NCBI RefSeq assembly: GCF_013343005.1
Contig: NZ_CP054491.1
Coordinates: forward strand, 1,116,001-1,180,000
Direction: 5' to 3'
DNA length: 64,000 bases
DNA from: Candidatus Reidiella endopervernicosa
Lineage (GTDB): Bacteria; Pseudomonadota; Gammaproteobacteria; GCF-013343005
Shown here: positions 1-64,000 of the stretch, piece by piece
Numbering within the stretch: position 1 is the first letter of the stretch
Layout of the letters: each line of letters starts with the position of its first letter
Translations under genes and position numbers: made by a program
Notes under the pieces: generated by a model
Databases searched by the model: none
What the model saw: the letters and a program-made list of their open reading frames with translations, nothing else
What the model was told of the DNA's origin: nothing

Positions 1-370
1 TTTCAACCGGGTAGGGTGCGGTGATCGGCAGCAGTGATTTCGCAGTGGCGGTGACATCGATGGGAGATGGGATAGGTGTCGATTTGAAGGGGGCTATCGG
101 AATGCCGCTATCGAAGGTGGTGGCGGTCTTAATCAGGCGAAAATCATTGCGCGACCTTGATGACGGTTTGGCACCCCTCTGCAGCGGTGGAGTCACTGTG
201 GCCTTTTTCGCCAAAGCCTCTACCGGGGCAGCCCCTTCACCACACTCCCAGCCACCGCTGTGACTGCTCACACAGACCCACTTGGGAGCCGCCGCCTGCG
301 CCGAAATTGTGGCGAGCAGATAGAGCGCTGCAGTGGCAGCTAGCGACGATTTCTTCAGGTGGAGGGGCAC
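1..370 (-). CDS. lptD: LPS-assembly protein LptD, N-terminal part (runs off the left edge)
   Basis: This minus-strand reading frame was read by reverse translation from a GTG at 368-370 and stays open to the window edge (about 123 codons). It begins with a basic stretch and a hydrophobic signal peptide ending in AQA, followed by KWVCVSSHSGGWECGEG. That Cys-Gly-Gly-Trp-x-Cys pattern just after the signal peptide is what Pseudomonas-type LptD proteins show. LptD is the outer-membrane barrel that inserts lipopolysaccharide. In Pseudomonas lptD is divergent from amgK, which lies 4.5 kb away here on the other strand with an RND pair between. The barrel itself is outside the window, so the name rests on the N-terminus and the neighbourhood. 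Confidence 0.6.
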   Translation of the reverse strand, partial: MPLHLKKSSLAATAALYLLATISAQAAAPKWVCVSSHSGGWECGEGAAPVEALAKKATVTPPLQRGAKPSSRSRNDFRLIKTATTFDSGIPIAPFKSTPIPSPIDVTATAKSLLPITAPYPVE

Positions 371-448
371 GGGTCGTGTCGTTTCTTGTTTTATCTGATC
401 AATAAGCTGCCTAGAATACCATCTTCTCCTACTTCTCGGGATATTCGC

Positions 449-1624
449 GTGGCGACCAGAGGCTCCAAACTACTGCCGATAATTTTGCTGATTCTGCTCT
501 CCGGTGCGGCGGTCTATCTACTACTGATGACCAAGCCCAAAAAGGAGGCGGGACTGCGCGAGCGCCCGGTTGCCCACCTGCAGGTGGCGGCGGCGCGAAG
601 TGAGCGTCTACAACCGGTTGAGCACCTCACTGGCAGGCTACAACCGAAGCGTCGCAGTCAGCTGCGCTTTGAGGTGGCGGGGCGTATCGCCAAACGCCTG
701 GTGGAACCGGGTGAGCGCGTTGCAGCTGCTGCAACGCTGCTGCAACTTGAGCAGGGGGACTACGCCGATGCGGTAGCGGAGAAGCGTGCCCAGCTGGTGC
801 TCGAAAAGGGCGGTGTTGAGCGTGATAGTGAACTGCTTACGCTGGCGCAGAAGAATCGCAAGCTGCAGGAGGGCGAGGTGGCACGTCAGGAGCGTCTCGG
901 CCGTGAATCACTCACCTCCCGCTCACGCCTCGATGAAGCACGTCAACGCCTTCAACAACTGCTCTCGGATGAGGCAAGGCTGCAACACGGTGTTGCAACG
1001 GGTGAGGCGCGTATTGATCTGGCACAGGCAGCGCTCAACCGTGCCGAGCGCAATCTGCGTCGTACCCGTCTGCTTGCCCCCTTCGATGCCATCGTCAATT
1101 CGATTGCGGTTGAGGAGGGGGATTATGTCTCTAGCAATCAACAGAGCGTTGAGTTGATCGACGCCTCGGCACTCGATCTCTATGTCGAGCTGGTCGGTAG
1201 TGTGGCGGCGGCGGTCGAGCGAGGTGATCGGGTTGAGGTGGTGGTTGACGGTGCGAAACGTTCAGGTGAACTGGTAGCGCTGCAGCTCGATCCCGATGCC
1301 AAGACTCACACTCACCCCGTGCGCATTCGGATCAGCGCTGCTGGACTGTTACCCGGCATGCTCGCTGAGGCGCAGCTGCTGTTGCCTCCGGTTGATGATG
1401 CCGTCGTGGTACCGGTCTCGGCGCTGCTGCGTGAGGCGGGTGAGACACATCTGTTCACCGTCGACGGCGACCGTGTCGAACGACGCGCGGTAACCACCGG
1501 GGTACGCATCGGTGATCTTCAGCAGATCATCAGCGGACTGGCGGCAAACGAGATGGTAGTAATCAGTGATGCCGCCGCGCTGAGTGATGGCCAACAGATC
1601 AAGGGTGAGGTGGCGCAGTTTTAA
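449..1624 (+). CDS. RND efflux periplasmic adaptor (HlyD/MFP family)
   Basis: The protein has about 391 residues from GTG 449; an upstream in-frame start at 359 would overlap the lptD start region and adds no sensible sequence. A single membrane anchor (residues about 8-27, very Leu-rich) is followed by a lipoyl/barrel-sandwich segment, a long alpha-hairpin rich in Glu, Arg and Leu (about 100-200), then the second lipoyl half (LLAPFDAIVNS) and a beta-barrel domain. This is the usual order of membrane-fusion proteins that link an inner-membrane RND pump to an outer-membrane channel. The pump gene follows 24 bp downstream. No TolC-like channel gene is present here, so the complex presumably borrows one. 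Confidence 0.9.
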   Translation: MATRGSKLLPIILLILLSGAAVYLLLMTKPKKEAGLRERPVAHLQVAAARSERLQPVEHLTGRLQPKRRSQLRFEVAGRIAKRLVEPGERVAAAATLLQLEQGDYADAVAEKRAQLVLEKGGVERDSELLTLAQKNRKLQEGEVARQERLGRESLTSRSRLDEARQRLQQLLSDEARLQHGVATGEARIDLAQAALNRAERNLRRTRLLAPFDAIVNSIAVEEGDYVSSNQQSVELIDASALDLYVELVGSVAAAVERGDRVEVVVDGAKRSGELVALQLDPDAKTHTHPVRIRISAAGLLPGMLAEAQLLLPPVDDAVVVPVSALLREAGETHLFTVDGDRVERRAVTTGVRIGDLQQIISGLAANEMVVISDAAALSDGQQIKGEVAQF

Positions 1625-1648
1625 TTCTGCCGCCACATAAAAAACACC

Positions 1649-4600
1649 ATGTTTCTGATTCGCTTCTCAATCAACAATCCACTCATCACCAACCTGATGT
1701 TGGCACTGGTGCTTATCGCCGGGGTGCTTGCCTGGTATGCGATGCCGCAGGAGATGTTCCCCTCGATCGAACTCGACAAGGCGAGCATTCGCACCGTCTT
1801 TGAAGGCGCCTCACCCGAGGAGGTAGAGCGGCAGATCTCGATCCCGATCGAGGAGGAGTTCGACGCGATGGCCGATATCGATGTGATCACCTCGAGCAGT
1901 AATGAGGGGATCTCCACCATCACCATCGAACTCAAATCGGGCAGCGATGTTGATGAGTTTATGCGCGAGGCGCAGAGCGCACTCGATCAGGTGACCGATC
2001 TACCCGAGGAGGCGGAGGAGCCAGAGCTGACGCGTCTCAAGGCGCGCTTCCCGGTGATCAGTGCCACCCTCTATGGCGATATCGACGCTGGCCATCTCAA
2101 CGAGCTGGCCGAACAGGTGCAGAGACGCCTGCAGCAGCTGCCGGGGGTGGCGAGTGCTGGTATGGCGGGTGATCGTAGCTGGGAGCTGTGGGTGGTGGTC
2201 GATCCGCAGCGTCTCGCAGCGCGGGGTGTCGCGCTGGCACAGGTTACCCGTGCACTGCGTGAGAACCTGCGTGATCTACCTGGAGGATCACTCAAGGCAC
2301 GTGAGGGCGATATCCTGCTACGCGGAAAGGGGGTGGCGCCCGAGCCGGAGGCGATACGCCGGGTGGTGATCAGCAGTAATGCACAGGGGGGGCAGCTGCG
2401 TCTCGGTGAATTGGCTGAGGTGGAGATGCGGCTGGAGGAGGCGCGCACCCTGGGGCGCTTTAACGGCAAACCGTCGATCAACCTGACCGTGACCAAGAGC
2501 GCCGAGGCCTCCACCATCATTGTCGCCGAACGGGTTCGGGAGCTGGTCGAAGAGTTGCGCATGGAGCTGCCGCCGGGGGTAGAGATCGGGCTCTTCAGCG
2601 ACCTCTCGGTCTATGTGAAAAACCGTCTCGATACGGTCAAATCCTCAGGGCTGATCGGTTTGGCGCTGGTACTGCTCTCGCTCTACCTCGTTCTCAACTT
2701 CCGAGTCGCGTTGATTACCGCGATGGGTATTCCCGTCTCCTTTCTGGTGGCGGTGATTCTGCTGCAACAGTTTGGTTACACCATCAATATGATCTCGCTG
2801 TTCGCCTTTCTAATCGCGCTAGGAATGATCGTCGATGATGCGATCATCGTTACCGAGAATATCTACCGTCATATGGAGGCGGGTATGGCACCACGTAAGG
2901 CGGCTGAGCTTGGCGCCAAAGAGGTGTTCTGGCCGGTGCTCGCCTCGATCACCACCACGGTGGCCGCCTTCCTGCCGATGTTTGCCATCACCGGCACCAT
3001 GGGTGCCTTCATCGCCGTGATTCCGGTGGTGGTAACGGCCGCGCTGTTCGGTTCGCTGTGGGAGGCGTTTGGCGTGCTGCCTTCACACGCCAATGAGATC
3101 CTGCGGGTGCAACACGCCAAAAAGAAACGTATCGACTGGTCACACTGGCTGCATCGCTACACTGAGCTGGTGCGCTGGTCGGCCAATAACCGTTATCTGG
3201 TTACCACCGCGACCGTTGGCATCCTGGTGGTGGTTATGGTCTTCGCCGCTACCCGGCTACCGTTCAAACTCTTTGGGCATGTCGATGTCGGTCAGTTCTT
3301 TATCAACGTTGAGACGCCCAATACCTACAGCCTTGATGAGAGTTCGTTGCTGGCGAAGAAAATGGAGCAGGCGTTGTTCGATGAGCTGGACGATGATGAG
3401 CTCAATACCCTGCTGACCAATGTCGGTGTCTCCTTTATCGACTTCAATCGCATCCGCTTTGGTAGCCAATATATTCAGCTGATCGTTGATCTGGATAAAC
3501 AGGCACCGAAGGGATTTATCGAGCGATATGTGACGCCGATAGTGAGCCTTAAATTCAGCTGGGAAGGAACGCGCGAACGTGAAACTGAGGTGGTGATCGA
3601 TGCGCTGCGAGAACGCATGCAGACGATCGCTGGCATTAAACGGCTCTCGATCCTGCGTACCCAGGGTGGCCCGGCGGGGGCCGATATCGAGATCGGGGTG
3701 ACCGGTCCCGATGTCGATCAGCTGCGCCGCCATGCCGAAACAGTCACCGACTACCTGCGTCGTCTACCCGGCACGCGCGATGTGCAGCAGGATCTGGAGG
3801 TGGGCAAGCTTGAGTATCGCTACGCGCTTAACGAGCGTGGTCGTGAGTTGGGGCTGACCCAGCAGCAGTTGAGCGAGTCGGTGCGTACGGGTTTCCTCGG
3901 TCTGGAGGCGCTGCATGTCACACGCGGTGATAAGCGCATTCCGGTGCGGGTGATCTACCCCGATGAACTACGTCACAGCGGTACGCTGGAGCGTTTGCCG
4001 GTAACGCTGAGTAGCGGTCGTACTGTCTATCTCGGTGAGGTGGCCGATATCGAACCGGGGCGTAGTCTCAACACCATCAACCGGCGTGATATGCGCCGTC
4101 TGGCGACCATCACCGCCGAGGTCAACGATGCGGTCTCGACACCGCTCGAGGTGACCGAACTCTTCAATAGAGAGTTCAAGCACTTTGCGGAGCAGTACCC
4201 CGGTTATGAGCTGCTCTTCATGGGTGAGAAGCGTGAGGCGGGTGAGTCGATCGCCTCGATGTTGCGGGCGCTGGTGATCTCGTTGGCGATTATCTTTTTT
4301 ATTCTGGCGGCACTGTTTCGCTCGCTACTCGATCCGCTGGTGGTGATGTTCGCCATCCCCTTCGGCGCGATCGGTGTGATTTTCGGTCATGCACTGCTTG
4401 GCCACACGCTGCAGTTTCTCTCCATGGTCGGTTTTCTCGCCCTCTCCGGTATCGTGGTTAACGATTCGTTGATCCTGGTCGATTTTGCCAAGCGGCTACG
4501 GCGTGAGGGGTGGGAGCGGATCGATGCGGTGGTTGAGGCGGGAAGAGTTCGGGTACGTCCGATTATGCTCACCAGTATCACCACCTTCCTCGGTGTCTCG

Positions 4601-4864
4601 CCGCTGATCTTCTTTGCCACCGGACAGACGGCATTTCTTTCGCCGATGGCGGTGAGTCTTGGTATCGGTCTGCTATTTGCGACGGTACTGATTTTGATTG
4701 TTATTCCCTGCTTCTTCATTATTGCCGACGATCTACGTCAGTGGGCGGTACCGCGTATGCGCCATCTCTTTGGTCTGCGTGATCGTGCTGTCGATGAGGC
4801 CATGCCGATGTGTGTGCTGCCGGATGAAGAAGAACTACAAATGAAACATGATGAGTTGAGGTAA
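1649..4864 (+). CDS. RND efflux pump, inner-membrane permease (AcrB/HAE family)
   Basis: The 1071-residue protein has the normal length and layout of AcrB-type pumps: TM1 at the N-terminus (FSINNPLITNLMLALVLIAG), a large periplasmic porter/docking region, a central block of membrane helices, a second periplasmic region and a C-terminal block of helices. The proton-relay aspartates lie in ALGMIVDDAIIVTENIYRH (about residues 395-396), and the second half carries the matching GIVVNDSLILVDF helix. It would export small hydrophobic or toxic compounds using the proton gradient, together with the adaptor encoded just upstream. Substrate cannot be told. amgK starts 3 bp after its stop, so the three genes are probably cotranscribed. 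Confidence 0.93.
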   Translation: MFLIRFSINNPLITNLMLALVLIAGVLAWYAMPQEMFPSIELDKASIRTVFEGASPEEVERQISIPIEEEFDAMADIDVITSSSNEGISTITIELKSGSDVDEFMREAQSALDQVTDLPEEAEEPELTRLKARFPVISATLYGDIDAGHLNELAEQVQRRLQQLPGVASAGMAGDRSWELWVVVDPQRLAARGVALAQVTRALRENLRDLPGGSLKAREGDILLRGKGVAPEPEAIRRVVISSNAQGGQLRLGELAEVEMRLEEARTLGRFNGKPSINLTVTKSAEASTIIVAERVRELVEELRMELPPGVEIGLFSDLSVYVKNRLDTVKSSGLIGLALVLLSLYLVLNFRVALITAMGIPVSFLVAVILLQQFGYTINMISLFAFLIALGMIVDDAIIVTENIYRHMEAGMAPRKAAELGAKEVFWPVLASITTTVAAFLPMFAITGTMGAFIAVIPVVVTAALFGSLWEAFGVLPSHANEILRVQHAKKKRIDWSHWLHRYTELVRWSANNRYLVTTATVGILVVVMVFAATRLPFKLFGHVDVGQFFINVETPNTYSLDESSLLAKKMEQALFDELDDDELNTLLTNVGVSFIDFNRIRFGSQYIQLIVDLDKQAPKGFIERYVTPIVSLKFSWEGTRERETEVVIDALRERMQTIAGIKRLSILRTQGGPAGADIEIGVTGPDVDQLRRHAETVTDYLRRLPGTRDVQQDLEVGKLEYRYALNERGRELGLTQQQLSESVRTGFLGLEALHVTRGDKRIPVRVIYPDELRHSGTLERLPVTLSSGRTVYLGEVADIEPGRSLNTINRRDMRRLATITAEVNDAVSTPLEVTELFNREFKHFAEQYPGYELLFMGEKREAGESIASMLRALVISLAIIFFILAALFRSLLDPLVVMFAIPFGAIGVIFGHALLGHTLQFLSMVGFLALSGIVVNDSLILVDFAKRLRREGWERIDAVVEAGRVRVRPIMLTSITTFLGVSPLIFFATGQTAFLSPMAVSLGIGLLFATVLILIVIPCFFIIADDLRQWAVPRMRHLFGLRDRAVDEAMPMCVLPDEEELQMKHDELR

Positions 4865-4867
4865 CAG

Positions 4868-5857
4868 ATGGGTGAACGACTGGCGCAGTTGCAGAGCTGG
4901 CTAACTAAAGAGGCAGGCCTGCCCGAGTTTGAGATTGAACCGGCATCGGGCGATGCCAGCTTCCGTCGTTACTTTCGGCTCAGCTTCGAGGGCGAGACAC
5001 GGATCGCTATGGATGCGCCGCCGGAGAGGGAGAATAGTCGTCCCTTTATCGAGGTGGGTGAGCAGCTTTTTGAGCTGGGACTGAATGTACCGGAGATCCT
5101 GCATCATGATCTCGAGCAGGGTTTTATGCTGCTCGGTGATCTTGGTAACCGACAATATCTTGATGAGCTCAATGAGCAGACGGTTGATCGTTATTATGGT
5201 GATGCGCTCGGCGCGTTACTGACGATCCAGGCCTGCGGACCCGATGGTGAGTCGTTGCCTCACTACGATCGAGAGCTGCTACTGGCTGAGATGAATCTGT
5301 TTCGTGACTGGTACCTGACACGCCATCTTGAACATCAGCTGAGTGAGTCTGAGCAGGCGGTGCTCGATCAGAGCTTCGAGCTGCTGGCCGAGTCGGCGCT
5401 GGAACAGCCGCAGGTGACGGTGCACCGCGACTACCACTCGCGCAACCTGATGGTCACCGAGGTGCACAACCCCGGTATTCTCGATTTTCAGGATGCGGTC
5501 TACGGCCCGGTCACCTACGATCTCGTCTCGCTGCTGCGCGACTGTTATATCGAGTGGCCACGCGAGCGGGTCGAGGGGTGGGTGCGCGGCTATCACGATC
5601 TCGCGCTCGACTCGGGCATTCTGCGTGAACCGTGCGAGTCGCGCTTCATGCGCTGGTTCGATCTGATGGGCGTGCAACGCCATCTCAAGGCGGCGGGTAT
5701 CTTCGCGCGTCTCAATCACCGTGATGGAAGGCCGGGTTATCTGAAGGATATTCCGCGTACCGTTGGTTATATCTACGAGGTGAGTGGTCGAGATAGCGAA
5801 CTGGCACCGCTGCATACGCTGCTGGAGTCGCTGGTCATGGAGCAGCTGACCAAGTAG
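4868..5857 (+). CDS. amgK: N-acetylmuramate/N-acetylglucosamine anomeric kinase AmgK
   Basis: This 329-residue protein belongs to the aminoglycoside phosphotransferase-like kinases. The catalytic loop is VHRDYHSRNLMV (about residues 185-196) and the metal-binding motif is ILDFQDAVYGP. In Pseudomonas and relatives AmgK phosphorylates MurNAc and GlcNAc at the anomeric position, and MurU then makes UDP-MurNAc, a peptidoglycan recycling route that bypasses de novo synthesis and gives fosfomycin tolerance. The start has GAGG about 9 bp upstream. The family assignment is clear. The specific substrate is inferred from the lptD neighbourhood and from a murU-like gene at 15310, now separated from amgK by 9.4 kb of accessory DNA. 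Confidence 0.85.
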   Translation: MGERLAQLQSWLTKEAGLPEFEIEPASGDASFRRYFRLSFEGETRIAMDAPPERENSRPFIEVGEQLFELGLNVPEILHHDLEQGFMLLGDLGNRQYLDELNEQTVDRYYGDALGALLTIQACGPDGESLPHYDRELLLAEMNLFRDWYLTRHLEHQLSESEQAVLDQSFELLAESALEQPQVTVHRDYHSRNLMVTEVHNPGILDFQDAVYGPVTYDLVSLLRDCYIEWPRERVEGWVRGYHDLALDSGILREPCESRFMRWFDLMGVQRHLKAAGIFARLNHRDGRPGYLKDIPRTVGYIYEVSGRDSELAPLHTLLESLVMEQLTK

Positions 5858-6036
5858 CCCTTGCAGTCGCGATGGCTTTTTCAGGGTCTTCGACTATCTT
5901 CGAGTAAGGGAGGGCCGCGTTAACACTGAAATGTTCTCCTTACCATTACTGTGTGATGGGGTGTTTGCAAATGGCTGATCGGTCCATGAAGAGGTATCGC
6001 AACTTCTCAGGGCGGATTGGTTTGAGGAGTGGCGAT

Positions 6037-7085
6037 ATGCAGTTGAGTTGTAGCGGTTGTTTCTCTGCGATGGTTGGTCTCTATCGATCATTACTGTTTT
6101 TGGGGCTTGTCTCAATAGCGCTTCCAGTTGTGGCTGCCGGGCCGCTACGCATCAATACCGGCTTTACTCCTCCCGTCTCCGGTCTGCTCGAACAGATCAT
6201 GATCGAAGCCTTTAAGCGTGTAGATGTTGAGATGAGTTTCTACGAGCTCCCGGCTGAACGTTCACTGAAACTGGTGGTAAGTGGTGTCGATGATGGTGAC
6301 TGCTGCCGCATCCCCCGTGCGATTAGGAGAGACTATCCAGGGCTGATTCGGGTGCCGGAGAGTGTCTATGTGGCGCGATTCAGCGCCTTTGCCAAACGGC
6401 CAGTACCAGAGGTGTTGAGTTGGAATGATTTGAAACCCTACAACGTGGCGACGGTGACCGGCTGGAAGATTATCGTTAATAACCTCAGGCGGGTCTCTCC
6501 AGCAACCACCCATGTGGTTGACCATCCTCAGTCGATGTTTGAGATGTTGCAGCGCGATCGGATCGATATCGCGAGCTTCGGCTATCTGAGTGGGTTGTGG
6601 CGGCTAAAACAGCAGGGGCTTGTCGGGGAGTCGCTATTTTTGCGGAAGCTTGTTTTGGGCATCCAAGCCCAAGCAAGCGGCAAATACTTAACGCGACCGT
6701 TTATGCCTACGGCGCCCCGACGTCCTGCGTACGTTGCGTAATCACCTCTTCGCGGCTCTACACAACTCCCTCAGTGACTCTACGCCGACATAAAGCCGCT
6801 GCTGCATCTTCTCCGTCGTTCGCTCACGCTCTCAACTACGAATAGGCAGACGGCGTCGACTATCGGGGACTAACCGCCTTCGCTTCGCTATCCATGGCGG
6901 TCAGCGATAGAGAAATCGAAGTGATCGATCCACCCCTGGCCGCTGAGCCGCTCTATCTCTATCTTCATCCCAAACACGAGGGGTTGGCACCAAGACTGGC
7001 AACGGTGCTGCGTAAAATGAAGCGTGAGGGCCTAATCGAACAGCTGACCATGCAAGTGCTGGAAAAATTGCCGCTGATCCAATGA
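6037..7085 (+). pseudogene. Periplasmic solute-binding-like protein, split by a 284-bp mobile element
   Basis: The start ATG 6037 follows GAGGAG by 7 bp. The product has a signal peptide (LLFLGLVSIALPVVAAG), then an amino-acid-type solute-binding fold (family 3-like: LRINTGFTPPVSG, AERSLKLV, YNVATVTGWK). At residue 195 the frame enters the element at 6623-6906 and soon stops. Downstream the frame resumes as EIEVIDPPLAAEPLYLYLHP to the stop at 7085. Deleting 6623-6906 joins CTTG to ATAGAG and gives an uninterrupted 254-residue protein, so the insertion looks recent. The stop overlaps the start of the following sensor gene (ATGA), so the pair was an operon of a periplasmic binding protein plus a c-di-GMP sensor. 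Confidence 0.85.
6623..6906 (+). mobile_element. Hairpin-ended short element, copy 1
   Basis: First of six related 282-284-bp copies. It starts TCGGGGAGTCGCTATTTTTG and ends CATGGCGGTCAGCG. Near the left end lies a hairpin around GGGC-ATCCAA-GCCC with AAGC/GCTT-type flanks, near the right end ACCGCC...GGCGGT. There are no terminal inverted repeats and no target duplication. Its ends are defined by the reading frame of the split solute-binding gene, which is restored when exactly this segment is removed. No transposase is encoded; one frame gives a misleading peptide (LNATVYAYGAPT...) that recurs in every copy. Confidence 0.9.
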
Positions 7086-10000
7086 TGCAGTTTCCCAGTT
7101 TTTTCAAAAGTCAGATTGCACGACGACTTGTTATCTATGTGCTGATCTTCAGCTCCTGTATTACGCTGGCGCTGACCACTGTACAGCTCTATCGCGACTA
7201 CAAACATGAGATGTCGAATATTGAACGGCGTCTGCATGAGATCGAGGTGATCAATGTAGAGAGCGTTACAAACGGCCTCTGGCTACTCAACTACACTTCG
7301 CTAGGTCTGCAGCTCGAGGGTATACTGCGCCACCCCGATATTGTCCATCTCAAAATCACCGATAGTGATGGGAGTTCGGTAGTGGCCAAGGGTGTGGTGC
7401 AGAGTGAGGACTTCATCACTCGTCGCTATCCGCTCACGTACAGTTATCGGGATCGCAGTTTGGTGTTGGGCGAGCTGCAGGTTACGGCGACACTGAAAAA
7501 TGTCTACCAGCACCTGGTCGAAACGGTCATCGCGATTCTCATATCGCAGGCGATCAAAACCTTCCTCGTTTCGTTCTTTATCTTGATCATCGTGCAGCAG
7601 TTGGTGACGCGGCACCTCTCAGCCCTGAGTCGCTTCGCCAAGACGCTGCGACTCGATGAAAGCGTGCCCGATCTGGTGCTTGAGCGTGAACGGGGGCGAG
7701 CAGATGAGCTGCAGAGTCTGGTCGATACAATCAATAACGCCAAAACGACCTGCTTGAGACTCACGGTCAGCTGCAATACAGCCAGGATGTGTTGCTGCGT
7801 TCACAACATGTCTCCAAGACCGGAAGCTGGGACTGGAATATTGTCGAGGACACACTCTACTGGTCCGATGAGACCTATAACATCTTCGAACTGGCCAAGG
7901 GTGAGTTTGCAGCCAACTATCAGGCCTTTCTCGATCTTGTCTATCCAGATGATCGTGAGCGAGTCGATAAGGCGGTACGCAGCGATCGAGCAGCGTAGCT
8001 CCTACAGCCTTGATCATCGGGTACTACTCAAAGATGGTTCGCTGAAGGTGGTATATGAGCATGCCGAGATCAGTTTCGACGCTGAGGGTAATCCGATTCG
8101 TATGTTGGGCACGGTACAAGATGTTACCGAGCAGCGACGGGTTCAGTCTGGCCTGGAGCGTTTTCGTGCGGCACTCGATAGTTCGGCTGACTCGATTTTC
8201 TCATCGATAGCGATGCGATGCGATTTGTCGATTTCAATCAGGCGGCACTCGATTCGCTCGGCTACACACACGATGAACTGCTGCAGCTCGGTCCGCATGA
8301 CCTAAATGTGAAATAAGTCGCCAGCAGCTTCAGGAGCTTTCAACGAGCTAATCATACATCCCGACGAACACAGCACCCTGAGTACCCGACACCGCTGTAA
8401 AGATGGCAGTGAGTTTCCAGTCGATGTCCGCCTTGGTGCGCTGCAGCAGGGGTGGGGCGGCCGGTCATTATTGCGGTGGCGCGAGATGTGACGCTGCAGA
8501 AGCAGGAGGAGCAGCAGCTGCGCGACCTGCTCAACCACCTCAGTGCACTCTACAACGCGACCCCCGACATGATCTTTTGCATGCAGTCGATGGCTCTCTG
8601 ATCGATGTGAATCAGATGGTGGTCGATAACTACGGCTATACGCGAGAGGAGCTGCTGAAACTCGAGGTCGAGGATTTCTCGGCCGATGGCTATACCAATG
8701 CGCAGGCCGGTGAGTATATGATGAAGGCGCTCAACGGTGTGCCACAGGATTTCGAGTGGCTGGTGAGACGCAAGGATGGTTCGACCTTCGATGCGGAGGT
8801 GGTCTGCGACGCCTTGAAGATGAGTCATCTCAAGGTGCCTCGATTATTGCGGTGGTGCGCGATATCACAATGCAGAAACGTCATGAGGTGGAGATTACCC
8901 AGAGTCGTGATCACATGACGCGTCTGGTGGGTGAAGAGCAGGTGATCAGTCGATTACTTGAGCTCTCGCTCAATGAGCAGGATATGCACACCTATCTCAA
9001 TAGTATATTGCTGGCACTGTTCGAATCGGCCACCTGGCTGAAGCTGCAGACCAAGGGTGTGGTGTTCCTCAGAAGCCGGATGAAGAGGTGTTGGAGTTTG
9101 TGGCGGGGCGTAATGTCAGTCTCGAGCTGCGCTCACGCTGCGCTCACGCTGCGCTGAGGTCCCCTTCGGTAGCTGCCTCTGCGGTCGGGCTGCGGAATAT
9201 AAGCGGGTGGTGCACAGCGCCACCGTGGATGAGGCGCACTCGATCCATCTCGAGGGGATGGAGCCGCACGGACACTACCAGGTACCGCTGCTCTCGAGTC
9301 AGCACGAGGTGCTGGGGGTGATGGCGCTCTATCTCGAGCACGGTCACCCGCACAGGATCGAGGAGGAGCGGTTCCTGCAACGCATCGCCACCGTGGTCAG
9401 TATGGGAATCAGTCGTCGCCTTAGCGAGGAGGTGATTGAGTACCAGGCCTACCATGATTCGCTCACCTCTCTGCCCAATCGTCGCCTGCTGGCGGATCGA
9501 CTCAATCTCGAGCTCTCGCGTACCGGTCGTGAAAATATCTACGGCGCGCTGCTCTTTGTCGATCTCGACAACTTCAAACACCTCAACGACTCGCTCGGCC
9601 ATAGTGTGGGGGACGCACTGCTCAAACAGGTGGCCGAGCGTATGCGTGGCGTTATCCGAGAGGGGGGTACGGTATCGCGACTCGGTGGCGATGAATTTGT
9701 CGTGCTGCTGATTTCACTCTCAAACGAGGAGAATGAGGTGGCCAGCCAGGCGATGCAGATCGGGGTGAAGATTCAGGCGGAGATTTCGCGTCCCTACCTG
9801 CTGCATGATCACGAATTCCATCTGACACCCAGCATCGGTATCGCTGCCTTCTCGGGTAGTGATGATTCGAGCGATGATCTGCTAAAGCATGCCGATACGG
9901 CGATGTACCAGGCCAAGGCGGCGGGTCGCAATACGCTGCGTTTCTATGAGCCGATAATGCAGGACATGGCCGATAACCGTCTCGCTCTGGAGCGTGATCT

Positions 10001-10753
10001 GCGTTATGCGCTGCAGCGCAAAGGTTGCATCTCTATCTGCAACCGCAGGTTGATGAGACGGCAACCATCATCGGTGCCGAGGCGATGCTCAGGTGGGTGC
10101 ACCCCGAACGTGGTTTTATCTCGCCCGCTGAGTTTATTCCCGTTGCCGATGATTCGGGGCTGATCGTGCCGATCGGTCTGTGGGTACTGCAGAACGCCTG
10201 TACAAAATTTGTTGAGGCGACCCGTGCGGGTTTGACCAGAAATATCCAGACCATCTCGGTGAATGTCTGTGCCAGACAGTTCTATCAGCACGACTTTGTC
10301 CCTCGGTTCAGGAGGTGATAGAGGTCAGTGGAATTGAGCCGAGCCGTGTCGTGCTAGAGCTGACCGAACAGTCGCTGGTGCACGATATCAATGAGACGGT
10401 TGAAAAGATGAAGGCGCTACGCCGTCTGGGTGTGCGTTTCTCGATCGACGATTTTGGTACCGGCTACTCATCGCTTAGTTACCTGAAGGCGATACCGCTC
10501 GATGAGTTGAAGATCGATCAATCCTTTGTTCGTGATATCGCCGTAGATAGTGATGATGCAGCGATCGTTAAACCATTATCGCCATTGCAGGCCACCTCGG
10601 TTTTCACCTGATTGCCGAAGGGGTCGAGGATGAGACACAACTCGCCTTTCTCAAAGAGCGGGGTTGCAGCGCGTTCCAGGATTCTACTTCTATCGTCCCA
10701 TGCCGACTGACGACTTCTACCGTCTACTCGGTGAGAAGGTGGATGCTGACTAG
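7082..10753 (+). pseudogene. Membrane PAS-GAF-GGDEF-EAL sensor, multiply frameshifted
   Basis: Read across frames this is one large c-di-GMP signalling protein. In order: TM1 (about residues 13-33), a periplasmic sensing region, TM2 (VIAILISQAIKTFLVSFFIL), at least three PAS domains (SKTGSWDWN; MLGTVQDVTEQ; GYTREELLKLEVEDF), a GAF domain (about 8930-9420), a diguanylate cyclase domain with intact RLGGDEF near 9690, and an EAL domain (GAEAMLRW, so EAM rather than EAL; DDFGTGYSSLSYLK). The frame breaks at least ten times, near 7745, 7985, 8197, 8310, 8583, 8815, 9065, 9130, 10020, 10312, 10570 and 10680. One break is an 11-bp tandem duplication. It overlaps the upstream binding-protein gene, its probable sensory partner, which is also broken. 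Confidence 0.88.
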
Positions 10754-10784
10754 TTGGCGGTCGGTCTAGTGCCGAAAGCGGAAG

Positions 10785-10868
10785 CTACGGCTGTAGCAGG
10801 AAGCGCAGCATGAAGTCGAGAATGCCGAACGATGCCAACACTGTCGCGAGCACCAGATTTCTCACCAT
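10785..10868 (-). CDS. Very small membrane protein (27 aa)
   Basis: The ATG at 10866-10868 overlaps the stop of the preceding gene (ATGGTGA), which suggests translational coupling. The peptide MVRNLVLATVLASFGILDFM continues to a hydrophobic C-terminus and is a single predicted membrane helix. No family recognised. Its reality is supported only by the coupling and by its position as third gene of the DUF302 operon. Confidence 0.45.
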   Translation of the reverse strand: MVRNLVLATVLASFGILDFMLRFLLQP

Positions 10869-11077
10869 ACCCCCGCTTTGCGGGTGCTGAGAACCAGCAT
10901 GATGCCGGCCAGCGCAGCGATCAGGCTCGCCTTGATGCTCAGCTGATAACCGACACCTAGTATGAACTGCGCATCCTTGTCCATATGGTTGGCAGCCCAA
11001 TAGAGCATAAAGTGGAGCGTCGCCAGCAGTGTGGCGACGCCGTAGTAGATATTGGTGAGGGTCCGTGCTGTGGTCAT
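10862..11077 (-). CDS. Small two-helix membrane protein, unknown function
   Basis: The 71-residue product starts at 11077, where its ATG overlaps the stop of the DUF302 gene (ATGA). It has two hydrophobic segments, about residues 8-28 (NIYYGVATLLATLHFMLYWA) and 46-64 (LSIKASLIAALAGIMLVLS), separated by a short polar loop. No catalytic or metal-binding motif is visible. The gene sits between the DUF302 gene and a 27-residue ORF, all overlapping by a few bases, so the three are likely made together, perhaps as parts of one envelope complex. That role is inference; I do not recognise the family. Confidence 0.7.
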   Translation of the reverse strand: MTTARTLTNIYYGVATLLATLHFMLYWAANHMDKDAQFILGVGYQLSIKASLIAALAGIMLVLSTRKAGVW

Positions 11078-11550
11078 TCGAGTCCCGCCCGCGCAATCTC
11101 ATTAAGCATATTGAATACGGCCTCTTCAACCTCGGGCTGGTTGCCGAGCAGGTTTGGACGGCGGAAGGCGATATTGACGGTCTCGGGTTTGTCGGCCTCA
11201 ACATAGATCGAAACGGTAAAGGGGCAGACGGTGATGTTGGCTGGATGGGCGCGGGTCATGCGGTGCGACATCATGGTGCTGCAGAATTCGAGTGACTCGG
11301 CGATCTGGTAGACCTGATCGGTGAAGCCGAGATCGGCGCCGGTACGCTGCATCATGGCGCTGACGTGGAGGGTGCCGCTGACTATCATGCCGCGATCGGT
11401 GATCGCCATCGCGATGTTCTCTTTAACGTAGTCGAACTCCTCCTCGACCTGGTAGTGAATCACCCGATCATCGATCTCACCACCGGCGTGCAGCAGCGGT
11501 GCGGCGGCGAGGGTCAATAACATCAATACCGTTCTTGTCACAGAGATCAT
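11074..11550 (-). CDS. Exported DUF302-domain protein
   Basis: The 158-residue protein has an N-terminal signal peptide (VLMLLTLAAAPLLHAGG) and a mature part with the DUF302 pattern: a region predicting response to a partner (FDYVKENIAMAITDRGM), a middle segment naming the ligand fold (ESLEFCSTMMSHRMTRAHPA) and PFTVSIYV. DUF302 proteins are small periplasmic alpha/beta proteins that are frequent in sulfur oxidisers; their biochemical role is not settled. It is first in a tight three-gene operon, with two small membrane proteins following by overlapping stop/start codons. The gene is divergent from rubrerythrin, sharing about 160 bp of upstream DNA. Confidence 0.8.
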   Translation of the reverse strand: MISVTRTVLMLLTLAAAPLLHAGGEIDDRVIHYQVEEEFDYVKENIAMAITDRGMIVSGTLHVSAMMQRTGADLGFTDQVYQIAESLEFCSTMMSHRMTRAHPANITVCPFTVSIYVEADKPETVNIAFRRPNLLGNQPEVEEAVFNMLNEIARAGLE

Positions 11551-11708
11551 GCAGTGCTCCTTGGTTGTCTGGGTCGGCCGGGGTGTTCACCCGTAGCTGG
11601 AGATGTGCCTATGATACGCATCATGGAGAGTGATTTCCCGGCTCCATCTGACAGCACGCCGGGCAGTCGGTTCTCAGAATGGATTTCATCAATAGTGGGG
11701 TGTTGAGC

Positions 11709-12287
11709 ATGGCGAAGAGTATCAAGGGGACGCAGACCGAGAAGAATCTACTGAAGTCGTTTGCCGGTGAGTCACAGGCGCGAAATCGTTATAACTTCTT
11801 CGCTGGAGCGGCGCGCAAGGAGGGATTGATTCAGATTGCTGAAATCTTCGAAGAGACGGCGGCGCAGGAGAAGGAGCACGCAAAGCGTTTCTTCAAGTTT
11901 CTTGAAGGGGGCGATCTCGAGATCACCGAGACCTTTCCAGCAGGTAAGATCGGTTCCACGCTGGAGAATCTGCGTGCGGCAGCGGCGGGCGAGGAACACG
12001 AGTGGACCGAGATGTATCCCGGCTTTGCCAAGGTGGCGCGTGAAGAGGGATTCGAGGCGGTAGCGATGGCCTTTGAGGCGATCTCAATTGCGGAGAAGCA
12101 GCACGGTAAGCGCTACAAGGATCTGGCCGATAATCTCGAAGCGGGACGGGTCTTCAAACGCGAGGGCAAGATTGTCTGGCGCTGTCGAAACTGTGGCTAT
12201 CTGCATGAGGCCGAGGAGGCCCCCAGCGTCTGCCCCGCCTGCCTCCACCCTCAATCCTATTTCGAAATTCTGGGTGAAAATTGGTAA
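11709..12287 (+). CDS. Rubrerythrin
   Basis: The 192-residue protein has the ferritin-like di-iron domain with the expected glutamates (SFAGESQARNRYNFF, EETAAQEKEHAKRFF, AFEAISIAEKQHGKRY) and a C-terminal rubredoxin-like iron site, CRNCGYLHE...CPACLHP. Rubrerythrins reduce peroxide in the cytoplasm of anaerobes and microaerophiles. I chose the MAKSIKG start at 11709 because family members begin there; a frame-consistent ATG ten codons upstream adds an atypical tail. The gene stands alone, divergent from the DUF302 operon and 190 bp before the sulfur-globule-like gene. Confidence 0.95.
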   Translation: MAKSIKGTQTEKNLLKSFAGESQARNRYNFFAGAARKEGLIQIAEIFEETAAQEKEHAKRFFKFLEGGDLEITETFPAGKIGSTLENLRAAAAGEEHEWTEMYPGFAKVAREEGFEAVAMAFEAISIAEKQHGKRYKDLADNLEAGRVFKREGKIVWRCRNCGYLHEAEEAPSVCPACLHPQSYFEILGENW

Positions 12288-12370
12288 GCCAATGCGTAGT
12301 GACGAGCGTGGTTGTATGACGATGGTCACAATTCTGGAAGTGGTCTAAGTAATATTAGCGTTGTCTACTA

Positions 12371-12398
12371 TTGACGTTGCCCAGATTTTTATTACATT
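12371..12398 (+). promoter_or_regulatory. Probable sigma-70 promoter for the sulfur-globule-like gene
   Basis: TTGACG (12371-12376) and TACATT (12393-12398) are spaced by 16 bp. The gene start is 80 bp further on, and a small hairpin GTCCC-AAAAAA-GGGAC lies in the predicted leader at about 12407-12422. No competing match is seen closer to the gene. Confidence 0.45.
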
Positions 12399-12478
12399 TA
12401 GATTTGAGTCCCAAAAAAGGGACAAACCAATACGTTTAGCTATCGAATCGAAATGATAAAAAACAGGGAGGAACGACC

Positions 12479-12781
12479 ATGAAGAAACTGATTAAAGTCG
12501 CGGCAGCTGCCGCAATCGTGGGGGCAATGGCACTACCTATGCAGTCAGCCAACGCCTTCTGGGGACCCTTCGACACCTGGGATGCACCGTGGAATAACGG
12601 TGGTGGTCCATGGGGCGGCGGTCCATGGGGAGGTGGGCCTGGTTATTATGGCGGCGGCCCGTGGGGTGGATATCCCGGCTATGGCTATGGTGGCCCGTGG
12701 GGTGGCGGGTATCCCGGCGGGTACGGTTACCCTCGCTATGCCGTTCCTGTCGCACCGCCTGCACCGGCACCCAGTAACTAA
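12479..12781 (+). CDS. Sulfur globule-like structural protein (Gly/Tyr/Pro/Trp-rich, exported)
   Basis: The 100-residue product starts after a strong GGGAGG site. A signal peptide (KVAAAAAIVGAMALPMQSANA) precedes a low-complexity mature chain made of GGGPWGGGP and GYPGYGYGGPWGGG type repeats, ending PAPAPSN. Composition, size and export signal match the sulfur globule envelope proteins of purple sulfur bacteria and related thiotrophs, which coat periplasmic elemental-sulfur inclusions. The exact subtype cannot be told, and low-complexity exported proteins can be misassigned by composition alone. It has its own promoter and terminator, consistent with a single abundant transcript. Confidence 0.75.
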   Translation: MKKLIKVAAAAAIVGAMALPMQSANAFWGPFDTWDAPWNNGGGPWGGGPWGGGPGYYGGGPWGGYPGYGYGGPWGGGYPGGYGYPRYAVPVAPPAPAPSN

Positions 12782-12802
12782 CATAGCGTCATCGGCACTA
12801 AG

Positions 12803-12832
12803 AAAAAGGGCTGCATCTGCAGCCCTTTTTTC
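12803..12832 (+). terminator. Rho-independent terminator after the globule-like gene
   Basis: The stem GGGCTGCA / TGCAGCCC closes a 2-nt loop and is flanked by AAAAA upstream and TTTTTT downstream, so it could serve both this gene and the convergent Sel1-repeat gene. Confidence 0.9.
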
Positions 12833-12854
12833 TGGGTGATGCAGTGAGCTGGAG

Positions 12855-13292
12855 CTACATGTCGAAGCCGGCCAGCTTGTAGTAGGCCTTCGCCTTATCC
12901 TCATCCTGCGGCACGCCGTTACCCTCCTGGTACATCATGCCTAGCGTGGTGAGTGAGCCGACCAGCCCCTGATCGGCCGCCTTCTGGAACCACTCGATCG
13001 CCTTGGCGCTATCCTTTTCAGCGCACTCGCCCTCCATATACATGAAGCCGAGGCCATGCTGAGCCATCGCATGGCCCTTCTCGGCGGCGGCGCTCATCCA
13101 CTTGTAGGCCTCTTGCGCGTTGGGAGCGCCGAGCAGGCCGTTCTGCTGCATTACCGCGACGCGATACTGCGCCTCGGTGTTGCCACCCTCAGCCAGCGGT
13201 GAGAGGAGCTGCATGGCACTGGCAAAGTGCTTGCCTTCAAAGGCGGCGATACCGCTGCTCAGCTCAACCTGTTCGTTATCACTACTACTCAT
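12855..13292 (-). CDS. Sel1-like repeat protein
   Basis: The 145-residue protein has no signal peptide. It contains about three Sel1-type TPR-like repeats: EAQYRVAVMQQNGLLG...AYKWMSAAAEKG, AQHGLGFMYMEGE...AIEWFQKAADQG and GSLTTLGMMYQEGNGVPQDE...AYYKLAG. Such solenoids mediate protein contacts; partners here are unknown. The gene converges on the sulfur-globule-like gene and shares its terminator. The start ATG at 13292 is the first in frame and precedes the acidic N-terminus. Confidence 0.85.
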   Translation of the reverse strand: MSSSDNEQVELSSGIAAFEGKHFASAMQLLSPLAEGGNTEAQYRVAVMQQNGLLGAPNAQEAYKWMSAAAEKGHAMAQHGLGFMYMEGECAEKDSAKAIEWFQKAADQGLVGSLTTLGMMYQEGNGVPQDEDKAKAYYKLAGFDM

Positions 13293-13440
13293 CGTTCTAC
13301 TCCTGATTAACCGTCACGTTGCTGACGAGACGCTGAAATTTGAGGCGCATCACAGCGCCGATCTGGAACATATCCTAGCTTTAACCAACTAATATGATCA
13401 AGAAAGCGTGGTGGAAGTGGGGTTGGCTTGAGGAGCGGCT

Positions 13441-15133
13441 CTAGGCAGCCAGCTGCTGGATGATGCTATTGAGGCCTGCCTCAGAGCTGTTGAGTCGTTC
13501 GAGTGCGTCATCAAGCTGGCTCTGCTCGAGACCGAGTGCGGTGAGCAGCGATTGTGGCAGGGTGTCGCGTACGCCGTCACCGAACCCCTGGGCACCGAGA
13601 AGTTGATCGGCGATGAAGACCAGGTTGGCGTAGGGTGCATATTCACCACAGTAGGCCGAGTTGTGATGCTCGCGCACAGTGGTGTTGATCTCCTCGGGCA
13701 TCCGCCAGCTGCGCATCAGCCAGTTACCCATGATGGTGTGATCGACCCCCAGGGCGCGCTTCTCAATCAGCGTGACCGGCAGCTCTGGATTGGCCTCGAC
13801 CAGCTAATCGAGAATGGTGAACTCCTTGCGGAACAGGTGGCCGGTGAGCAGAAAACCGAAGTTGTGTAGCAGACCGGCAAGGTAGGCGAGACCCGGTTTA
13901 ACTCCCATCTGTTTAGGCAGCAGTGATGCGAGCGATTGGCTGAGGGCGGCCGAGTAGACCGCGTGGTGCCAGAAGGCGTTGAGTCCCAGTGGTCCCTGGG
14001 CAGGGTTGTGGAAGGCGCGCCCGGCAGCAAGACCAAGGGCGATGTTAAGGGTGTTTTCGAACCCCAGTACCCGTGCGATGGCGTCGTGTATCGATTCGAT
14101 CTTGCCACGGTAGTTAAACATCGCAGAGCCAGCGTAGCGGACTATCTGCGCCGCCAGCGAGGGGTCCGATTCAACGATCTCACTGAGGTGGGTCACGGTG
14201 GCGTGGGGATCGTTGCGCAGGCGCAGCAGTTGCATCGCTGCATCGGGCATGGTCGGTAGGTGTTTGACCGCCCGTATCTGGCGGCGGATCTCCTCGATTG
14301 GCAGCAATCCCCTCGGGGAGTCGCTATTTTGCGAAAGTTTGTTTTGGGCATCCAAGCCCAAGCAAACAGCAAAAACTTAACGCGACCGTTTATGCCTACG
14401 GCGCCCCGACGTCCTGCGTTCGTTGCGTAATCACCTCTTCGCGGCTCTACACAACTCCCTCAGTGACTCTACGCCGACATAAGCCGCTGCTGCATCTTCT
14501 TCGTCGTCCGCTCGCGCTCTCAACTACGAATATGCAGACGGCGTCGACTATCGCGGACTAACCGCCTTCGCTTCGCTATCCATGGCGGTCAGCGTCGGTC
14601 AGGGTGCCGGCTATTTTCTCCGGAATCACCAGCTCTCTGGTCACGCCACGGCTGATCGGTTTTCCCAACATCGAGATATCACCGTGCCAGCTGCCGGTAT
14701 GCAGCAGGTAGACGTCGCTGTTGCTGAGTCGCAGTAGTGATTCGTTATTGCCGGAGATGACGTAGATCTCATCACACGACTCAAAGCGGTTATCGACAAT
14801 AGCGTCGATGGCGTAGGCGGCAGCAATGGGAGGAATGGCACCCTCTGCACAGTCAGAGAGCAGTGCCATAATGGTTTCGCGTTTGGCCGGTTCCAGTTCC
14901 GGTCGCCCCATCTCGCTCCGCAGGGCATTGATATCGACCTGACGAGAGGCGGGCAGTACCGCCATCAGCAGGCCGTGACTATCTTCGAAAATAGCAGCGC
15001 GAGCCAATCGCTCAAGACCGATGCCGGTGTGGCTGGCGATCTGTTCGAGGCTGCCGGTACGAGGATGCACAATGGCGGCGTAGCCGATGTTCAGCAGCTG
15101 GAGATAGTTGGCGATTTTCTCCGGTAGTTTCAT
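13441..15133 (-). pseudogene. YbaK/aminoacyl-tRNA-deacylase-like domain fused to HDOD domain, broken twice
   Basis: Starting at 15133 the frame encodes a YbaK-like domain (MKLPEKIANYLQLLNIGYAA, LARAAIFEDSHGLLMAVLPA, GSWHGDISML). It enters the element at 14313-14594. Beyond it the frame continues as an HDOD domain (IRAVKHLPTMPDAAMQLLRL, ARVLGFENTLNIALGLAAG, YLAGLLHNFGF). An in-frame TAG at 13804-13806 interrupts the HDOD part, after which the same frame runs on for 121 codons (EANPELPVTLIEKRA, ...TTVREHHNS...) to 13441. YbaK-HDOD fusions occur in gammaproteobacterial signalling proteins. Frame across the insertion is restored if 283 bp (14312-14594) are removed, one base more than the aligned element. 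Two independent lesions make loss of function likely. Confidence 0.85.
14313..14594 (+). mobile_element. Hairpin-ended short element, copy 2
   Basis: The copy starts TCGGGGAGTCGC and ends GGTCAGCG, antisense to the YbaK-HDOD gene it interrupts. The left subterminal hairpin is the clearest of the set: GTTTG-TTTTGGGC-ATCCAA-GCCCAA-GCAAAC. The right hairpin has stem ACCGCC/GGCGGT. No target duplication is seen. Internal differences from copy 1 are single-base changes and one-base indels. Confidence 0.9.
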
Positions 15134-15285
15134 CTTTGGTACACCTAACTCTTCATCTTCACGCCTAAAGCCTATGTCAGTTAGACGATTTTGGCTGTGC
15201 GGCAGTTCACAGCTTGATAAAGCTATGTGCGGCGGATGGGCGTTGCATCTTGTCGGTTGAAACGTAACACTGAACCGATATCTGA

Positions 15286-15978
<693 letters not shown>

Positions 15979-15992
15979 GAAGAGGGCGCACG

Positions 15993-17423
15993 ATGGGGCA
16001 GGAGATTGTAGAGAGTCAATTTGAGAAGCGCGATTTTCATCGCTTCGAAAAGTTGCTGCGAGAGGAGACCAATCTTCTTCGTGGCTGGTTCGAAGAGTGG
16101 CGCTTTTCAACCGACATCAATGTTGGCGGTTTCGAGTTGGAAGCGTGTCTGGTCGACAGCAGTGGGCGACCACTACCCAACAACGATCGTTTCATGGAGC
16201 GCCTTGATGAGACCCTGGTGATGCCGGAGCTGGCGCGCTTCAATGTAGAACTCAACACGGAGCCACACCGTCTCAGTCACGACGCCCTGGCATTGATGCA
16301 CAAGGAGCTGCAGACCCAGTGGGAGCACTACTCCGATGTGGCCGAGGGGCTAGACAGCGAGCTGGTGATGACCGGCATTCTGCCAAGTATCCGTGACAGC
16401 GACCTGTCACTGCAGAATATGTCTGACCTGCGTCGCTACCATGCGCTTAACCAGCAGGTGCTACGCATGCGTAATGGCGAGCCGCTGCGACTCGATATCA
16501 GCGGTCGTGAACATCTAGAGGTGGTGCATCAGGATGTGATGCTCGAGTCGGCGGCCACCTCGTTCCAGATCCATATGCAGGTGCCTGAGGATCTGGCCGT
16601 GCGTTACTACAACGCCGCAATCATCGCCTCAGCACCGATGGTCGCCGCGAGCGCGAACTCCCCCTATCTGTTTGGGCGCGACCTTTGGGATGAGACCCGC
16701 ATACCGCTGTTTGAACAGGCGGTCGATGTGGGTGGGTTTGCCGGTGCGGCTCACGGCCCAATGCGCCGGGTCGGATTTGGTATGGGCTATGCGCGCAAAT
16801 CTCTGTTTGAGTGTTTTGAGGAGAATGTCGAACACTTCCCGATCATGCTACCGATCGACTATCAGAGTGAGCCGGAGGAGCTGCGGCATATGCGCCTGCA
16901 TAACGGCACCATCTGGCGATGGAACCGTCCGCTGATCGGCTTCATCGATGGTAAACCCCATCTGCGCATCGAACACCGAGTCGTGCCGAGTGGCCCAACC
17001 GTGGTCGACTCAATCGCCAACGCCGCACTCTTCTTCGGTCTGATTACAGAGCTGGTGGAGGCGGAACAGGCACCAGAGAGTCAGATCGAATTTGCCACTG
17101 CGAGAGATAATTTCTATGAGGCGTCACGCCTAGGTCTGCACGCCCATGTGAACTGGATCGACGGCAAGCGGGTCGGCATCCATGCGCTGTTGCGCGATCA
17201 GCTTGTGCCGCTCGCCTGGAAGGGGCTGGAGCGGCTCGGTCTCGATCAGTACGATATCGACACCTACATGGAGATCATCGAGGCGCGTATGCGTAGCGGC
17301 CAAAACGGTGCCGTCTGGCAGCGTGAGTATGTCGCCAAAAACGGCCGAGACATGCAGGCGCTGACCCTCGCCTATCTGGAACATCAAAAAAGCGGTGAGC
17401 CGGTCCACGACTGGTCGCTGTAA
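15993..17423 (+). CDS. Carboxylate-amine ligase, glutamate-cysteine-ligase-like (GCS2 superfamily)
   Basis: The 476-residue cytoplasmic protein carries the GCS2 features: TDINVGGFELEACLVD (substrate/ATP-binding Glu), FNVELNTEPH and LRIEHRVVPSGPTVVDSIAN. Members ligate an amine to the gamma-carboxylate of glutamate or similar acids using ATP. Whether the product is gamma-glutamylcysteine or another gamma-glutamyl amide cannot be told. An AGAGGG site lies 8 bp before the ATG. It is followed 23 bp later by an M14 zinc hydrolase, so the pair may build and hydrolyse, or modify, the same amide; that functional link is inference. Confidence 0.85.
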   Translation: MGQEIVESQFEKRDFHRFEKLLREETNLLRGWFEEWRFSTDINVGGFELEACLVDSSGRPLPNNDRFMERLDETLVMPELARFNVELNTEPHRLSHDALALMHKELQTQWEHYSDVAEGLDSELVMTGILPSIRDSDLSLQNMSDLRRYHALNQQVLRMRNGEPLRLDISGREHLEVVHQDVMLESAATSFQIHMQVPEDLAVRYYNAAIIASAPMVAASANSPYLFGRDLWDETRIPLFEQAVDVGGFAGAAHGPMRRVGFGMGYARKSLFECFEENVEHFPIMLPIDYQSEPEELRHMRLHNGTIWRWNRPLIGFIDGKPHLRIEHRVVPSGPTVVDSIANAALFFGLITELVEAEQAPESQIEFATARDNFYEASRLGLHAHVNWIDGKRVGIHALLRDQLVPLAWKGLERLGLDQYDIDTYMEIIEARMRSGQNGAVWQREYVAKNGRDMQALTLAYLEHQKSGEPVHDWSL

Positions 17424-17446
17424 CGTTAGTAGAGAATAGACTGAAG

Positions 17447-18457
17447 ATGCTGCAGCAACTCGACACACTGCCCGACGGAATTCTCGACGTCGCGGCGACC
17501 GAACTCCACACCCTGCTATCCGAGCCGACCATCATCCATCTGCAGGGCGAGCGTAAAGAGCCACTCTTCGTCTCGGTGCTGCTGCATGGCAATGAGACCA
17601 CCGGGCTGGAGGCGATACAGCACCTGCTGCGCGACTACCAGGGGCGTAACCTGCCGCGAAGTCTCTCGATCTTCTTCGGCAACATCGAAGCGGCGCGCCA
17701 CGGTATGCGCCGCCTCGATGGTCAGCCCGACTACAACCGCGTCTGGCCCGGCGGAGATGAGCCGCCCTCAGCCGAGAGCGAGATTGTTGCCGAGGTGGTG
17801 GAGATCATGCGTGCACGCAACCTCTTCGCCAGCGTCGATGTGCACAACAACACCGGACTTAACCCGCACTACGCCTGTATCAACAAGCTCGAGAATAAGT
17901 TTATGCACATGGCGACTCTGTTCGGTCGCACCGTGGTCTACTTCATTCGCCCCACCGGGGTGCAGTCGATGGCCTTCGCCGATATCTGCCCCTCGGTAAC
18001 GCTGGAATGCGGCCGTGTCGGTCAGCGCCGCGGTGAGCAGCACGCCGCCGAGTATCTCGATGCACTGCTACACCTCTCGGAGTTCCCCGACCACCCCGTC
18101 GCCGAACGCGACATCGATCTCTTCCACACCGTCGCCACCGTCAAGGTGCCCGACTCGGTCCACTTCGGTTTTGGCTGTGATGATGCCGAGCTCTGCTTCG
18201 TCCCCGACCTCGACCATCTCAACTTTCGTGAACTCCCCGCCGGTACTGAGATCGCCAAACTGCCGCTCGACGGTCACCAGATCCCGCTTGCGGTGGAGGA
18301 TGAGGAGGGGCGCTGTGTCGAGGCTGATTTTTTCAGTGTCGAGGGCAGGCTACTGAAAACACGCAACCCGGTAATGCCAGCGATGTTAACGTTGGATACG
18401 AAGATTATTCGGCAGGATTGTTTGTGTTATTTGATGGAGCGGTTGCCGGTTGGATAG
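17447..18457 (+). CDS. M14-family zinc carboxypeptidase-like protein (succinylglutamate desuccinylase/aspartoacylase type)
   Basis: The 336-residue protein contains the zinc motif HGNETTGLEA (His and Glu ligands, about residues 46-55), the Asn-Arg region NIEAARHGMRR, and the third ligand in SVDVHNNTGLNP. This arrangement is that of AstE/AspA-like M14 enzymes that hydrolyse N-acyl amino acids or remove amino acids from amides. No signal peptide is visible, so it acts in the cytoplasm. It is the last gene of the murU-ligase-hydrolase group. The substrate is unknown. Confidence 0.85.
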   Translation: MLQQLDTLPDGILDVAATELHTLLSEPTIIHLQGERKEPLFVSVLLHGNETTGLEAIQHLLRDYQGRNLPRSLSIFFGNIEAARHGMRRLDGQPDYNRVWPGGDEPPSAESEIVAEVVEIMRARNLFASVDVHNNTGLNPHYACINKLENKFMHMATLFGRTVVYFIRPTGVQSMAFADICPSVTLECGRVGQRRGEQHAAEYLDALLHLSEFPDHPVAERDIDLFHTVATVKVPDSVHFGFGCDDAELCFVPDLDHLNFRELPAGTEIAKLPLDGHQIPLAVEDEEGRCVEADFFSVEGRLLKTRNPVMPAMLTLDTKIIRQDCLCYLMERLPVG

Positions 18458-18832
18458 GGTGAGCGCGTTACGGTTTTTAGTGTTATTACACCGGTAGTCC
18501 TTGCTACCCCTTTTGATTGTGTCGCTTACGCGACGTTATTTAGATGCGGGTTCGCGCACCCGCGCGGCGTGGTGCTTTTGATTCGGCAAAAGTACCCAAA
18601 ACCATCACCCCGCCACATCACCCTTCGGGTGCTCTCCGCTTCTCACGATTTCAGGCGTGAGCAGAAACTCGCTACGCTCAGACAGCTGCTCACTCAACCC
18701 TGAAATCGCTCCGATGCTCGGTGATGTAGAGGGGGAAAGGTCAAAACCGTGTTCTGTGATTGATAACGTTCAGGGTTAGCCGACAAAAAGCGTCAGTTTT
18801 TTGGTCGGATAGCCCTGATGGTTATATGGCTT
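18458..18832. other. Intergenic stretch with structured repeat, no gene seen
   Basis: No convincing reading frame on either strand. The stretch holds a short hairpin GCGGGT-TCGCGC-ACCCGC near 18547 and the longer palindrome listed separately. It separates the murU operon from the AT-richer mobile-element region. Confidence 0.6.
18646..18708. repeat. 63-bp imperfect palindrome
   Basis: The outer arms CGATTTCAGG and CCTGAAATCG are perfect complements, and an inner pair GTGAGCAG / CTGCTCAC adds a second stem, leaving a loop of about 20 bases. It could form a cruciform or RNA hairpin; it has no T-tract, so it is not a standard terminator. Confidence 0.75.
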
Positions 18833-19080
18833 TTATATTCCATCGATCTCTTTGATGACCTCAACACTGACGAGCTTGTCATTACTATCAAAATACCACC
18901 TGGCAAATACGTGGGTGGGAAAAATGACGACAGTTGAAGGATGGCTTCCTAGCTTGAAAACGAAGTAGTAAGGCCCGTTCTTTGGCTTTGCACTTGGAGA
19001 ACGGTACCAACCTGCCGGTTGCCAGCCAGCATGTGTTTGTTCGGCTGGGCCGTGCCCTTGATATTGGTTTTCCCCGATTT
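18833..19080 (-). pseudogene. C-terminal fragment of an unrecognised protein, cut by IS3 copy A
   Basis: Read from the IS end, the minus strand gives KIGENQYQGHGPAEQTHAGW...NGPYYFVFKLGSHPSTVVIF...VSVEVIKEIDGI and then a stop at 18833. About 82 codons are open with no start, so this is the tail of a longer gene whose 5' part is missing beyond the insertion sequence. Base composition is more AT-rich than the flanking operons. I do not recognise the family. Confidence 0.55.
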
Positions 19081-20333
19081 TGAGGCTCCCCCAGTTTAAC
19101 GGATGAATTAATTAAGAGGCACACTTTGCCTCGTATTCTGCAGGACTTACATACCCCAAGTACGAGTGACGCCTGCGTCTGTTATAAAAGACTTCGATGT
19201 ATTCAAACAGACTCTGCTTTGCTTCCTGTTTGGTTTTGTAATCTTCGTAATCTACCAGTTCGGTCTTAAGTGTACCGAAGAAACTTTCCGCCACCGCATT
19301 ATCCAGGCATTCACCTTTACGGCTCATGCTGCAGCGTAATGAGCTCTCTTTCAACAGCCTCTGGTAGTCACCTGAAGCATAGGTTCTGCCCTGGTCTGAG
19401 TGCACAACTACTGACTCTACTCGGCCTCTTCGCCAGATAGCCATCGTGAGTGCGTCCTTCACCAGTAGAGTGTTGTTATGGTTGCTCATAGCCCAGCCAA
19501 TGACATGCCTTGAATAGAGATCAATGATGACGGCCAGATAAAGCCACCCTTGCCGCGTCGGTATGAAGGTGGTGTCAGAGACCCAGGCTTTATCAGGTCT
19601 TTCCACATCAAACTCTCGCTTAAGCAGATCTGGCGCGGGCTGCATCGTGTTCTTTGAGTTAGTCGTTATGACAAACTTTCTAGCCATCTTAGAGGCAATG
19701 TCATTTGCCCTCATCAGTCTGGCCCACGATTAACACCAACACGTTCTCCATCTCTTGCAGATCTTTATGGATGCGAGGCGATCCATAGATCTGCCGACTT
19801 GCCTTGTGAAACAGCTTTATTTTAGCGGTGAGCTGGCGATCCTCAATGGAGCGCTTGCTTTCAGGTCGGTTGCACCATGAATAGTAGCCATTCACTGATA
19901 CATCAAGCGCATGACAGAGCCGTATAATTCGATGCTTTGTGCTGAGCGATTGAATAAAGGCGTACTTCACTTGAGATCCTCGCAAAGTACGCGGCGGCTT
20001 TTTAGGATTTCAAGCTCCTCTTTCAGCCGTTCATTCTCTTGGCGAAGGGTGGTGACTTCGCTTTGATCCTGCTTCTTTGGCCTTCCCGGACCTTCAAAGG
20101 CTTTGTTTCCTTTGTTGGATAACTGCTCTTTCCATTTGTAGAGTTGATTACGCCGAATACCAAGCTCCATAGCGATATCAGTGGCTGGTCTATCAGACTC
20201 ATCCATCAGGCGAACCGCTTCTAATTTGAACTCTTTGGTGTAGGTCTTATATGGCTTGCGTTTTCTAGTCATTTGATACTCCTATGGCGACATTGTCGCT
20301 TATTAAAAGTACCCGTTAAACTGGGGAGGTTCA
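19081..20333 (-). mobile_element. IS3-family insertion sequence, copy A (defective)
   Basis: The 1253-bp element has ends TGAGGCTCCCCCAGTTTAAC and (reverse) TGAACCTCCCCAGTTTAACG, imperfect inverted repeats of about 22 bp ending TGA...TCA. It holds orfA and orfB in the usual overlapping arrangement and is nearly identical to copy B. Flanking bases do not form a target duplication: the orfA side reads GGGGTCAGAT, as in copy B, while the orfB side reads AAATCGGGG. Confidence 0.92.
19112..20272 (-). pseudogene. IS3-family transposase orfA/orfB, copy A
   Basis: OrfA (from 20272) is a helix-turn-helix and leucine-zipper protein (KEFKLEAVRLMDESDRPATD, EVTTLRQENERLKEELEILK). The A-tract that acts as the -1 frameshift site in this family is only 5 A here, against 7 A in copy B, so the orfA frame ends early. 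OrfB (to 19112) has the DDE triad in KAWVSDTTF, VVVHSDQGR and NAVAESFFGTLKTE. OrfB is itself broken near 19735-19760, where bases are missing compared with copy B (GERVGVNRVARLMR is lost). The copy is probably unable to make a full OrfAB transposase. Confidence 0.88.
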
Positions 20334-20548
20334 ATCTGACCCCTTGATCCTTGATCCTTGATCCCATTTGGATGTCGTATGAGATGATTGCCTGAGTATC
20401 TGGTTTGTTGCACGTGATAGGGTTGGTAGGGTTTAAATAATATAGAGCGAACCGATTTGGAGAAATACACCAAACAGTGGTTTGATTATAGTTCATTTGT
20501 TGTTTGCTAAGCTGTTGAATCGTGTTTTTGATAAGATAATCTCTCCTG
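20334..20548. other. Short AT-rich spacer between IS3 copy A and element copy 3
   Basis: It begins with ATCTGACCCC, the complement of the GGGGTCAGAT seen beside IS3 copy B, and continues with three tandem CCTTGATC units (about 20339-20364). I see no gene in it. Confidence 0.5.
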
Positions 20549-20830
20549 CGCTGACCGCCATGGATAGCGAAGCGAAGGCGGTTAGTCCGCGATAGTCGAC
20601 GCCGTCTGCATATTCGTAGTTGAGAGCGCGAGCGGACGACGAAGAAGATGCAGCAGCGGCTTTATGTCGGCGTAGAGTCACTGAGGGAGTTGTGTAGAGC
20701 CGCGAAGAGGTGATTACGCAACGAACGCAGGACGTCGGGGCGCCGTAGGCATAAACGGTCGCGTTAAGTATTTGCCGCTTGCTTGGGCTTGGATGCCCAA
20801 AACAAACTTTCGCAAAATAGCGACTCCCGA
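20549..20830 (-). mobile_element. Hairpin-ended short element, copy 3
   Basis: Minus-strand copy, ends CGCTGACCGCC (left on the plus strand) and GCGACTCCCGA (right; one C fewer than the other copies). Its host context is not a recognisable gene. It lies 216 bp from IS3 copy A and 73 bp from a small lipoprotein gene. Confidence 0.88.
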
Positions 20831-20902
20831 ATGAGTGTTTGATTGTCAGTGTTACAAGTGAATGGCTGTTATTTTTAAGCCTAATTGTGCTCCTTTGTCT
20901 TT

Positions 20903-21049
20903 TTATTTTATAGATAAACGTAGGGAATTAATGGTTTCGACATGGATTGCAATATCTTCACCGAAATCGTTTATCACTAATGGTCCATTTGTTGGGTCGT
21001 AGCAACCAGTAATCGTTAATATTATTAATGATGATAAATATCTTATCAT
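20903..21049 (-). CDS. Small lipoprotein (48 aa), unknown function
   Basis: The peptide starts MIRYLSSLIILTITGCYDP: a short basic/hydrophobic leader ending in the lipobox ITGC, so it would be lipidated at Cys16. The remaining 32 residues (DFGEDIAIHVETINSLRLSI at the end) show no motif. The start lies 4 bp after the stop of the truncated gene upstream, so the two were coexpressed. Its low GC matches the surrounding acquired DNA. A small lipoprotein after a larger secreted protein can be an immunity protein, but nothing here proves that. Confidence 0.55.
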   Translation of the reverse strand: MIRYLSSLIILTITGCYDPTNGPLVINDFGEDIAIHVETINSLRLSIK

Positions 21050-21053
21050 TGGC

Positions 21054-21336
21054 TTAAAACCACGCGAGAGGCTCTGGATTTACACCATAATCCTGCGCGG
21101 AATTCTCAAAGTAATTACCGTTTCTGTGCATCCATCCATCAGGTCCAATAAATCCTCCGCTTACCATATAAGCGGGTAAATAGAATATCCCAAAAACTTG
21201 CTGTTGGTATGTGTGAGCCTCCCCATGATAGCCTAAGTTTGCATTAAATCCCCATCTGCTATGACTCATTGCATATGCTATACCTAATTCAGGGTCTGCA
21301 CCTTTTCCATAAGATATCGTATTGCCAAGTACGAAG
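21054..21336 (-). pseudogene. C-terminal fragment with HE-x-HTxQQ-like motif, truncated by a mobile element
   Basis: About 94 codons are open from the border of the inverted-repeat element to a stop at 21054. The sequence runs YFVLGNTISYGKGADPELGI...GYHGEAHTYQQQVFGIFYLP...NPEPLAWF. A segment with HGEAHTYQQQVFGIFYLPAY resembles the tails found at the ends of some Rhs-like or cell-surface proteins where a HE-x-QH-type motif precedes GPLYLP; this similarity is from memory and weak. The 5' part of the gene is absent. The following small lipoprotein gene starts 4 bp downstream. Confidence 0.5.
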
Positions 21337-21351
21337 TAAGTGGGGTCAGAT

Positions 21352-22608
21352 TGAACCTCCCCCAGTTTAACGGGTACTTTTAATAAGCGACAATGTCGCC
21401 ATAGGAGTATCCAAATGACTAGAAAACGCAAGCCATATAAGACCTACACCAAAGAGTTCAAATTAGAAGCGGTTCGCCTGATGGATGAGTCTGATAGACC
21501 AGCCACTGATATCGCTATGGAGCTTGGTATTCGGCGTAATCAACTCTACAAATGGAAAGAGCAGTTATCCAACAAAGGAAACAAAGCCTTTGAAGGTCCA
21601 GGAAGGCCAAAGAAACAGGATCAAAGCGAAGTCACCACCCTTCGCCAAGAGAATGAACGGCTGAAAGAGGAGCTTGAAATCCTAAAAAAAGCCGCCGCGT
21701 ACTTTGCGAGGGATCTCAGTGAAGTACGCCTTTATTCAATCGCTCAGCACAAAGCATCGAATTATACGGCTCTGTCATGCGCTTGATGTATCAGTGAATG
21801 GCTACTATTCATGGTGCAACCGACCTGAAAGCAAGCGCTCCATTGAGGATCGCCAGCTCACCGCTAAAATAAAGCTGTTTCACAGCAAGTCGGCAGATCT
21901 ATGGATCGCCTCGCATCCATAAAGATCTGCAAGAGATGGGCGAACGTGTTGGTGTTAATCGTGTGGCCAGACTGATGAGGGCAAATGACATTGCATCTAA
22001 GATGGCTAGAAAGTTTGTCATAACGACTAACTCAAAGAACACGATGCAGCCCGCGCCAGATCTGCTTAAGCGAGAGTTTGATGTGGAAAGACCTGATAAA
22101 GCCTGGGTCTCTGACACCACCTTCATACCGACGCGGCAAGGGTGGCTTTATCTGGCCGTCATCATTGATCTCTATTCAAGGCATGTCATTGGCTGGGCTA
22201 TGAGCAACCATAATAACACTCTACTGGTGAAGGACGCACTCACGATGGCTATCTGGCGAAGAGGCCGAGTAGAGTCTGTAGTTGTGCACTCAGACCAGGG
22301 CAGAACCTATACTTCAGGTGACTACCAGAGGCTGTTGAAAGAGAGCTCATTACGCTGCAGCATGAGCCGTAAAGGTGAATGCCTGGATAATGCGGTGGCG
22401 GAAAGTTTCTTCGGTACACTTAAGACCGAACTGGTAGATTACGAAGATTACAAAACCAAACAGGAAGCAAAGCAGAGTCTGTTTGAATACATCGAAGTCT
22501 TTTATAACAGACGCAGGCGTCACTCGTACTTGGGGTATGTAAGTCCTGCAGAATACGAGGCAAAGTGTGCCTCTTAATTAATTCATCCGTTAAACCGGGG
22601 GAGCCTCA
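21352..22608 (+). mobile_element. IS3-family insertion sequence, copy B
   Basis: The 1257-bp element runs from TGAACCTCCCCCAGTTTAAC to GGGGGAGCCTCA. A 3-bp duplication GAT (21349-21351 and 22609-22611) flanks it, as is usual for the family. It is inverted relative to copy A and nearly identical in sequence. Confidence 0.95.
21415..22577 (+). pseudogene. IS3-family transposase orfA/orfB, copy B
   Basis: OrfA starts at 21415 and retains the 7-A slippery tract (CCTAAAAAAAGCC, near 21683) expected for programmed -1 frameshifting. OrfB has the DDE residues in VSDTTF, HSDQGR and AESFFGTLKTE, but is broken near 21885: copy A reads CACAAGGCAAG and copy B CACAGCAAG, so the frame HKASRQIYGSPRIHKDL is lost. 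Copies A and B therefore carry different lesions, and each keeps the part the other has lost. Confidence 0.88.
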
Positions 22609-23066
22609 GATGAAACTAAATCCTTGCTCTTACGCAATGTTGGGCACCTCGGTCAGATAATTTAGGTCTGTGAAGTAGCTCGTATCAAGAACTAAGTTTC
22701 ATCTGACCCCACTTATTTACATAAGCGGCCGATCGGTAGCGAGGTCCGGTGACCGCAGGGAACAAACTTGATGTGATTGTTAGAGTTCATCTTTTCGCCT
22801 TTGCTCACGGTATGCCGGAATAGCCAGCTTTAAATACGAATCTAAAATAAAGTTACGGCTAGCAAACTCGTAAATAAGATCTGCAAACACATCTCTTCTC
22901 TCTGATTCATGATTCTTGTGACCTTTAGCTGAACACCGGCTTGTCTATATCGGACATGAATATCTGAAGGTATATTGGCTAACAGAATATAGCCATGGAG
23001 CTCATCTCCGGGGTTGAGAAACTTTGTGGTTAGACTAAAGGCCCCATCGTCTTCCCAAGAAACTAA

Positions 23067-23349
23067 CGCTGACCGCCATGGATAGCGAAGCGAAGGCGGT
23101 TAGTCCCCGATAGTCGACGCCGTCTGCCTATTCGTAGTTGAGAGCGCGAGCGAACGACGAAGAAGATGCAGCAGCGGCTTTATGTCGGCGTAGAGTCAGT
23201 GAGGGAGTTGTGTAGAGCCGCGAAGAGGTGATTACGCAACGAACGCAGGACGTCGGGGCGCCGTAGGCATAAACGGTCGCGTTAAGTATTTGCCGCTTGC
23301 TTGGGCTTGATGCCCAAAACATGCTTCCGCAAAAATAGCGACTCCCCGA
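23067..23349 (-). mobile_element. Hairpin-ended short element, copy 4
   Basis: 283 bp, in the same orientation as the host gene. The ends are TCGGGGAGTCGC and GGTCAGCG on the minus strand. Host codons abut exactly (GAC ACA | TTA GTT) after removal and no bases are duplicated. Confidence 0.9.
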
Positions 23350-23523
23350 TGTGTCTTCTGAAATTACATCTTTGAAATTTGATGCGGGTACGTTTCCAAA
23401 TATTTCTGTGTCACCTTCTGTATCAACAACAATATTGACGTCATTTATTACGCTATTACCTGTATTTGCGATGTAGTATTCAAGATGACTTGCTGTATCG
23501 ACTTTTCTTCCCATTACTTCGAT

Positions 23524-23805
23524 CGCTGACCGCCATGGAGAGCGAAGTGAGGGCGGTTAGTCCCCGATAGTCGACGCCGTCTGCCTATTCGTAGTTGAGA
23601 GCGCGAGCGGACGACGAAGAAGATGCAGCAGCGGCTTTATGTCGGCGTAGAGTCACTGAGGGAGTTGTGTAGAGCCGCGAAGAGGTGATTACGCAACGTA
23701 CGCAGGACGGTCGGGGCGCCGTAGGCATAAACGGTCGCGTTAAGTTTTGCTGTTTGCTTGGGCTTGATGCCCAAAACAAACTTTCGCAAAATAGCGACTC
23801 CCCGG
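23524..23805 (-). mobile_element. Hairpin-ended short element, copy 5
   Basis: 282 bp, same orientation as the host gene and 174 bp from copy 4. The first base is C instead of T (CCGGGGAGTCGC). Removal joins AAT to ATC in frame, with no duplication. Confidence 0.9.
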
Positions 23806-23988
23806 ATTAATTGAATCCTTGATCGAATCATGAACATCAATCAATTGCTTGGGTTTCGAGAGGACTACTGATAATTCTTTCTTTTCTTTCGTTCGATTAT
23901 GTATTGCATACGCAAGGGCAGCAGAGAGTACGGCACCGATAACAGCACCACCGATAGCAAAAGCTCCATTTATCATCTCTGGTGTCAT

Positions 23989-24339
23989 GTTTTACTCTAA
24001 TAGTTGAATATGTGGACGGCTCATATTTCAACATGACGCCAAAAGTTCTCACTTTGGTGCTGTGATCTGTTGTTTGTAGGGGGTGTTTGTTGTGCGTTTG
24101 CATCCTGCAACTCTTCTTCCTGTTGTGTGACGGCGTAAGCCTGATGGGGCTGATCGCTATGTTGGTGCTTTAGATCGTTTAGAAGAGATTAAACAAAACG
24201 GCTATCGAAGCCAAATAGGGTGGTTACGACCGTGCTGGTGTGGCTGATGGTGTGCTCAACAGGTTCGTTTTTGTTTCGGTCCGTTGAGTCTGGCTATCCG
24301 TGCTGACTCAACGGTATCTGGTGAAGGTGCGTGTTGATA
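23989..24339. other. Intergenic stretch, no gene seen
   Basis: No convincing frame. It contains a 10-bp perfect inverted repeat, CCGTTGAGTC (24281-24290) and GACTCAACGG (24305-24314), just beyond the end of the chemoreceptor gene. It has no T-tract and may be a transcript-end hairpin or an operator. Confidence 0.5.
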
Positions 24340-26097
24340 TTAAATCTTAAACTGCCCCACCAGTCTCTGCATCTCATCGGCGAGCTGTGCCAGATTGTCA
24401 CTGCTGATGGCGGTGGTGTTGGCGCGATCGACGGTCTGTTCTACCTCATGGCTGATGGCGCTGATGGTTCGGCTGACCTCTTCGGAGGTCTCGCTCTGTT
24501 GGGTGGCGGCGGAGGCGATGCGCTCATTCATCTCGCGAATGGTATCGACCATGGTGGTGATGCTCTGTAGTGCTTCACCCGCATGGGCGGCCTGATCGAC
24601 GCTCTGCTGTACCTGTTCTCGTCCGTTCTCCATTACAGTCACTGCCTCCTTGGCGTTGACCTGCAGGCTTTCGATCATGCCGTTGATCTCCTCTGCCGAG
24701 GATTGGGTTCGGCTTGCCAAGGTTCTGACCTCGTCGGCGACCACGGCAAAACCACGCCCCTGTTCACCGGCACGGGCCGCCTCAATGGCGGCGTTGAGTG
24801 CCAGCAGGTTGGTCTGTTCGGCGATGCCCTTGATCACATCAAGCACCGCACCGATCTCCTCGCTGCGTTTGCCGAGGCGAGTGATGACCTCCGAGGCGGT
24901 TCCAATCTCGGTGGCCAGTCTGTCTATGGAGTTGATGGTCTCGCTGACGACCTGTTGTCCCTGGCGCGCCTCGTCGTCGGTGCGCTGGGTGGCGTCGGAG
25001 GCGTCGGCGGCGTGGCTGGCAATCTCACCGATGGTGGAGGTCATGATGCTGATTGAGTGGGCCACTTCCTCGGTATCGGACTTCTGACGGACCAACCCCT
25101 GATTGGTTTCGGCGGCGACCATCGACATCTCCTCCGCAGCCCCGGAGAGCGTACTGGTTGCGGTTGCAACGCCGCTGATGCCGGAGCGGAATTTCACCAG
25201 CAGGTTGTTGAAGGTGTCGGCGATTTCGCCTAACTCATCGCTATTCTGGTGGACGATCTGCTGGGTCAGGTCTGAGCTCTGTTCAACATCGACAATGGTT
25301 GCCTTAATGGCGTTGATCGCTCTGTGGATGCGCCGTGCGAGCAGCCAGGCAAGAAAGGCGGCGATCAGCAGTGCGCCGATGCTCAGCGGTGCAACGTTTA
25401 CCAGAATGGCTTTCCATAGACCGCCGATGTGTGAGGCATCTTTAACCACCCAGATGGTGCCGCCACCCTCGTTGCCGGTATCGAGTAGCATATGCAGGCG
25501 CCAACTCTTAGGATCGAGATAGTAGCCGGAGGTGAACTGACTCTCGTCAGGACGTCGGTAGTTGCTCATCACGTCGCTGAGCTGTTGCTGTCCACGCTGG
25601 TACTGTTCTAGATCGCCCTTAAAACGATTGGCGAGTTTCTCGATGCGCCCGCGCTTCGGGTGGTCGGCTGCCATCTGTTTGAGTTTGTTACGGGCTGAGT
25701 CGACCTTCTTTACCAAACCCGCCTCATAGTTATCTGGGTAGGCGGTGCGTAGGATCGCACTCTGACCGCTGTCGTAGCTGATGCCAAACGCTTCGCCGTT
25801 CTGGTCGGTCTTGCCCTCTACAACAAACAGCATCAGCGACTCATCGGCCTGGTAGAGGCTCAGCGCCTCCTTGTCCTGAACGTTGGCGTAGTTGCCGCCA
25901 CCGACGGAGGCCTTCATCAGATTAAGAATGGGCTGGAGCCCGACACGTGATAGCTCCAGTGAGTGTTCAACGGCGGTATCGTAGTCATTCTGGTAACGGG
26001 CAAAGCCGAGTACCAGGCTGGTCACCAGTAGAAGAACAATAGGTCCACCCGTCACTACCTGACGAATCGACAAAGAGGGGAAGGTTAGGTTGGCCAT
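24340..26097 (-). CDS. Methyl-accepting chemotaxis protein
   Basis: The 585-residue receptor starts at [16 protein letters not shown] lies 7 bp before that ATG, so longer upstream starts are rejected. It has TM1 (about residues 12-33), a periplasmic four-helix-like sensor region of about 200 residues, TM2 (about 238-262, [18 protein letters not shown]), HAMP and a long coiled coil. The signalling tip is [20 protein letters not shown], which binds CheA/CheW. No CheR-docking pentapeptide is seen at the C-terminus (VGQFKI). It follows a monohaem cytochrome gene by 88 bp, so it may sense redox state or a ligand handled by that protein; this is inference. Confidence 0.95.
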
Positions 26098-26185
26098 CAG
26101 TCGGGCCTCCTGCATGTACTTAATACAAAGGTGCAAGGTTCACGGTAGCCAGAGCGCCTGGCCACCATGAACGGCGATGCACTGG

Positions 26186-26662
26186 TTACTTGTTGCAGAC
26201 GCCGGTAATGCAGGCCTCACCGTAGCCCGAGTGGCAACTGGTGCAGGTGGCGGGTGCCAGCGATGGGTGTGCACCGCTGATCTCCTGCTTATCCATAGTG
26301 TAGGCACCATACTGCGGTTCACCCAGTAGATGCTCGGTCACCAGTAATACTTTGATATCGATTAGCTCTAGTACAGCGGTAGGCGCATCGGCATAGGCAC
26401 CCGCCTTCTGGCTGGGGTTAATGCGTACGTTGTAGGCGGTTCCCTTACCGTCACCGACCCAGTTATAGGTCTTCATTGTCTCCTGCACGATGGGTGGCAG
26501 GTCGGCAGGGATCGCGGTGTCTTTACCGAGAATTTGACCGCTGTGGTGAATTGGCCAGCTATCCCAGCCGTCGGGGAAGGCCGCATCGGAAGCGGCAAGG
26601 GCGCTGACGCTGACAAGCAGGGATGAGAGAAACAGGATCAGGGATTTGAGTGTTCCGTTCAT
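26186..26662 (-). CDS. Exported monohaem c-type cytochrome (P460-like?)
   Basis: The 158-residue protein has a signal peptide (LILFLSSLLVSVSALAAS) and a single haem motif CTSCH near the C-terminus, followed by GYGEACITGVCNK with two further cysteines. The central part (WPIHHSGQILGK, YNVRINPSQK, LLVTEHLLGEPQYG) and the C-terminal haem recall cytochrome P460-type proteins, but I am not sure of that. I start at MNGTLKS, which has GGAG at a normal distance; an ATG seven codons upstream is less likely. A perfect FNR-type box lies about 130 bp upstream. The chemoreceptor gene follows on the same strand. Confidence 0.75.
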   Translation of the reverse strand: MNGTLKSLILFLSSLLVSVSALAASDAAFPDGWDSWPIHHSGQILGKDTAIPADLPPIVQETMKTYNWVGDGKGTAYNVRINPSQKAGAYADAPTAVLELIDIKVLLVTEHLLGEPQYGAYTMDKQEISGAHPSLAPATCTSCHSGYGEACITGVCNK

Positions 26663-26683
26663 ACTAGTGACTCCGTGCATCAT

Positions 26684-26984
26684 TTAAGGTTTGGATAGCT
26701 ACTCGGTGGGCAAAACGACCGGCCCATATACTTCAGCTCCCTCTAAAGTAAAAACCCCTTCACTTATGGGGTATAGGGTCTGGGAGGACATTGATGCAGA
26801 TCAATCAACAGTGAGAATTGTTTGCATTGGCAGCAAATGTCATGAGGTGGCTGGCTGGTAGGTAGTGATATCGAGTTTGTTTGATACGCAGTGACGTGGG
26901 GGGTGAGGGGCCCCGCCGCCTGATCGCGAGATTGAGGTGTATGTAAGAGCCGAGTTGTTTGACTACAAAAAGAGGTTAGGTGGG
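26684..26984. other. Control region between the YCII gene end and the cytochrome gene
   Basis: No gene is seen. It holds the FNR-type box at 26791-26804 and a small inverted repeat ACCCC...GGGGT (about 26753-26772), between the box and the cytochrome start. Confidence 0.6.
26791..26804. promoter_or_regulatory. FNR/Anr-type operator
   Basis: TTGATGCAGATCAA matches the consensus TTGAT-N4-ATCAA at every fixed position. It lies about 130 bp upstream of the minus-strand cytochrome-chemoreceptor pair and downstream of the YCII gene, so anaerobic or low-oxygen control of the cytochrome operon is the likely role. Confidence 0.75.
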
Positions 26985-27308
26985 TTATTGGTTTATGGGC
27001 ATCTCAACTAGCTCCGAAACCTCAAGTGAGCCATTCACCTCAAGAAAGGGACACCGTTTTGCGATCGACAGCGCGGATGCCATCGAGTCGGTTTGAATGA
27101 TGGTAAAGCCTGACATCGTCGTTAAGCTTCCACGCGTAACCGAACCATCGGGTGCAACGACCGAGGTCTCCTTGAGTGGATTGGCGGGGCTGATTGCTGC
27201 CACGCCTAGCGAATTCAACCACTCCATATATTTTGCGAAGTGCTGCTTGCCCTCTTCTGGGGTGGCCGGCTGGTCGCCACCGAGGTAGGTGATCACGTAT
27301 TGCGGCAT
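26985..27308 (-). CDS. YCII-family protein
   Basis: The 107-residue ferredoxin-like alpha/beta protein begins MPQYVITYLGGDQP and has a region with QHFAKYMEWLNSLG and a C-terminal GFTIIQTDSMASALSIAKRC, typical of YCII/DGPF-type proteins. The family has a conserved His-Asp pair of uncertain activity. It has its own spacing on both sides (128 bp to the LysE gene), so no operon is implied. Confidence 0.8.
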   Translation of the reverse strand: MPQYVITYLGGDQPATPEEGKQHFAKYMEWLNSLGVAAISPANPLKETSVVAPDGSVTRGSLTTMSGFTIIQTDSMASALSIAKRCPFLEVNGSLEVSELVEMPINQ

Positions 27309-27436
27309 GGTGTGTTCCTTGACGTTGGTGTGCTGTGTTTGTCTGTTGTTAGAGAGGAGTCTAGTTGGAAAACCCTGAGAGGCAATGAAGGGTTGATCGC
27401 TGCCGTTAGTCGCAGTCGTGATGACAAATGGCGGTT

Positions 27437-28060
27437 TTAAGAACCCAAAAGGTGGAGCAGCTTGAGCCCATCGGCAAATAGCACAAATGAAAATGCCACA
27501 AGTGCCAGGCCAAGTAGCTTCATCGTGTAGCCGTAGGTTCTATCATTCAAGAAGGTTTTTGATCTACCGACAATGAGTGCCAAACCAACTTTTGAGCCGA
27601 TGAGAAGAAGGTAGAAACCGCCGATAAAGAGCAGTGGGGCGATCGTGTTGATGCTCATGGCTTTTGCGGTCGTCGGCGCGCCGACGCTGAACCAGAACAG
27701 ATAGGGGTGTGGACTCAGTGCGTTAGCCAGAACACCTCTGGTTAATGATTTGGGCCTCTCTTCGGTCGGCCGGTTATTGTGCGCTTTGGCGCTGATGCTT
27801 TCGTATCCGATGTATAGAACATAGCAGCCACCCAGTAGTGAGATGGTGCCGAGAATGGTGTCGAAATCGGATAGCTGGGTAAAAACAAGAAGCGTGATGG
27901 CGATGATCGGAATGTCGGTAATGATCGGAGCAAGTGCCACGCGGATACCTGCGCCGACTCCGTGCTCAAGGGTTTCAGAGATCACCAGGGTCAAGAGGGG
28001 CCCCGGAGAGAATCCTGCGGTCACCCCGAACAAAATCCCTATAGCCAAGTAAGAGAGCAT
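27437..28060 (-). CDS. LysE/RhtB-family amino-acid exporter
   Basis: The 207-residue membrane protein starts with the family hallmark GVTAGFSPGPLLTLVISETL (about residues 9-28) and has six hydrophobic segments (for example ITDIPIIAITLLVFTQL, LLGGCYVLYIGYESI, IAPLLFIGGFYLLLIG, MKLLGLALVAFSFVLF). These carriers export amino acids or related metabolites across the inner membrane. The substrate is not predictable. Confidence 0.92.
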   Translation of the reverse strand: MLSYLAIGILFGVTAGFSPGPLLTLVISETLEHGVGAGIRVALAPIITDIPIIAITLLVFTQLSDFDTILGTISLLGGCYVLYIGYESISAKAHNNRPTEERPKSLTRGVLANALSPHPYLFWFSVGAPTTAKAMSINTIAPLLFIGGFYLLLIGSKVGLALIVGRSKTFLNDRTYGYTMKLLGLALVAFSFVLFADGLKLLHLLGS

Positions 28061-28220
28061 CTGTTTAGAGTGCCTAAAATCGAGTGTTTTTCACTGTGCT
28101 TGGTCGTCGGCTTGGCTGTTCAGGACAGGGTACATCTCTGCGTTGTCGCCTTGATCTGTTTAACGCTTATTCGAGTGCGGCTTCACTCTTCCCCGTCGGT
28201 CAGAGTGATCGGCCCTGTTA

Positions 28221-28988
28221 CTAATGGAAGATCCGATACCAGACCATTCCCAGCAACTCATGCAGTCCCGCATTATTTTGTGTAAGCGTTCTGGCGTTAG
28301 GTAACCAGGCACGTAGCCCGCTCTGTGTAGGGCCGGGTGTTGAGTAGGCAGTGGGTGCCGGAATAACGATAAGACCCGTATCTTCGAACGCCTTCTGTGC
28401 GCGAGGCATGTGGCGCGCGTGGGTGACGAGCAGGATACGTTCAATGCCGCTGCCCGTTAATACCTCATGGGCGTAGCGGGCGTTGTCGAAGGTGTGTTGG
28501 CTGCGTCCATCGGTCCAGCGTACCGGAACGATATACTCCTGTTCGAGCGTGTGCTGCATCAGCGCTGCTTCGCTGGTGCCGGTTTTGAGTCCATCGCCAC
28601 CGATCAGTGCGATGGGTAGTTTGGTGTTTCGATAAAGATAGGCGGCGTAGCGCACCCGTTCCAGACCACCGTCACCGGAGACATCGTTGCCGCCATACTC
28701 GGGTGCGTTCCAATAGCGACCGCCGCCGAGTACAACAATCGCCTGAGGACGTTTCTCTGCGATCAGCTCCGGCGTGACCGGAGGGGTGCGCTCTAGCATG
28801 TCGGACATCACCTCGGTGGTGAAGGGGATGCTGGCGAAGTAGAGCGTGACCACGGCGAAGGAGGTGGTGAGAATGGCGAGGCTGGTTTTTTTCGTCAGTA
28901 GAAAAATTGCACCGAGCATGATGAAAACGAGACTGCTGGCGGGTGGGTAGACCAGTAGTTCGAGGGTGCGGCTAAACAGAATGTCCAT
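28221..28988 (-). CDS. YdcF/ElyC-like DUF218 protein
   Basis: The 255-residue protein has two N-terminal membrane helices (about residues 18-33 and 37-56) and a DUF218 domain with RPQAIVVLGGGRYWNAPEYG, LPIALIGGDG and TFDNARYAHEVL...ILLVTHARHMPRA. ElyC in E. coli is needed for envelope biogenesis at low temperature, acting around the lipid carrier undecaprenyl phosphate; that role is for the family, and this protein is not proven to be ElyC. It stands 64 bp after the end of lipA on the same strand. Confidence 0.85.
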   Translation of the reverse strand: MDILFSRTLELLVYPPASSLVFIMLGAIFLLTKKTSLAILTTSFAVVTLYFASIPFTTEVMSDMLERTPPVTPELIAEKRPQAIVVLGGGRYWNAPEYGGNDVSGDGGLERVRYAAYLYRNTKLPIALIGGDGLKTGTSEAALMQHTLEQEYIVPVRWTDGRSQHTFDNARYAHEVLTGSGIERILLVTHARHMPRAQKAFEDTGLIVIPAPTAYSTPGPTQSGLRAWLPNARTLTQNNAGLHELLGMVWYRIFH

Positions 28989-29052
28989 CTATATTTGGTT
29001 CCTTAGTCAGGTGCGGCAACTGGGTGCCGTCACGTTCTTTTTGTATCTGGTG

Positions 29053-30006
29053 TTATTTGTCGAGTAGTCCAGCGGCCTGCTGGTCGGCGTGATAGGAGGA
29101 GCGCACCATCGGTCCGCTGGCGACCTGTGAGAAGCCCATATCTTCACCAACTTCCCTGAGCTTGTCGAACTCTTCAGGGGTGACGAAACGATCAACCGGC
29201 AGGTGATCGAGACTCGGCTGAAGGTACTGGCCGAGGGTGAGCATGTCGCAACCGTGGGTTCGCAGCGCTTGCATCACCGCCTCGACCTCCTCAATCGTCT
29301 CGCCCAGACCGAGCATCAGTCCCGATTTGGTCGGCACATCGGGCTGTGCCGCCTTGTAGGCCTGGAGCAGGCGTAACGAACCTTCATAGTCGGCGCCAGG
29401 GCGTGACTGTCGGTAGAGCCGTGGGGCCGTCTCCATGTTGTGGTTGAAGACGTCGGGCGGTGTGGCGCTGAGGATCTCCAGTGCCACCTTTTCGCGTCCA
29501 CGAAAGTCGGGAACCAGAATCTCGATCTTGGTCTCGGGGGTGGTGGCACGGATGGCCTTGATACAGTCGGCAAAGTGTTGGGCGCCGCCGTCACGCAGGT
29601 CGTCACGATCGACTGAGGTGATGACCACGTAGCGCAGTCCCATCGCCTTGATCGTTTCGGCAAGGTGTTGTGGTTCATCGCTGTCGGGCGCGAGTGGTTT
29701 GCCGTGTGCAACATCGCAGAAGGGACAGCGGCGTGTGCAGATGTCGCCGAGGATCATGAAGGTGGCAGTGCCGTGACCGAAGCATTCACCGAGGTTGGGG
29801 CAGGATGCCTCTTCACAGACGGTGTGCAGCTTCTGGCTGCGCAGCACCTTTTTCAGCCGCACCACCTCGGGGTGGTTGGGTGATTTGGCGCGAATCCAGT
29901 TCGGTTTACGCTGGGGGCGGGTGGTCGGCACCACCTTTACAGGGATGCGTGCCACCTTGGCAGCACCGCGTTCGCGCACGACGTTTTTATCTTCTTGATC
30001 GGACAT
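29053..30006 (-). CDS. lipA: Lipoyl synthase LipA
   Basis: The 317-residue radical-SAM enzyme inserts two sulfur atoms into octanoyl chains on lipoyl domains. The auxiliary cluster ligands are in [12 protein letters not shown], the radical-SAM cluster is [11 protein letters not shown], and the final ligand Ser is in VRSSYHADQ near the C-terminus. All three motifs are intact. The start at 30006 is 3 bp after the lipB stop, so the two are one transcript and act in sequence. Confidence 0.98.
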
Positions 30007-30009
30007 CCG

Positions 30010-30642
30010 TTACACCTCAGTTCGGCCCGTAGTGTAGCCCAGCTCTCTGGTCAGGTGTGATAGCAGCCGCTCGGCGACCTGATCGACGCTGGCGGTGATG
30101 CCAAGATCGGCCATCTGGGTGACTGCCATGTCGGCATAACCGCAGGGGTTAATACGAGAGAAGGGCTCCAGCTCCATATCGACATTCAGGCTCAGGCCGT
30201 GATAACTGCAGCCGCGCTTTACCCTTAGACCGAGGGCGGCAATCTTCTGCTTAGCCACATAGACACCGGGGGCATCTTTGCGTGCCGCGGCCTCAACGTC
30301 GTAGTCGGCGAGTAGTGCAATGATCGACTGCTCCAGGTGGGTGACCAGCTCGCGCACGCCGATGCCGAGGCGACGCAGATCGAGCAGGGTGTAGATGACG
30401 ATCTGGCCGGGGCCGTGGTAGGTGACCTGACCGCCACGGTCGACGTTGATCACAGGGATGTCGCCGGGGTTGAGCAGGTGTTCGTTTTTTCCGTTGAGAC
30501 CAAGGGTAAAGATGGGAGGATGTTCGACCCGCCATAGCTCGTCGATGGTATCTGGCGTACGGGTGAAGGTGAACGACTCCATCTCGCGCCAGACAGGTTC
30601 ATAGTCGCGCTGGCCGAGCCTGCGAAGGGTAACCGGCTGCAT
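30010..30642 (-). CDS. lipB: Octanoyl-ACP:protein octanoyltransferase LipB
   Basis: The 210-residue protein moves octanoate from acyl-carrier protein to lipoyl domains. Motifs: [20 protein letters not shown] (substrate pocket), the catalytic Lys in [12 protein letters not shown] and catalytic Cys in [10 protein letters not shown]. The ATG at 30642 lies 2 bp after the ybeD stop and lipA follows by 3 bp. Confidence 0.97.
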
Positions 30643-30644
30643 GG

Positions 30645-30914
30645 TCAGAGTGACATCAAGACCTGTTCGCAGTCGGTGAGGCTCTGGTAGATGTTATCGA
30701 GCTGTTGCTGACTGGTGGCACGAACGGTGACGGTGACTGAGAGGAAGCTGCCGCCTTTGCTGGGGCGGGTAGTGACCGCTCCCTCTCCGAGATCGGGCGC
30801 GTGTTTGCGCACCAGCTCGACCACCAGCGTCTCAAACTCCCCCTCATCACGTCCCATCGCCTTGATCGGGAAATCGCAGGGGAACTCAATCAGTGTCTCT
30901 CTCTCGTCACTCAT
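30645..30914 (-). CDS. ybeD: YbeD-like DUF493 protein
   Basis: The 89-residue ACT-like protein ([35 protein letters not shown]) belongs to DUF493, which in many gammaproteobacteria sits between the D,D-carboxypeptidase gene and lipB. Its role is unsettled, possibly regulatory in lipoate metabolism. Its start overlaps the stop of the sulfotransferase-like gene upstream by 4 bp, so the two are translationally coupled. Confidence 0.9.
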
Positions 30915-31732
30915 GATTCTGCTTCAGTCTTTCTCTCTGGATAGATAAGTTTAACCGGTTTGCCGATGCCAAGCTGGAATCTGAGCAGGCGGGTGAAGTC
31001 GTTGTACTTCTTGACGATTCGTTTGCGCAGCTTGATCTGCTCTGGTGCACAGCTCGGGGTGAGGTCGGCCTCAATCCCATCGAGCTCCTTGATCCACTCG
31101 CTATTGCTCTCATAACCGAGTTCGATCAGCTCGTCACTCACCGGGCCATGCTGTGCAAGTTGTCCCTGCAGGCGCTCCTTGTGTGTGCGCCAGTTGCCGA
31201 TCCGGGAGGTGGTGGTTTTACGTACTCCATTCATTGCGCGTAGCGATTTTTCCGAGGGATTGGCGTTTTTATAAAAGGCAGAAAAATCACACTGTTTATG
31301 CAAAAAGGGCATGTGTGCCATCAGCTGTTGTTGAATGGCGTCGGGATCGGACACCAGATCCTCATACTTCACCATGATGAAGCGTGAATGCCCGACCAAT
31401 GAGCGGCTGGTCTGAAAGTGCTCATGCCACACACGCAGCGGGGTCCAGTAACGATCAGGGTGTTTTTTGTGTCGACTGACCACCACGTCACGCGGATCGC
31501 GTGCCATACAGATACACCACAGGTCAGGATCGATCTGCATCGCTCGCTTCATGTAGCGGACCTGATTGGGAGCCTTGGTGCAGAAGATATCTACTGGACG
31601 GTCGGGTTTGCTGAAGACGGTACTCTCGTGTTCGCAATAACCGTCAATATTGAAACAGCTGTTGATCAGTTCTGCGATCAGGGTGGTTCCGCTACGCGGT
31701 GAGAGCCCAACGATATGGATATGTTTGCTCAT
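30911..31732 (-). CDS. Sulfotransferase-family protein
   Basis: The 273-residue protein carries the PAPS-binding loop in VGLSPRSGTTLIAELINS (about residues 8-25) and the 3'-phosphate-binding motif in CMARDPRDVVVSRHKKHP (about 94-111). It would transfer sulfate from PAPS to a sugar, lipid or protein; the acceptor is unknown. There is no signal peptide. The insertion of such a gene between the aminotransferase and ybeD-lipB-lipA is unusual, since those genes are normally adjacent. The 4-bp overlap with ybeD shows that it has been incorporated into the operon. Confidence 0.85.
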   Translation of the reverse strand: MSKHIHIVGLSPRSGTTLIAELINSCFNIDGYCEHESTVFSKPDRPVDIFCTKAPNQVRYMKRAMQIDPDLWCICMARDPRDVVVSRHKKHPDRYWTPLRVWHEHFQTSRSLVGHSRFIMVKYEDLVSDPDAIQQQLMAHMPFLHKQCDFSAFYKNANPSEKSLRAMNGVRKTTTSRIGNWRTHKERLQGQLAQHGPVSDELIELGYESNSEWIKELDGIEADLTPSCAPEQIKLRKRIVKKYNDFTRLLRFQLGIGKPVKLIYPERKTEAES

Positions 31733-31775
31733 GTGTAGTGAAGGCTATTCGCAACCGTTGTGTGCTGCGAGATGG

Positions 31776-32645
31776 TCAGCCAGCTTTGCCTTCTTTGATA
31801 AGAACCTTGTAGGCGCTATAGAGCTCACGTAGACGTCGCCACACGGGGCCGGGCCGACCGTTGCCGACCGGAGTTTCGTCGAGCTGGGTGACCGGCATGA
31901 TCTCTTTGGTGGAGCTGGTCAGCCAGACCTCATCGGCGTGGCGCAGCTGTGCCTCGTCGATCGCCTCTTCGCGACAGGGAACGTCATTGGCACGAGCCAG
32001 TTCCAGCACCAGGTCGCGGGTGATGCCAGGCAACAGCTGTGGCCCAGTGGGAGGCGTGATGATGGTATCGCCCTCAACGATAAAGAGGTTGCTCGCGGCC
32101 CCTTCGATGGCGTTGCCGTCTCTCAACAGGATGGCCTCAGAACCGCCAGCATCAATCGCCTGCTGGCGCAGCAGTACGTTGGGTAGCAGGGTGATCGCCT
32201 TGATGTTGCAGTGTTGCCAGCGAATATCGTCCAGGGTGACGGCGTTGAGTCCGTCGGCGTAGTAACTCTCATCGGGCTGGGTGATCGGTGTACAACTGGC
32301 AAACAGGGTCGGTTTGATCCCTTCGGGGAAGGCGTGGTCGCGCTTCTCAGCGGCCCCGCGGGTCACTTGTAGATAGACTGACTGGTCGCCGCCGCTGTTC
32401 TTCTCCAGTAGTGCCTGCAGTAGCTCCGACCACTCGCTGTGGCTGAGCGGGTTCTGCATGCGGATACCAGCCAGGCTCTGGTCGAGGCGGGTAAGGTGCT
32501 CTTCAAGTCGGAACAGTCGTCCACTGTAGGCGGGAATCACCTCATAGACGCCGTCGCCGAAGAGAAAGCCGCGGTCCATTACCGAGATGGTGGCGGTAGC
32601 AGCGGGTAGAAACTCGCCGTTGAGATAGATGGTGTCGTCACTCAT
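31776..32645 (-). CDS. dat: D-alanine/branched-chain class IV aminotransferase
   Basis: The 289-residue PLP enzyme has the fold-IV features: YLNGEFLPAATATISVMDRG, the PLP Lys in CNIKAITLLPNVL, ILLRDGNAIEGAASNLFIVE and a C-terminal VWLTSSTKEIMPVTQLD. Sequence and position next to the D,D-carboxypeptidase gene suggest D-amino-acid transaminase (D-alanine/D-glutamate supply or recycling); branched-chain aminotransferase activity is an alternative. It starts 8 bp after the dac stop. Confidence 0.88.
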   Translation of the reverse strand: MSDDTIYLNGEFLPAATATISVMDRGFLFGDGVYEVIPAYSGRLFRLEEHLTRLDQSLAGIRMQNPLSHSEWSELLQALLEKNSGGDQSVYLQVTRGAAEKRDHAFPEGIKPTLFASCTPITQPDESYYADGLNAVTLDDIRWQHCNIKAITLLPNVLLRQQAIDAGGSEAILLRDGNAIEGAASNLFIVEGDTIITPPTGPQLLPGITRDLVLELARANDVPCREEAIDEAQLRHADEVWLTSSTKEIMPVTQLDETPVGNGRPGPVWRRLRELYSAYKVLIKEGKAG

Positions 32646-32653
32646 GGCTGCGG

Positions 32654-33787
32654 TTACTCGAACATCATCTTCACATCGTCGATCAGCTGATCGAACATCG
32701 ACCCCTCGGCCACATCGGCGAGTGCGATCAGCGGGCGATTGAGCAGCGGTTTGCCATCGAGGGTGACATTGACCTTGCCGTAGCCAGCGCCGCGTTTGGC
32801 CGGTGCGGTGATGGTGGCGTTGAGCGCCATATTCGCTTTCAGCTTCTTGTACTGACCGCGTGGGATGGTGACGTAGAGGTCGTTCTTTAGACCCAGTGGT
32901 AACTTCTCCGTCGCTCCCTTCCAGATGCGCGCCTGGGTAAGCGCCTTGCCACCGTCGTAAAGCTTGTGGCTCTCATAAAAGCGGAAGCCGTAGTTGAGCA
33001 GTGACTGGCTAATGGTGGCGCGGGCATTCTCGCTCTTGGCGCCAAGTACCACGGTGATCAGTCGCATGTCGCTGCGCTTGGCGGAGCTGACCAGGCAGTA
33101 ACCTGCCGATTCGGTGTGGCCGGTCTTGATGCCGTCGACCGATTCGTCGCGCCACAGCAGCTTGTTGCGATTGTGCTGGGTGATGTTATTGAAGGTGAAC
33201 TTCTTCTCTGCATGCCACTTGTAGTGTTCAGGAAACTCGCTGATCAGCGCACGGGCGATGGTGGCGATATCGTGGGCCGTGGTGTAGTGGTCGGGGTGGG
33301 GCAGGCCGGTGCTGTTCATAAAGTTGGTGCCGGTCAGGCCGAGGCGCTGGGCATGGCTGTTCATCAGTTGGGCAAAGGTCGCTTCAGTGCCGGCGACATG
33401 TTCGGCCAGGGCGATACTGGCGTCGTTACCCGACTGGATGATCATCCCCTTCAGCAGTAGCTCGACCGGGATGCGTTTGCCCACCTCGATGAACATGCGT
33501 GAACCCTCGGCGCGCCACGCCTTCTCGCTGACCGTCACCTCATCGTCGAGTTTGATCGCACCCGATTTCAGCTCATGCAGTAGCACGTAGGAGGTCATCA
33601 TCTTGGTAATGCTGGCGGGTTCAATCTGTTGGTCTGCATTGAGCGCGCCAAGCTCCTGACCGCTGTCGAAGTCGACTATGACATAGCTTTTGGCAGCTAC
33701 ATCGGGCGGTGAGGGGACGATCGAGGCGGCCTGTGCGGTCGGTAGTGCAAACAGAATGAGGGTGAGCAGTCGGGTGAGTAAGGGCAT
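32654..33787 (-). CDS. dacA: D-alanyl-D-alanine carboxypeptidase (PBP5/6 type)
   Basis: The 377-residue protein has a signal peptide (LLTLILFALPTAQAAS), the serine-peptidase motifs S-x-x-K in EPASITKMMTSY, S-G-N in IQSGNDASIALAE and K-T-G in DGIKTGHTESAGYCL, and a C-terminal amphipathic membrane-binding helix (MFDQLIDDVKMMF). It trims D-Ala from peptidoglycan stem peptides in the periplasm. The E. coli paralogue (dacA or dacC) cannot be decided. It is 134 bp from rlpA and may have its own promoter. Confidence 0.95.
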   Translation of the reverse strand: MPLLTRLLTLILFALPTAQAASIVPSPPDVAAKSYVIVDFDSGQELGALNADQQIEPASITKMMTSYVLLHELKSGAIKLDDEVTVSEKAWRAEGSRMFIEVGKRIPVELLLKGMIIQSGNDASIALAEHVAGTEATFAQLMNSHAQRLGLTGTNFMNSTGLPHPDHYTTAHDIATIARALISEFPEHYKWHAEKKFTFNNITQHNRNKLLWRDESVDGIKTGHTESAGYCLVSSAKRSDMRLITVVLGAKSENARATISQSLLNYGFRFYESHKLYDGGKALTQARIWKGATEKLPLGLKNDLYVTIPRGQYKKLKANMALNATITAPAKRGAGYGKVNVTLDGKPLLNRPLIALADVAEGSMFDQLIDDVKMMFE

Positions 33788-33921
33788 CTTATAGGGCTCT
33801 TGGATTATGTTATTTCAATGAATCGTCTCTCAACAGAGAGGTCGCCAGGGCGTAAAGGTTCATTTTAACGTGACGGCGAGGGGAAAAGTAGCCGCATAGA
33901 ACAGGGCTATTGGGTCAGCGC

Positions 33922-34713
33922 CTAATCGATCACGACGCGTGGCGGATCGATGCCGTGGCGGCTGAGTTGCTGGGTGATCCGGTCGGCGCTCTCGACACTG
34001 GCGAGTGGCCCGATACGGACCCGGTAGAAGGTATCGAGCAGACTGGAAACCTCGCTGACCTTGATCGCCTTGATGGCGGCCTCAGTGGCAACGCGCTGGC
34101 GTAACCGTTCGGCGTTCTGTCGGTCGCGGAAGGCACCGAGCTGCAGGTAGATCGAGGCATCGGGGTCGATGCCGACCGGTCGTATCGCCTGGTGCAGCCT
34201 GGGAGTGCCGGGGTTGATAGCCCGCACCTCGACCAGTCCAGTCCCCTTGGCGAGAATGCCGAGCTTTTTCGCCGCCGCGTAGGAGAGGTCGATCAGGCGG
34301 TTGTCGTGGAAGGGACCACGATCGTTGATGCGCACCACCACGCTACGGCCATTGTGCAGATTGGTAACCTCGGCATAGGTCGGCAGTGGCAGGCTCTTGT
34401 GCGCGGCGCTCATGCCGAGCATATCGTAGCGCTCACGGGTGGAGGTGAGCTTGCCGTGGAACTTGGTGCCGTACCAGGAGGCGATGCCGCGCTCGCGATA
34501 TCCCTTACTCTCCTGTTTGACGTGGTAACGGCGGCCGTTGACCTCGTAGCTGGCGGGATTACCGTAGCGGGCGCGCGGCTCGTAACGTGGAGTGGCGTTG
34601 GGTACGTGGGAGACGTCGGGTGAGTTGCTCGGTGCACCATCACTGACCCGATAGCCACTGCCGAAGCAGCCGCTGAGTAGAAGCAGGAGGAGTATGAGGC
34701 CGAGCCGCTTCAT
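33922..34713 (-). CDS. rlpA: Septal-ring lipoprotein RlpA with SPOR domain
   Basis: The 263-residue protein has a lipoprotein signal (LILLLLLLSGC, Cys16), a double-psi beta-barrel (RGIASWYGTKFHGKLTSTRE...VVRINDRGPFHDNRLIDLSY, with the catalytic-type Asp) and a C-terminal SPOR domain (SIYLQLGAFRDRQNAERL) that binds denuded glycan strands at the septum. In Pseudomonas RlpA is a lytic transglycosylase. It starts 3 bp after the mltB stop. Confidence 0.95.
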   Translation of the reverse strand: MKRLGLILLLLLLSGCFGSGYRVSDGAPSNSPDVSHVPNATPRYEPRARYGNPASYEVNGRRYHVKQESKGYRERGIASWYGTKFHGKLTSTRERYDMLGMSAAHKSLPLPTYAEVTNLHNGRSVVVRINDRGPFHDNRLIDLSYAAAKKLGILAKGTGLVEVRAINPGTPRLHQAIRPVGIDPDASIYLQLGAFRDRQNAERLRQRVATEAAIKAIKVSEVSSLLDTFYRVRIGPLASVESADRITQQLSRHGIDPPRVVID

Positions 34714-34716
34714 CGC

Positions 34717-35715
34717 CTAGTGCATGCCCTCGGCGCGCAGTGCCGCAATCTCCTGGCTCAGCTGGTAGACGGCCATGGCGTAGAGGGGGCTGTGGTTGTA
34801 GCGGGTGATGACATAGAAATTGTGCAGGCCGATCCAGTGCTCATCACCGTGGCGTCCTTCAAGTTCCATCAGGGTGGCGAGCTGCTCCTGATTAAGCGGC
34901 TGCTTGTGTTCAACGCCGTAACTGACAATACGTTGCAGTGAGAGTTTTGGTTTCAGGCCCTTGCCAACCAGACTTTTATAATCCTTGCTGCTGACGCTCA
35001 CCGGGGTGGTGACCGGCTCGCCCTTTTTCCAGCCGTGGCGTTTGAAGTAGGCGGCGACGCTGCCAATAATATCGGCATTGCTCTCCCACAGGTCGCGTTT
35101 GCCATCGCCATCGAAGTCGATGGCGTAGTGGCGAAAGCTGCTGGGGATGAACTGCGGGTGACCCATCGCGCCGGCGTAGGAGCCCTTCTTTGAGAGCGGG
35201 TCGAAGCCCTCCTCGCGGGCCATAATCAGGTACTGCGCCAGCTCCTTGCGGAAGAATTTGGCCCGCTTCGGGTAGTCGAAGGCGATGGTGGCCAGTGCAT
35301 CGGGTACGCGATAGCTGCCGGCATGGCGGCCGTAGCGGGTTTCGACCCCGATGATGGCGGTGATGATCTCAGGTGGCACGCCAAACTCCGCCTCGGCACG
35401 CTCGAGCAGCTTTCTGTTCTGATTCCAGTAGTCGACACCCCCCTGGATGCGCGAATCCTGAATGAAGATCTTGCGGTAGTCGCGCCACGGCTTCGCCTCG
35501 GCGGGACGGGTGATCGCCTTGATGATTGACTCTTTCAGCTCGATCTGAGCGAAAAGGTTGACCAGCTCGTTGCTCTTGAAGTCGTGTTTGGTGACCATCT
35601 CGTCGATGAACTGTTTCACCGCGGTGCGTTTGAGCAGGCTTTGCTGGGCAGCGTGGCTCGGCAGGGCGAGCGAGAGTAGGAGGGTAAACAGGCTAATAAT
35701 GGGTAGGTATCGCAT
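34717..35715 (-). CDS. mltB: Membrane-bound lytic murein transglycosylase B
   Basis: The 332-residue protein starts at 35715 with a signal peptide (IISLFTLLLSLALPSHAAQ); the much longer open frame upstream is antisense overlap with rodA and is rejected. The catalytic Glu is in ITAIIGVETRYGRHAG, and the family features GSYAGAMGHPQFIPSSFRHY and FDGDGKRDLWES follow. It cleaves glycan strands between MurNAc and GlcNAc. It lies 23 bp after rodA, inside the elongation gene cluster. Confidence 0.96.
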   Translation of the reverse strand: MRYLPIISLFTLLLSLALPSHAAQQSLLKRTAVKQFIDEMVTKHDFKSNELVNLFAQIELKESIIKAITRPAEAKPWRDYRKIFIQDSRIQGGVDYWNQNRKLLERAEAEFGVPPEIITAIIGVETRYGRHAGSYRVPDALATIAFDYPKRAKFFRKELAQYLIMAREEGFDPLSKKGSYAGAMGHPQFIPSSFRHYAIDFDGDGKRDLWESNADIIGSVAAYFKRHGWKKGEPVTTPVSVSSKDYKSLVGKGLKPKLSLQRIVSYGVEHKQPLNQEQLATLMELEGRHGDEHWIGLHNFYVITRYNHSPLYAMAVYQLSQEIAALRAEGMH

Positions 35716-35738
35716 ACGTCTCTCGTAGGGTTGAGTCG

Positions 35739-36872
35739 CTATTTTGGTAGCAGCTTTCGGTGTGTATGGACTGACATCAGGATACCGAAAGCGGCCATCA
35801 GGGTCACCATTGAGGTGCCGCCGTAGCTGATCAGTGGCAACGGCAGTCCCACCACCGGCAGCAGACCGGTGACCATGCCGGTATTGACGACCACATAGAT
35901 AAAGAAGGTGAGGCCGAGGCTGCCGGCCAGCAGCCGGGTGAAGGTGTCCTGTGCCTGGGTGGCAATGTGCATCGTGCGTAGCAGGATCAGCATGTAGAGC
36001 ACCAGCAGGAGGATTACGCCCACTAGACCGAACTCCTCGCTGAGTACCGCAAAGATGAAGTCGGTGGAGCGCTCCGGCAGGAAGTCGAGCTGTGACTGGG
36101 TGCCGTTGAGCCAACCCTTGCCGTAGATTCCGCCCGATCCGATGGCGATCTTCGACTGAATGATGTGGTAGCCGCTGCCGAGTGGGTCCTGCTCGGGATT
36201 GAGAAAGGTGAGTACCCGCTGGCGCTGGTAGGCGTGCATGCCATAGAACCAGAGCGCCATTGAGGCGGGGATCATCAGCACGATTGCGCCAAACATCAGT
36301 CGCCATGGAAGACCGGCGAGAAACAGCACAAAGAAGCCGGAGCAGGCGATCAGCAGTGAGGTGCCGAGATCGGGCTGTTTGGCGATCAGCAGGGTTGGGA
36401 TCAATACGATCAGTGCCGCGATGGTGATGCGTCGAAAGTCGGGGGGGAGCGGCCGTTCACCCAGATACCAGGCGACCATCATCGGCACGGTAATCTTGAG
36501 GATCTCCGAGGGCTGGAACTTGAATAGACCGAGATCGAGCCAGCGTTGTGCGCCTTTGCCGGTATAGCCGAATGCCAGTACCGCAATCAGCAACAAAATT
36601 CCGAAAGTGAACAGCCAGGGGGTCCAGATACGCAGTAGCTGTGGCGGAATCTGGGCGAACAGGTAGAGCACGATAAAGGCGACGCTGAGGCGGGTCACCT
36701 GGCGCACTATGAGATCTCCATTACTACCGCTGGCACTGTAGAGCACCACCATGCCGAGCCCGGCCAATAGCATTAACAGCAGTAGTAGCGGTACATCGAT
36801 ATGCAGGTGGTGGAAGAGCCTGCGCAGGAAGTCTTCACCGCCGGGGCGATTATGTTCGTTGTTGAAGATCAA
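35739..36872 (-). CDS. rodA: Rod-shape peptidoglycan glycosyltransferase RodA (SEDS)
   Basis: The 377-residue SEDS protein has about ten membrane helices and the family motifs NPEQDPLGSGYHIIQSKIAI (extracellular loop with the essential Asp nearby in STDFIFAVLSEEFGLVG) and the C-terminal LPLPLISYGGTSMV. It polymerises glycan during elongation with PBP2. The ATG overlaps the mrdA stop (ATGA). Confidence 0.98.
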   Translation of the reverse strand: MIFNNEHNRPGGEDFLRRLFHHLHIDVPLLLLLMLLAGLGMVVLYSASGSNGDLIVRQVTRLSVAFIVLYLFAQIPPQLLRIWTPWLFTFGILLLIAVLAFGYTGKGAQRWLDLGLFKFQPSEILKITVPMMVAWYLGERPLPPDFRRITIAALIVLIPTLLIAKQPDLGTSLLIACSGFFVLFLAGLPWRLMFGAIVLMIPASMALWFYGMHAYQRQRVLTFLNPEQDPLGSGYHIIQSKIAIGSGGIYGKGWLNGTQSQLDFLPERSTDFIFAVLSEEFGLVGVILLLVLYMLILLRTMHIATQAQDTFTRLLAGSLGLTFFIYVVVNTGMVTGLLPVVGLPLPLISYGGTSMVTLMAAFGILMSVHTHRKLLPK

Positions 36873-38713
36873 TTGTCACTCTCCAGCAGGTAGCGATCCA
36901 TCACCGCACGAGCGATGGGTGCGGCAACCGCACCGCCACTACCGCCATTCTCAACGATTACTGCGATGGCAATCTGCGGATCTTCGACCGGGGCGTAGGA
37001 GACAAACAGTGCGTGGTCGCGCAGTTTCTTGGCGATCTTCTCCTCCTCGTACTCCTCCTCCTGCTTGATGCCGAAGACCTGCGCGGTGCCGGTCTTACCG
37101 GCGATCTGGTACTGGGCATCGGTGCCGATGCGCCGCGCGGTGCCGCGTACCCCGTGCACCACGTTGCTCATCGACTCGACGATGAGGTCCCAGTTGTCGT
37201 GTTTTTTGATCGGAATCGGCTTGAGTTTGGTGTGTGGCATGATCTCCTGTCCGTCATCACTATCGAGTCGAGTGACCAGATGGGGCTTGAGGCGCTTGCC
37301 GCCCATCGCCAACCAGGCGGTGGCGGTGGAGAGCTGCAGCGGTGTGGCGGTATTAAAGCCCTGGCCGATACCGACGATCAGTGTCTCACCCGGATACCAG
37401 GGCTGATTACGGGTGGCACGTTTCCACTGGCGTGAAGGGAGCAGGCCACGCGCCTCACCCGGCAGGTCGATACCGGTACGGCTGCCGAGACCGAAGTGAC
37501 CGAGAAACTCATGCAGGCGATCGATGCCGAGGGTGTTGGCCAGATCGTAGAAGTAGACGTCGCACGACTGCACGATCGAGTCCTCCAGATCGACCGCACC
37601 ATGACCGCGTTTTTTCCAGTCGCGATATTTGTGCTCGTGATCGGGCAGCTGGTAGTAACCGGGACAGAAGGTCTTCTGCCTCGGATTAGCAATGCCGTAC
37701 TCCAGCCCGGCGAGTCCAACCAGCGGCTTGATGGTAGAGCCGGGCGGGTACTGGCCACGGATGGCACGGTTAAAGAGTGGTTGCGCGGCGTCATCGCTCA
37801 ACAGGCGATAATCTGCGGTGCTGATGCCGTTAACAAACAGGTTGGGATCGAAGTCGGGACGACTGACCATCGCCAGCACCTCGCCGTTGCGAGGGTCGAT
37901 GGCGACCAGTGCACCCTGTTCATCACCGAAGGCGACCTCAGCGGTGCGCTGCAGTCGGGTGTCGATCGAGAGGTGGATGTCCTTGCCCGGTACTGGTGGT
38001 GAGCTGGAGAGGGTGCGTAGGGTGCGTCCCTGTGCGTTGACCTCAACCTGGCGCACGCCGACGCCACCGTGCAGCTGATCTTCGTAACTCTTCTCGATGC
38101 CGATCTTGCCGATATGCGAGGTGCCGCTGTAGTCGCTGGGATCGATGCTGCGTAGCTCGCGTTCATTGATGCGTCCTACATAACCGACGATGTGAGCGGT
38201 CTGTGCGCCGAGCGGATAGTGGCGGTTGAGGTGGGCGACGATCGCCACCCCGGGCAGGCTGTGCAGTTCAACCGAGAGGCGAGATAGCTCCTCTTCATTG
38301 AGACGAAAACGTAGCGGTATCCCCTCGAAGCGGCGGCGGTTGTTGTAGAGCGAGCGGAAACGCTTGATATCGTTCTCGCTGAGGGTGATCAGCTGCTGTA
38401 GTTTAGCCAGTGTGGCATCGATATCTTCAATCTGCTCGCGGGTGATCTCGAGTCGAAATGAGGGCTGGTTCTCCGCCAGTACCACGCCGTTGCGGTCGTA
38501 GATCAGGCCGCGTGTCGGCGGGATTGCGGTGATGCGTACGCGGTTACCTTCAGAGAGGGTGGTGTAGTGGGGGTAGTCGTAGATCTGCAGGTTAACCATC
38601 TGACCGACCAGTACTGCCAGCAGCAGCACCATCACTACCAGTGCAACGACCACACGGTCGACAAACATGCGGTTTTCGCGCAGATGATCCTTGAGTGTGT
38701 TTCTACGAACCAT
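36869..38713 (-). CDS. mrdA: Penicillin-binding protein 2
   Basis: The 614-residue class B PBP has one N-terminal membrane helix (VVALVVMVLLLAVLVGQMV), a dimerisation/pedestal region and the transpeptidase domain with S-x-x-K in YPPGSTIKPLVGLAG, S-x-D in QSCDVYFYDLAN and K-T-G in IAGKTGTAQVFG. It crosslinks the glycan made by RodA. It is in the normal position between mreD and rodA. Confidence 0.98.
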   Translation of the reverse strand: MVRRNTLKDHLRENRMFVDRVVVALVVMVLLLAVLVGQMVNLQIYDYPHYTTLSEGNRVRITAIPPTRGLIYDRNGVVLAENQPSFRLEITREQIEDIDATLAKLQQLITLSENDIKRFRSLYNNRRRFEGIPLRFRLNEEELSRLSVELHSLPGVAIVAHLNRHYPLGAQTAHIVGYVGRINERELRSIDPSDYSGTSHIGKIGIEKSYEDQLHGGVGVRQVEVNAQGRTLRTLSSSPPVPGKDIHLSIDTRLQRTAEVAFGDEQGALVAIDPRNGEVLAMVSRPDFDPNLFVNGISTADYRLLSDDAAQPLFNRAIRGQYPPGSTIKPLVGLAGLEYGIANPRQKTFCPGYYQLPDHEHKYRDWKKRGHGAVDLEDSIVQSCDVYFYDLANTLGIDRLHEFLGHFGLGSRTGIDLPGEARGLLPSRQWKRATRNQPWYPGETLIVGIGQGFNTATPLQLSTATAWLAMGGKRLKPHLVTRLDSDDGQEIMPHTKLKPIPIKKHDNWDLIVESMSNVVHGVRGTARRIGTDAQYQIAGKTGTAQVFGIKQEEEYEEEKIAKKLRDHALFVSYAPVEDPQIAIAVIVENGGSGGAVAAPIARAVMDRYLLESDN

Positions 38714-38748
38714 GGGACTACGGCTTCTCTTTCGCTGTCACGGGCTGA

Positions 38749-39237
38749 TCAGCTAACTCTGAAGTGACGGCGCAGGCCACGCAGGGCGACAAACAGCAGC
38801 GGCCAGAGCAGCATGCCGATCAGCGAGGGGAGCCAGTAGTACCAGTCGCTGCCAGGGTTGCCGAGTACACCGTTGATCCACAGCATGACCAGCTGGTTGA
38901 GCGCTAGCAGCGGTAAAAGACTGAGTGCCTGCTGCCAGAGCGGGAAGACACGGACGCGCCGGTGCAGTTTGAGCATCAGATAGATGATGATCGCCAGACC
39001 AAAGCCGTGCAGTCCCAGCAGTGAACCCTTGAGTACATCGAGGGTGAGACCCATGAACCAGGCGATACCGACACCGACGCGGTGTGGCAGTGCCATGCTC
39101 CAGTAGATGAGGATCAACAACACCCACTCGGGACGACTCCCCTCGGCCCAGCTAGGGATCGGGATGATTGTCAGCACCAGTGCCGAGAGCAGCGTCAGCA
39201 GAATGATCCAGCCGCCATGACGTTTGTTAGTCGTCAT
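38749..39237 (-). CDS. mreD: Rod-shape-determining protein MreD
   Basis: The 162-residue protein is almost wholly hydrophobic with five to six membrane helices (WIILLTLLSALVLTIIPIPS, PEWVLLILIYWSMALP, GIAWFMGLTLDVLKGSLLGL, LPLLALNQLVMLWING), the usual MreD profile. It overlaps mreC by 4 bp and is followed by mrdA. Confidence 0.95.
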   Translation of the reverse strand: MTTNKRHGGWIILLTLLSALVLTIIPIPSWAEGSRPEWVLLILIYWSMALPHRVGVGIAWFMGLTLDVLKGSLLGLHGFGLAIIIYLMLKLHRRVRVFPLWQQALSLLPLLALNQLVMLWINGVLGNPGSDWYYWLPSLIGMLLWPLLFVALRGLRRHFRVS

Positions 39238-40082
39238 GAGGACTCTTCATCGTCAAAGGCGGTGATCGCCGGCCAGACCAGCAGAAGTTCACGACTGCTG
39301 TTGATCTGCGCCGCCGGCTCTGCGGTGATATCGGCAAAGGGTTGGCCCGGATCGAGACGGACCTCGGTAACGCGCGCCACCGGATAGCCGGCCGGGAAGC
39401 GACCGCCGAGTCCGGAGGTGACCAGCAGGTCGCCGACACGAATGTCGGCGTTGTTGGGCAGATGTTGCAGCTCGAGACGACCGACGATGCCGGTGCCCAT
39501 AATCAGTGAGCGCAGCCCGTTTCGGTTGATCTGCACCGGCAGGGCGTGGCTCGGGTCGGTAATCAGAATCGCATTGGCGCTAAAGGGAGAGACGTGGATC
39601 ACCTGCCCCATCACCCCCTCGGCATCGAGGATCGGCTGACCAACGTGCACGTTGTGCATGCTGCCCTTGTTAAGGGTGACCTGATGTTTGTAGGGATCGA
39701 GATCGACACCGAGCAGCTCGGCAATCAATACATTGTCACCGATCTCACGTGCCGAGTTGAGTAGCTTGCGCAGGCGCCGGTTCTCGCTCTCCAGTGCCGC
39801 CAGCTTTTGTAGTTTGGCCGCCTGCAGTAGTTGTTTATCACGTAGCTCACTGTTCTCGACCAGTAGCATGGCGCGGTTGGATAGTGCGTCACTGACCCAG
39901 CGACCGGCTGAGACAGGCAGCTCGATTACGTACTGGATGGGTAGTAACAGCGTGGCAACGCCGGCGCGCGCAGACTCGAGGTAGCTGAGACGGTGGTCGA
40001 CCGTCATCAGTACTACCGAGCTGAGGAGCAGAATTGCCAGACGAAGGGTGAGAAAAGGACCCTGTGTGAATATTGTTTTAAT
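39234..40082 (-). CDS. mreC: Cell-shape protein MreC, probable ATT start
   Basis: The longest ATG-started frame begins at 40007, but that drops the membrane helix that every MreC has. The frame is open upstream, and reads IKTIFTQGPFLTLRLAILLL before the ATG, matching MreC N-termini such as the E. coli MKPIFSRGPS. The codon before KTIF is ATT (40080-40082), preceded by AGGGAAG at SD distance; no ATG/GTG/TTG is in frame there. I therefore propose an ATT start, giving 282 residues. The rest has the coiled coil (about residues 55-105) and the two beta-barrels (VSPFSANAILITDPSHALPV, LLVTSGLGGRFPAGYPVARV). MreC links MreB to the periplasmic synthesis enzymes. Confidence 0.9.
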   Translation of the reverse strand: MKTIFTQGPFLTLRLAILLLSSVVLMTVDHRLSYLESARAGVATLLLPIQYVIELPVSAGRWVSDALSNRAMLLVENSELRDKQLLQAAKLQKLAALESENRRLRKLLNSAREIGDNVLIAELLGVDLDPYKHQVTLNKGSMHNVHVGQPILDAEGVMGQVIHVSPFSANAILITDPSHALPVQINRNGLRSLIMGTGIVGRLELQHLPNNADIRVGDLLVTSGLGGRFPAGYPVARVTEVRLDPGQPFADITAEPAAQINSSRELLLVWPAITAFDDEESS

Positions 40083-40110
40083 TGAGCTTCCCTACGAGAT
40101 CACCGCTCGA

Positions 40111-41166
<1,056 letters not shown>

Positions 41167-41291
41167 TTATCCTATTAGATGGTATCTGGTGAGTGCAAAA
41201 GCGGTAATCTAGCAATTCGGGGGGGCTTTGGGCAAGGATATAAGTATGGTAACTTCCCCCGCTGTTACAGCTATCACGGTTTGGAGCTCCT

Positions 41292-41579
41292 ATGTCCCTC
41301 GATGCGTCGGAAGTGAAAAAGATCGCCCATTTGGCCCGTCTCGCCATTAGCGAGGAGGATGTGCCCGAATATGCGCGGAATCTTTCCGATATTCTCAACC
41401 TGGTTGAGCAGATGAATGCGGTCGATACCAGCGGTGTGACCCCGATGGCCCATCCGCTCGATATGAATCAGCGGCTGCGCCCCGATGCGGTCTCCGAAGA
41501 GAACCAGCGTGAACACCTGCAGGCACACGCCCCGGCCACCGAGGCGGGTCTGTTTCTGGTCCCCAAGGTTATTGAGTGA
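41292..41579 (+). CDS. gatC: Asp/Glu-tRNA amidotransferase subunit C
   Basis: The 95-residue helical protein (KIAHLARLAISEEDVPEYAR, MAHPLDMNQRLRPDAVSEEN) wraps around GatA and GatB and stabilises the amidotransferase that makes Gln-tRNA and/or Asn-tRNA. GGAG lies 7 bp before the ATG. gatA follows after 77 bp. Confidence 0.96.
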   Translation: MSLDASEVKKIAHLARLAISEEDVPEYARNLSDILNLVEQMNAVDTSGVTPMAHPLDMNQRLRPDAVSEENQREHLQAHAPATEAGLFLVPKVIE

Positions 41580-41656
41580 GTCGATACCGTTACGGTTGAT
41601 CCGAACCGGCACCGGTCCGTACCCCACATCCCAGATCAAACTAGGTCGAAATCTCT

Positions 41657-43110
41657 ATGTATAACAAGACGATTGCCGAGCTCTCGGCGGCCCTCAAGGG
41701 CGGCGAGTTCTCCAGCGAAGAGCTCACGCGCAGCTACCTCGAACGTATTGAGCGGCTCGATGGTGAGCTCAACAGCTTTATCACTGTCACCGCCGAGCAG
41801 GCGCTGGCGCAGGCGCGCGAGGCCGATGTCCGCATTAAGGCAGGTGAGGCGGGTCCACTGACCGGTATCCCGCTGGCGCAGAAGGATATTTTCTGTACCG
41901 ATGGGGTGAAGACCTCTTGCGGTTCGAAGATGCTTGACCCCTTTATCGCCCCCTACAACGCTACCGTGATCGAGCGTTTCAACGCCGCCGGCGCGGTGAT
42001 GGTCGGTAAGACCAATATGGATGAGTTCGCGATGGGCTCTTCGAATGAGACCAGCTTCTACGGTGCGGTGCAAAATCCCTGGGATCGCAAACGTGTACCG
42101 GGCGGCTCCTCGGGTGGTTCGGCAGCGGCAGTGGCGGCGCGTCTGGTGCCGGGTGCCACGGGCACCGATACCGGTGGCTCGATCCGTCAGCCCGCAGCGC
42201 TGACCGGTATTACTGGCCTGAAGCCGACCTACGGACGTGTCTCGCGCTACGGCATGATCGCCTTCGCCTCGAGTCTCGATCAGGCCGGGCCGATGGCGCA
42301 GACTGCGGAGGATTGCGCGCTGATGCTCAATACGATGGCCGGTTTCGATCGTCGCGACTCGACCAGCGTTGAGCGTGATGTGCCCGACTACAGCGCCAAC
42401 CTCAATGACGATATTAAGGGGCTGAAGATCGGTCTGCCGAAGGAGTATTTCGGTGAGGGGCTTGATCCCGAAGTAGCCAAGGCGGTTGAGTCAGCCATCG
42501 AACAGTACAAGGCGCTGGGTGCCGAGGTGGTGGATATATCACTGCCCAATACCCATCTCGCTGTGCCGACCTACTATGTGGTCGCCCCCGCTGAGTGCTC
42601 CTCCAACCTCTCGCGTATGGACGGGGTGCGTTTCGGTTACCGCTGTGAGGATCCGAAGGATCTCGAAGATCTCTACAAACGTTCTCGTGGAGAGGGCTTC
42701 GGTGCCGAGGTGAAGCGCCGCATCATGGTTGGCGCCTACGCCCTCTCGGCCGGCTATTACGACGCCTACTATCTGAAGGCGCAGCAGCTGCGTCAGCTGA
42801 TCTCCGATGACTTCAAGCAGGCCTTTGAACAGGTCGATGTGATCATGGGCCCGACCGCACCGACCACCGCCTTTAACATTGGCGAGAAGGCGGACGATCC
42901 GGTCTCGATGTACCTCTCCGATATCTACACCATTGCGGTTAACCTCGCCGGTCTGCCCGGTATGTCGCTACCTGCCGGTCTGGCCAATGGTCTGCCGGTC
43001 GGGCTGCAGGTAATTGGAAACTACTTCGATGAGTCGCGACTGCTGAATGTAGCGCACCGCTTCCAGCAGGCGACCGAGTGGCATAAACAGGCTCCGGAGG
43101 GGATCGAATA

Positions 43111-43111
<1 letters not shown>
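41657..43111 (+). CDS. gatA: Asp/Glu-tRNA amidotransferase subunit A
   Basis: The 484-residue amidase-signature protein releases ammonia from glutamine for GatB. The catalytic triad is visible: Lys in [13 protein letters not shown] (about residue 76), cis-Ser in [11 protein letters not shown] (about 174) and the nucleophile region [15 protein letters not shown] (about 149-163). gatB starts at its last base (TAATG). Confidence 0.98.
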
Positions 43112-44559
<1,448 letters not shown>

Positions 44560-44619
44560 TTTCCCTCTCATTTTGTGGCGGGTCGTCCGGCCCGCCACGC
44601 TACTACCTGAACTATTCGC

Positions 44620-45492
44620 ATGAAAGATATCCTGCAACGATTCCTGTTTGAAAACGCACCGATTCGCGGTGAGCTGGTCCATCTTGATGAGACCTGGAAG
44701 GCGGTGCTTGCACGCCACGAATATCCCGCGCCGGTTCGCAGTCTGCTCGGCGAGATGATGGCGGCCAGTGCGCTGCTCTCGGCAACCCTGAAATACGACG
44801 GTTCGATTACCCTGCAGGTACAGGGTGATGGGCCGATCTCGCTTATAGTCGTCGAGGCGACCAGCGATAAGACGCTACGAGGCATGGCGCAGTGGCAGGG
44901 TGAGGTGGCCGAGGGTGATCTACAGGGTCGTGTCGGTAGTGGTCGACTGATTATCACCATCGATCCCGGTGCTGGCAGTGAACGCTATCAGGGTGTGGTC
45001 GAGCTGCAGGGTGCATCACTGGCCGATGCACTTGATGACTATCTAGAACGTTCCGAGCAGCTGCCGACTCGCATGTGGCTGGCGGCCGATGGTGAGCAGG
45101 CGGCGGGCATGTTGTTGCAACGCCTTCCGGAGCGCGAGAGTGAGGATAAGGATGCCTGGGATCGTGTCTGTCATCTCGGTGCGACATTGAGTAGTGAGGA
45201 GCTGTTAACGCTACCCGCCGAGCAGATTATCCATCGCCTCTTTCATGAGGAGGATCTACGTCTGTTCGATAAGGAGGGGGTTAGCTTCTCCTGCGCCTGC
45301 TCACGTGATCGCGTGGCGAAGATGTTGCGTACCCTGGGGAGCGAGGAAGTTCACTCAATCCTCGAGGAGGAGCCAGGGATTACGGTTGATTGTGAGTTCT
45401 GTCGTCAGCGCTACAGCTTCGATAGTGTCGATGTTGAGCAGATTTTTGCCGCCAGCGAGGCTTCACCCGAGGTGTCGACAACACGCCATTAG
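44620..45492 (+). CDS. hslO: Redox-regulated chaperone Hsp33
   Basis: The 290-residue protein has the C-terminal zinc-binding switch C-x-C (FSCACSRDRV) and C-x-x-C (VDCEFCRQRYSF). Under oxidative stress these cysteines form disulfides, zinc is lost and the protein binds unfolding clients. It lies 60 bp after gatB. Confidence 0.96.
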   Translation: MKDILQRFLFENAPIRGELVHLDETWKAVLARHEYPAPVRSLLGEMMAASALLSATLKYDGSITLQVQGDGPISLIVVEATSDKTLRGMAQWQGEVAEGDLQGRVGSGRLIITIDPGAGSERYQGVVELQGASLADALDDYLERSEQLPTRMWLAADGEQAAGMLLQRLPERESEDKDAWDRVCHLGATLSSEELLTLPAEQIIHRLFHEEDLRLFDKEGVSFSCACSRDRVAKMLRTLGSEEVHSILEEEPGITVDCEFCRQRYSFDSVDVEQIFAASEASPEVSTTRH

Positions 45493-45575
45493 GCGCTGTC
45501 TCGGTTCATCTACGGAGTGTGATGTTGCTGCAGACTGTTTGCCCGCCCCGGTTGGGGCGGTGCAGTTAATGGTCG

Positions 45576-45805
45576 TTATTTTCTATTGATGACCGCGCGA
45601 ATATCGCTGAGTTGTTGTTCGGCCTCTTCGAGACGATCACACAGCTCGGCCATCAGGGTGGGGCCGTTTGCGTAGGCACGTGCAAAGCCGATCTTGAAGC
45701 CCAGATTTGCAATCGACTTTGCCATCTCCTCGAGCTCTTGATCTTCAATGCGACCGCCTTTACCGGCGATTACCTTGCGTGTCTTTTGATTAGTTCCGCA
45801 CTCAT
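45576..45805 (-). pseudogene. Small conserved-looking coiled-coil protein, one-base frameshift
   Basis: A strong AAGGAGG site precedes ATG 45805, but the frame stops after 11 codons (MSAELIKRHAR). If one A is added to the run in ATCAAAAGACA (about 45785), the product becomes MSAELIKKTRKVIAGKGGRI, continuing EDQELEEMAKSIANLGFKIG to AEQQLSDIRAVINRK and a stop at 45576, 76 residues. The remainder is Glu-rich and helical. Either a recent deletion or slippage at the A-run explains it. No family recognised. Confidence 0.6.
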
Positions 45806-45972
45806 CCTGCCTCCTTAATAATTGTTATATCGATCGTTACGATCTTAATGACTTTGTAGCACTCTCAGCAGAAAAAATATAGAGGCCAGAGGACGACTCC
45901 ACGCTATATAAGTAGTGGTTAATAGGTTTGTGGGTTCGCAGCTTAGATGCAGTGGCAAGTGGCTGAAAAATG

Positions 45973-46380
45973 TTAAACCGATTCTAATGCGACGGCTTCA
46001 ACGCTGTTGTCGCCGAGGCGGTAACCACGCATCTCAAGCACACCCTTGGTGTTGAGAGAGATGATCAGGTAGAGCGCATCGGGGTAGGCGGCCTGCTGCA
46101 GATCGGTAACCGAGGGTTCGGCCGGTGCATGTGGGTGGGAGTGGTAGATGGCAAACAGCTCGCGTCCCGACTCACGCATGCTACGCATCGCCTCAATCAT
46201 CTGCTGTGGGTCCATGCTGAAGAGCCGTCCCGGCTCATCGGCAATATTATTGATCGGATAGAGCTGGTCGGCTCTGCCATCGGTGGCATCGATCAGTCCG
46301 CACACCTCCGTCTCCGGGTTGCTCTGGGCGTGGTGCAGGATTTGATTGATCAACGTTCTTGAGAGTGGTGTCTGATTCAT
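45973..46380 (-). CDS. JAMM/MPN-domain metallopeptidase (M67 family)
   Basis: The 135-residue protein has the complete JAMM zinc motif: Glu in TEVCGLID (about residue 25) and H-x-H-x7-S-x2-D in YHSHPHAPAEPSVTDL (about 79-94). Bacterial relatives release ubiquitin-like sulfur carriers (ThiS/MoaD-like) from C-terminal extensions so that they can be activated. The MoeB/ThiF-like gene 0.9 kb away on the same strand fits this role, although a broken plus-strand gene now lies between them. Confidence 0.92.
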   Translation of the reverse strand: MNQTPLSRTLINQILHHAQSNPETEVCGLIDATDGRADQLYPINNIADEPGRLFSMDPQQMIEAMRSMRESGRELFAIYHSHPHAPAEPSVTDLQQAAYPDALYLIISLNTKGVLEMRGYRLGDNSVEAVALESV

Positions 46381-46491
46381 TGTGGCATTTTAACCGGTGT
46401 TGGGATGTTTCGCTTCTACAAACTTGGCGGCTGTTACAGTAGCATCGCGTTCTGACGAGGATCGGGTATTACGACTGGAGGGTGGTGCGCG

Positions 46492-47293
46492 TTGTTGGAG
46501 TCTACAAACAGGAGGTGTCGAGTCCGGCTGCTGATTGTGCTGTTGATGTTTGCTGTGCCGACGATGGCCAGTGGCGAGGAGCATTCGCTCGAGTGGTCAA
46601 TCGGCCTGTCACTACTCAACTTCGGTTATGAGGAGTTCGACACCGATGGTCGTTCACTCAATCGAGAGGATGGTTGGCTGCCTGGTATCAGCGCATCAAT
46701 CATCGAGCGTGATGGGGCCTGGTTTGGAGAGGCCCGTGCCTCACTCTATGGCGGTAGTGTCGATTACGATGGTGAAACGCAGAGTGGAGCACCCTTTACT
46801 ACCGAGACCAAAACATGGCTCTTTGATAGTAACTATCGTCTCGGCCACTGGTTTGGTGATGCGCCACGCATCGCGCCCTACATAGGTGTCGGTTACCACC
46901 GCTGGGATCGTGACATCCAGGGAAAAGGGGCGGTGGTCGGTCTCTCTGAGCTTTACCAGTGGGGTTATGGAGGCGGGGGTGGTTGGTGAGCTGGTGTTGG
47001 CCGATCAGGATCGGGTGGTGCTCGATCTGACCCTGCGTCACACCTTCAACGCCAATATGTTGCTGCGTGAAAATGGTGTGCTGCCCAAGGTGCGCCTTGA
47101 GCCGGAAGACGATTTAGGTTGGCGCGGCTCGCTACGCTGGCAGCGCTCGTTGAGTCGTTTCCACCGGCTGCAGTTGGAGTGCGGCTATGAGCGCTGGAAC
47201 CTGGGGCGTAGCGCCACGGTAAGTGGTGTGACCGAGCCGGAGAGTGAAGGTGGAAACTTCTCGGCGGTGCTGTCGCTGATGAAGGCGTTTTAG
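46492..47293 (+). pseudogene. Outer-membrane beta-barrel-like protein, single frameshift
   Basis: The start is TTG (46492 or 46495). A signal peptide (LLIVLLMFAVPTMASGE) is followed by alternating-hydrophobic strands (HSLEWSIGLSLLNFGYEEFD, WFGEARASLYGGSVDYDG, IAPYIGVGYHRWDRDIQG). At GGTTATGGAGGCGGGG (about 46965-46980) one extra base shifts the frame into a stop. The other frame continues EAGVVGELVLADQDRVVLDL...LRWQRSLSRFHRLQLECGYE...SAVLSLMKAF to 47293, ending in the Phe typical of barrels. Read through, it is an outer-membrane protein of about 265 residues. It converges with moeB. Confidence 0.75.
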
Positions 47294-47295
47294 TT

Positions 47296-48042
47296 CTACT
47301 GGCCACCGCAGACCGGGCAGCCCGGGTCCTTGCGTAGCTTCATACTGCGCCACTCCATGGTCAGTGCATCGAGTAGCAGCAGTCTTCCGCCCAGGGTCTC
47401 ACCCAGTCCGAGCAGTACCTTGATCGCCTCCATCGCCTGGATACTGCCGATAATACCGACCAGCGGTGATAGTACGCCGCTCTCGCTACAGCGCTCACCC
47501 AGTTCACCCTCATCCTTGTAGAGACAGCGGTAGCAGGGGCTGTCATCACGCTCGTTATGAAACACCGAAACCTGACCTTCGAGACGAATCGCGGCGCCTG
47601 AGACCAGTGGTTTTCCGGCCGCAACACAGAGGTCGTTGATCATAAAGCGGGTGGCGAAGTTATCGCAGGCATCGATGACGATATCGACCTTGGCAATCTG
47701 CTCGGCCAGCGCCTGACCCTCAAGCTTCTCGCTGATCGCCTCGATCTCAATCTCTGGGTTGATGTCGTGCAGGGTGTCGCGTGCCGACTCCGCCTTGGAG
47801 CGGCCGAGATCGACGTGGCGGTGGAGGATCTGTCGCTGCAGGTTGGAGAGGTCAACCTCGTCAAAATCACTGATAACCAGTCGACCGACCCCGGCCGCAG
47901 CGAGATAGAGGGCCACCGGTGAACCAAGTCCGCCCAGCCCGATGATCAGTGCGCTCGAGTCGAGCAGACGCTGCTGTCCTTCGTATCCGACCTGTGGCAT
48001 CAGAATCTGACGGCTGTAACGGAGTAGTTGTGGGTCATCCAT
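47296..48042 (-). CDS. moeB: Sulfur-carrier adenylyltransferase (MoeB/ThiF/HesA family)
   Basis: About 248 residues from MDDPQLLRYSRQILM, the usual MoeB start; an upstream in-frame ATG at 48105 adds 21 atypical residues. The ATP-binding site is ALIIGLGGLGSPVALYLA, with LSNLQRQILH and DACDNFATRF. The structural zinc is held by CYRC and CPVC. It adenylates the C-terminus of MoaD/ThiS-like carriers for molybdopterin or other sulfur transfer. The position after prmC is that of moeB in Pseudomonas. Confidence 0.92.
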   Translation of the reverse strand: MDDPQLLRYSRQILMPQVGYEGQQRLLDSSALIIGLGGLGSPVALYLAAAGVGRLVISDFDEVDLSNLQRQILHRHVDLGRSKAESARDTLHDINPEIEIEAISEKLEGQALAEQIAKVDIVIDACDNFATRFMINDLCVAAGKPLVSGAAIRLEGQVSVFHNERDDSPCYRCLYKDEGELGERCSESGVLSPLVGIIGSIQAMEAIKVLLGLGETLGGRLLLLDALTMEWRSMKLRKDPGCPVCGGQ

Positions 48043-48164
48043 AGCGGTATCCAGCAGGTTTGTTGGGGAATCGGTTGATGGCGTGTCAGAGGGTGAAGAT
48101 AGCAAAAACAGAGGCTACGGAGAGAAGCCTTTCTGTCGAATCGGAGCGAAAGGTTTGGAGGTGG

Positions 48165-48575
48165 TTAGAGGTACTTACGCCAGTGGGTCGGGCGCTCATC
48201 ACGACAGCCGTGTCGGATGCGCTGATAGCGGTTGATGAAGATCTCGCGGGTGCAGTTATCGTTGTCGCGACAGCAGCCGAGATTGGCGCGCTGGGTCTCT
48301 TCGGTGTAGTGGTAGAGAGCGCGTTTAAGCTTGTTGAGTAGGTTGCTGCTGATGTGGAAGCCGAGTTCGATCAGGGCGTCTTCGATGATTTTTAGTGAGA
48401 TGAGCTGCAGGTTGTAGCTGATATGCAGCGTGCCCTTTTCACTGACACGCAGGTGGTGAACCCCTTCGATATCGCTGAGCAGTAGTAGTGCTGTCTGCCC
48501 CTGGTTTTTGTCGAAGTGGAGCTCGCAGAAGATAATTTCGCGGTGCTTGATCAGCCCGTCTTTATCGTTATCCAT
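48165..48575 (-). CDS. Conserved-looking protein of unknown function, Cys-rich C-terminus
   Basis: The 136-residue product starts MDNDKDGLIKHREIIFCELH. It shows a beta-alpha-beta-like N-terminal half (LLLSDIEGVHHLRVSEKGTL, IIEDALIELGFHISS), reminiscent in pattern of small metal-binding or ACT-like folds, and a basic, Cys-containing tail (LGCCRDNDNCTREIF...GCRDERPTHWRKYL). No haem motif and no signal peptide. It occupies the gap between prmC and moeB, genes that are usually adjacent. I do not recognise it. Confidence 0.7.
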   Translation of the reverse strand: MDNDKDGLIKHREIIFCELHFDKNQGQTALLLLSDIEGVHHLRVSEKGTLHISYNLQLISLKIIEDALIELGFHISSNLLNKLKRALYHYTEETQRANLGCCRDNDNCTREIFINRYQRIRHGCRDERPTHWRKYL

Positions 48576-48606
48576 AGGCCCAATCCTAGTCCTATGGGGG
48601 TAAGAA

Positions 48607-49446
48607 TCAAGCGGTTTTTTGTCCGCAGCTGGTGCGGATGTGGCCGCCGAGGTCGCGCTGCTGGCTGATGTTGGCGTAGCCCATCTCTGTTAGTAGTCCA
48701 TGCACAGGTTCGGCTTGGTTATAGCCATGCTCCAGGCAGAGATGGCCGTTTGGCTTGAGGTGGTTAAGGGCGCAGACGGCGATTTGGCGAATATCATCGA
48801 GTCCGTCGCTGCCGGAGGCGAGTGCGCTGAGCGGCTCAAATCGAACGTCACCCTGGTGCAGGTGAGGATCATCCGCTTCGATATAGGGGGGGTTGGAGAG
48901 GATCATCTCATACTGTTCCTCTTGCAGTGGCGTACACCAGCTGCCGAGTCGAAATTCGATGTTATTAATCGCATGTCGCTCGGCGTTCTGCTGTGCCACG
49001 CTGAGCGCAGCCTCGGAACGGTCGGTGGCGATGAGATGGCAGGCTGGGCGCTCGTGAGCGATCGCCAGTGAAATTGCACCGCTACCGGTGCCAAGATCGG
49101 CGATCGTCCACTGGGCATCGACGGGGATAATCGTCAGTGCGGACTCAACCAGTGTTTCGGTGTCGGGGCGTGGAATCAGGGTGTCTGCGGTGACCTTCAG
49201 TGCGAGTGACCAGAACTCGCGTTGCCCAATCAGGTGGGCGACCGGGCGCCCCTCGGCTCGCGCTGCAATTAACGCCCGAAAGCGGGACTCAGTATCGCTA
49301 TCAAGATGCTTCTCGGGCCAGGCGCGAAGATAGGTGCGCGACTTGTCGAGGATATGGCAGAGCAGCAGTTCGGCATCGAGCTGTGGACTCTCCGAGTGAC
49401 TCTCTAGCTGTTGTGTGGCCCACTTAAGTTGCGATTCGATGTCCAT
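48607..49446 (-). CDS. prmC: Release-factor glutamine methyltransferase PrmC
   Basis: The 279-residue SAM-dependent enzyme methylates the Gln of the GGQ motif in release factors. It has the N-terminal helical domain, the SAM loop ADLGTGSGAISLAIAHERP and the catalytic NPPYIE. It follows prfA, its substrate gene, by 40 bp. Confidence 0.97.
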   Translation of the reverse strand: MDIESQLKWATQQLESHSESPQLDAELLLCHILDKSRTYLRAWPEKHLDSDTESRFRALIAARAEGRPVAHLIGQREFWSLALKVTADTLIPRPDTETLVESALTIIPVDAQWTIADLGTGSGAISLAIAHERPACHLIATDRSEAALSVAQQNAERHAINNIEFRLGSWCTPLQEEQYEMILSNPPYIEADDPHLHQGDVRFEPLSALASGSDGLDDIRQIAVCALNHLKPNGHLCLEHGYNQAEPVHGLLTEMGYANISQQRDLGGHIRTSCGQKTA

Positions 49447-49486
49447 GTTATGTGCAGCTCAGATCGGGCCGTGGTGCGCCAGAAAA

Positions 49487-50572
49487 TCAGTCGTCGGCAA
49501 GAGCGGCGAGCTGGTCGGCCTGATACTCGTTGATCAGTGGATCGATGATGGCGGAGATACCACCCTGTAGCACCTCATCGAGCTTGTAGAGGGTCAGGTT
49601 GATTCGGTGGTCGGTAACACGTCCCTGCGGGAAGTTGTAGGTGCGAATGCGCTCGGAACGGTCGCCACTACCGACCAGTAGCTTGCGGGTTGCAGCGTTC
49701 TCGCTCGCCTGCTTCTCCTGCTCACTATTGAGCAGGCGCGCCTTTAATAGCGACATCGCGCGGGCGCGATTCTTGTGCTGTGAGCGCTCGTCCTGACACT
49801 CAACCACCACTCCGGTTGGCAGATGGGTAATGCGCACCGCAGAGTCGGTCTTGTTGACGTGCTGACCACCGGCGCCAGAGGCTCGGTAGGTGTCGACCTT
49901 GAGATCAGCGGTGTTGATCTCGATCTCCTCCACCTCATCGACCTCGGGCAGAATGGCGACGGTGCAGGCCGAGGTGTGGATGCGTCCCTGCGATTCGGTC
50001 TCGGGTACACGCTGTACACGATGGGCACCCGATTCGAATTTGAGGCGCGAGAAGGCGCCCTTGCCGATCACTCGCGCGATCACCTCTTTGTAACCGCCGT
50101 GTTCACCCTCGTTTTCGCTCAGTACCTCGATCTGCCAGCGCTGATTTTCGGCGTAACGGCTGTACATGCGGAACAGGTCTCCAGCGAACAGCGCTGCCTC
50201 ATCGCCGCCAGTGCCGGCGCGGATTTCAAGAAAGATATTGCTGCCGTCGCGTGGGTCTGTCGGTAGCAGCAACTTCTGTAGCTCCAGCTCCAGTTCGTCG
50301 CGACTCGCCTGCGCACTGCTCAGCTCATCCTCGGCCATGGCGCGCATCTCAGCATCATCATCCTTGAGCATCTCGTTGGCACTCTCGATATCATCGAGCG
50401 TGCCTTGATAGCGTTTGTAACTCTTCTCAAGCGGTTCGAGCTGCGCATACTCACGCGAGAGATCGCGGAAACGGTTCTGGTTGCTGATGATCTCGGCATC
50501 GGAGAGCAGTGCACCGATCTCTTCGAAGCGTTCGCTCAGATTCTCGAGCTTGAGCTGGATCGAGGCCTTCAC
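49487..50572 (-). CDS. prfA: Peptide chain release factor 1
   Basis: The 361-residue factor recognises UAA and UAG. The GGQ loop is [36 protein letters not shown] is a well-conserved stretch. Its ATG overlaps the hemA stop by 4 bp, the standard gammaproteobacterial hemA-prfA-prmC order. Confidence 0.98.
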
Positions 50573-51843
50573 GACTCACCCTCCTGTGCTTCGGGTAGAT
50601 CAAGCAGTTGGCGGGCGTTCTCGATCAGATCGTTACGTCCCTCGAAACCGGCCTGTTTGATCTGCGCGCAGGGCTGGTGCAGCAGCTTGTTGGTCAGGGT
50701 GTTAGCGAGCCAGCGCATCACATCCTCGTTCGATTTGCCCTTGGAGAGCTGTGATAGCGCCTTCTCCATCAGCTCGTCTCGACACGCCTCGGCGCGACCG
50801 CGGTACTCGCGGATCAGGGAGACGGTGTCGAGCGAGCGCAGCCAGTTCATGAAATGGCTCGCCTGGATCTCGACGATATCCTCGGCCTGTTTGGCCGCCT
50901 CCTGGCGCGACTTGAGGTTCTCCTGAATCACCTCCTGCAGGTCATCGACGGTGTAGAGATAGACGTCGTTGAGTTCTGCCACCGACGGGTCGATATCACG
51001 CGGTACGGCGATGTCGACCATAAAGATCGGGCGGTGCTTGCGCTGTTTGAGTGCTTGCTTGACCGGCTCCTTGTGCAGGATTGGCTCCTGACTGGCGGTG
51101 GATGCGATAACGATATCGGCCTCGGCCAGATGGGCGGGTAGTTCATCGAGTGCGATGGCGTAACCGTCGTACTGACTGGCCAGTGTGTGCGCACGTTCGG
51201 CGGTGCGGTTGGCGACGATAATCCGGCCAATGCCGTTCTCGTGCAGATGCTGGGCGGCGAGCTCAATCGTCTCGCCCGCGCCGAGCAGCATTACCGTCTG
51301 TTCATTCAGCTCGCCAAAGATCTGCTTGGCGAGGCTGACGGCGGCGAAGGCAACCGAGACCGGACTGGAGCCGATCGCGGTATCGGTGCGAACCTGTTTG
51401 GCCACCGAGAAGGTGTGGTGGAAGAGGCGTTCCAGCAGGCTGCCGGTAGTGCCAGCATCAACCGCGTGCTGATAGGCGGTTTTGATCTGTCCCAGAATCT
51501 GCGGCTCACCGAGAATCAACGAATCGAGGCCGCTGGCCACGCGCAGCATGTGCTGTACCGCATCAATGTCGGGATGGAGGTAGACGTAGGGTTCAATCTC
51601 GCTACGCTCAAGGTTGTGGAACTCACAGAGCCAATCGATGATCTGATCACTACTCTGCTGCTTGTCGAGGCGGCAGTAGAGTTCGGTGCGATTACAGGTA
51701 GAGAGCAGCGCGGCCTCAGCCACTCCGGGCTGCTGATTAAGCGCCGTCAGCGCTCTCTGTAGATCCTCGGGGGCGAAGGTCACACGCTCACGAATCTCCA
51801 CAGGCGCAGTACGGTGGTTGATGCCGAGGGTGACAAATGACAT
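50569..51843 (-). CDS. hemA: Glutamyl-tRNA reductase
   Basis: The 424-residue enzyme makes glutamate-1-semialdehyde, the first committed step of tetrapyrrole synthesis. The catalytic Cys is in [12 protein letters not shown] (about residue 50), the tRNA/Glu site includes [16 protein letters not shown] and the NADPH fold [17 protein letters not shown]. It is divergent from the TPR lipoprotein gene. Confidence 0.98.
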
Positions 51844-51985
51844 GAATTGGTCAATCTATTAAAACGGACGGGAAATTTTGCGTGATGCGCTCAATGATTA
51901 CAAGCAACAGAATGGATAGTGGGCGAGAAAGGGATATATTTTACGGTATAGTGCCTCATCGACCCCATCGAGTGGAGGAAAGGGC

Positions 51986-53740
51986 TTGATTCCTGTTACC
52001 AAATACCTGCGTGCACCGTTGTTGTTGCTGATCTGCGGCTGGCTGTCGGCCTGTGCACAACTGCCTGAACAGACGCAGGGCGTGGCAGATGAGGGGGAGA
52101 GTGAAAAGAGTGCGGTGACTACCGCGAGCCCGGACGCGGAGAGCGCTAGCGGCTCAATCTCTCCGGAGCTGCTCTATACGCTGTTGATCGCCGAGGTGGC
52201 GGGGCAGCGCAAGGACTATGGTCTGGCCGTTGCCCACTACATCAAGGCGGCCTATCTCAGTGAAGATCCACAGATAGCCAAGCGCGCGACTCGTACGGCG
52301 CTGTTTGCACGCAATGGGGCGGCGGCGATTGATGGTGCCAAACGCTGGGTTGAGCTGGCGCCAGAGGCCATCGATGCCCGTCACCTGTTGGTGGTTCTGG
52401 CGTTGCGAAGTGGTGACGAGGAGCTGGCGCTGGATAATCTGGAGGCGATGGTTGCTCAGGACGGTGAGGCGGGGGTTGGGCGTGCGCTGAACCTCGCCAG
52501 TGCATCGTTCGCAAATAATGAAGAGCGTAAGCGGGCGTTATTGGTGATGGGCAAGCTGGCACAAAATCATCCGGAAAATGCCTCGGTCCACTACGCCTTC
52601 GCCAATCTTGCGCTGAGTGCCAATCAGGCCAAGGCAGCTGTAGAGGGTGCAGATCAGGCGTTGACGCTTAAGCCGGGCTGGCCTGAGGCGCGCTCGGTGC
52701 GTGGTCGGGCGCTGATTAAACTGGGCGATGTCGATGCGGGGCTGGCAGTGTTGGCCGCGTTGGTTGACGAGATGCCAGATTCCGAGCTCTATCGACTCAC
52801 CTATGCTCGGGCGTTGTTGGTGGCGGAGCGTCAGAGTGATGCGCTGAAACAGTTCCAGATCCTGACCGAGAAGAATCCCGACAATAGCGATGTTGCCTTT
52901 GCCTATGGGTTGTTGCTGATCGATGCCGGGGAGGTCGAGACGGCGAAACCGGTCTTTCAGGGGCTGATCGAACGTCGCCAGCGCCTGCACGATGCACACT
53001 ACTTTCTTGGTCGTATCGAGGAACAGTTGGAGAATCATCGCAAGGCGATCGACCACTATGCGGTGGTCGTTGCAGGCGAGCGACTCTACGACGCACAGCT
53101 GCGGGTGGCACGGCTCTGGTACCGCCTTGGCAATCTCGATAAAGGGCGTGAACACCTGAAGAAGCTGCGTGATCACAATCCCGAATTTGCGGTGCCATTC
53201 TTTGAGGCAGAGGCAGCGTTACTGCAGGACTCAGGTGCCTATGAGGAGGCGATGAAGCTCTACGATGAAGCGTTGTTGTCCCACCCGGAGAACGCGGATC
53301 TGCTCTATGCGCGTGCCTTGACTGCGGAGAAGATCGGGCGCATCGATCTGCTGGAACGCGATCTGCGCAAGATCCTCGAGAAGAACCCTGAAGATACACG
53401 CAGCCTCAATGCGCTGGGTTATACCCTGGTCGATAAGACCGAACGTTATCAAGAGGCGAAGCAGCTAATCGAACACGCCTACCGTCTGCAGCCGAAGGAG
53501 CCATCGATTCTCGATAGCATGGGGTGGCTCAACTATCGGCTGGGTAATCACGAACAGGCGATCGATTTTCTACGCAAGGCGCTGAGTAATCTGCAGGATG
53601 GTGAAATTGCTGCCCACCTTGGTGAGGTACTCTGGGTGAGTGGTGAGCAGGATGAGGCGCGTCAGATCTGGAAAAAGGCAATTGATATCGAGCCTGATAA
53701 CAAGATCCTCAAACGAGTCATGGAGCGGTTCCTGAAGTGA
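51986..53740 (+). CDS. TPR-repeat lipoprotein
   Basis: The 584-residue protein starts at TTG 51986, placed 8 bp after TGGAGGAA. It has a lipoprotein signal with lipobox LSAC (Cys23), then a chain of TPR units through to the C-terminus (for example ALNLASASFANNEERKRALL, VAFAYGLLLIDAGEVETAKP, SILDSMGWLNYRLGNHEQAI). In Pseudomonas an equivalent gene lies between hemA and lolB-ispE. Here ispE follows directly with no lolB. The function is likely envelope-associated protein interaction; partners are unknown. Confidence 0.9.
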   Translation: MIPVTKYLRAPLLLLICGWLSACAQLPEQTQGVADEGESEKSAVTTASPDAESASGSISPELLYTLLIAEVAGQRKDYGLAVAHYIKAAYLSEDPQIAKRATRTALFARNGAAAIDGAKRWVELAPEAIDARHLLVVLALRSGDEELALDNLEAMVAQDGEAGVGRALNLASASFANNEERKRALLVMGKLAQNHPENASVHYAFANLALSANQAKAAVEGADQALTLKPGWPEARSVRGRALIKLGDVDAGLAVLAALVDEMPDSELYRLTYARALLVAERQSDALKQFQILTEKNPDNSDVAFAYGLLLIDAGEVETAKPVFQGLIERRQRLHDAHYFLGRIEEQLENHRKAIDHYAVVVAGERLYDAQLRVARLWYRLGNLDKGREHLKKLRDHNPEFAVPFFEAEAALLQDSGAYEEAMKLYDEALLSHPENADLLYARALTAEKIGRIDLLERDLRKILEKNPEDTRSLNALGYTLVDKTERYQEAKQLIEHAYRLQPKEPSILDSMGWLNYRLGNHEQAIDFLRKALSNLQDGEIAAHLGEVLWVSGEQDEARQIWKKAIDIEPDNKILKRVMERFLK

Positions 53741-53795
53741 GGCTGCTCTGCATAGCGGTCAGCGCTAGAATTTAGTACCTGATCAGATCTTATCG

Positions 53796-54647
53796 ATGGA
53801 TACGTCAAACGCCGACGGTTGGCCTGCACCCGCCAAGCTGAACCTTTTCCTACATATCACGGGCCGTCGTGACGACGGCTATCATCTGCTGCAAACCCTG
53901 TTTCAATTTGTCGATTATGGCGACACGCTGACCTTTCATCTGCGTGAAGATGGGGTGATCTCACGCCGCTCAGCGCTCGCTGGTGTGCCGCCCGAGACCG
54001 ATCTGGTGGTGCGTGCAGCTCGAGCACTGCAGGGGCATTGCAATGCCGCGCTGGGGGTCGATATCGAGGTAGACAAACATCTGCCGATGGGCGGTGGCCT
54101 GGGTGGGGGCAGTTCAGATGCCGCCACTACGCTGGTGGCGTTGAACCATCTCTGGGGCTGTGGGCTTGATCAGGATCAGCTGGCCGAGCTTGGTATTGGG
54201 CTTGGTGCTGACGTGCCGGTGTTTGTGCGTGGATTGGCTGCCTGGGCGGAGGGTGTGGGTGAAAAACTGCAGCCGGTCAGTGTGCCTGAGCCCTGGTATC
54301 TGGTGGTCACTCCTCCGGTGGCCGTCGCAACCGCTACAGTTTTTGGTGCTTCGGAATTGACACGCGATTGCCCTCCCATCACAATACGCGACTTTCTCTC
54401 TGGCGAGGGGAGGAATGTCTGTGAGCCGGTAGTAAGAGCAAACTACCCCGAGGTCGATAACGCAATGCGTTGGCTTGCCAAATATGGTGAGCCACTAATG
54501 ACCGGAACGGGGGCGTGTATCTTTGTCGCCTTTGAGCAGCAGCAGCAGGCGCGAGCGGTGCTCGATCAGCTGCCTGCAGGATTGAACGGTTTTGTCGCCA
54601 AGGGTGCGAACCGTTCTCCGCTTCTCGATCGGCTCGAGACAGCATAG
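53796..54647 (+). CDS. ispE: 4-diphosphocytidyl-2-C-methyl-D-erythritol kinase
   Basis: The 283-residue GHMP kinase phosphorylates an intermediate of the non-mevalonate isoprenoid pathway. It has WPAPAKLNLFLHITGRRDDG at the N-terminus, the ATP loop LPMGGGLGGGSSDAATTLVA and the C-terminal LMTGTGACIFVAF. The tRNA-Gln gene begins 6 bp after its stop. Confidence 0.97.
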   Translation: MDTSNADGWPAPAKLNLFLHITGRRDDGYHLLQTLFQFVDYGDTLTFHLREDGVISRRSALAGVPPETDLVVRAARALQGHCNAALGVDIEVDKHLPMGGGLGGGSSDAATTLVALNHLWGCGLDQDQLAELGIGLGADVPVFVRGLAAWAEGVGEKLQPVSVPEPWYLVVTPPVAVATATVFGASELTRDCPPITIRDFLSGEGRNVCEPVVRANYPEVDNAMRWLAKYGEPLMTGTGACIFVAFEQQQQARAVLDQLPAGLNGFVAKGANRSPLLDRLETA

Positions 54648-54653
54648 ATTTTT

Positions 54654-54728
54654 TGGGGTGTCGCCAAGCGGTAAGGCACGGGGTTTTGATCTCCGCATAC
54701 CCAGGTTCGAATCCTGGCACCCCAGCCA
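54654..54728 (+). tRNA. tRNA-Gln (anticodon UUG)
   Basis: A 75-nt cloverleaf including an encoded CCA. The acceptor TGGGGTG pairs with CACCCCA, the anticodon loop is TTTTGAT (TTG), and the T arm is CCAGG-TTCGAAT-CCTGG. The position between ispE and prs is conserved in Pseudomonas-type genomes. Confidence 0.95.
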
Positions 54729-54883
54729 TATTAATCTGCCGCAGGCAGTCGTCGCAGCAGAGGGGCGCCAGGATGAGAACCAGCAAGGTTCGACCGGCGA
54801 CCAAGGGAGCCGGAACAGCGAGCAAAGCGAGCTGGCCCGCAGGGCGAAGGACGTAGTCCTGAGTAATCCTGGCACCCCAGCCA
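54710..54883. repeat. Duplicated tRNA-Gln 3' end flanking a 136-bp insert
   Basis: The 19 bases AATCCTGGCACCCCAGCCA that end the tRNA (54710-54728) recur exactly at 54865-54883. Both copies are followed by similar AT-rich bases and a small palindrome, CTGCC-GCA-GGCAG and CTGCC-CTG-GGCAG. The 136 bp between them hold no gene. The pattern resembles attachment-site repeats left by an integrating element or a tandem duplication of the tRNA tail with its terminator. Confidence 0.85.
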
Positions 54884-54942
54884 TTTTAAACTGCCCTGGG
54901 CAGTGACCATTAATATGTTGATACGACCTAGGTGGATCAGAC

Positions 54943-55902
54943 ATGTCAGATAGCAAGATGATGGTATTCACGGGTAACTCGAACCCGAAGCTTGCGCAGG
55001 ATATTGTCAACCATCTGCGGATGCCGCTCGGAAAGGCGGTCACGGGACAGTTCAGCGACGGTGAGGTGATGGTCGAGATTATGGAGAACGTCCGTGGTAA
55101 GGATGTCTTCATTGTGCAGCCGACCTGTAAGCCAACCAATGACAATTTGATGGAGCTGATGGTGATGGTCGACGCACTACGTCGCTCATCAGCGGCTCGC
55201 GTTACCGCAGTGATCCCTTACTTTGGTTATGCACGTCAGGATCGTCGACCGCGCTCTGCCAGGGTGCCGATAACTGCCAAGGTGGTTGCGGATATGTTGA
55301 CCAATGTCGGTGCTGATCGTCTGTTAACCGTTGATCTGCATGCCGACCAGATTCAGGGCTTCTTCGGGATTCCTGTCGATAATGTTTACGCTTCACCAAT
55401 TTTGCTGGGTGATATCTGGCGCAATAAAAATGATGGTGAAGACCTGATGGTGGTCTCGCCTGATGTGGGGGGGGTGGTGCGTGCACGCGCGCTGGCCAAG
55501 CGTCTCGATGATGCCGATTTGGCGATTATCGACAAACGTCGACCTATGGCTAACGTGGCGCAGGTGATGCATATCATCGGAGATGTCGAAGGACGTTCAT
55601 GCATCCTGGTCGATGATCTGGTCGATACAGCGGGCACGCTCTGTCAGGCGGCGAAGGCGCTCAAGGAGCACGGCGCAGCCAGTGTTAAGGCCTATATCAC
55701 CCATCCGGTGCTCTCCGGGCCGGCGGTCGATAATCTCGATAACTCTGAGCTTGATGAGCTGGTAGTGACCGACACCATCCCGCTCAATGAGCAGGCGCGG
55801 GCATCAACAAAGATTCGTCAGCTTTCGCTTGCCGAGATGCTGGGCGAGACGATGCTGCGTATTAGTAATGAGGAGTCGGTTAGCACCCTCTTCATGGATT
55901 AG
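54943..55902 (+). CDS. prs: Ribose-phosphate pyrophosphokinase
   Basis: The 319-residue enzyme makes PRPP from ribose-5-phosphate and ATP for nucleotide, His and Trp synthesis. It shows [20 protein letters not shown], the flexible loop [16 protein letters not shown], and the PRPP loop [18 protein letters not shown]. Length and motifs are those of the class I enzymes. Confidence 0.98.
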
Positions 55903-56009
55903 TTTTTTATCGTTCGGCGAGAGCCGGACAGATGTAGCTGCTGAACCTGGTCGCGGGGGAGGCAAACCAGCCACCCAGTGTGGCGTTTTTTTACTTTAGG
56001 AGAAGTACC

Positions 56010-56657
56010 ATGGAAACATTTGAACTGAACGTAGAAGTACGTACGGACACAGGGAAGGGTGCGAGCCGCCGCCTGCGTCGTGCGGATAAGGTGCCGGGTA
56101 TCCTTTACGGTGCCGGTAAGGATCCGATCTCACTGACCCTGGGTCACAACGATCTGTTCCACCACGCTGAGCACGAGGCGTTCTACTCGCATATTCTGAC
56201 CCTGCATGTCGATGGCAAGGATGAGAAGGCGGTACTTAAGGATATGCAGCGCCACCCTTACAAGCCGGTCATCATGCACGTCGACTTCCTGCGCGTCGAT
56301 ATGAACGAGAAGATCCGCATGAACGTACCGCTTCACTTCCTCAACGAAGATACCGCTCCGGGCGTCAAGCTCGAGGGTGGTCGTATCTCCCATGCGATCA
56401 ACGAGGTCGAGATCATCTGTCTGCCAGGTGCGCTGCCTGAGTTCATTGAGGTCGATCTCGGCGAGCTGAAGATCGGCGATATGGTTCACATGTCAGATCT
56501 GAAGCTGCCCGAGGGTGTCGAGATCGTCGAGCTGATGCACGGTGCCGAGCACGATCAGCCCGTTGCCTCTGTCCAGAAGGCGCGTGGCGGATCGGATGAA
56601 GAGGCCGAGAGTGAAGAGGCTGTTGCTGAGGGCGAAGGCGAGGGCGAGGGCGAATAA
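56010..56657 (+). CDS. rplY: 50S ribosomal protein L25/Ctc
   Basis: The 215-residue two-domain L25 (Ctc type) binds 5S rRNA. I start at METFELNVEVRTDTGKG, preceded by AGGAGA; a start 10 codons upstream lacks a site. It ends in an acidic tail (DEEAESEEAVAEGEGEGEGE), common in the long form. Confidence 0.97.
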   Translation: METFELNVEVRTDTGKGASRRLRRADKVPGILYGAGKDPISLTLGHNDLFHHAEHEAFYSHILTLHVDGKDEKAVLKDMQRHPYKPVIMHVDFLRVDMNEKIRMNVPLHFLNEDTAPGVKLEGGRISHAINEVEIICLPGALPEFIEVDLGELKIGDMVHMSDLKLPEGVEIVELMHGAEHDQPVASVQKARGGSDEEAESEEAVAEGEGEGEGE

Positions 56658-56699
56658 GCCCCGTTTCTCTGTTGCTGAGACCGGTGAGCGGGAGGTTGT

Positions 56700-57287
56700 A
56701 TGGCGGCTGACCGCGCCGGTTTCGATCTTATAGTAGGGCTGGGGAATCCCGGCCCTTCTTATGAGCAGACCCGTCACAATGTCGGTTTCTGGTGGGTGGA
56801 TGATCTCGCATCCCGTTATGGTTGTGCGCTTCGAACTGAGGCGAAATATAACGGCGATGTCTGTCGTGCCACCATCGAAGGACACGACTGTCGGCTGCTC
56901 AAGCCCATGACCTTCATGAACCGTAGTGGTCAGCCGCTCTCTGCGCTGGCCAACTTTTTCAAGATACCTGCTGAACGTATTCTGGTCGCACACGATGACC
57001 TCGATCTGCCACCGGGCACCATCCGTCTGAAGAAGGGCGGTGGTCACGGGGGGCATAATGGTCTGCGCGATATCATCAGCTGCTTCGGCAAGGATTTCTA
57101 TCGGTTGCGGATCGGAATCGGTCACCCCGGTCACCGTGATCAGGTCACCGATTTTGTACTGGGACGCCCGGCGGCAGCAGATCGCGAGGCGATCGTCGGT
57201 ACCCTTGATGATGCGACCCGTTCGCTGCCCGATATGCTCGATGGGAACCTCGACCGTGTGATGCAGCAGCTTCACACCCTTAAATAG
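56700..57287 (+). CDS. pth: Peptidyl-tRNA hydrolase
   Basis: The 195-residue enzyme recycles peptidyl-tRNAs. The catalytic His is in GNPGPSYEQTRHNVGFWW (about residue 28), with the conserved Asn in MTFMNRSGQPLSA and Asp in LVAHDDLDLPPGTIRLKKGG. GGGAGG precedes the ATG. Confidence 0.98.
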   Translation: MAADRAGFDLIVGLGNPGPSYEQTRHNVGFWWVDDLASRYGCALRTEAKYNGDVCRATIEGHDCRLLKPMTFMNRSGQPLSALANFFKIPAERILVAHDDLDLPPGTIRLKKGGGHGGHNGLRDIISCFGKDFYRLRIGIGHPGHRDQVTDFVLGRPAAADREAIVGTLDDATRSLPDMLDGNLDRVMQQLHTLK

Positions 57288-57305
57288 TAGAGATGGGATT
57301 ACACC

Positions 57306-58397
57306 ATGGGATTTAAATGCGGAATTGTCGGACTGCCCAATGTCGGTAAGTCGACCCTCTTCAATGCGCTGACCAAGGCGGGTATTCAGGCCGAGAACTA
57401 CCCCTTCTGCACCATTGAGCCCAATGTGGGTGTAGTGCCGATGCCCGATCCTCGTCTCGACAGATTGGCCGAGATCGTCTCGCCTGAGCGAATTTTGCCG
57501 ACCACCATGGAGTTCGTCGATATCGCAGGGCTGGTGGCGGGTGCTTCCAAGGGTGAGGGGCTAGGTAACAAGTTCCTCGCCAATATTCGTGAGACCGATG
57601 CGATTGCTCAGGTGGTGCGCTGTTTCGAAGATGAGAACGTGGTGCACGTGGCCGGCAAGGTTCACCCGCTGGACGATGTTGAGGTGATCAACACCGAACT
57701 GATGCTGGCCGATATGGATACGGTCGATAAGGGCATCCAGCGCGTCTCACGCATTGCCAAGGGTGGTGACAAGACTGCCAAGGCACAGATGCCACTGTTC
57801 GAGGAGGTACGTGCAGCACTCGACGAGGGCAAGATGGTGCGTGCCATGGGGCTGAATGAGGATCAGCTGGAGCTGCTCTATGAGCTTCACCTGCTGACCA
57901 TCAAACCGACCATGTATATCGCAAATGTCGCCGAGGATGGTTTCGAAAATAATCCGCATCTGGACGCGGTCAAGGAGCTGGCTGCTGCCGAAGGCGCTGA
58001 GGTGGTTGCGGTCTGTGCATCAATCGAGTCGGAGATAGTAGAGCTCGATGCCGAGGATGCTGAGGCGTTCCTTGATGAACTGGGTCTAGATGAGCCAGGC
58101 CTAAATCGTGTGATTCGTGCGGGTTATGAGTTGCTAGGATTGCAGACCTACTTCACCGCTGGCGTGCAAGAGGTGCGAGCCTGGACGGTCAAGATCGGTG
58201 CCACCGCGCCGCAGGCGGCGGGAGTGATCCACACCGACTTCGAGAAGGGCTTTATCCGTGCCGAGGTGACCTCTTACGACGACTTTGTCGCCTGTAACGG
58301 TGAGCAGGGCGCCAAGGAGGCGGGTAAGCTCAGGCTCGAGGGTAAGGAGTACATCGTCAAGGATGGTGATGTAATGCACTTCCGATTCAACGTTTAA
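57306..58397 (+). CDS. ychF: Ribosome-binding ATPase YchF
   Basis: The 363-residue Obg-family protein has the P-loop [18 protein letters not shown], the switch region [19 protein letters not shown] and a C-terminal TGS domain ending [11 protein letters not shown]. It binds ATP rather than GTP in E. coli and associates with ribosomes. It lies 18 bp after pth, in the usual pair. Confidence 0.98.
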
Positions 58398-58409
58398 GAC
58401 CTTTCTCCC

Positions 58410-58438
58410 TTGACAGCAAGGCGCTCAGGCAGCAAAAT
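58410..58438 (+). promoter_or_regulatory. Promoter for tRNA-Met
   Basis: A perfect -35 TTGACA (58410-58415) and -10 CAAAAT (58433-58438) are spaced 17 bp, followed by a GC-rich discriminator (CCCGC) as expected for stringently controlled stable-RNA promoters. The mature tRNA begins 15 bp later. Confidence 0.65.
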
Positions 58439-58453
58439 CCCGCTTCCAATTTT

Positions 58454-58530
58454 GGCTATGTAGCTCAGCTGGTTAGAGCACATCACTCATAATGATGGGG
58501 TCCCCTGTTCGAATCAGGGCATAGCCACCA
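58454..58530 (+). tRNA. tRNA-Met (elongator, anticodon CAU)
   Basis: A 77-nt cloverleaf with encoded CCA. The acceptor GGCTATG pairs with CATAGCC, the anticodon stem-loop is CATCA-CTCATAA-TGATG and the T loop TTCGAAT. The acceptor is paired at position 1, unlike initiator tRNA; a lysidine-modified Ile tRNA is less likely given its similarity to E. coli metT. Confidence 0.93.
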
Positions 58531-58536
58531 TACAAC

Positions 58537-58570
58537 AAAAGGGCTTAGCTTCGGCTAGGCCCTTTTCTTT
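58537..58570 (+). terminator. Rho-independent terminator after tRNA-Met
   Basis: The stem AAAAGGGCTTAGC / GCTAGGCCCTTTT closes a TTCG tetraloop and is followed by CTTTTT. Confidence 0.92.
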
Positions 58571-58949
58571 TTCTGAATTGTAAGAGGCGCATTGGAAAAT
58601 GCTGGCCTGGCTGCCGATGTGGTATTTAGGCATAGCCGCTTTGATCCTATATACATCGCATAATAGTCAGGCCATTAGTTCAGTTGGCGAATTGTTGGTT
58701 GATACCGACATCGAGAAAAAGTGTGCCATCTGCTTTGCAGAGGTCTGTCTAGTGCTCGTAGAACGTCGGACGGTGAATCCGTCAGACGAGTACTGATGGT
58801 TCACTTATGTAGGTCAGCTTTGGTGTCGTTACCGCTGAATATCCTACTACTTCCTCCATCGAAGCATCGCAGGTGCGGTAACAGTTGCGTAAGTGGCGCA
58901 GAGTGTTGGTTCGAGGCGTGATAAAAGGTGGTCATGGAAGAGGTGGTAT
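58571..58949. other. Intergenic stretch, no supported gene
   Basis: A 65-codon frame from 58599 has hydrophobic residues at its start (WLPMWYLGIAALILYTS) but no good ribosome site and no recognisable continuation, so it is not called. Nothing else is seen. Confidence 0.5.
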
Positions 58950-58981
58950 AAAAAAAGCCCGCGACAATCGCGGGCTTTTTA
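58950..58981 (-). terminator. Rho-independent terminator, probably bidirectional
   Basis: The stem AAAAAGCCCGCGA / TCGCGGGCTTTTT closes a 3-nt CAA loop, with A and T tracts on both sides. It lies 21 bp past the end of the minus-strand gene at 59003. Confidence 0.93.
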
Positions 58982-59002
58982 TACAACTAAGTAAGGTGTT
59001 TT

Positions 59003-59317
59003 TTACTTCTTCTCTTCGAACTGCTTACGCATGGCGGCAATACGCTCTTCGTGTGCCTTCTTCTGCGCATCCATCATCTCTTTCATGCGCTGAGCCATCG
59101 CCTCGGCCTCTTTTTTCTGTGCCTCATAGGCTGCGTTCTGCTGCTCCATAATCTGCTTGCTCTGCTCAACAGCCGCCTTCTGCTGTGCATCGACCTGCTC
59201 CTGAGTCATTGCCTGAGGTGCGGTGTAGGGAGCTGCTGCATAGGGTGCGTAGCCGTAAGGGGCATAGCCGTAGGGGGCGTAACCGTTATAACTATTCCAG
59301 CCGTCGCTGACCGCCAT
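59003..59317 (-). pseudogene. Globule-like Tyr/Pro-rich protein with long helical tail, N-terminus lost to a mobile element
   Basis: The open frame begins inside element copy 6 (MAVS) and then reads GWNSYNGYAPYGYAPYGYAP, YAAAPYTAPQAMTQEQVDAQ, and a charged Gln/Lys/Glu-rich helix to the end (QKKAHEERIAAMRKQFEEKK). The APYGY repeats resemble those of sulfur globule or envelope proteins. No signal peptide is present, and in the flanking DNA upstream of the element I find no plausible export signal in frame. The original start was lost or moved with the insertion. The terminator downstream is intact. Any remaining product would be cytoplasmic. Confidence 0.65.
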
Positions 59318-59588
59318 GGAGAGCGAAGTGAGGGCGGTTAGTCCCCGATAGTCGACGCCGTCTGCCTATTCGTAGTTGAGAGCGCGAGCGAACGACGGAG
59401 AAGATGCAGCAGCGGCTTTATGTCGGCGTAGAGTCACTGAGGGAGTTGTGTAGAGCCGCGAAGAGGTGATTACGCAACGAACGCAGGACGGTCGGGGCGC
59501 CGCAGGCATAAACGGTCGCGTGAAGTTTTGCTGTTTGCTTGGGCTTGGATGCCCAAAACAAACTTTCGCAAAAATAGCGACTCCCCGG
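59305..59588 (-). mobile_element. Hairpin-ended short element, copy 6
   Basis: 284 bp, ends CCGGGGAGTCGC and GGTCAGCG on the minus strand, same orientation as the gene it truncates. It is 35 kb from the nearest other copy, showing that the family is not confined to the 18-24 kb cluster. No duplication flanks it. Confidence 0.9.
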
Positions 59589-59919
59589 AAATGTTGGTGT
59601 TGGTTGTAGGTTGCTTGCTTGGCCTTCAGGCGATGCAGTGGGCTCACCATCCCCTGCCTCATCCCGAATTGTATATAAGTATATTAGTGGAATCTGACTG
59701 CGGCAAGTTTTCGGTTTTCGTTTTAAATCAATTTGTTACCTGACTGGCTGATGGCGTGCATTGCTATCTATTAGATTGTTAATGGGAAAGTAAGGGTTGG
59801 TGGCGGTAATATCTGTTTTGTCTCTTGTTGATGAAGCGATTGTGTCGCCACGCGTGCAATATTCCATTCGCTCATCTGCTCCTATAGTGTGTATTGAATG
59901 ACTTGCCCAGGGAGGCAGC
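59589..59919. other. Intergenic stretch before the HD-GYP gene, no gene seen
   Basis: AT-richer DNA with short frames only. It includes the flank of element copy 6 and presumably the promoter for the downstream gene; I see no strong consensus match. Confidence 0.5.
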
Positions 59920-61830
59920 GTGGAGAGAGGTTCTTTCAGAGGTTGGGTTCGGTCGCTTTCGGTACAGATCAGTAGCGCGTTAATTTTGCTCTTTCTGCTC
60001 GCCTCAGGTGCGGTCGGACTGACTGTCTACGAGTTAGAGCTGCGCAAACACGACTATGTGATCCTCAATCTTGCCGGTCAGCTCCGCTCGATTACTCGAA
60101 ATATCACCAATGAGACGCTGCACTACCAACGTCACGGTGAAAAGAGTTCGATGATGAATAGCGTCGATGCCGAATATTTCCACAGCTCAATCAAACGCCA
60201 GCTCGATCTCTACACCAAAATTGTTACCTCATTGCGAAACCGACTGCTGGAGCCGGAGCTGACGGGGCGCTCAGATCCGCTCTACTGCTCATGGGATGAG
60301 GCGTCGCTGAAGCAGCTCGATATGACCGCAGATGCCTGGCAGCAGTTTCGTGGTGGTCTGGAAGGGGTGTTTGCTCAACCGGAGGCGACCATCGAGCAGG
60401 CGGTGATCTATCTGCAACAAAATGAGAAGCCGTTGATCGATATCTCTACTCAGCTGAGCCAGCGCCTGCAGGAGATGATGGAGGGGAAGCTCTCACTGGT
60501 GATTCTCTTTAATCAGGTTATGTTGGTGGCAGCACTGATTGTGGTTTCCGTATTACTAACGTTGCTCTATTACAGCTTCTCGCGTCCGTTACGCATGACT
60601 GTTGCAGGATTCGAACGTGTTTCGCAGGGTGACTTTGGCCATCAGATTGAGGTGGGCAGTGAGAATGAGCTAGGGCGTATGGCGGGCACCTTCAATGCGC
60701 TGAGTGGACGACTCAACTCAATTTTCCGCCTCACCGATCGGATCAATCAGGCGACCTCGGTCGATGAGTCACTGCGCTTTGTTTTTGAAGAGTTCAATGT
60801 GCTGATACCGCTCGACTGGGTGGGCATGATGGTGTTGAGTCCCGATGGGCAGCATTTTGAACTGCAGCGTCTCTATACCGATGGTGAGACTACGCTGTGT
60901 GAGGGCGACACCTTCCAGGCGACCGGTTCGTTGCTGGCCAAGGCGATGGGCAGTAAGGAACCGCTACATATACCGGTGCTGGCTGAGACCTCAGCGGCCA
61001 ATCCCTCGGCGGAGTTTGCCGACCGACTCGATCGTGACGGGCGCCAGTCTGCGCTCTTCTATCCACTCTCAACCGAGGGGAGCTGGGGTGCGGTGATCGC
61101 CTTCGCCTACAGTGAGCCAGATGCATACAACGCAGACCACCTTGAGCTGCTCTCTAATATCGCCGCACAGATCAGTCACAGTTTTGAGAAGAATCTGGTG
61201 ATCTCGGCCATAACCGGTCTGGCGCGGTTGGCGGAGAATCGTGACCCTGAGACCGGGGATCATCTGGTGCGCATGGCACTCTACTCGGCCAAGGTGGCCG
61301 AGGAGCTAGGCAGTGAAGGGCCCTATCAGTCAGAGATCAGTGCCGATTATGTGCGTGATCTGCACCGCTTCGCGCCAATGCACGATATCGGCAAGGTCGG
61401 TATTGAGGACGGCATTCTGCTCAAGCCAGGTCGACTTGATGCCGAGGAGCGGACCGAGATGGAGCGTCACCCGGTGATCGGTGGCGAGGTGCTGCGCGGC
61501 TGTGAGGCGCAGATGTGTGCGGTGGGTCACTCGATGTTCAAGATTGGGATTGAGATTGCCGAGGGGCATCACGAACGTTTTGATGGTCAGGGCTATCCGA
61601 ATGGTGTGGCAGGTGAAACGATCCCGCTCTCGGCACGTATCGTGGCCGTGGCGGATGTATTTGATGCGCTCACTTCACGTCGACCCTATAAAGATGCCTG
61701 GTCAGTAGAGCGTGCGCTCTCAGTTATTGATGAGGAGTCGGGACAGCACTTCGATCCTGAGGTGGTGAAAGCGCTACATCGGGCCATGCCGAAGGTGATG
61801 GCGATCTACGATGAGTTGAAACATGTGTGA
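59920..61830 (+). CDS. Membrane HAMP-GAF-HD-GYP c-di-GMP phosphodiesterase
   Basis: The 636-residue protein starts at GTG 59920, 8 bp after GGGAGG. In order it has TM1 (about 18-37), a helical periplasmic sensor with a NarX/PilJ-like start (LNLAGQLRSITRNITNETLH), TM2 (about 200-222), HAMP (about 222-272), GAF (about 285-430) and HD-GYP. The metal and signature residues are HDIGKVGI (about 487) and HHERFDGQGYPNGV (about 546-559), so it should hydrolyse c-di-GMP. It is the only intact c-di-GMP enzyme here; the GGDEF-EAL gene at 7082 is decayed. It stands 90 bp before the ABC transporter genes. Confidence 0.95.
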   Translation: MERGSFRGWVRSLSVQISSALILLFLLASGAVGLTVYELELRKHDYVILNLAGQLRSITRNITNETLHYQRHGEKSSMMNSVDAEYFHSSIKRQLDLYTKIVTSLRNRLLEPELTGRSDPLYCSWDEASLKQLDMTADAWQQFRGGLEGVFAQPEATIEQAVIYLQQNEKPLIDISTQLSQRLQEMMEGKLSLVILFNQVMLVAALIVVSVLLTLLYYSFSRPLRMTVAGFERVSQGDFGHQIEVGSENELGRMAGTFNALSGRLNSIFRLTDRINQATSVDESLRFVFEEFNVLIPLDWVGMMVLSPDGQHFELQRLYTDGETTLCEGDTFQATGSLLAKAMGSKEPLHIPVLAETSAANPSAEFADRLDRDGRQSALFYPLSTEGSWGAVIAFAYSEPDAYNADHLELLSNIAAQISHSFEKNLVISAITGLARLAENRDPETGDHLVRMALYSAKVAEELGSEGPYQSEISADYVRDLHRFAPMHDIGKVGIEDGILLKPGRLDAEERTEMERHPVIGGEVLRGCEAQMCAVGHSMFKIGIEIAEGHHERFDGQGYPNGVAGETIPLSARIVAVADVFDALTSRRPYKDAWSVERALSVIDEESGQHFDPEVVKALHRAMPKVMAIYDELKHV

Positions 61831-61920
61831 TGAATTTCGTGCGGATGGGCTGTTTTCAGTAGCGGTCTGAAGCCGGCTGCAATAGGATGGCTGGAGCATA
61901 AAACAATAAAAAGGGATGGA

Positions 61921-62838
61921 ATGATTCAGGTCAGCAACCTCGTCTATGAGTACCCCGGCAAACGTGCCCTGCAGGGTGTCTCCTTCAATATTGAGCCCGC
62001 CACTGTGACAGCACTGGTTGGTCCGAATGGGGCTGGTAAGACCACACTGCTTCGCTGCATGGCCGCGTTAGAACGACCCTTCGCCGGGACAGTGGTGATC
62101 GATGGTCTCGATACGGTGGAGGAGCCGCGTCAGGTCCACCGCCGCCTTGGCTACCTCTCAGATTTCTTTGGTCTCTATGACGATCTGAGTGTCGCGCAGT
62201 GCCTTGAGTATGCTGCGATGGCACACGGAATCGCCTCGATAGATCGCGCCGAGCGGGTGATGACAGCGGCGGAGCGGTTGGGTTTAGATGATCGACTGGA
62301 GGTTGAGGCGAAGGCGCTCTCACGAGGGCTGCGCCAGCGACTGGCGGTGGCGCAGGCGATCATCCACGAGCCGAGTGTAGTGCTGCTCGATGAACCCGCA
62401 TCGGGGCTCGATCCTGAGGCGAGAACCTCACTCTCAACACTGTTGAGCGAACTGCGCGGGCAGGGGATGACGCTCGTGGTCTCTTCGCACATTCTTTCCG
62501 AACTGGAGGCCTACTCGACACACATGCTGACGATTCGTGATGGCGAGATTACCGGTCACCGCGCCTTGCACGAGGATGAAGGTGAGGTGATGCAGATACG
62601 CCTGCGTGCCGTGAGTGACTTGGATCGGGCGCAGCCGATCCTTACTGAGATGGGTGCAAAGCTGCTGCCCGATGGTGGGGATGAGTGGTTGCGATTTGAT
62701 CTGACCGGCTCGGAGATGGAACGTCGTATTCTGCTTAAACGGTTGATCGATGCCGATGTGGCGGTGAGTGAGTTTGCGGTTGAGCGTCGCTCTCTGGAAC
62801 AGGTCTATCTCGATGAGGCCGGGGAGGTGGCGGAATGA
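61921..62838 (+). CDS. ABC transporter ATP-binding protein (ABC-2 type exporter)
   Basis: The 305-residue ATPase has Walker A VGPNGAGKTTLLRC, the signature LSRGLRQRLAVAQ (SRG instead of SGG) and Walker B VVLLDEPASGLDPEA, followed by the switch His in VVSSHILSELEAYS. A C-terminal domain of about 80 residues follows, as in CcmA/NatA-like subunits. The permease gene overlaps its stop (ATGA). Confidence 0.95.
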   Translation: MIQVSNLVYEYPGKRALQGVSFNIEPATVTALVGPNGAGKTTLLRCMAALERPFAGTVVIDGLDTVEEPRQVHRRLGYLSDFFGLYDDLSVAQCLEYAAMAHGIASIDRAERVMTAAERLGLDDRLEVEAKALSRGLRQRLAVAQAIIHEPSVVLLDEPASGLDPEARTSLSTLLSELRGQGMTLVVSSHILSELEAYSTHMLTIRDGEITGHRALHEDEGEVMQIRLRAVSDLDRAQPILTEMGAKLLPDGGDEWLRFDLTGSEMERRILLKRLIDADVAVSEFAVERRSLEQVYLDEAGEVAE

Positions 62839-64000
62839 ATATCAATCCCGAGCTGAAACGCAATGCCTGGCTGGAGCTCTCTGCACATAGGATGTTGGCG
62901 ATGCCAGCCATTCTTGCACTGATATTTAACCTCGCCTATCTCACTGCGGGGAATGACTTCTGGAAGCAGATGGGGATCTATGCGGTGATCTCCTACGTTG
63001 CACTGGTGGTGCTGTGGGGGGGCAAGCTGGCGAGTGAGGGGCTGATCCGCGAGGTTGATGGTCAGACCTGGGATAACCAGCGCATGTCGGTGATTGGTCC
63101 CTGGAGCATGAGCTGGGGCAAGCTCTTTGGTAGTACGCTCTTCCCCTGGTATGGCGGTGTGATCTGTCTCGCGGTCTATCTCTTTGCACGACTGCAGACG
63201 GGCTACTCTGAAGAGGCGGTCAAGGTGGCCGCAATTCTATTGCTGGTGGGTGTGTTGGCGCAGAGCGTTGGATTGCTCGGTGCCCTGCTCCTGGCTCGCA
63301 AGCGGGGCAAAGGTGGTTCACGCCGATACACTGGGCTCTATCTGTTCGCCATTCTCGGAGTGTTGTGGCTGCTGCCGTTGCTGCAGCATGCGGGTAGCCA
63401 GTCGCAGGTTGACTGGTTTGGCTATCACTATCCGATAATAGACTTCGTTCTGCTCTCACTGATGGCCTGGGCCGGCTGGGCACTGATCGGTATCTACCGA
63501 GTGATGCGTGTAGAGCTGCAGTTCACCAATACTCCGTGGGTATGGCTGCTCTTCGTAACCTTTTTACTGGTCTTTCTCAGTGGCTTTGTCCCCGGCGGTG
63601 GTCGAGATCCGCAGTTGATTGCGCTCTCCAGGCTGCTGGTATCGTTCGCCGTGGCATCACTACTACTCTATTTCCTGCTTTTCAGTGAGAGTAAGGATGT
63701 GGTGGCGTTGCGCCGTCTATTTATCAATCTGCGCAGCGGTAGTATGAAGACGGCGGCGGAGAATCTGCCGCTCTGGTTGCTCACTCTAATGGTTGTGGCT
63801 GGTCTGGCTACAGCGCTGCTATTTGAATTGCCATTCCGATCGGTATTCATGGATCGAAATGTGATCAGTCAGTGGTTCCCGCTAGCCGCTTTGCTGTTTA
63901 TGGTGCGAGACGCGGCGCTGCTGCTGGCGTTGAATATGTCATTGCGGACACGCTGGGCCGATGGCGCGGCGCTGGTCTATCTGCTTGTACTCTATGGGCT
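62835..64000 (+). CDS. ABC-2 type transporter permease (runs off the right edge)
   Basis: The frame starts at ATG 62835, overlapping the ATPase stop, and is open to the window end (388 codons). It is strongly hydrophobic with about ten membrane helices (MLAMPAILALIFNLAYLTAG, VAAILLLVGVLAQSVGLLGA, LYLFAILGVLWLLPLL, WVWLLFVTFLLVFLSGF). A motif REVDGQTWDNQRMSVIGPWS near residue 72 recalls exporter permeases whose N-terminal loop handles the substrate. The substrate is unknown. Confidence 0.88.
   Translation, partial: MNINPELKRNAWLELSAHRMLAMPAILALIFNLAYLTAGNDFWKQMGIYAVISYVALVVLWGGKLASEGLIREVDGQTWDNQRMSVIGPWSMSWGKLFGSTLFPWYGGVICLAVYLFARLQTGYSEEAVKVAAILLLVGVLAQSVGLLGALLLARKRGKGGSRRYTGLYLFAILGVLWLLPLLQHAGSQSQVDWFGYHYPIIDFVLLSLMAWAGWALIGIYRVMRVELQFTNTPWVWLLFVTFLLVFLSGFVPGGGRDPQLIALSRLLVSFAVASLLLYFLLFSESKDVVALRRLFINLRSGSMKTAAENLPLWLLTLMVVAGLATALLFELPFRSVFMDRNVISQWFPLAALLFMVRDAALLLALNMSLRTRWADGAALVYLLVLYG

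Follow-up and report, generated by a model that had tools for sequence, protein, structure and literature searches.

A secreted monohaem cytochrome and a methyl-accepting receptor are encoded next to each other in the window, the whole 64-kb stretch of DNA analysed here, and they look like a conserved, co-inherited sensing pair. We consider it probable that the two genes make up one sensory unit in which the cytochrome senses and the receptor relays, and that this unit is placed under low-oxygen control by FNR or DNR in the source genome. The earlier note on this DNA had pointed to the pair and to the box upstream of it; the P460/c'-beta fold, the swappable output and the sigma-28 promoters of the relatives were not part of it.

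The two genes are encoded on the minus strand, the cytochrome first, with 88 nt between them. The cytochrome of 158 amino acids runs from an ATG at 26662, which was taken as its start, to the stop at 26186; the listed open reading frame starts upstream at 26683. Ribosome-binding sites on the minus strand precede the cytochrome (GGAG, 26671-26674) and the receptor (AGGAGG, 26106-26111). A signal peptide was assigned by eye to residues 1-23 (26594-26662), and the model has a helix at residues 3-15. Near the C-terminus follows the haem c attachment motif CTSCH (26231-26245), in which C140, C143 and H144 are the same in all 24 sequences compared. Two further cysteines, C151 and C156 (26195-26212), are equally invariant. 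All 24 share the whole pattern CxxCHxGYxxxCxxGxC and the histidine in VT(E/D)H.

The receptor (ATG 26097, stop 24340, minus strand) is a predicted transmembrane protein with a HAMP domain (25198-25344, PF00672, E 1.3e-5) and an MCP signalling domain (24451-24999, PF00015, E 9.3e-48) behind a periplasmic domain. This sensor domain covers approximately residues 34-227 (25417-25998) and carries a GGGNYAN signature. Pfam gave no credible family for it and no Cache match among the families shown. Its structural model had a pLDDT of 89, and Foldseek returned no match at E<=0.001; in the alignment with VIA-align, the domains of TlpC, TlpA and WalK appeared at Z values of about 8, among many rows. The domain can be called Cache-like on the strength of this model, not decisively. 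A CXXCH motif was absent from the sensor domain in all 23 sequences, and haem binding within the receptor itself was rejected for this reason.

The family of the cytochrome became visible only through its relatives, since domain libraries searched with the window protein alone gave nothing. Neither Pfam nor NCBIfam assigned it to a family, and phmmer against the PDB gave chance matches only. When the 24 family members were compared with PF16694 (Cytochrome_P460), 15 matched weakly at E<=1 with a best value of 6.6e-6, and the window protein did not match; the best bit score among three relatives scanned was 26.2, against a cut-off of 27 bits. With a family profile searched against the PDB sequences, P460 structures ranked first (E 0.067 and 0.069). 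The predicted model of the window cytochrome had a pLDDT of 77, with the last 8 C-terminal residues below 50. Foldseek found nothing at E<0.001 and did not by itself rank the P460 fold, and a second look, the re-alignment of its candidates with VIA-align, was needed to see it. The top five were then all c'-beta or P460 proteins, namely the c'-beta of Thermus, Methylococcus (two entries) and Nitrosomonas, followed by the P460 of Methylococcus. They had Z values of 9.4, 9.1, 9.0, 8.1 and 7.7 and rmsd values of 2.5-3.3 over 103-106 residues, and the next, unrelated row had a Z of 4.2. The cytochrome thus models as a P460/c'-beta fold.

In a weak alignment to the P460 of N. europaea (2je2, E 0.067), the position of the haem-crosslinking lysine is occupied by leucine (L98 in the window) or alanine. 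For this comparison, chain residue 71 of 2je2 was taken as the Lys70 listed in Table 2 of PMC11928373. A replaced cross-linking lysine would favour the gas-binding c'-beta type over the hydroxylamine oxidases. Matches to the cytochrome were absent from viral contigs, and the plasmid collection held one matching record, a broken V. campbellii copy.

The link between cytochrome and receptor, proposed in the earlier note, is strongly backed by conservation, both of adjacency and of co-occurrence. In one profile scan of genome contigs, the gene immediately after the cytochrome coded for a receptor with this type of sensor domain at 22 of 23 loci, the odd one (L049) being a fragment at a contig end. 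The receptor has a frame break at L045 and is disrupted by an insertion at L023, which came from a separate search and was kept as a separate row. The sequences L011-L022, L024 and L026 are identical to some of L028-L044 and were not double counted. The pairing spans Gammaproteobacteria and Campylobacterota.

Co-occurrence was analysed with separate profiles for the cytochrome (A1 or A3) and the sensor (A4). A class sample of 369 genomes contained a strong cytochrome match in four (G000, G211, G312 and G316) and a strong sensor match in three (G000, G211 and G312); in G316 the cytochrome pieces lie right where a contig begins. Among the 24 genomes of family f98, seven had the cytochrome and seven the sensor, with six shared. 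The odd ones were G316 and G394, where the sensor is 39 nt from the locus end, which was read as a contig end. Both proteins were found in the same seven of the 12 genomes of family f89, and the genomes with two cytochromes (G371 and G380) had two sensors each. These counts omit the sensor matches of G045 and G186 and the cytochrome match of G107 as chance (E 2e-4 to 7e-4). In V. campbellii LJC015 both genes are decaying together: the reading frame of the cytochrome is disrupted upstream of its haem motif, and the receptor is truncated. The distances of the cytochromes correlated with those of the sensor domains (r 0.91), and this was set aside as evidence because linked genes show such a correlation anyway.

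The output domain of the receptor is swapped, with the cytochrome and the sensor domain kept. It is a chemoreceptor in the window and at 14 loci and a diguanylate cyclase at eight, the latter from Vibrio, Veronia, two gammaproteobacterial MAGs and Aliarcobacter. The MCP output was identified by PF00015 in the window and at L028, and by motif at 13 of the 14 loci L028-L041; the motif was missed at L039, where the receptor is cut by the contig end. The GGDEF output was identified by PF00990 at L043, L048 and L050 and by motif at all eight loci (L042-L048 and L050). One branch with a support of 100 separated the MCP from the GGDEF group in the tree of the cytochromes and also in that of the sensor domains, both trees having long branches. 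Both kinds of output were present in one genome, G380, which shares contigs with L029 and L042.

The sigma-28 (FliA) promoter has the consensus TAAA-N15-GCCGATAA. Of the 15 MCP-type relatives, 12 have such a site, with at most 2 mismatches in 12 positions, upstream of the cytochrome. It was exact at L039 and had one mismatch at L032, L034 and L035, and the exceptions had 3 (L030 and L040) or 4 mismatches (L023). When the opposite strand of these regions was scanned, none of the 15 had a site, and none was observed before the eight GGDEF-type loci. At the 12 loci, 0 to 3.5% of 200 shuffles per locus equalled the match; these loci are related, so they are not independent, and the distances of the site vary from -148 to -342. 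The cytochrome is thus transcribed like a chemotaxis gene when it is paired with a chemoreceptor, but not when it is paired with a cyclase. A survey of sigma-28 sites in the source genome itself was uninformative, with 34 sites at <=1 mismatch against 11 for the control; of 30 sites that were looked at, 22 fell within reading frames. Sigma-54 promoters before the cytochrome genes were rejected, as the only site, with 2 mismatches, was at L041. A divergent gene for a sigma-54 activator is present at L028, and a similar-looking gene was seen by eye at L030 and L031.

Since c-type cytochromes commonly carry electrons, the window cytochrome might also be an electron carrier, or a scavenger of NO, with a receptor that senses something else and an operon that is shared through a common low-oxygen condition. 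For c'-beta proteins, a role as NO buffers has been proposed (PMC10318465). We regard this explanation as unlikely, however, because cytochrome and receptor stay paired from Gammaproteobacteria to Campylobacterota, even where the output has changed, and co-occur near-perfectly. In addition, the sigma-28 promoters of the MCP-type relatives fit a part of the chemotaxis system better than a detoxifier. The reading of the two genes as one sensory unit is preferred.

The control region of the pair in the window contains a perfect, palindromic FNR/DNR-type box, TTGATGCAGATCAA, at 26791-26804. The exact consensus match reported in the earlier note holds, as the box agrees with TTGATNNNNATCAA at every position, and a pattern scan found no second one in the 64 kb. 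By chance a mean of 0.02 perfect boxes is expected in the window, and at least one occurred in 2 of 100 dinucleotide shuffles. On the genome's single contig of 3.45 Mb, 14 perfect TTGAT-N4-ATCAA sites were found, against 0 for a reversed-pattern control. Six of the 14 are intergenic according to the ORF call, or seven if the frame over L059 is spurious. Another of these perfect boxes (L057) lies 219 nt ahead of the ATG in a gene that codes for a receptor with a CLLCH motif and is interrupted by a 280-bp repeat.

The box lies 128 nt upstream of the ATG of the cytochrome. The next upstream gene (26985-27308) has the same orientation and stops 180 nt short of the box, which is for this reason assigned to the control region of the cytochrome gene. 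Gene order and strand hence agree with the arrangement first described, a box before a monohaem cytochrome gene that is followed by a methyl-accepting receptor. A putative -10 element, CATAAG (26763-26768, minus strand), matches TATAAT at 4 of 6 positions. With the box centre placed at -41.5, this element occupies -12 to -7, which is the exact class II register of FNR with only 4 of 6 matches, and a class II start, if used, would fall at about 26756 as counted from the box centre. A two-hexamer scan found no sigma-70 promoter between 26090 and 26990, and no terminator was found there either. The missing sigma-70 promoter is as expected for an activator-dependent one, yet it counts as no support.

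The relatives gave a different picture, and the earlier note had named conservation of the box and of the gene pair as a check. The pair is conserved, being adjacent at the 22 of 23 loci described above. None of the 23 non-redundant relatives (the 22 loci of the contig profile scan and L023) had a box with at most one mismatch in the 400 nt ahead of the mature protein. This argues against a conserved control, and a box lacking in relatives was among the outcomes that the earlier note had named as refuting. The closest case was a box with one mismatch at -407 of L048. With two mismatches allowed, seven of these loci had boxes within the 420 nt covered by the scan, and their positions were scattered. 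The closest relatives belong to other orders, and the source genome is the sole member of its order in the collection searched. The perfect box is real but peculiar to the source genome.

Could the box be a chance palindrome without a regulatory role? It would then be no surprise that the relatives lack it and that at least 7 of the 14 perfect boxes of the genome are inside reading frames. We consider this improbable, since the number expected in the window and the excess over the genomic control both speak against it, and the box is at the right place and in the right register. Moreover, the sigma-28 site of the relatives is missing in the window, where the best candidate has 5 mismatches, so another promoter is needed there. 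The FNR/DNR box stands where the relatives have their sigma-28 site, and the best reading is that in the lineage of the window control moved from sigma-28 to FNR or DNR.

Which of the two regulators reads the box bears on the oxygen control that the earlier note had suggested. The genome encodes an FNR homologue (L065) with the cysteine pattern C-x2-C-x5-C (ACDLCALYGIC) and a later cysteine. It matched the NCBIfam model Fnr with an E of 2.9e-60 and 203.6 bits, below the cut-off of 228 bits. A second protein of the CRP/FNR family (L067) has no iron-sulfur cysteines and contains the recognition helix ETLSR; its top NCBIfam match was FtrB, below the cut-off of that model. The NO-responsive regulator DNR is described as binding a motif similar to the FNR consensus TTGATnnnnATCAA (PMC1274295). 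Judged from the sequence, control of the operon by either FNR or DNR is likely. Oxygen control through FNR is upheld in part: the box beyond chance, the homologue with its Fe-S cysteines and the register of the -10 element speak for it, but it is not the sole reading, because DNR binds a similar motif and the genome has a CRP/FNR protein of the non-Fe-S type.

An operon induced by NO through a DNR-type regulator instead of FNR would suit a cytochrome that senses NO, and the similar DNR motif (PMC1274295) and the ETLSR helix of the cysteine-free protein are in line with it. Against this, the best-supported regulator is the FNR homologue, though it scored under the cut-off, and the non-Fe-S protein best matches FtrB and not DNR. 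We therefore hold regulation by DNR to be possible but rather less likely.

For the sensory unit we propose the following course, of which the docking, the ligand, the regulator and the direction of the response are inferred. The cytochrome would be exported to the periplasm and carry one covalent haem c in its P460/c'-beta fold. Its state would change when a small ligand, most likely NO, binds to the haem, or upon a change of redox state. It may then dock on the haemless, Cache-like domain of the receptor, which would relay the signal via HAMP to the chemotaxis domain or, in relatives, to the diguanylate cyclase. FNR, or a DNR-like NO regulator, would turn the operon on at low oxygen, where the sensor is useful. 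The cytochrome is probably a dedicated periplasmic sensing subunit, for NO or for the redox state, of a swappable receptor.

NO is a first guess for the ligand, made by analogy and held with somewhat less than even confidence. It is based on reports that c'-beta cytochromes bind NO and CO (PMC11928373, PMC10318465) and that haem Cache receptors with a fused signalling module show the behaviour of NO sensors (PMC12889525), and on the neighbours of the pair at L036, a haemerythrin-type gene and an NnrS-like gene, the latter recognised by eye and without a Pfam match. The ligand is deduced from the fold, and pure electron transfer is a possible alternative.

The main alternative to NO sensing is redox sensing, where the haem or the C151/C156 pair would report the periplasmic redox state and the response would be energy taxis and not gas taxis. 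The earlier note, too, had proposed a redox role. Both cysteines are invariant in 24 of 24 sequences, and the potentials given for characterised P460/c'-beta proteins are low, about -200 to -430 mV (PMC11928373). However, the same review describes c'-beta proteins chiefly as gas binders, and C151 and C156 may form a plain structural disulfide. We regard redox sensing as possible but less likely, and keep NO as the first candidate.

The proposed mechanism has known parallels. As proposed here, a partner in the periplasm acts on the periplasmic domain of its signalling protein, which is a cyclase in YfiR-YfiN and a chemoreceptor in the binding-protein-dependent LsrB-Tsr system. To our knowledge, YfiR and binding-protein partners such as LsrB carry no haem, unlike the window cytochrome. 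H-NOX and NosP are cytoplasmic proteins of other folds with non-covalent haem, whereas the window pair would have a periplasmic haem c and, in addition, a chemoreceptor version. The likeness to them is that a haem protein and a separate signalling enzyme, diguanylate cyclases included, are encoded by two genes (PMC8846402). The sCache_heme domains (DUF3365/Tll0287) share periplasmic sensing by c-type haem with MCP or GGDEF outputs (PMC12889525), but they carry the haem within the Cache domain itself, whereas in the window pair it belongs to a second protein with a different fold and the sensor has no CXXCH. In GSU0582 and GSU0935 of Geobacter (PMC3460858) and in DcrA a c-type haem likewise serves as the periplasmic input of an MCP, but it is located in the receptor itself, unlike in the window pair.

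With the c'-beta and P460 proteins of the PF16694 superfamily the window cytochrome shares the predicted fold, the single haem c, the CXXCH near the C-terminus and the secretion. It differs from P460 by the leucine or alanine found, in the weak alignment, for the cross-linking lysine, and the family differs from both by the invariant extra cysteine pair after the CXXCH and by its genetic tie to a receptor. The main text of the 2025 superfamily review (PMC11928373) does not mention chemotaxis or diguanylate, nor does the haem-Cache preprint (PMC12889525) mention P460. In the literature searched, cytochrome P460 was not found mentioned jointly with a chemoreceptor or diguanylate cyclase, or with methyl-accepting chemotaxis and nitric oxide; jointly with chemotaxis it was found in genome papers only, with one occurrence each.

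If the receptor is a conserved partner, one branch of the superfamily would gain a function and a quick assay, and the pair occurs in culturable Vibrio species (V. harveyi, V. owensii and V. jasicida), where it can be tested. The pair would also show how, in nature, a single sensor has been transferred from one output to another, chemotaxis or c-di-GMP, and from one type of promoter to another. As far as the literature searched shows, each part is of a known kind, and what is new is their combination, in which a detachable P460/c'-beta subunit would serve a swappable receptor. On balance we lean slightly towards the view that this P460/c'-beta branch is a dedicated, detachable periplasmic haem sensor for a single receptor family with exchangeable outputs, rewired here from sigma-28 to FNR/DNR, and a counterpart of H-NOX and NosP. 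If this is true, a periplasmic haem route leads to swimming or to c-di-GMP, beside the cytoplasmic routes of those two families.

The haem-binding motif of the cytochrome is followed by two further cysteines, C151 and C156 in the window protein, which are invariant in all 24 aligned members of the family and extend the motif to CxxCHxGYxxxCxxGxC. The codons of this pair lie 3' of the haem motif in the cytochrome gene (26195-26212). The two cysteines may form a disulphide or act as a redox switch.

The cytochrome-receptor pair was also found in Vibrio campbellii LJC015 (L006, 5989-6809), where both genes are broken. The cytochrome gene has a frame break ahead of the haem motif, and the receptor ends early, past the first half of its sensor domain.

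In three related MAGs, a regulator gene is divergent from the cytochrome gene (L028, 3331-4749; L030, 3287-4696; L031, 3350-4771). The L028 regulator is a PAS-type sigma-54 activator (PF00158), which the regulators of L030 and L031 resemble as judged by eye. When a sigma-54 promoter was sought before the cytochrome genes of these three loci, none was found. In another relative, L036, the neighbourhood of the pair (1827-3854) includes a gene of haemerythrin type (PF01814) and one assigned by eye as NnrS-like; a Pfam search for the latter gave no match. A gene of similar kind in the window's genome (L051) adjoins another perfect FNR box.

The window contains two IS3-type transposase copies (19112-20272 and 21415-22577; type judged by eye), which are oppositely oriented and encode nearly identical proteins. 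It also holds six copies of an interspersed repeat some 280 bp long (6626-6906, 14316-14594, 20543-20829, 23067-23346, 23524-23802 and 59305-59585), of which nine more were located in other loci of the same genome; the copies are 93-99% identical to the query copy.

A further perfect FNR/DNR box was observed in this genome at L057 (1501-1514; G000:C1:1688007-1688020). A second receptor gene, a haem-type chemoreceptor gene with the haem motif CLLCH, has its ATG 219 nt downstream of this box; the gene is preceded by an apparent tandem paralogue and split by the query copy of the 280-bp repeat.
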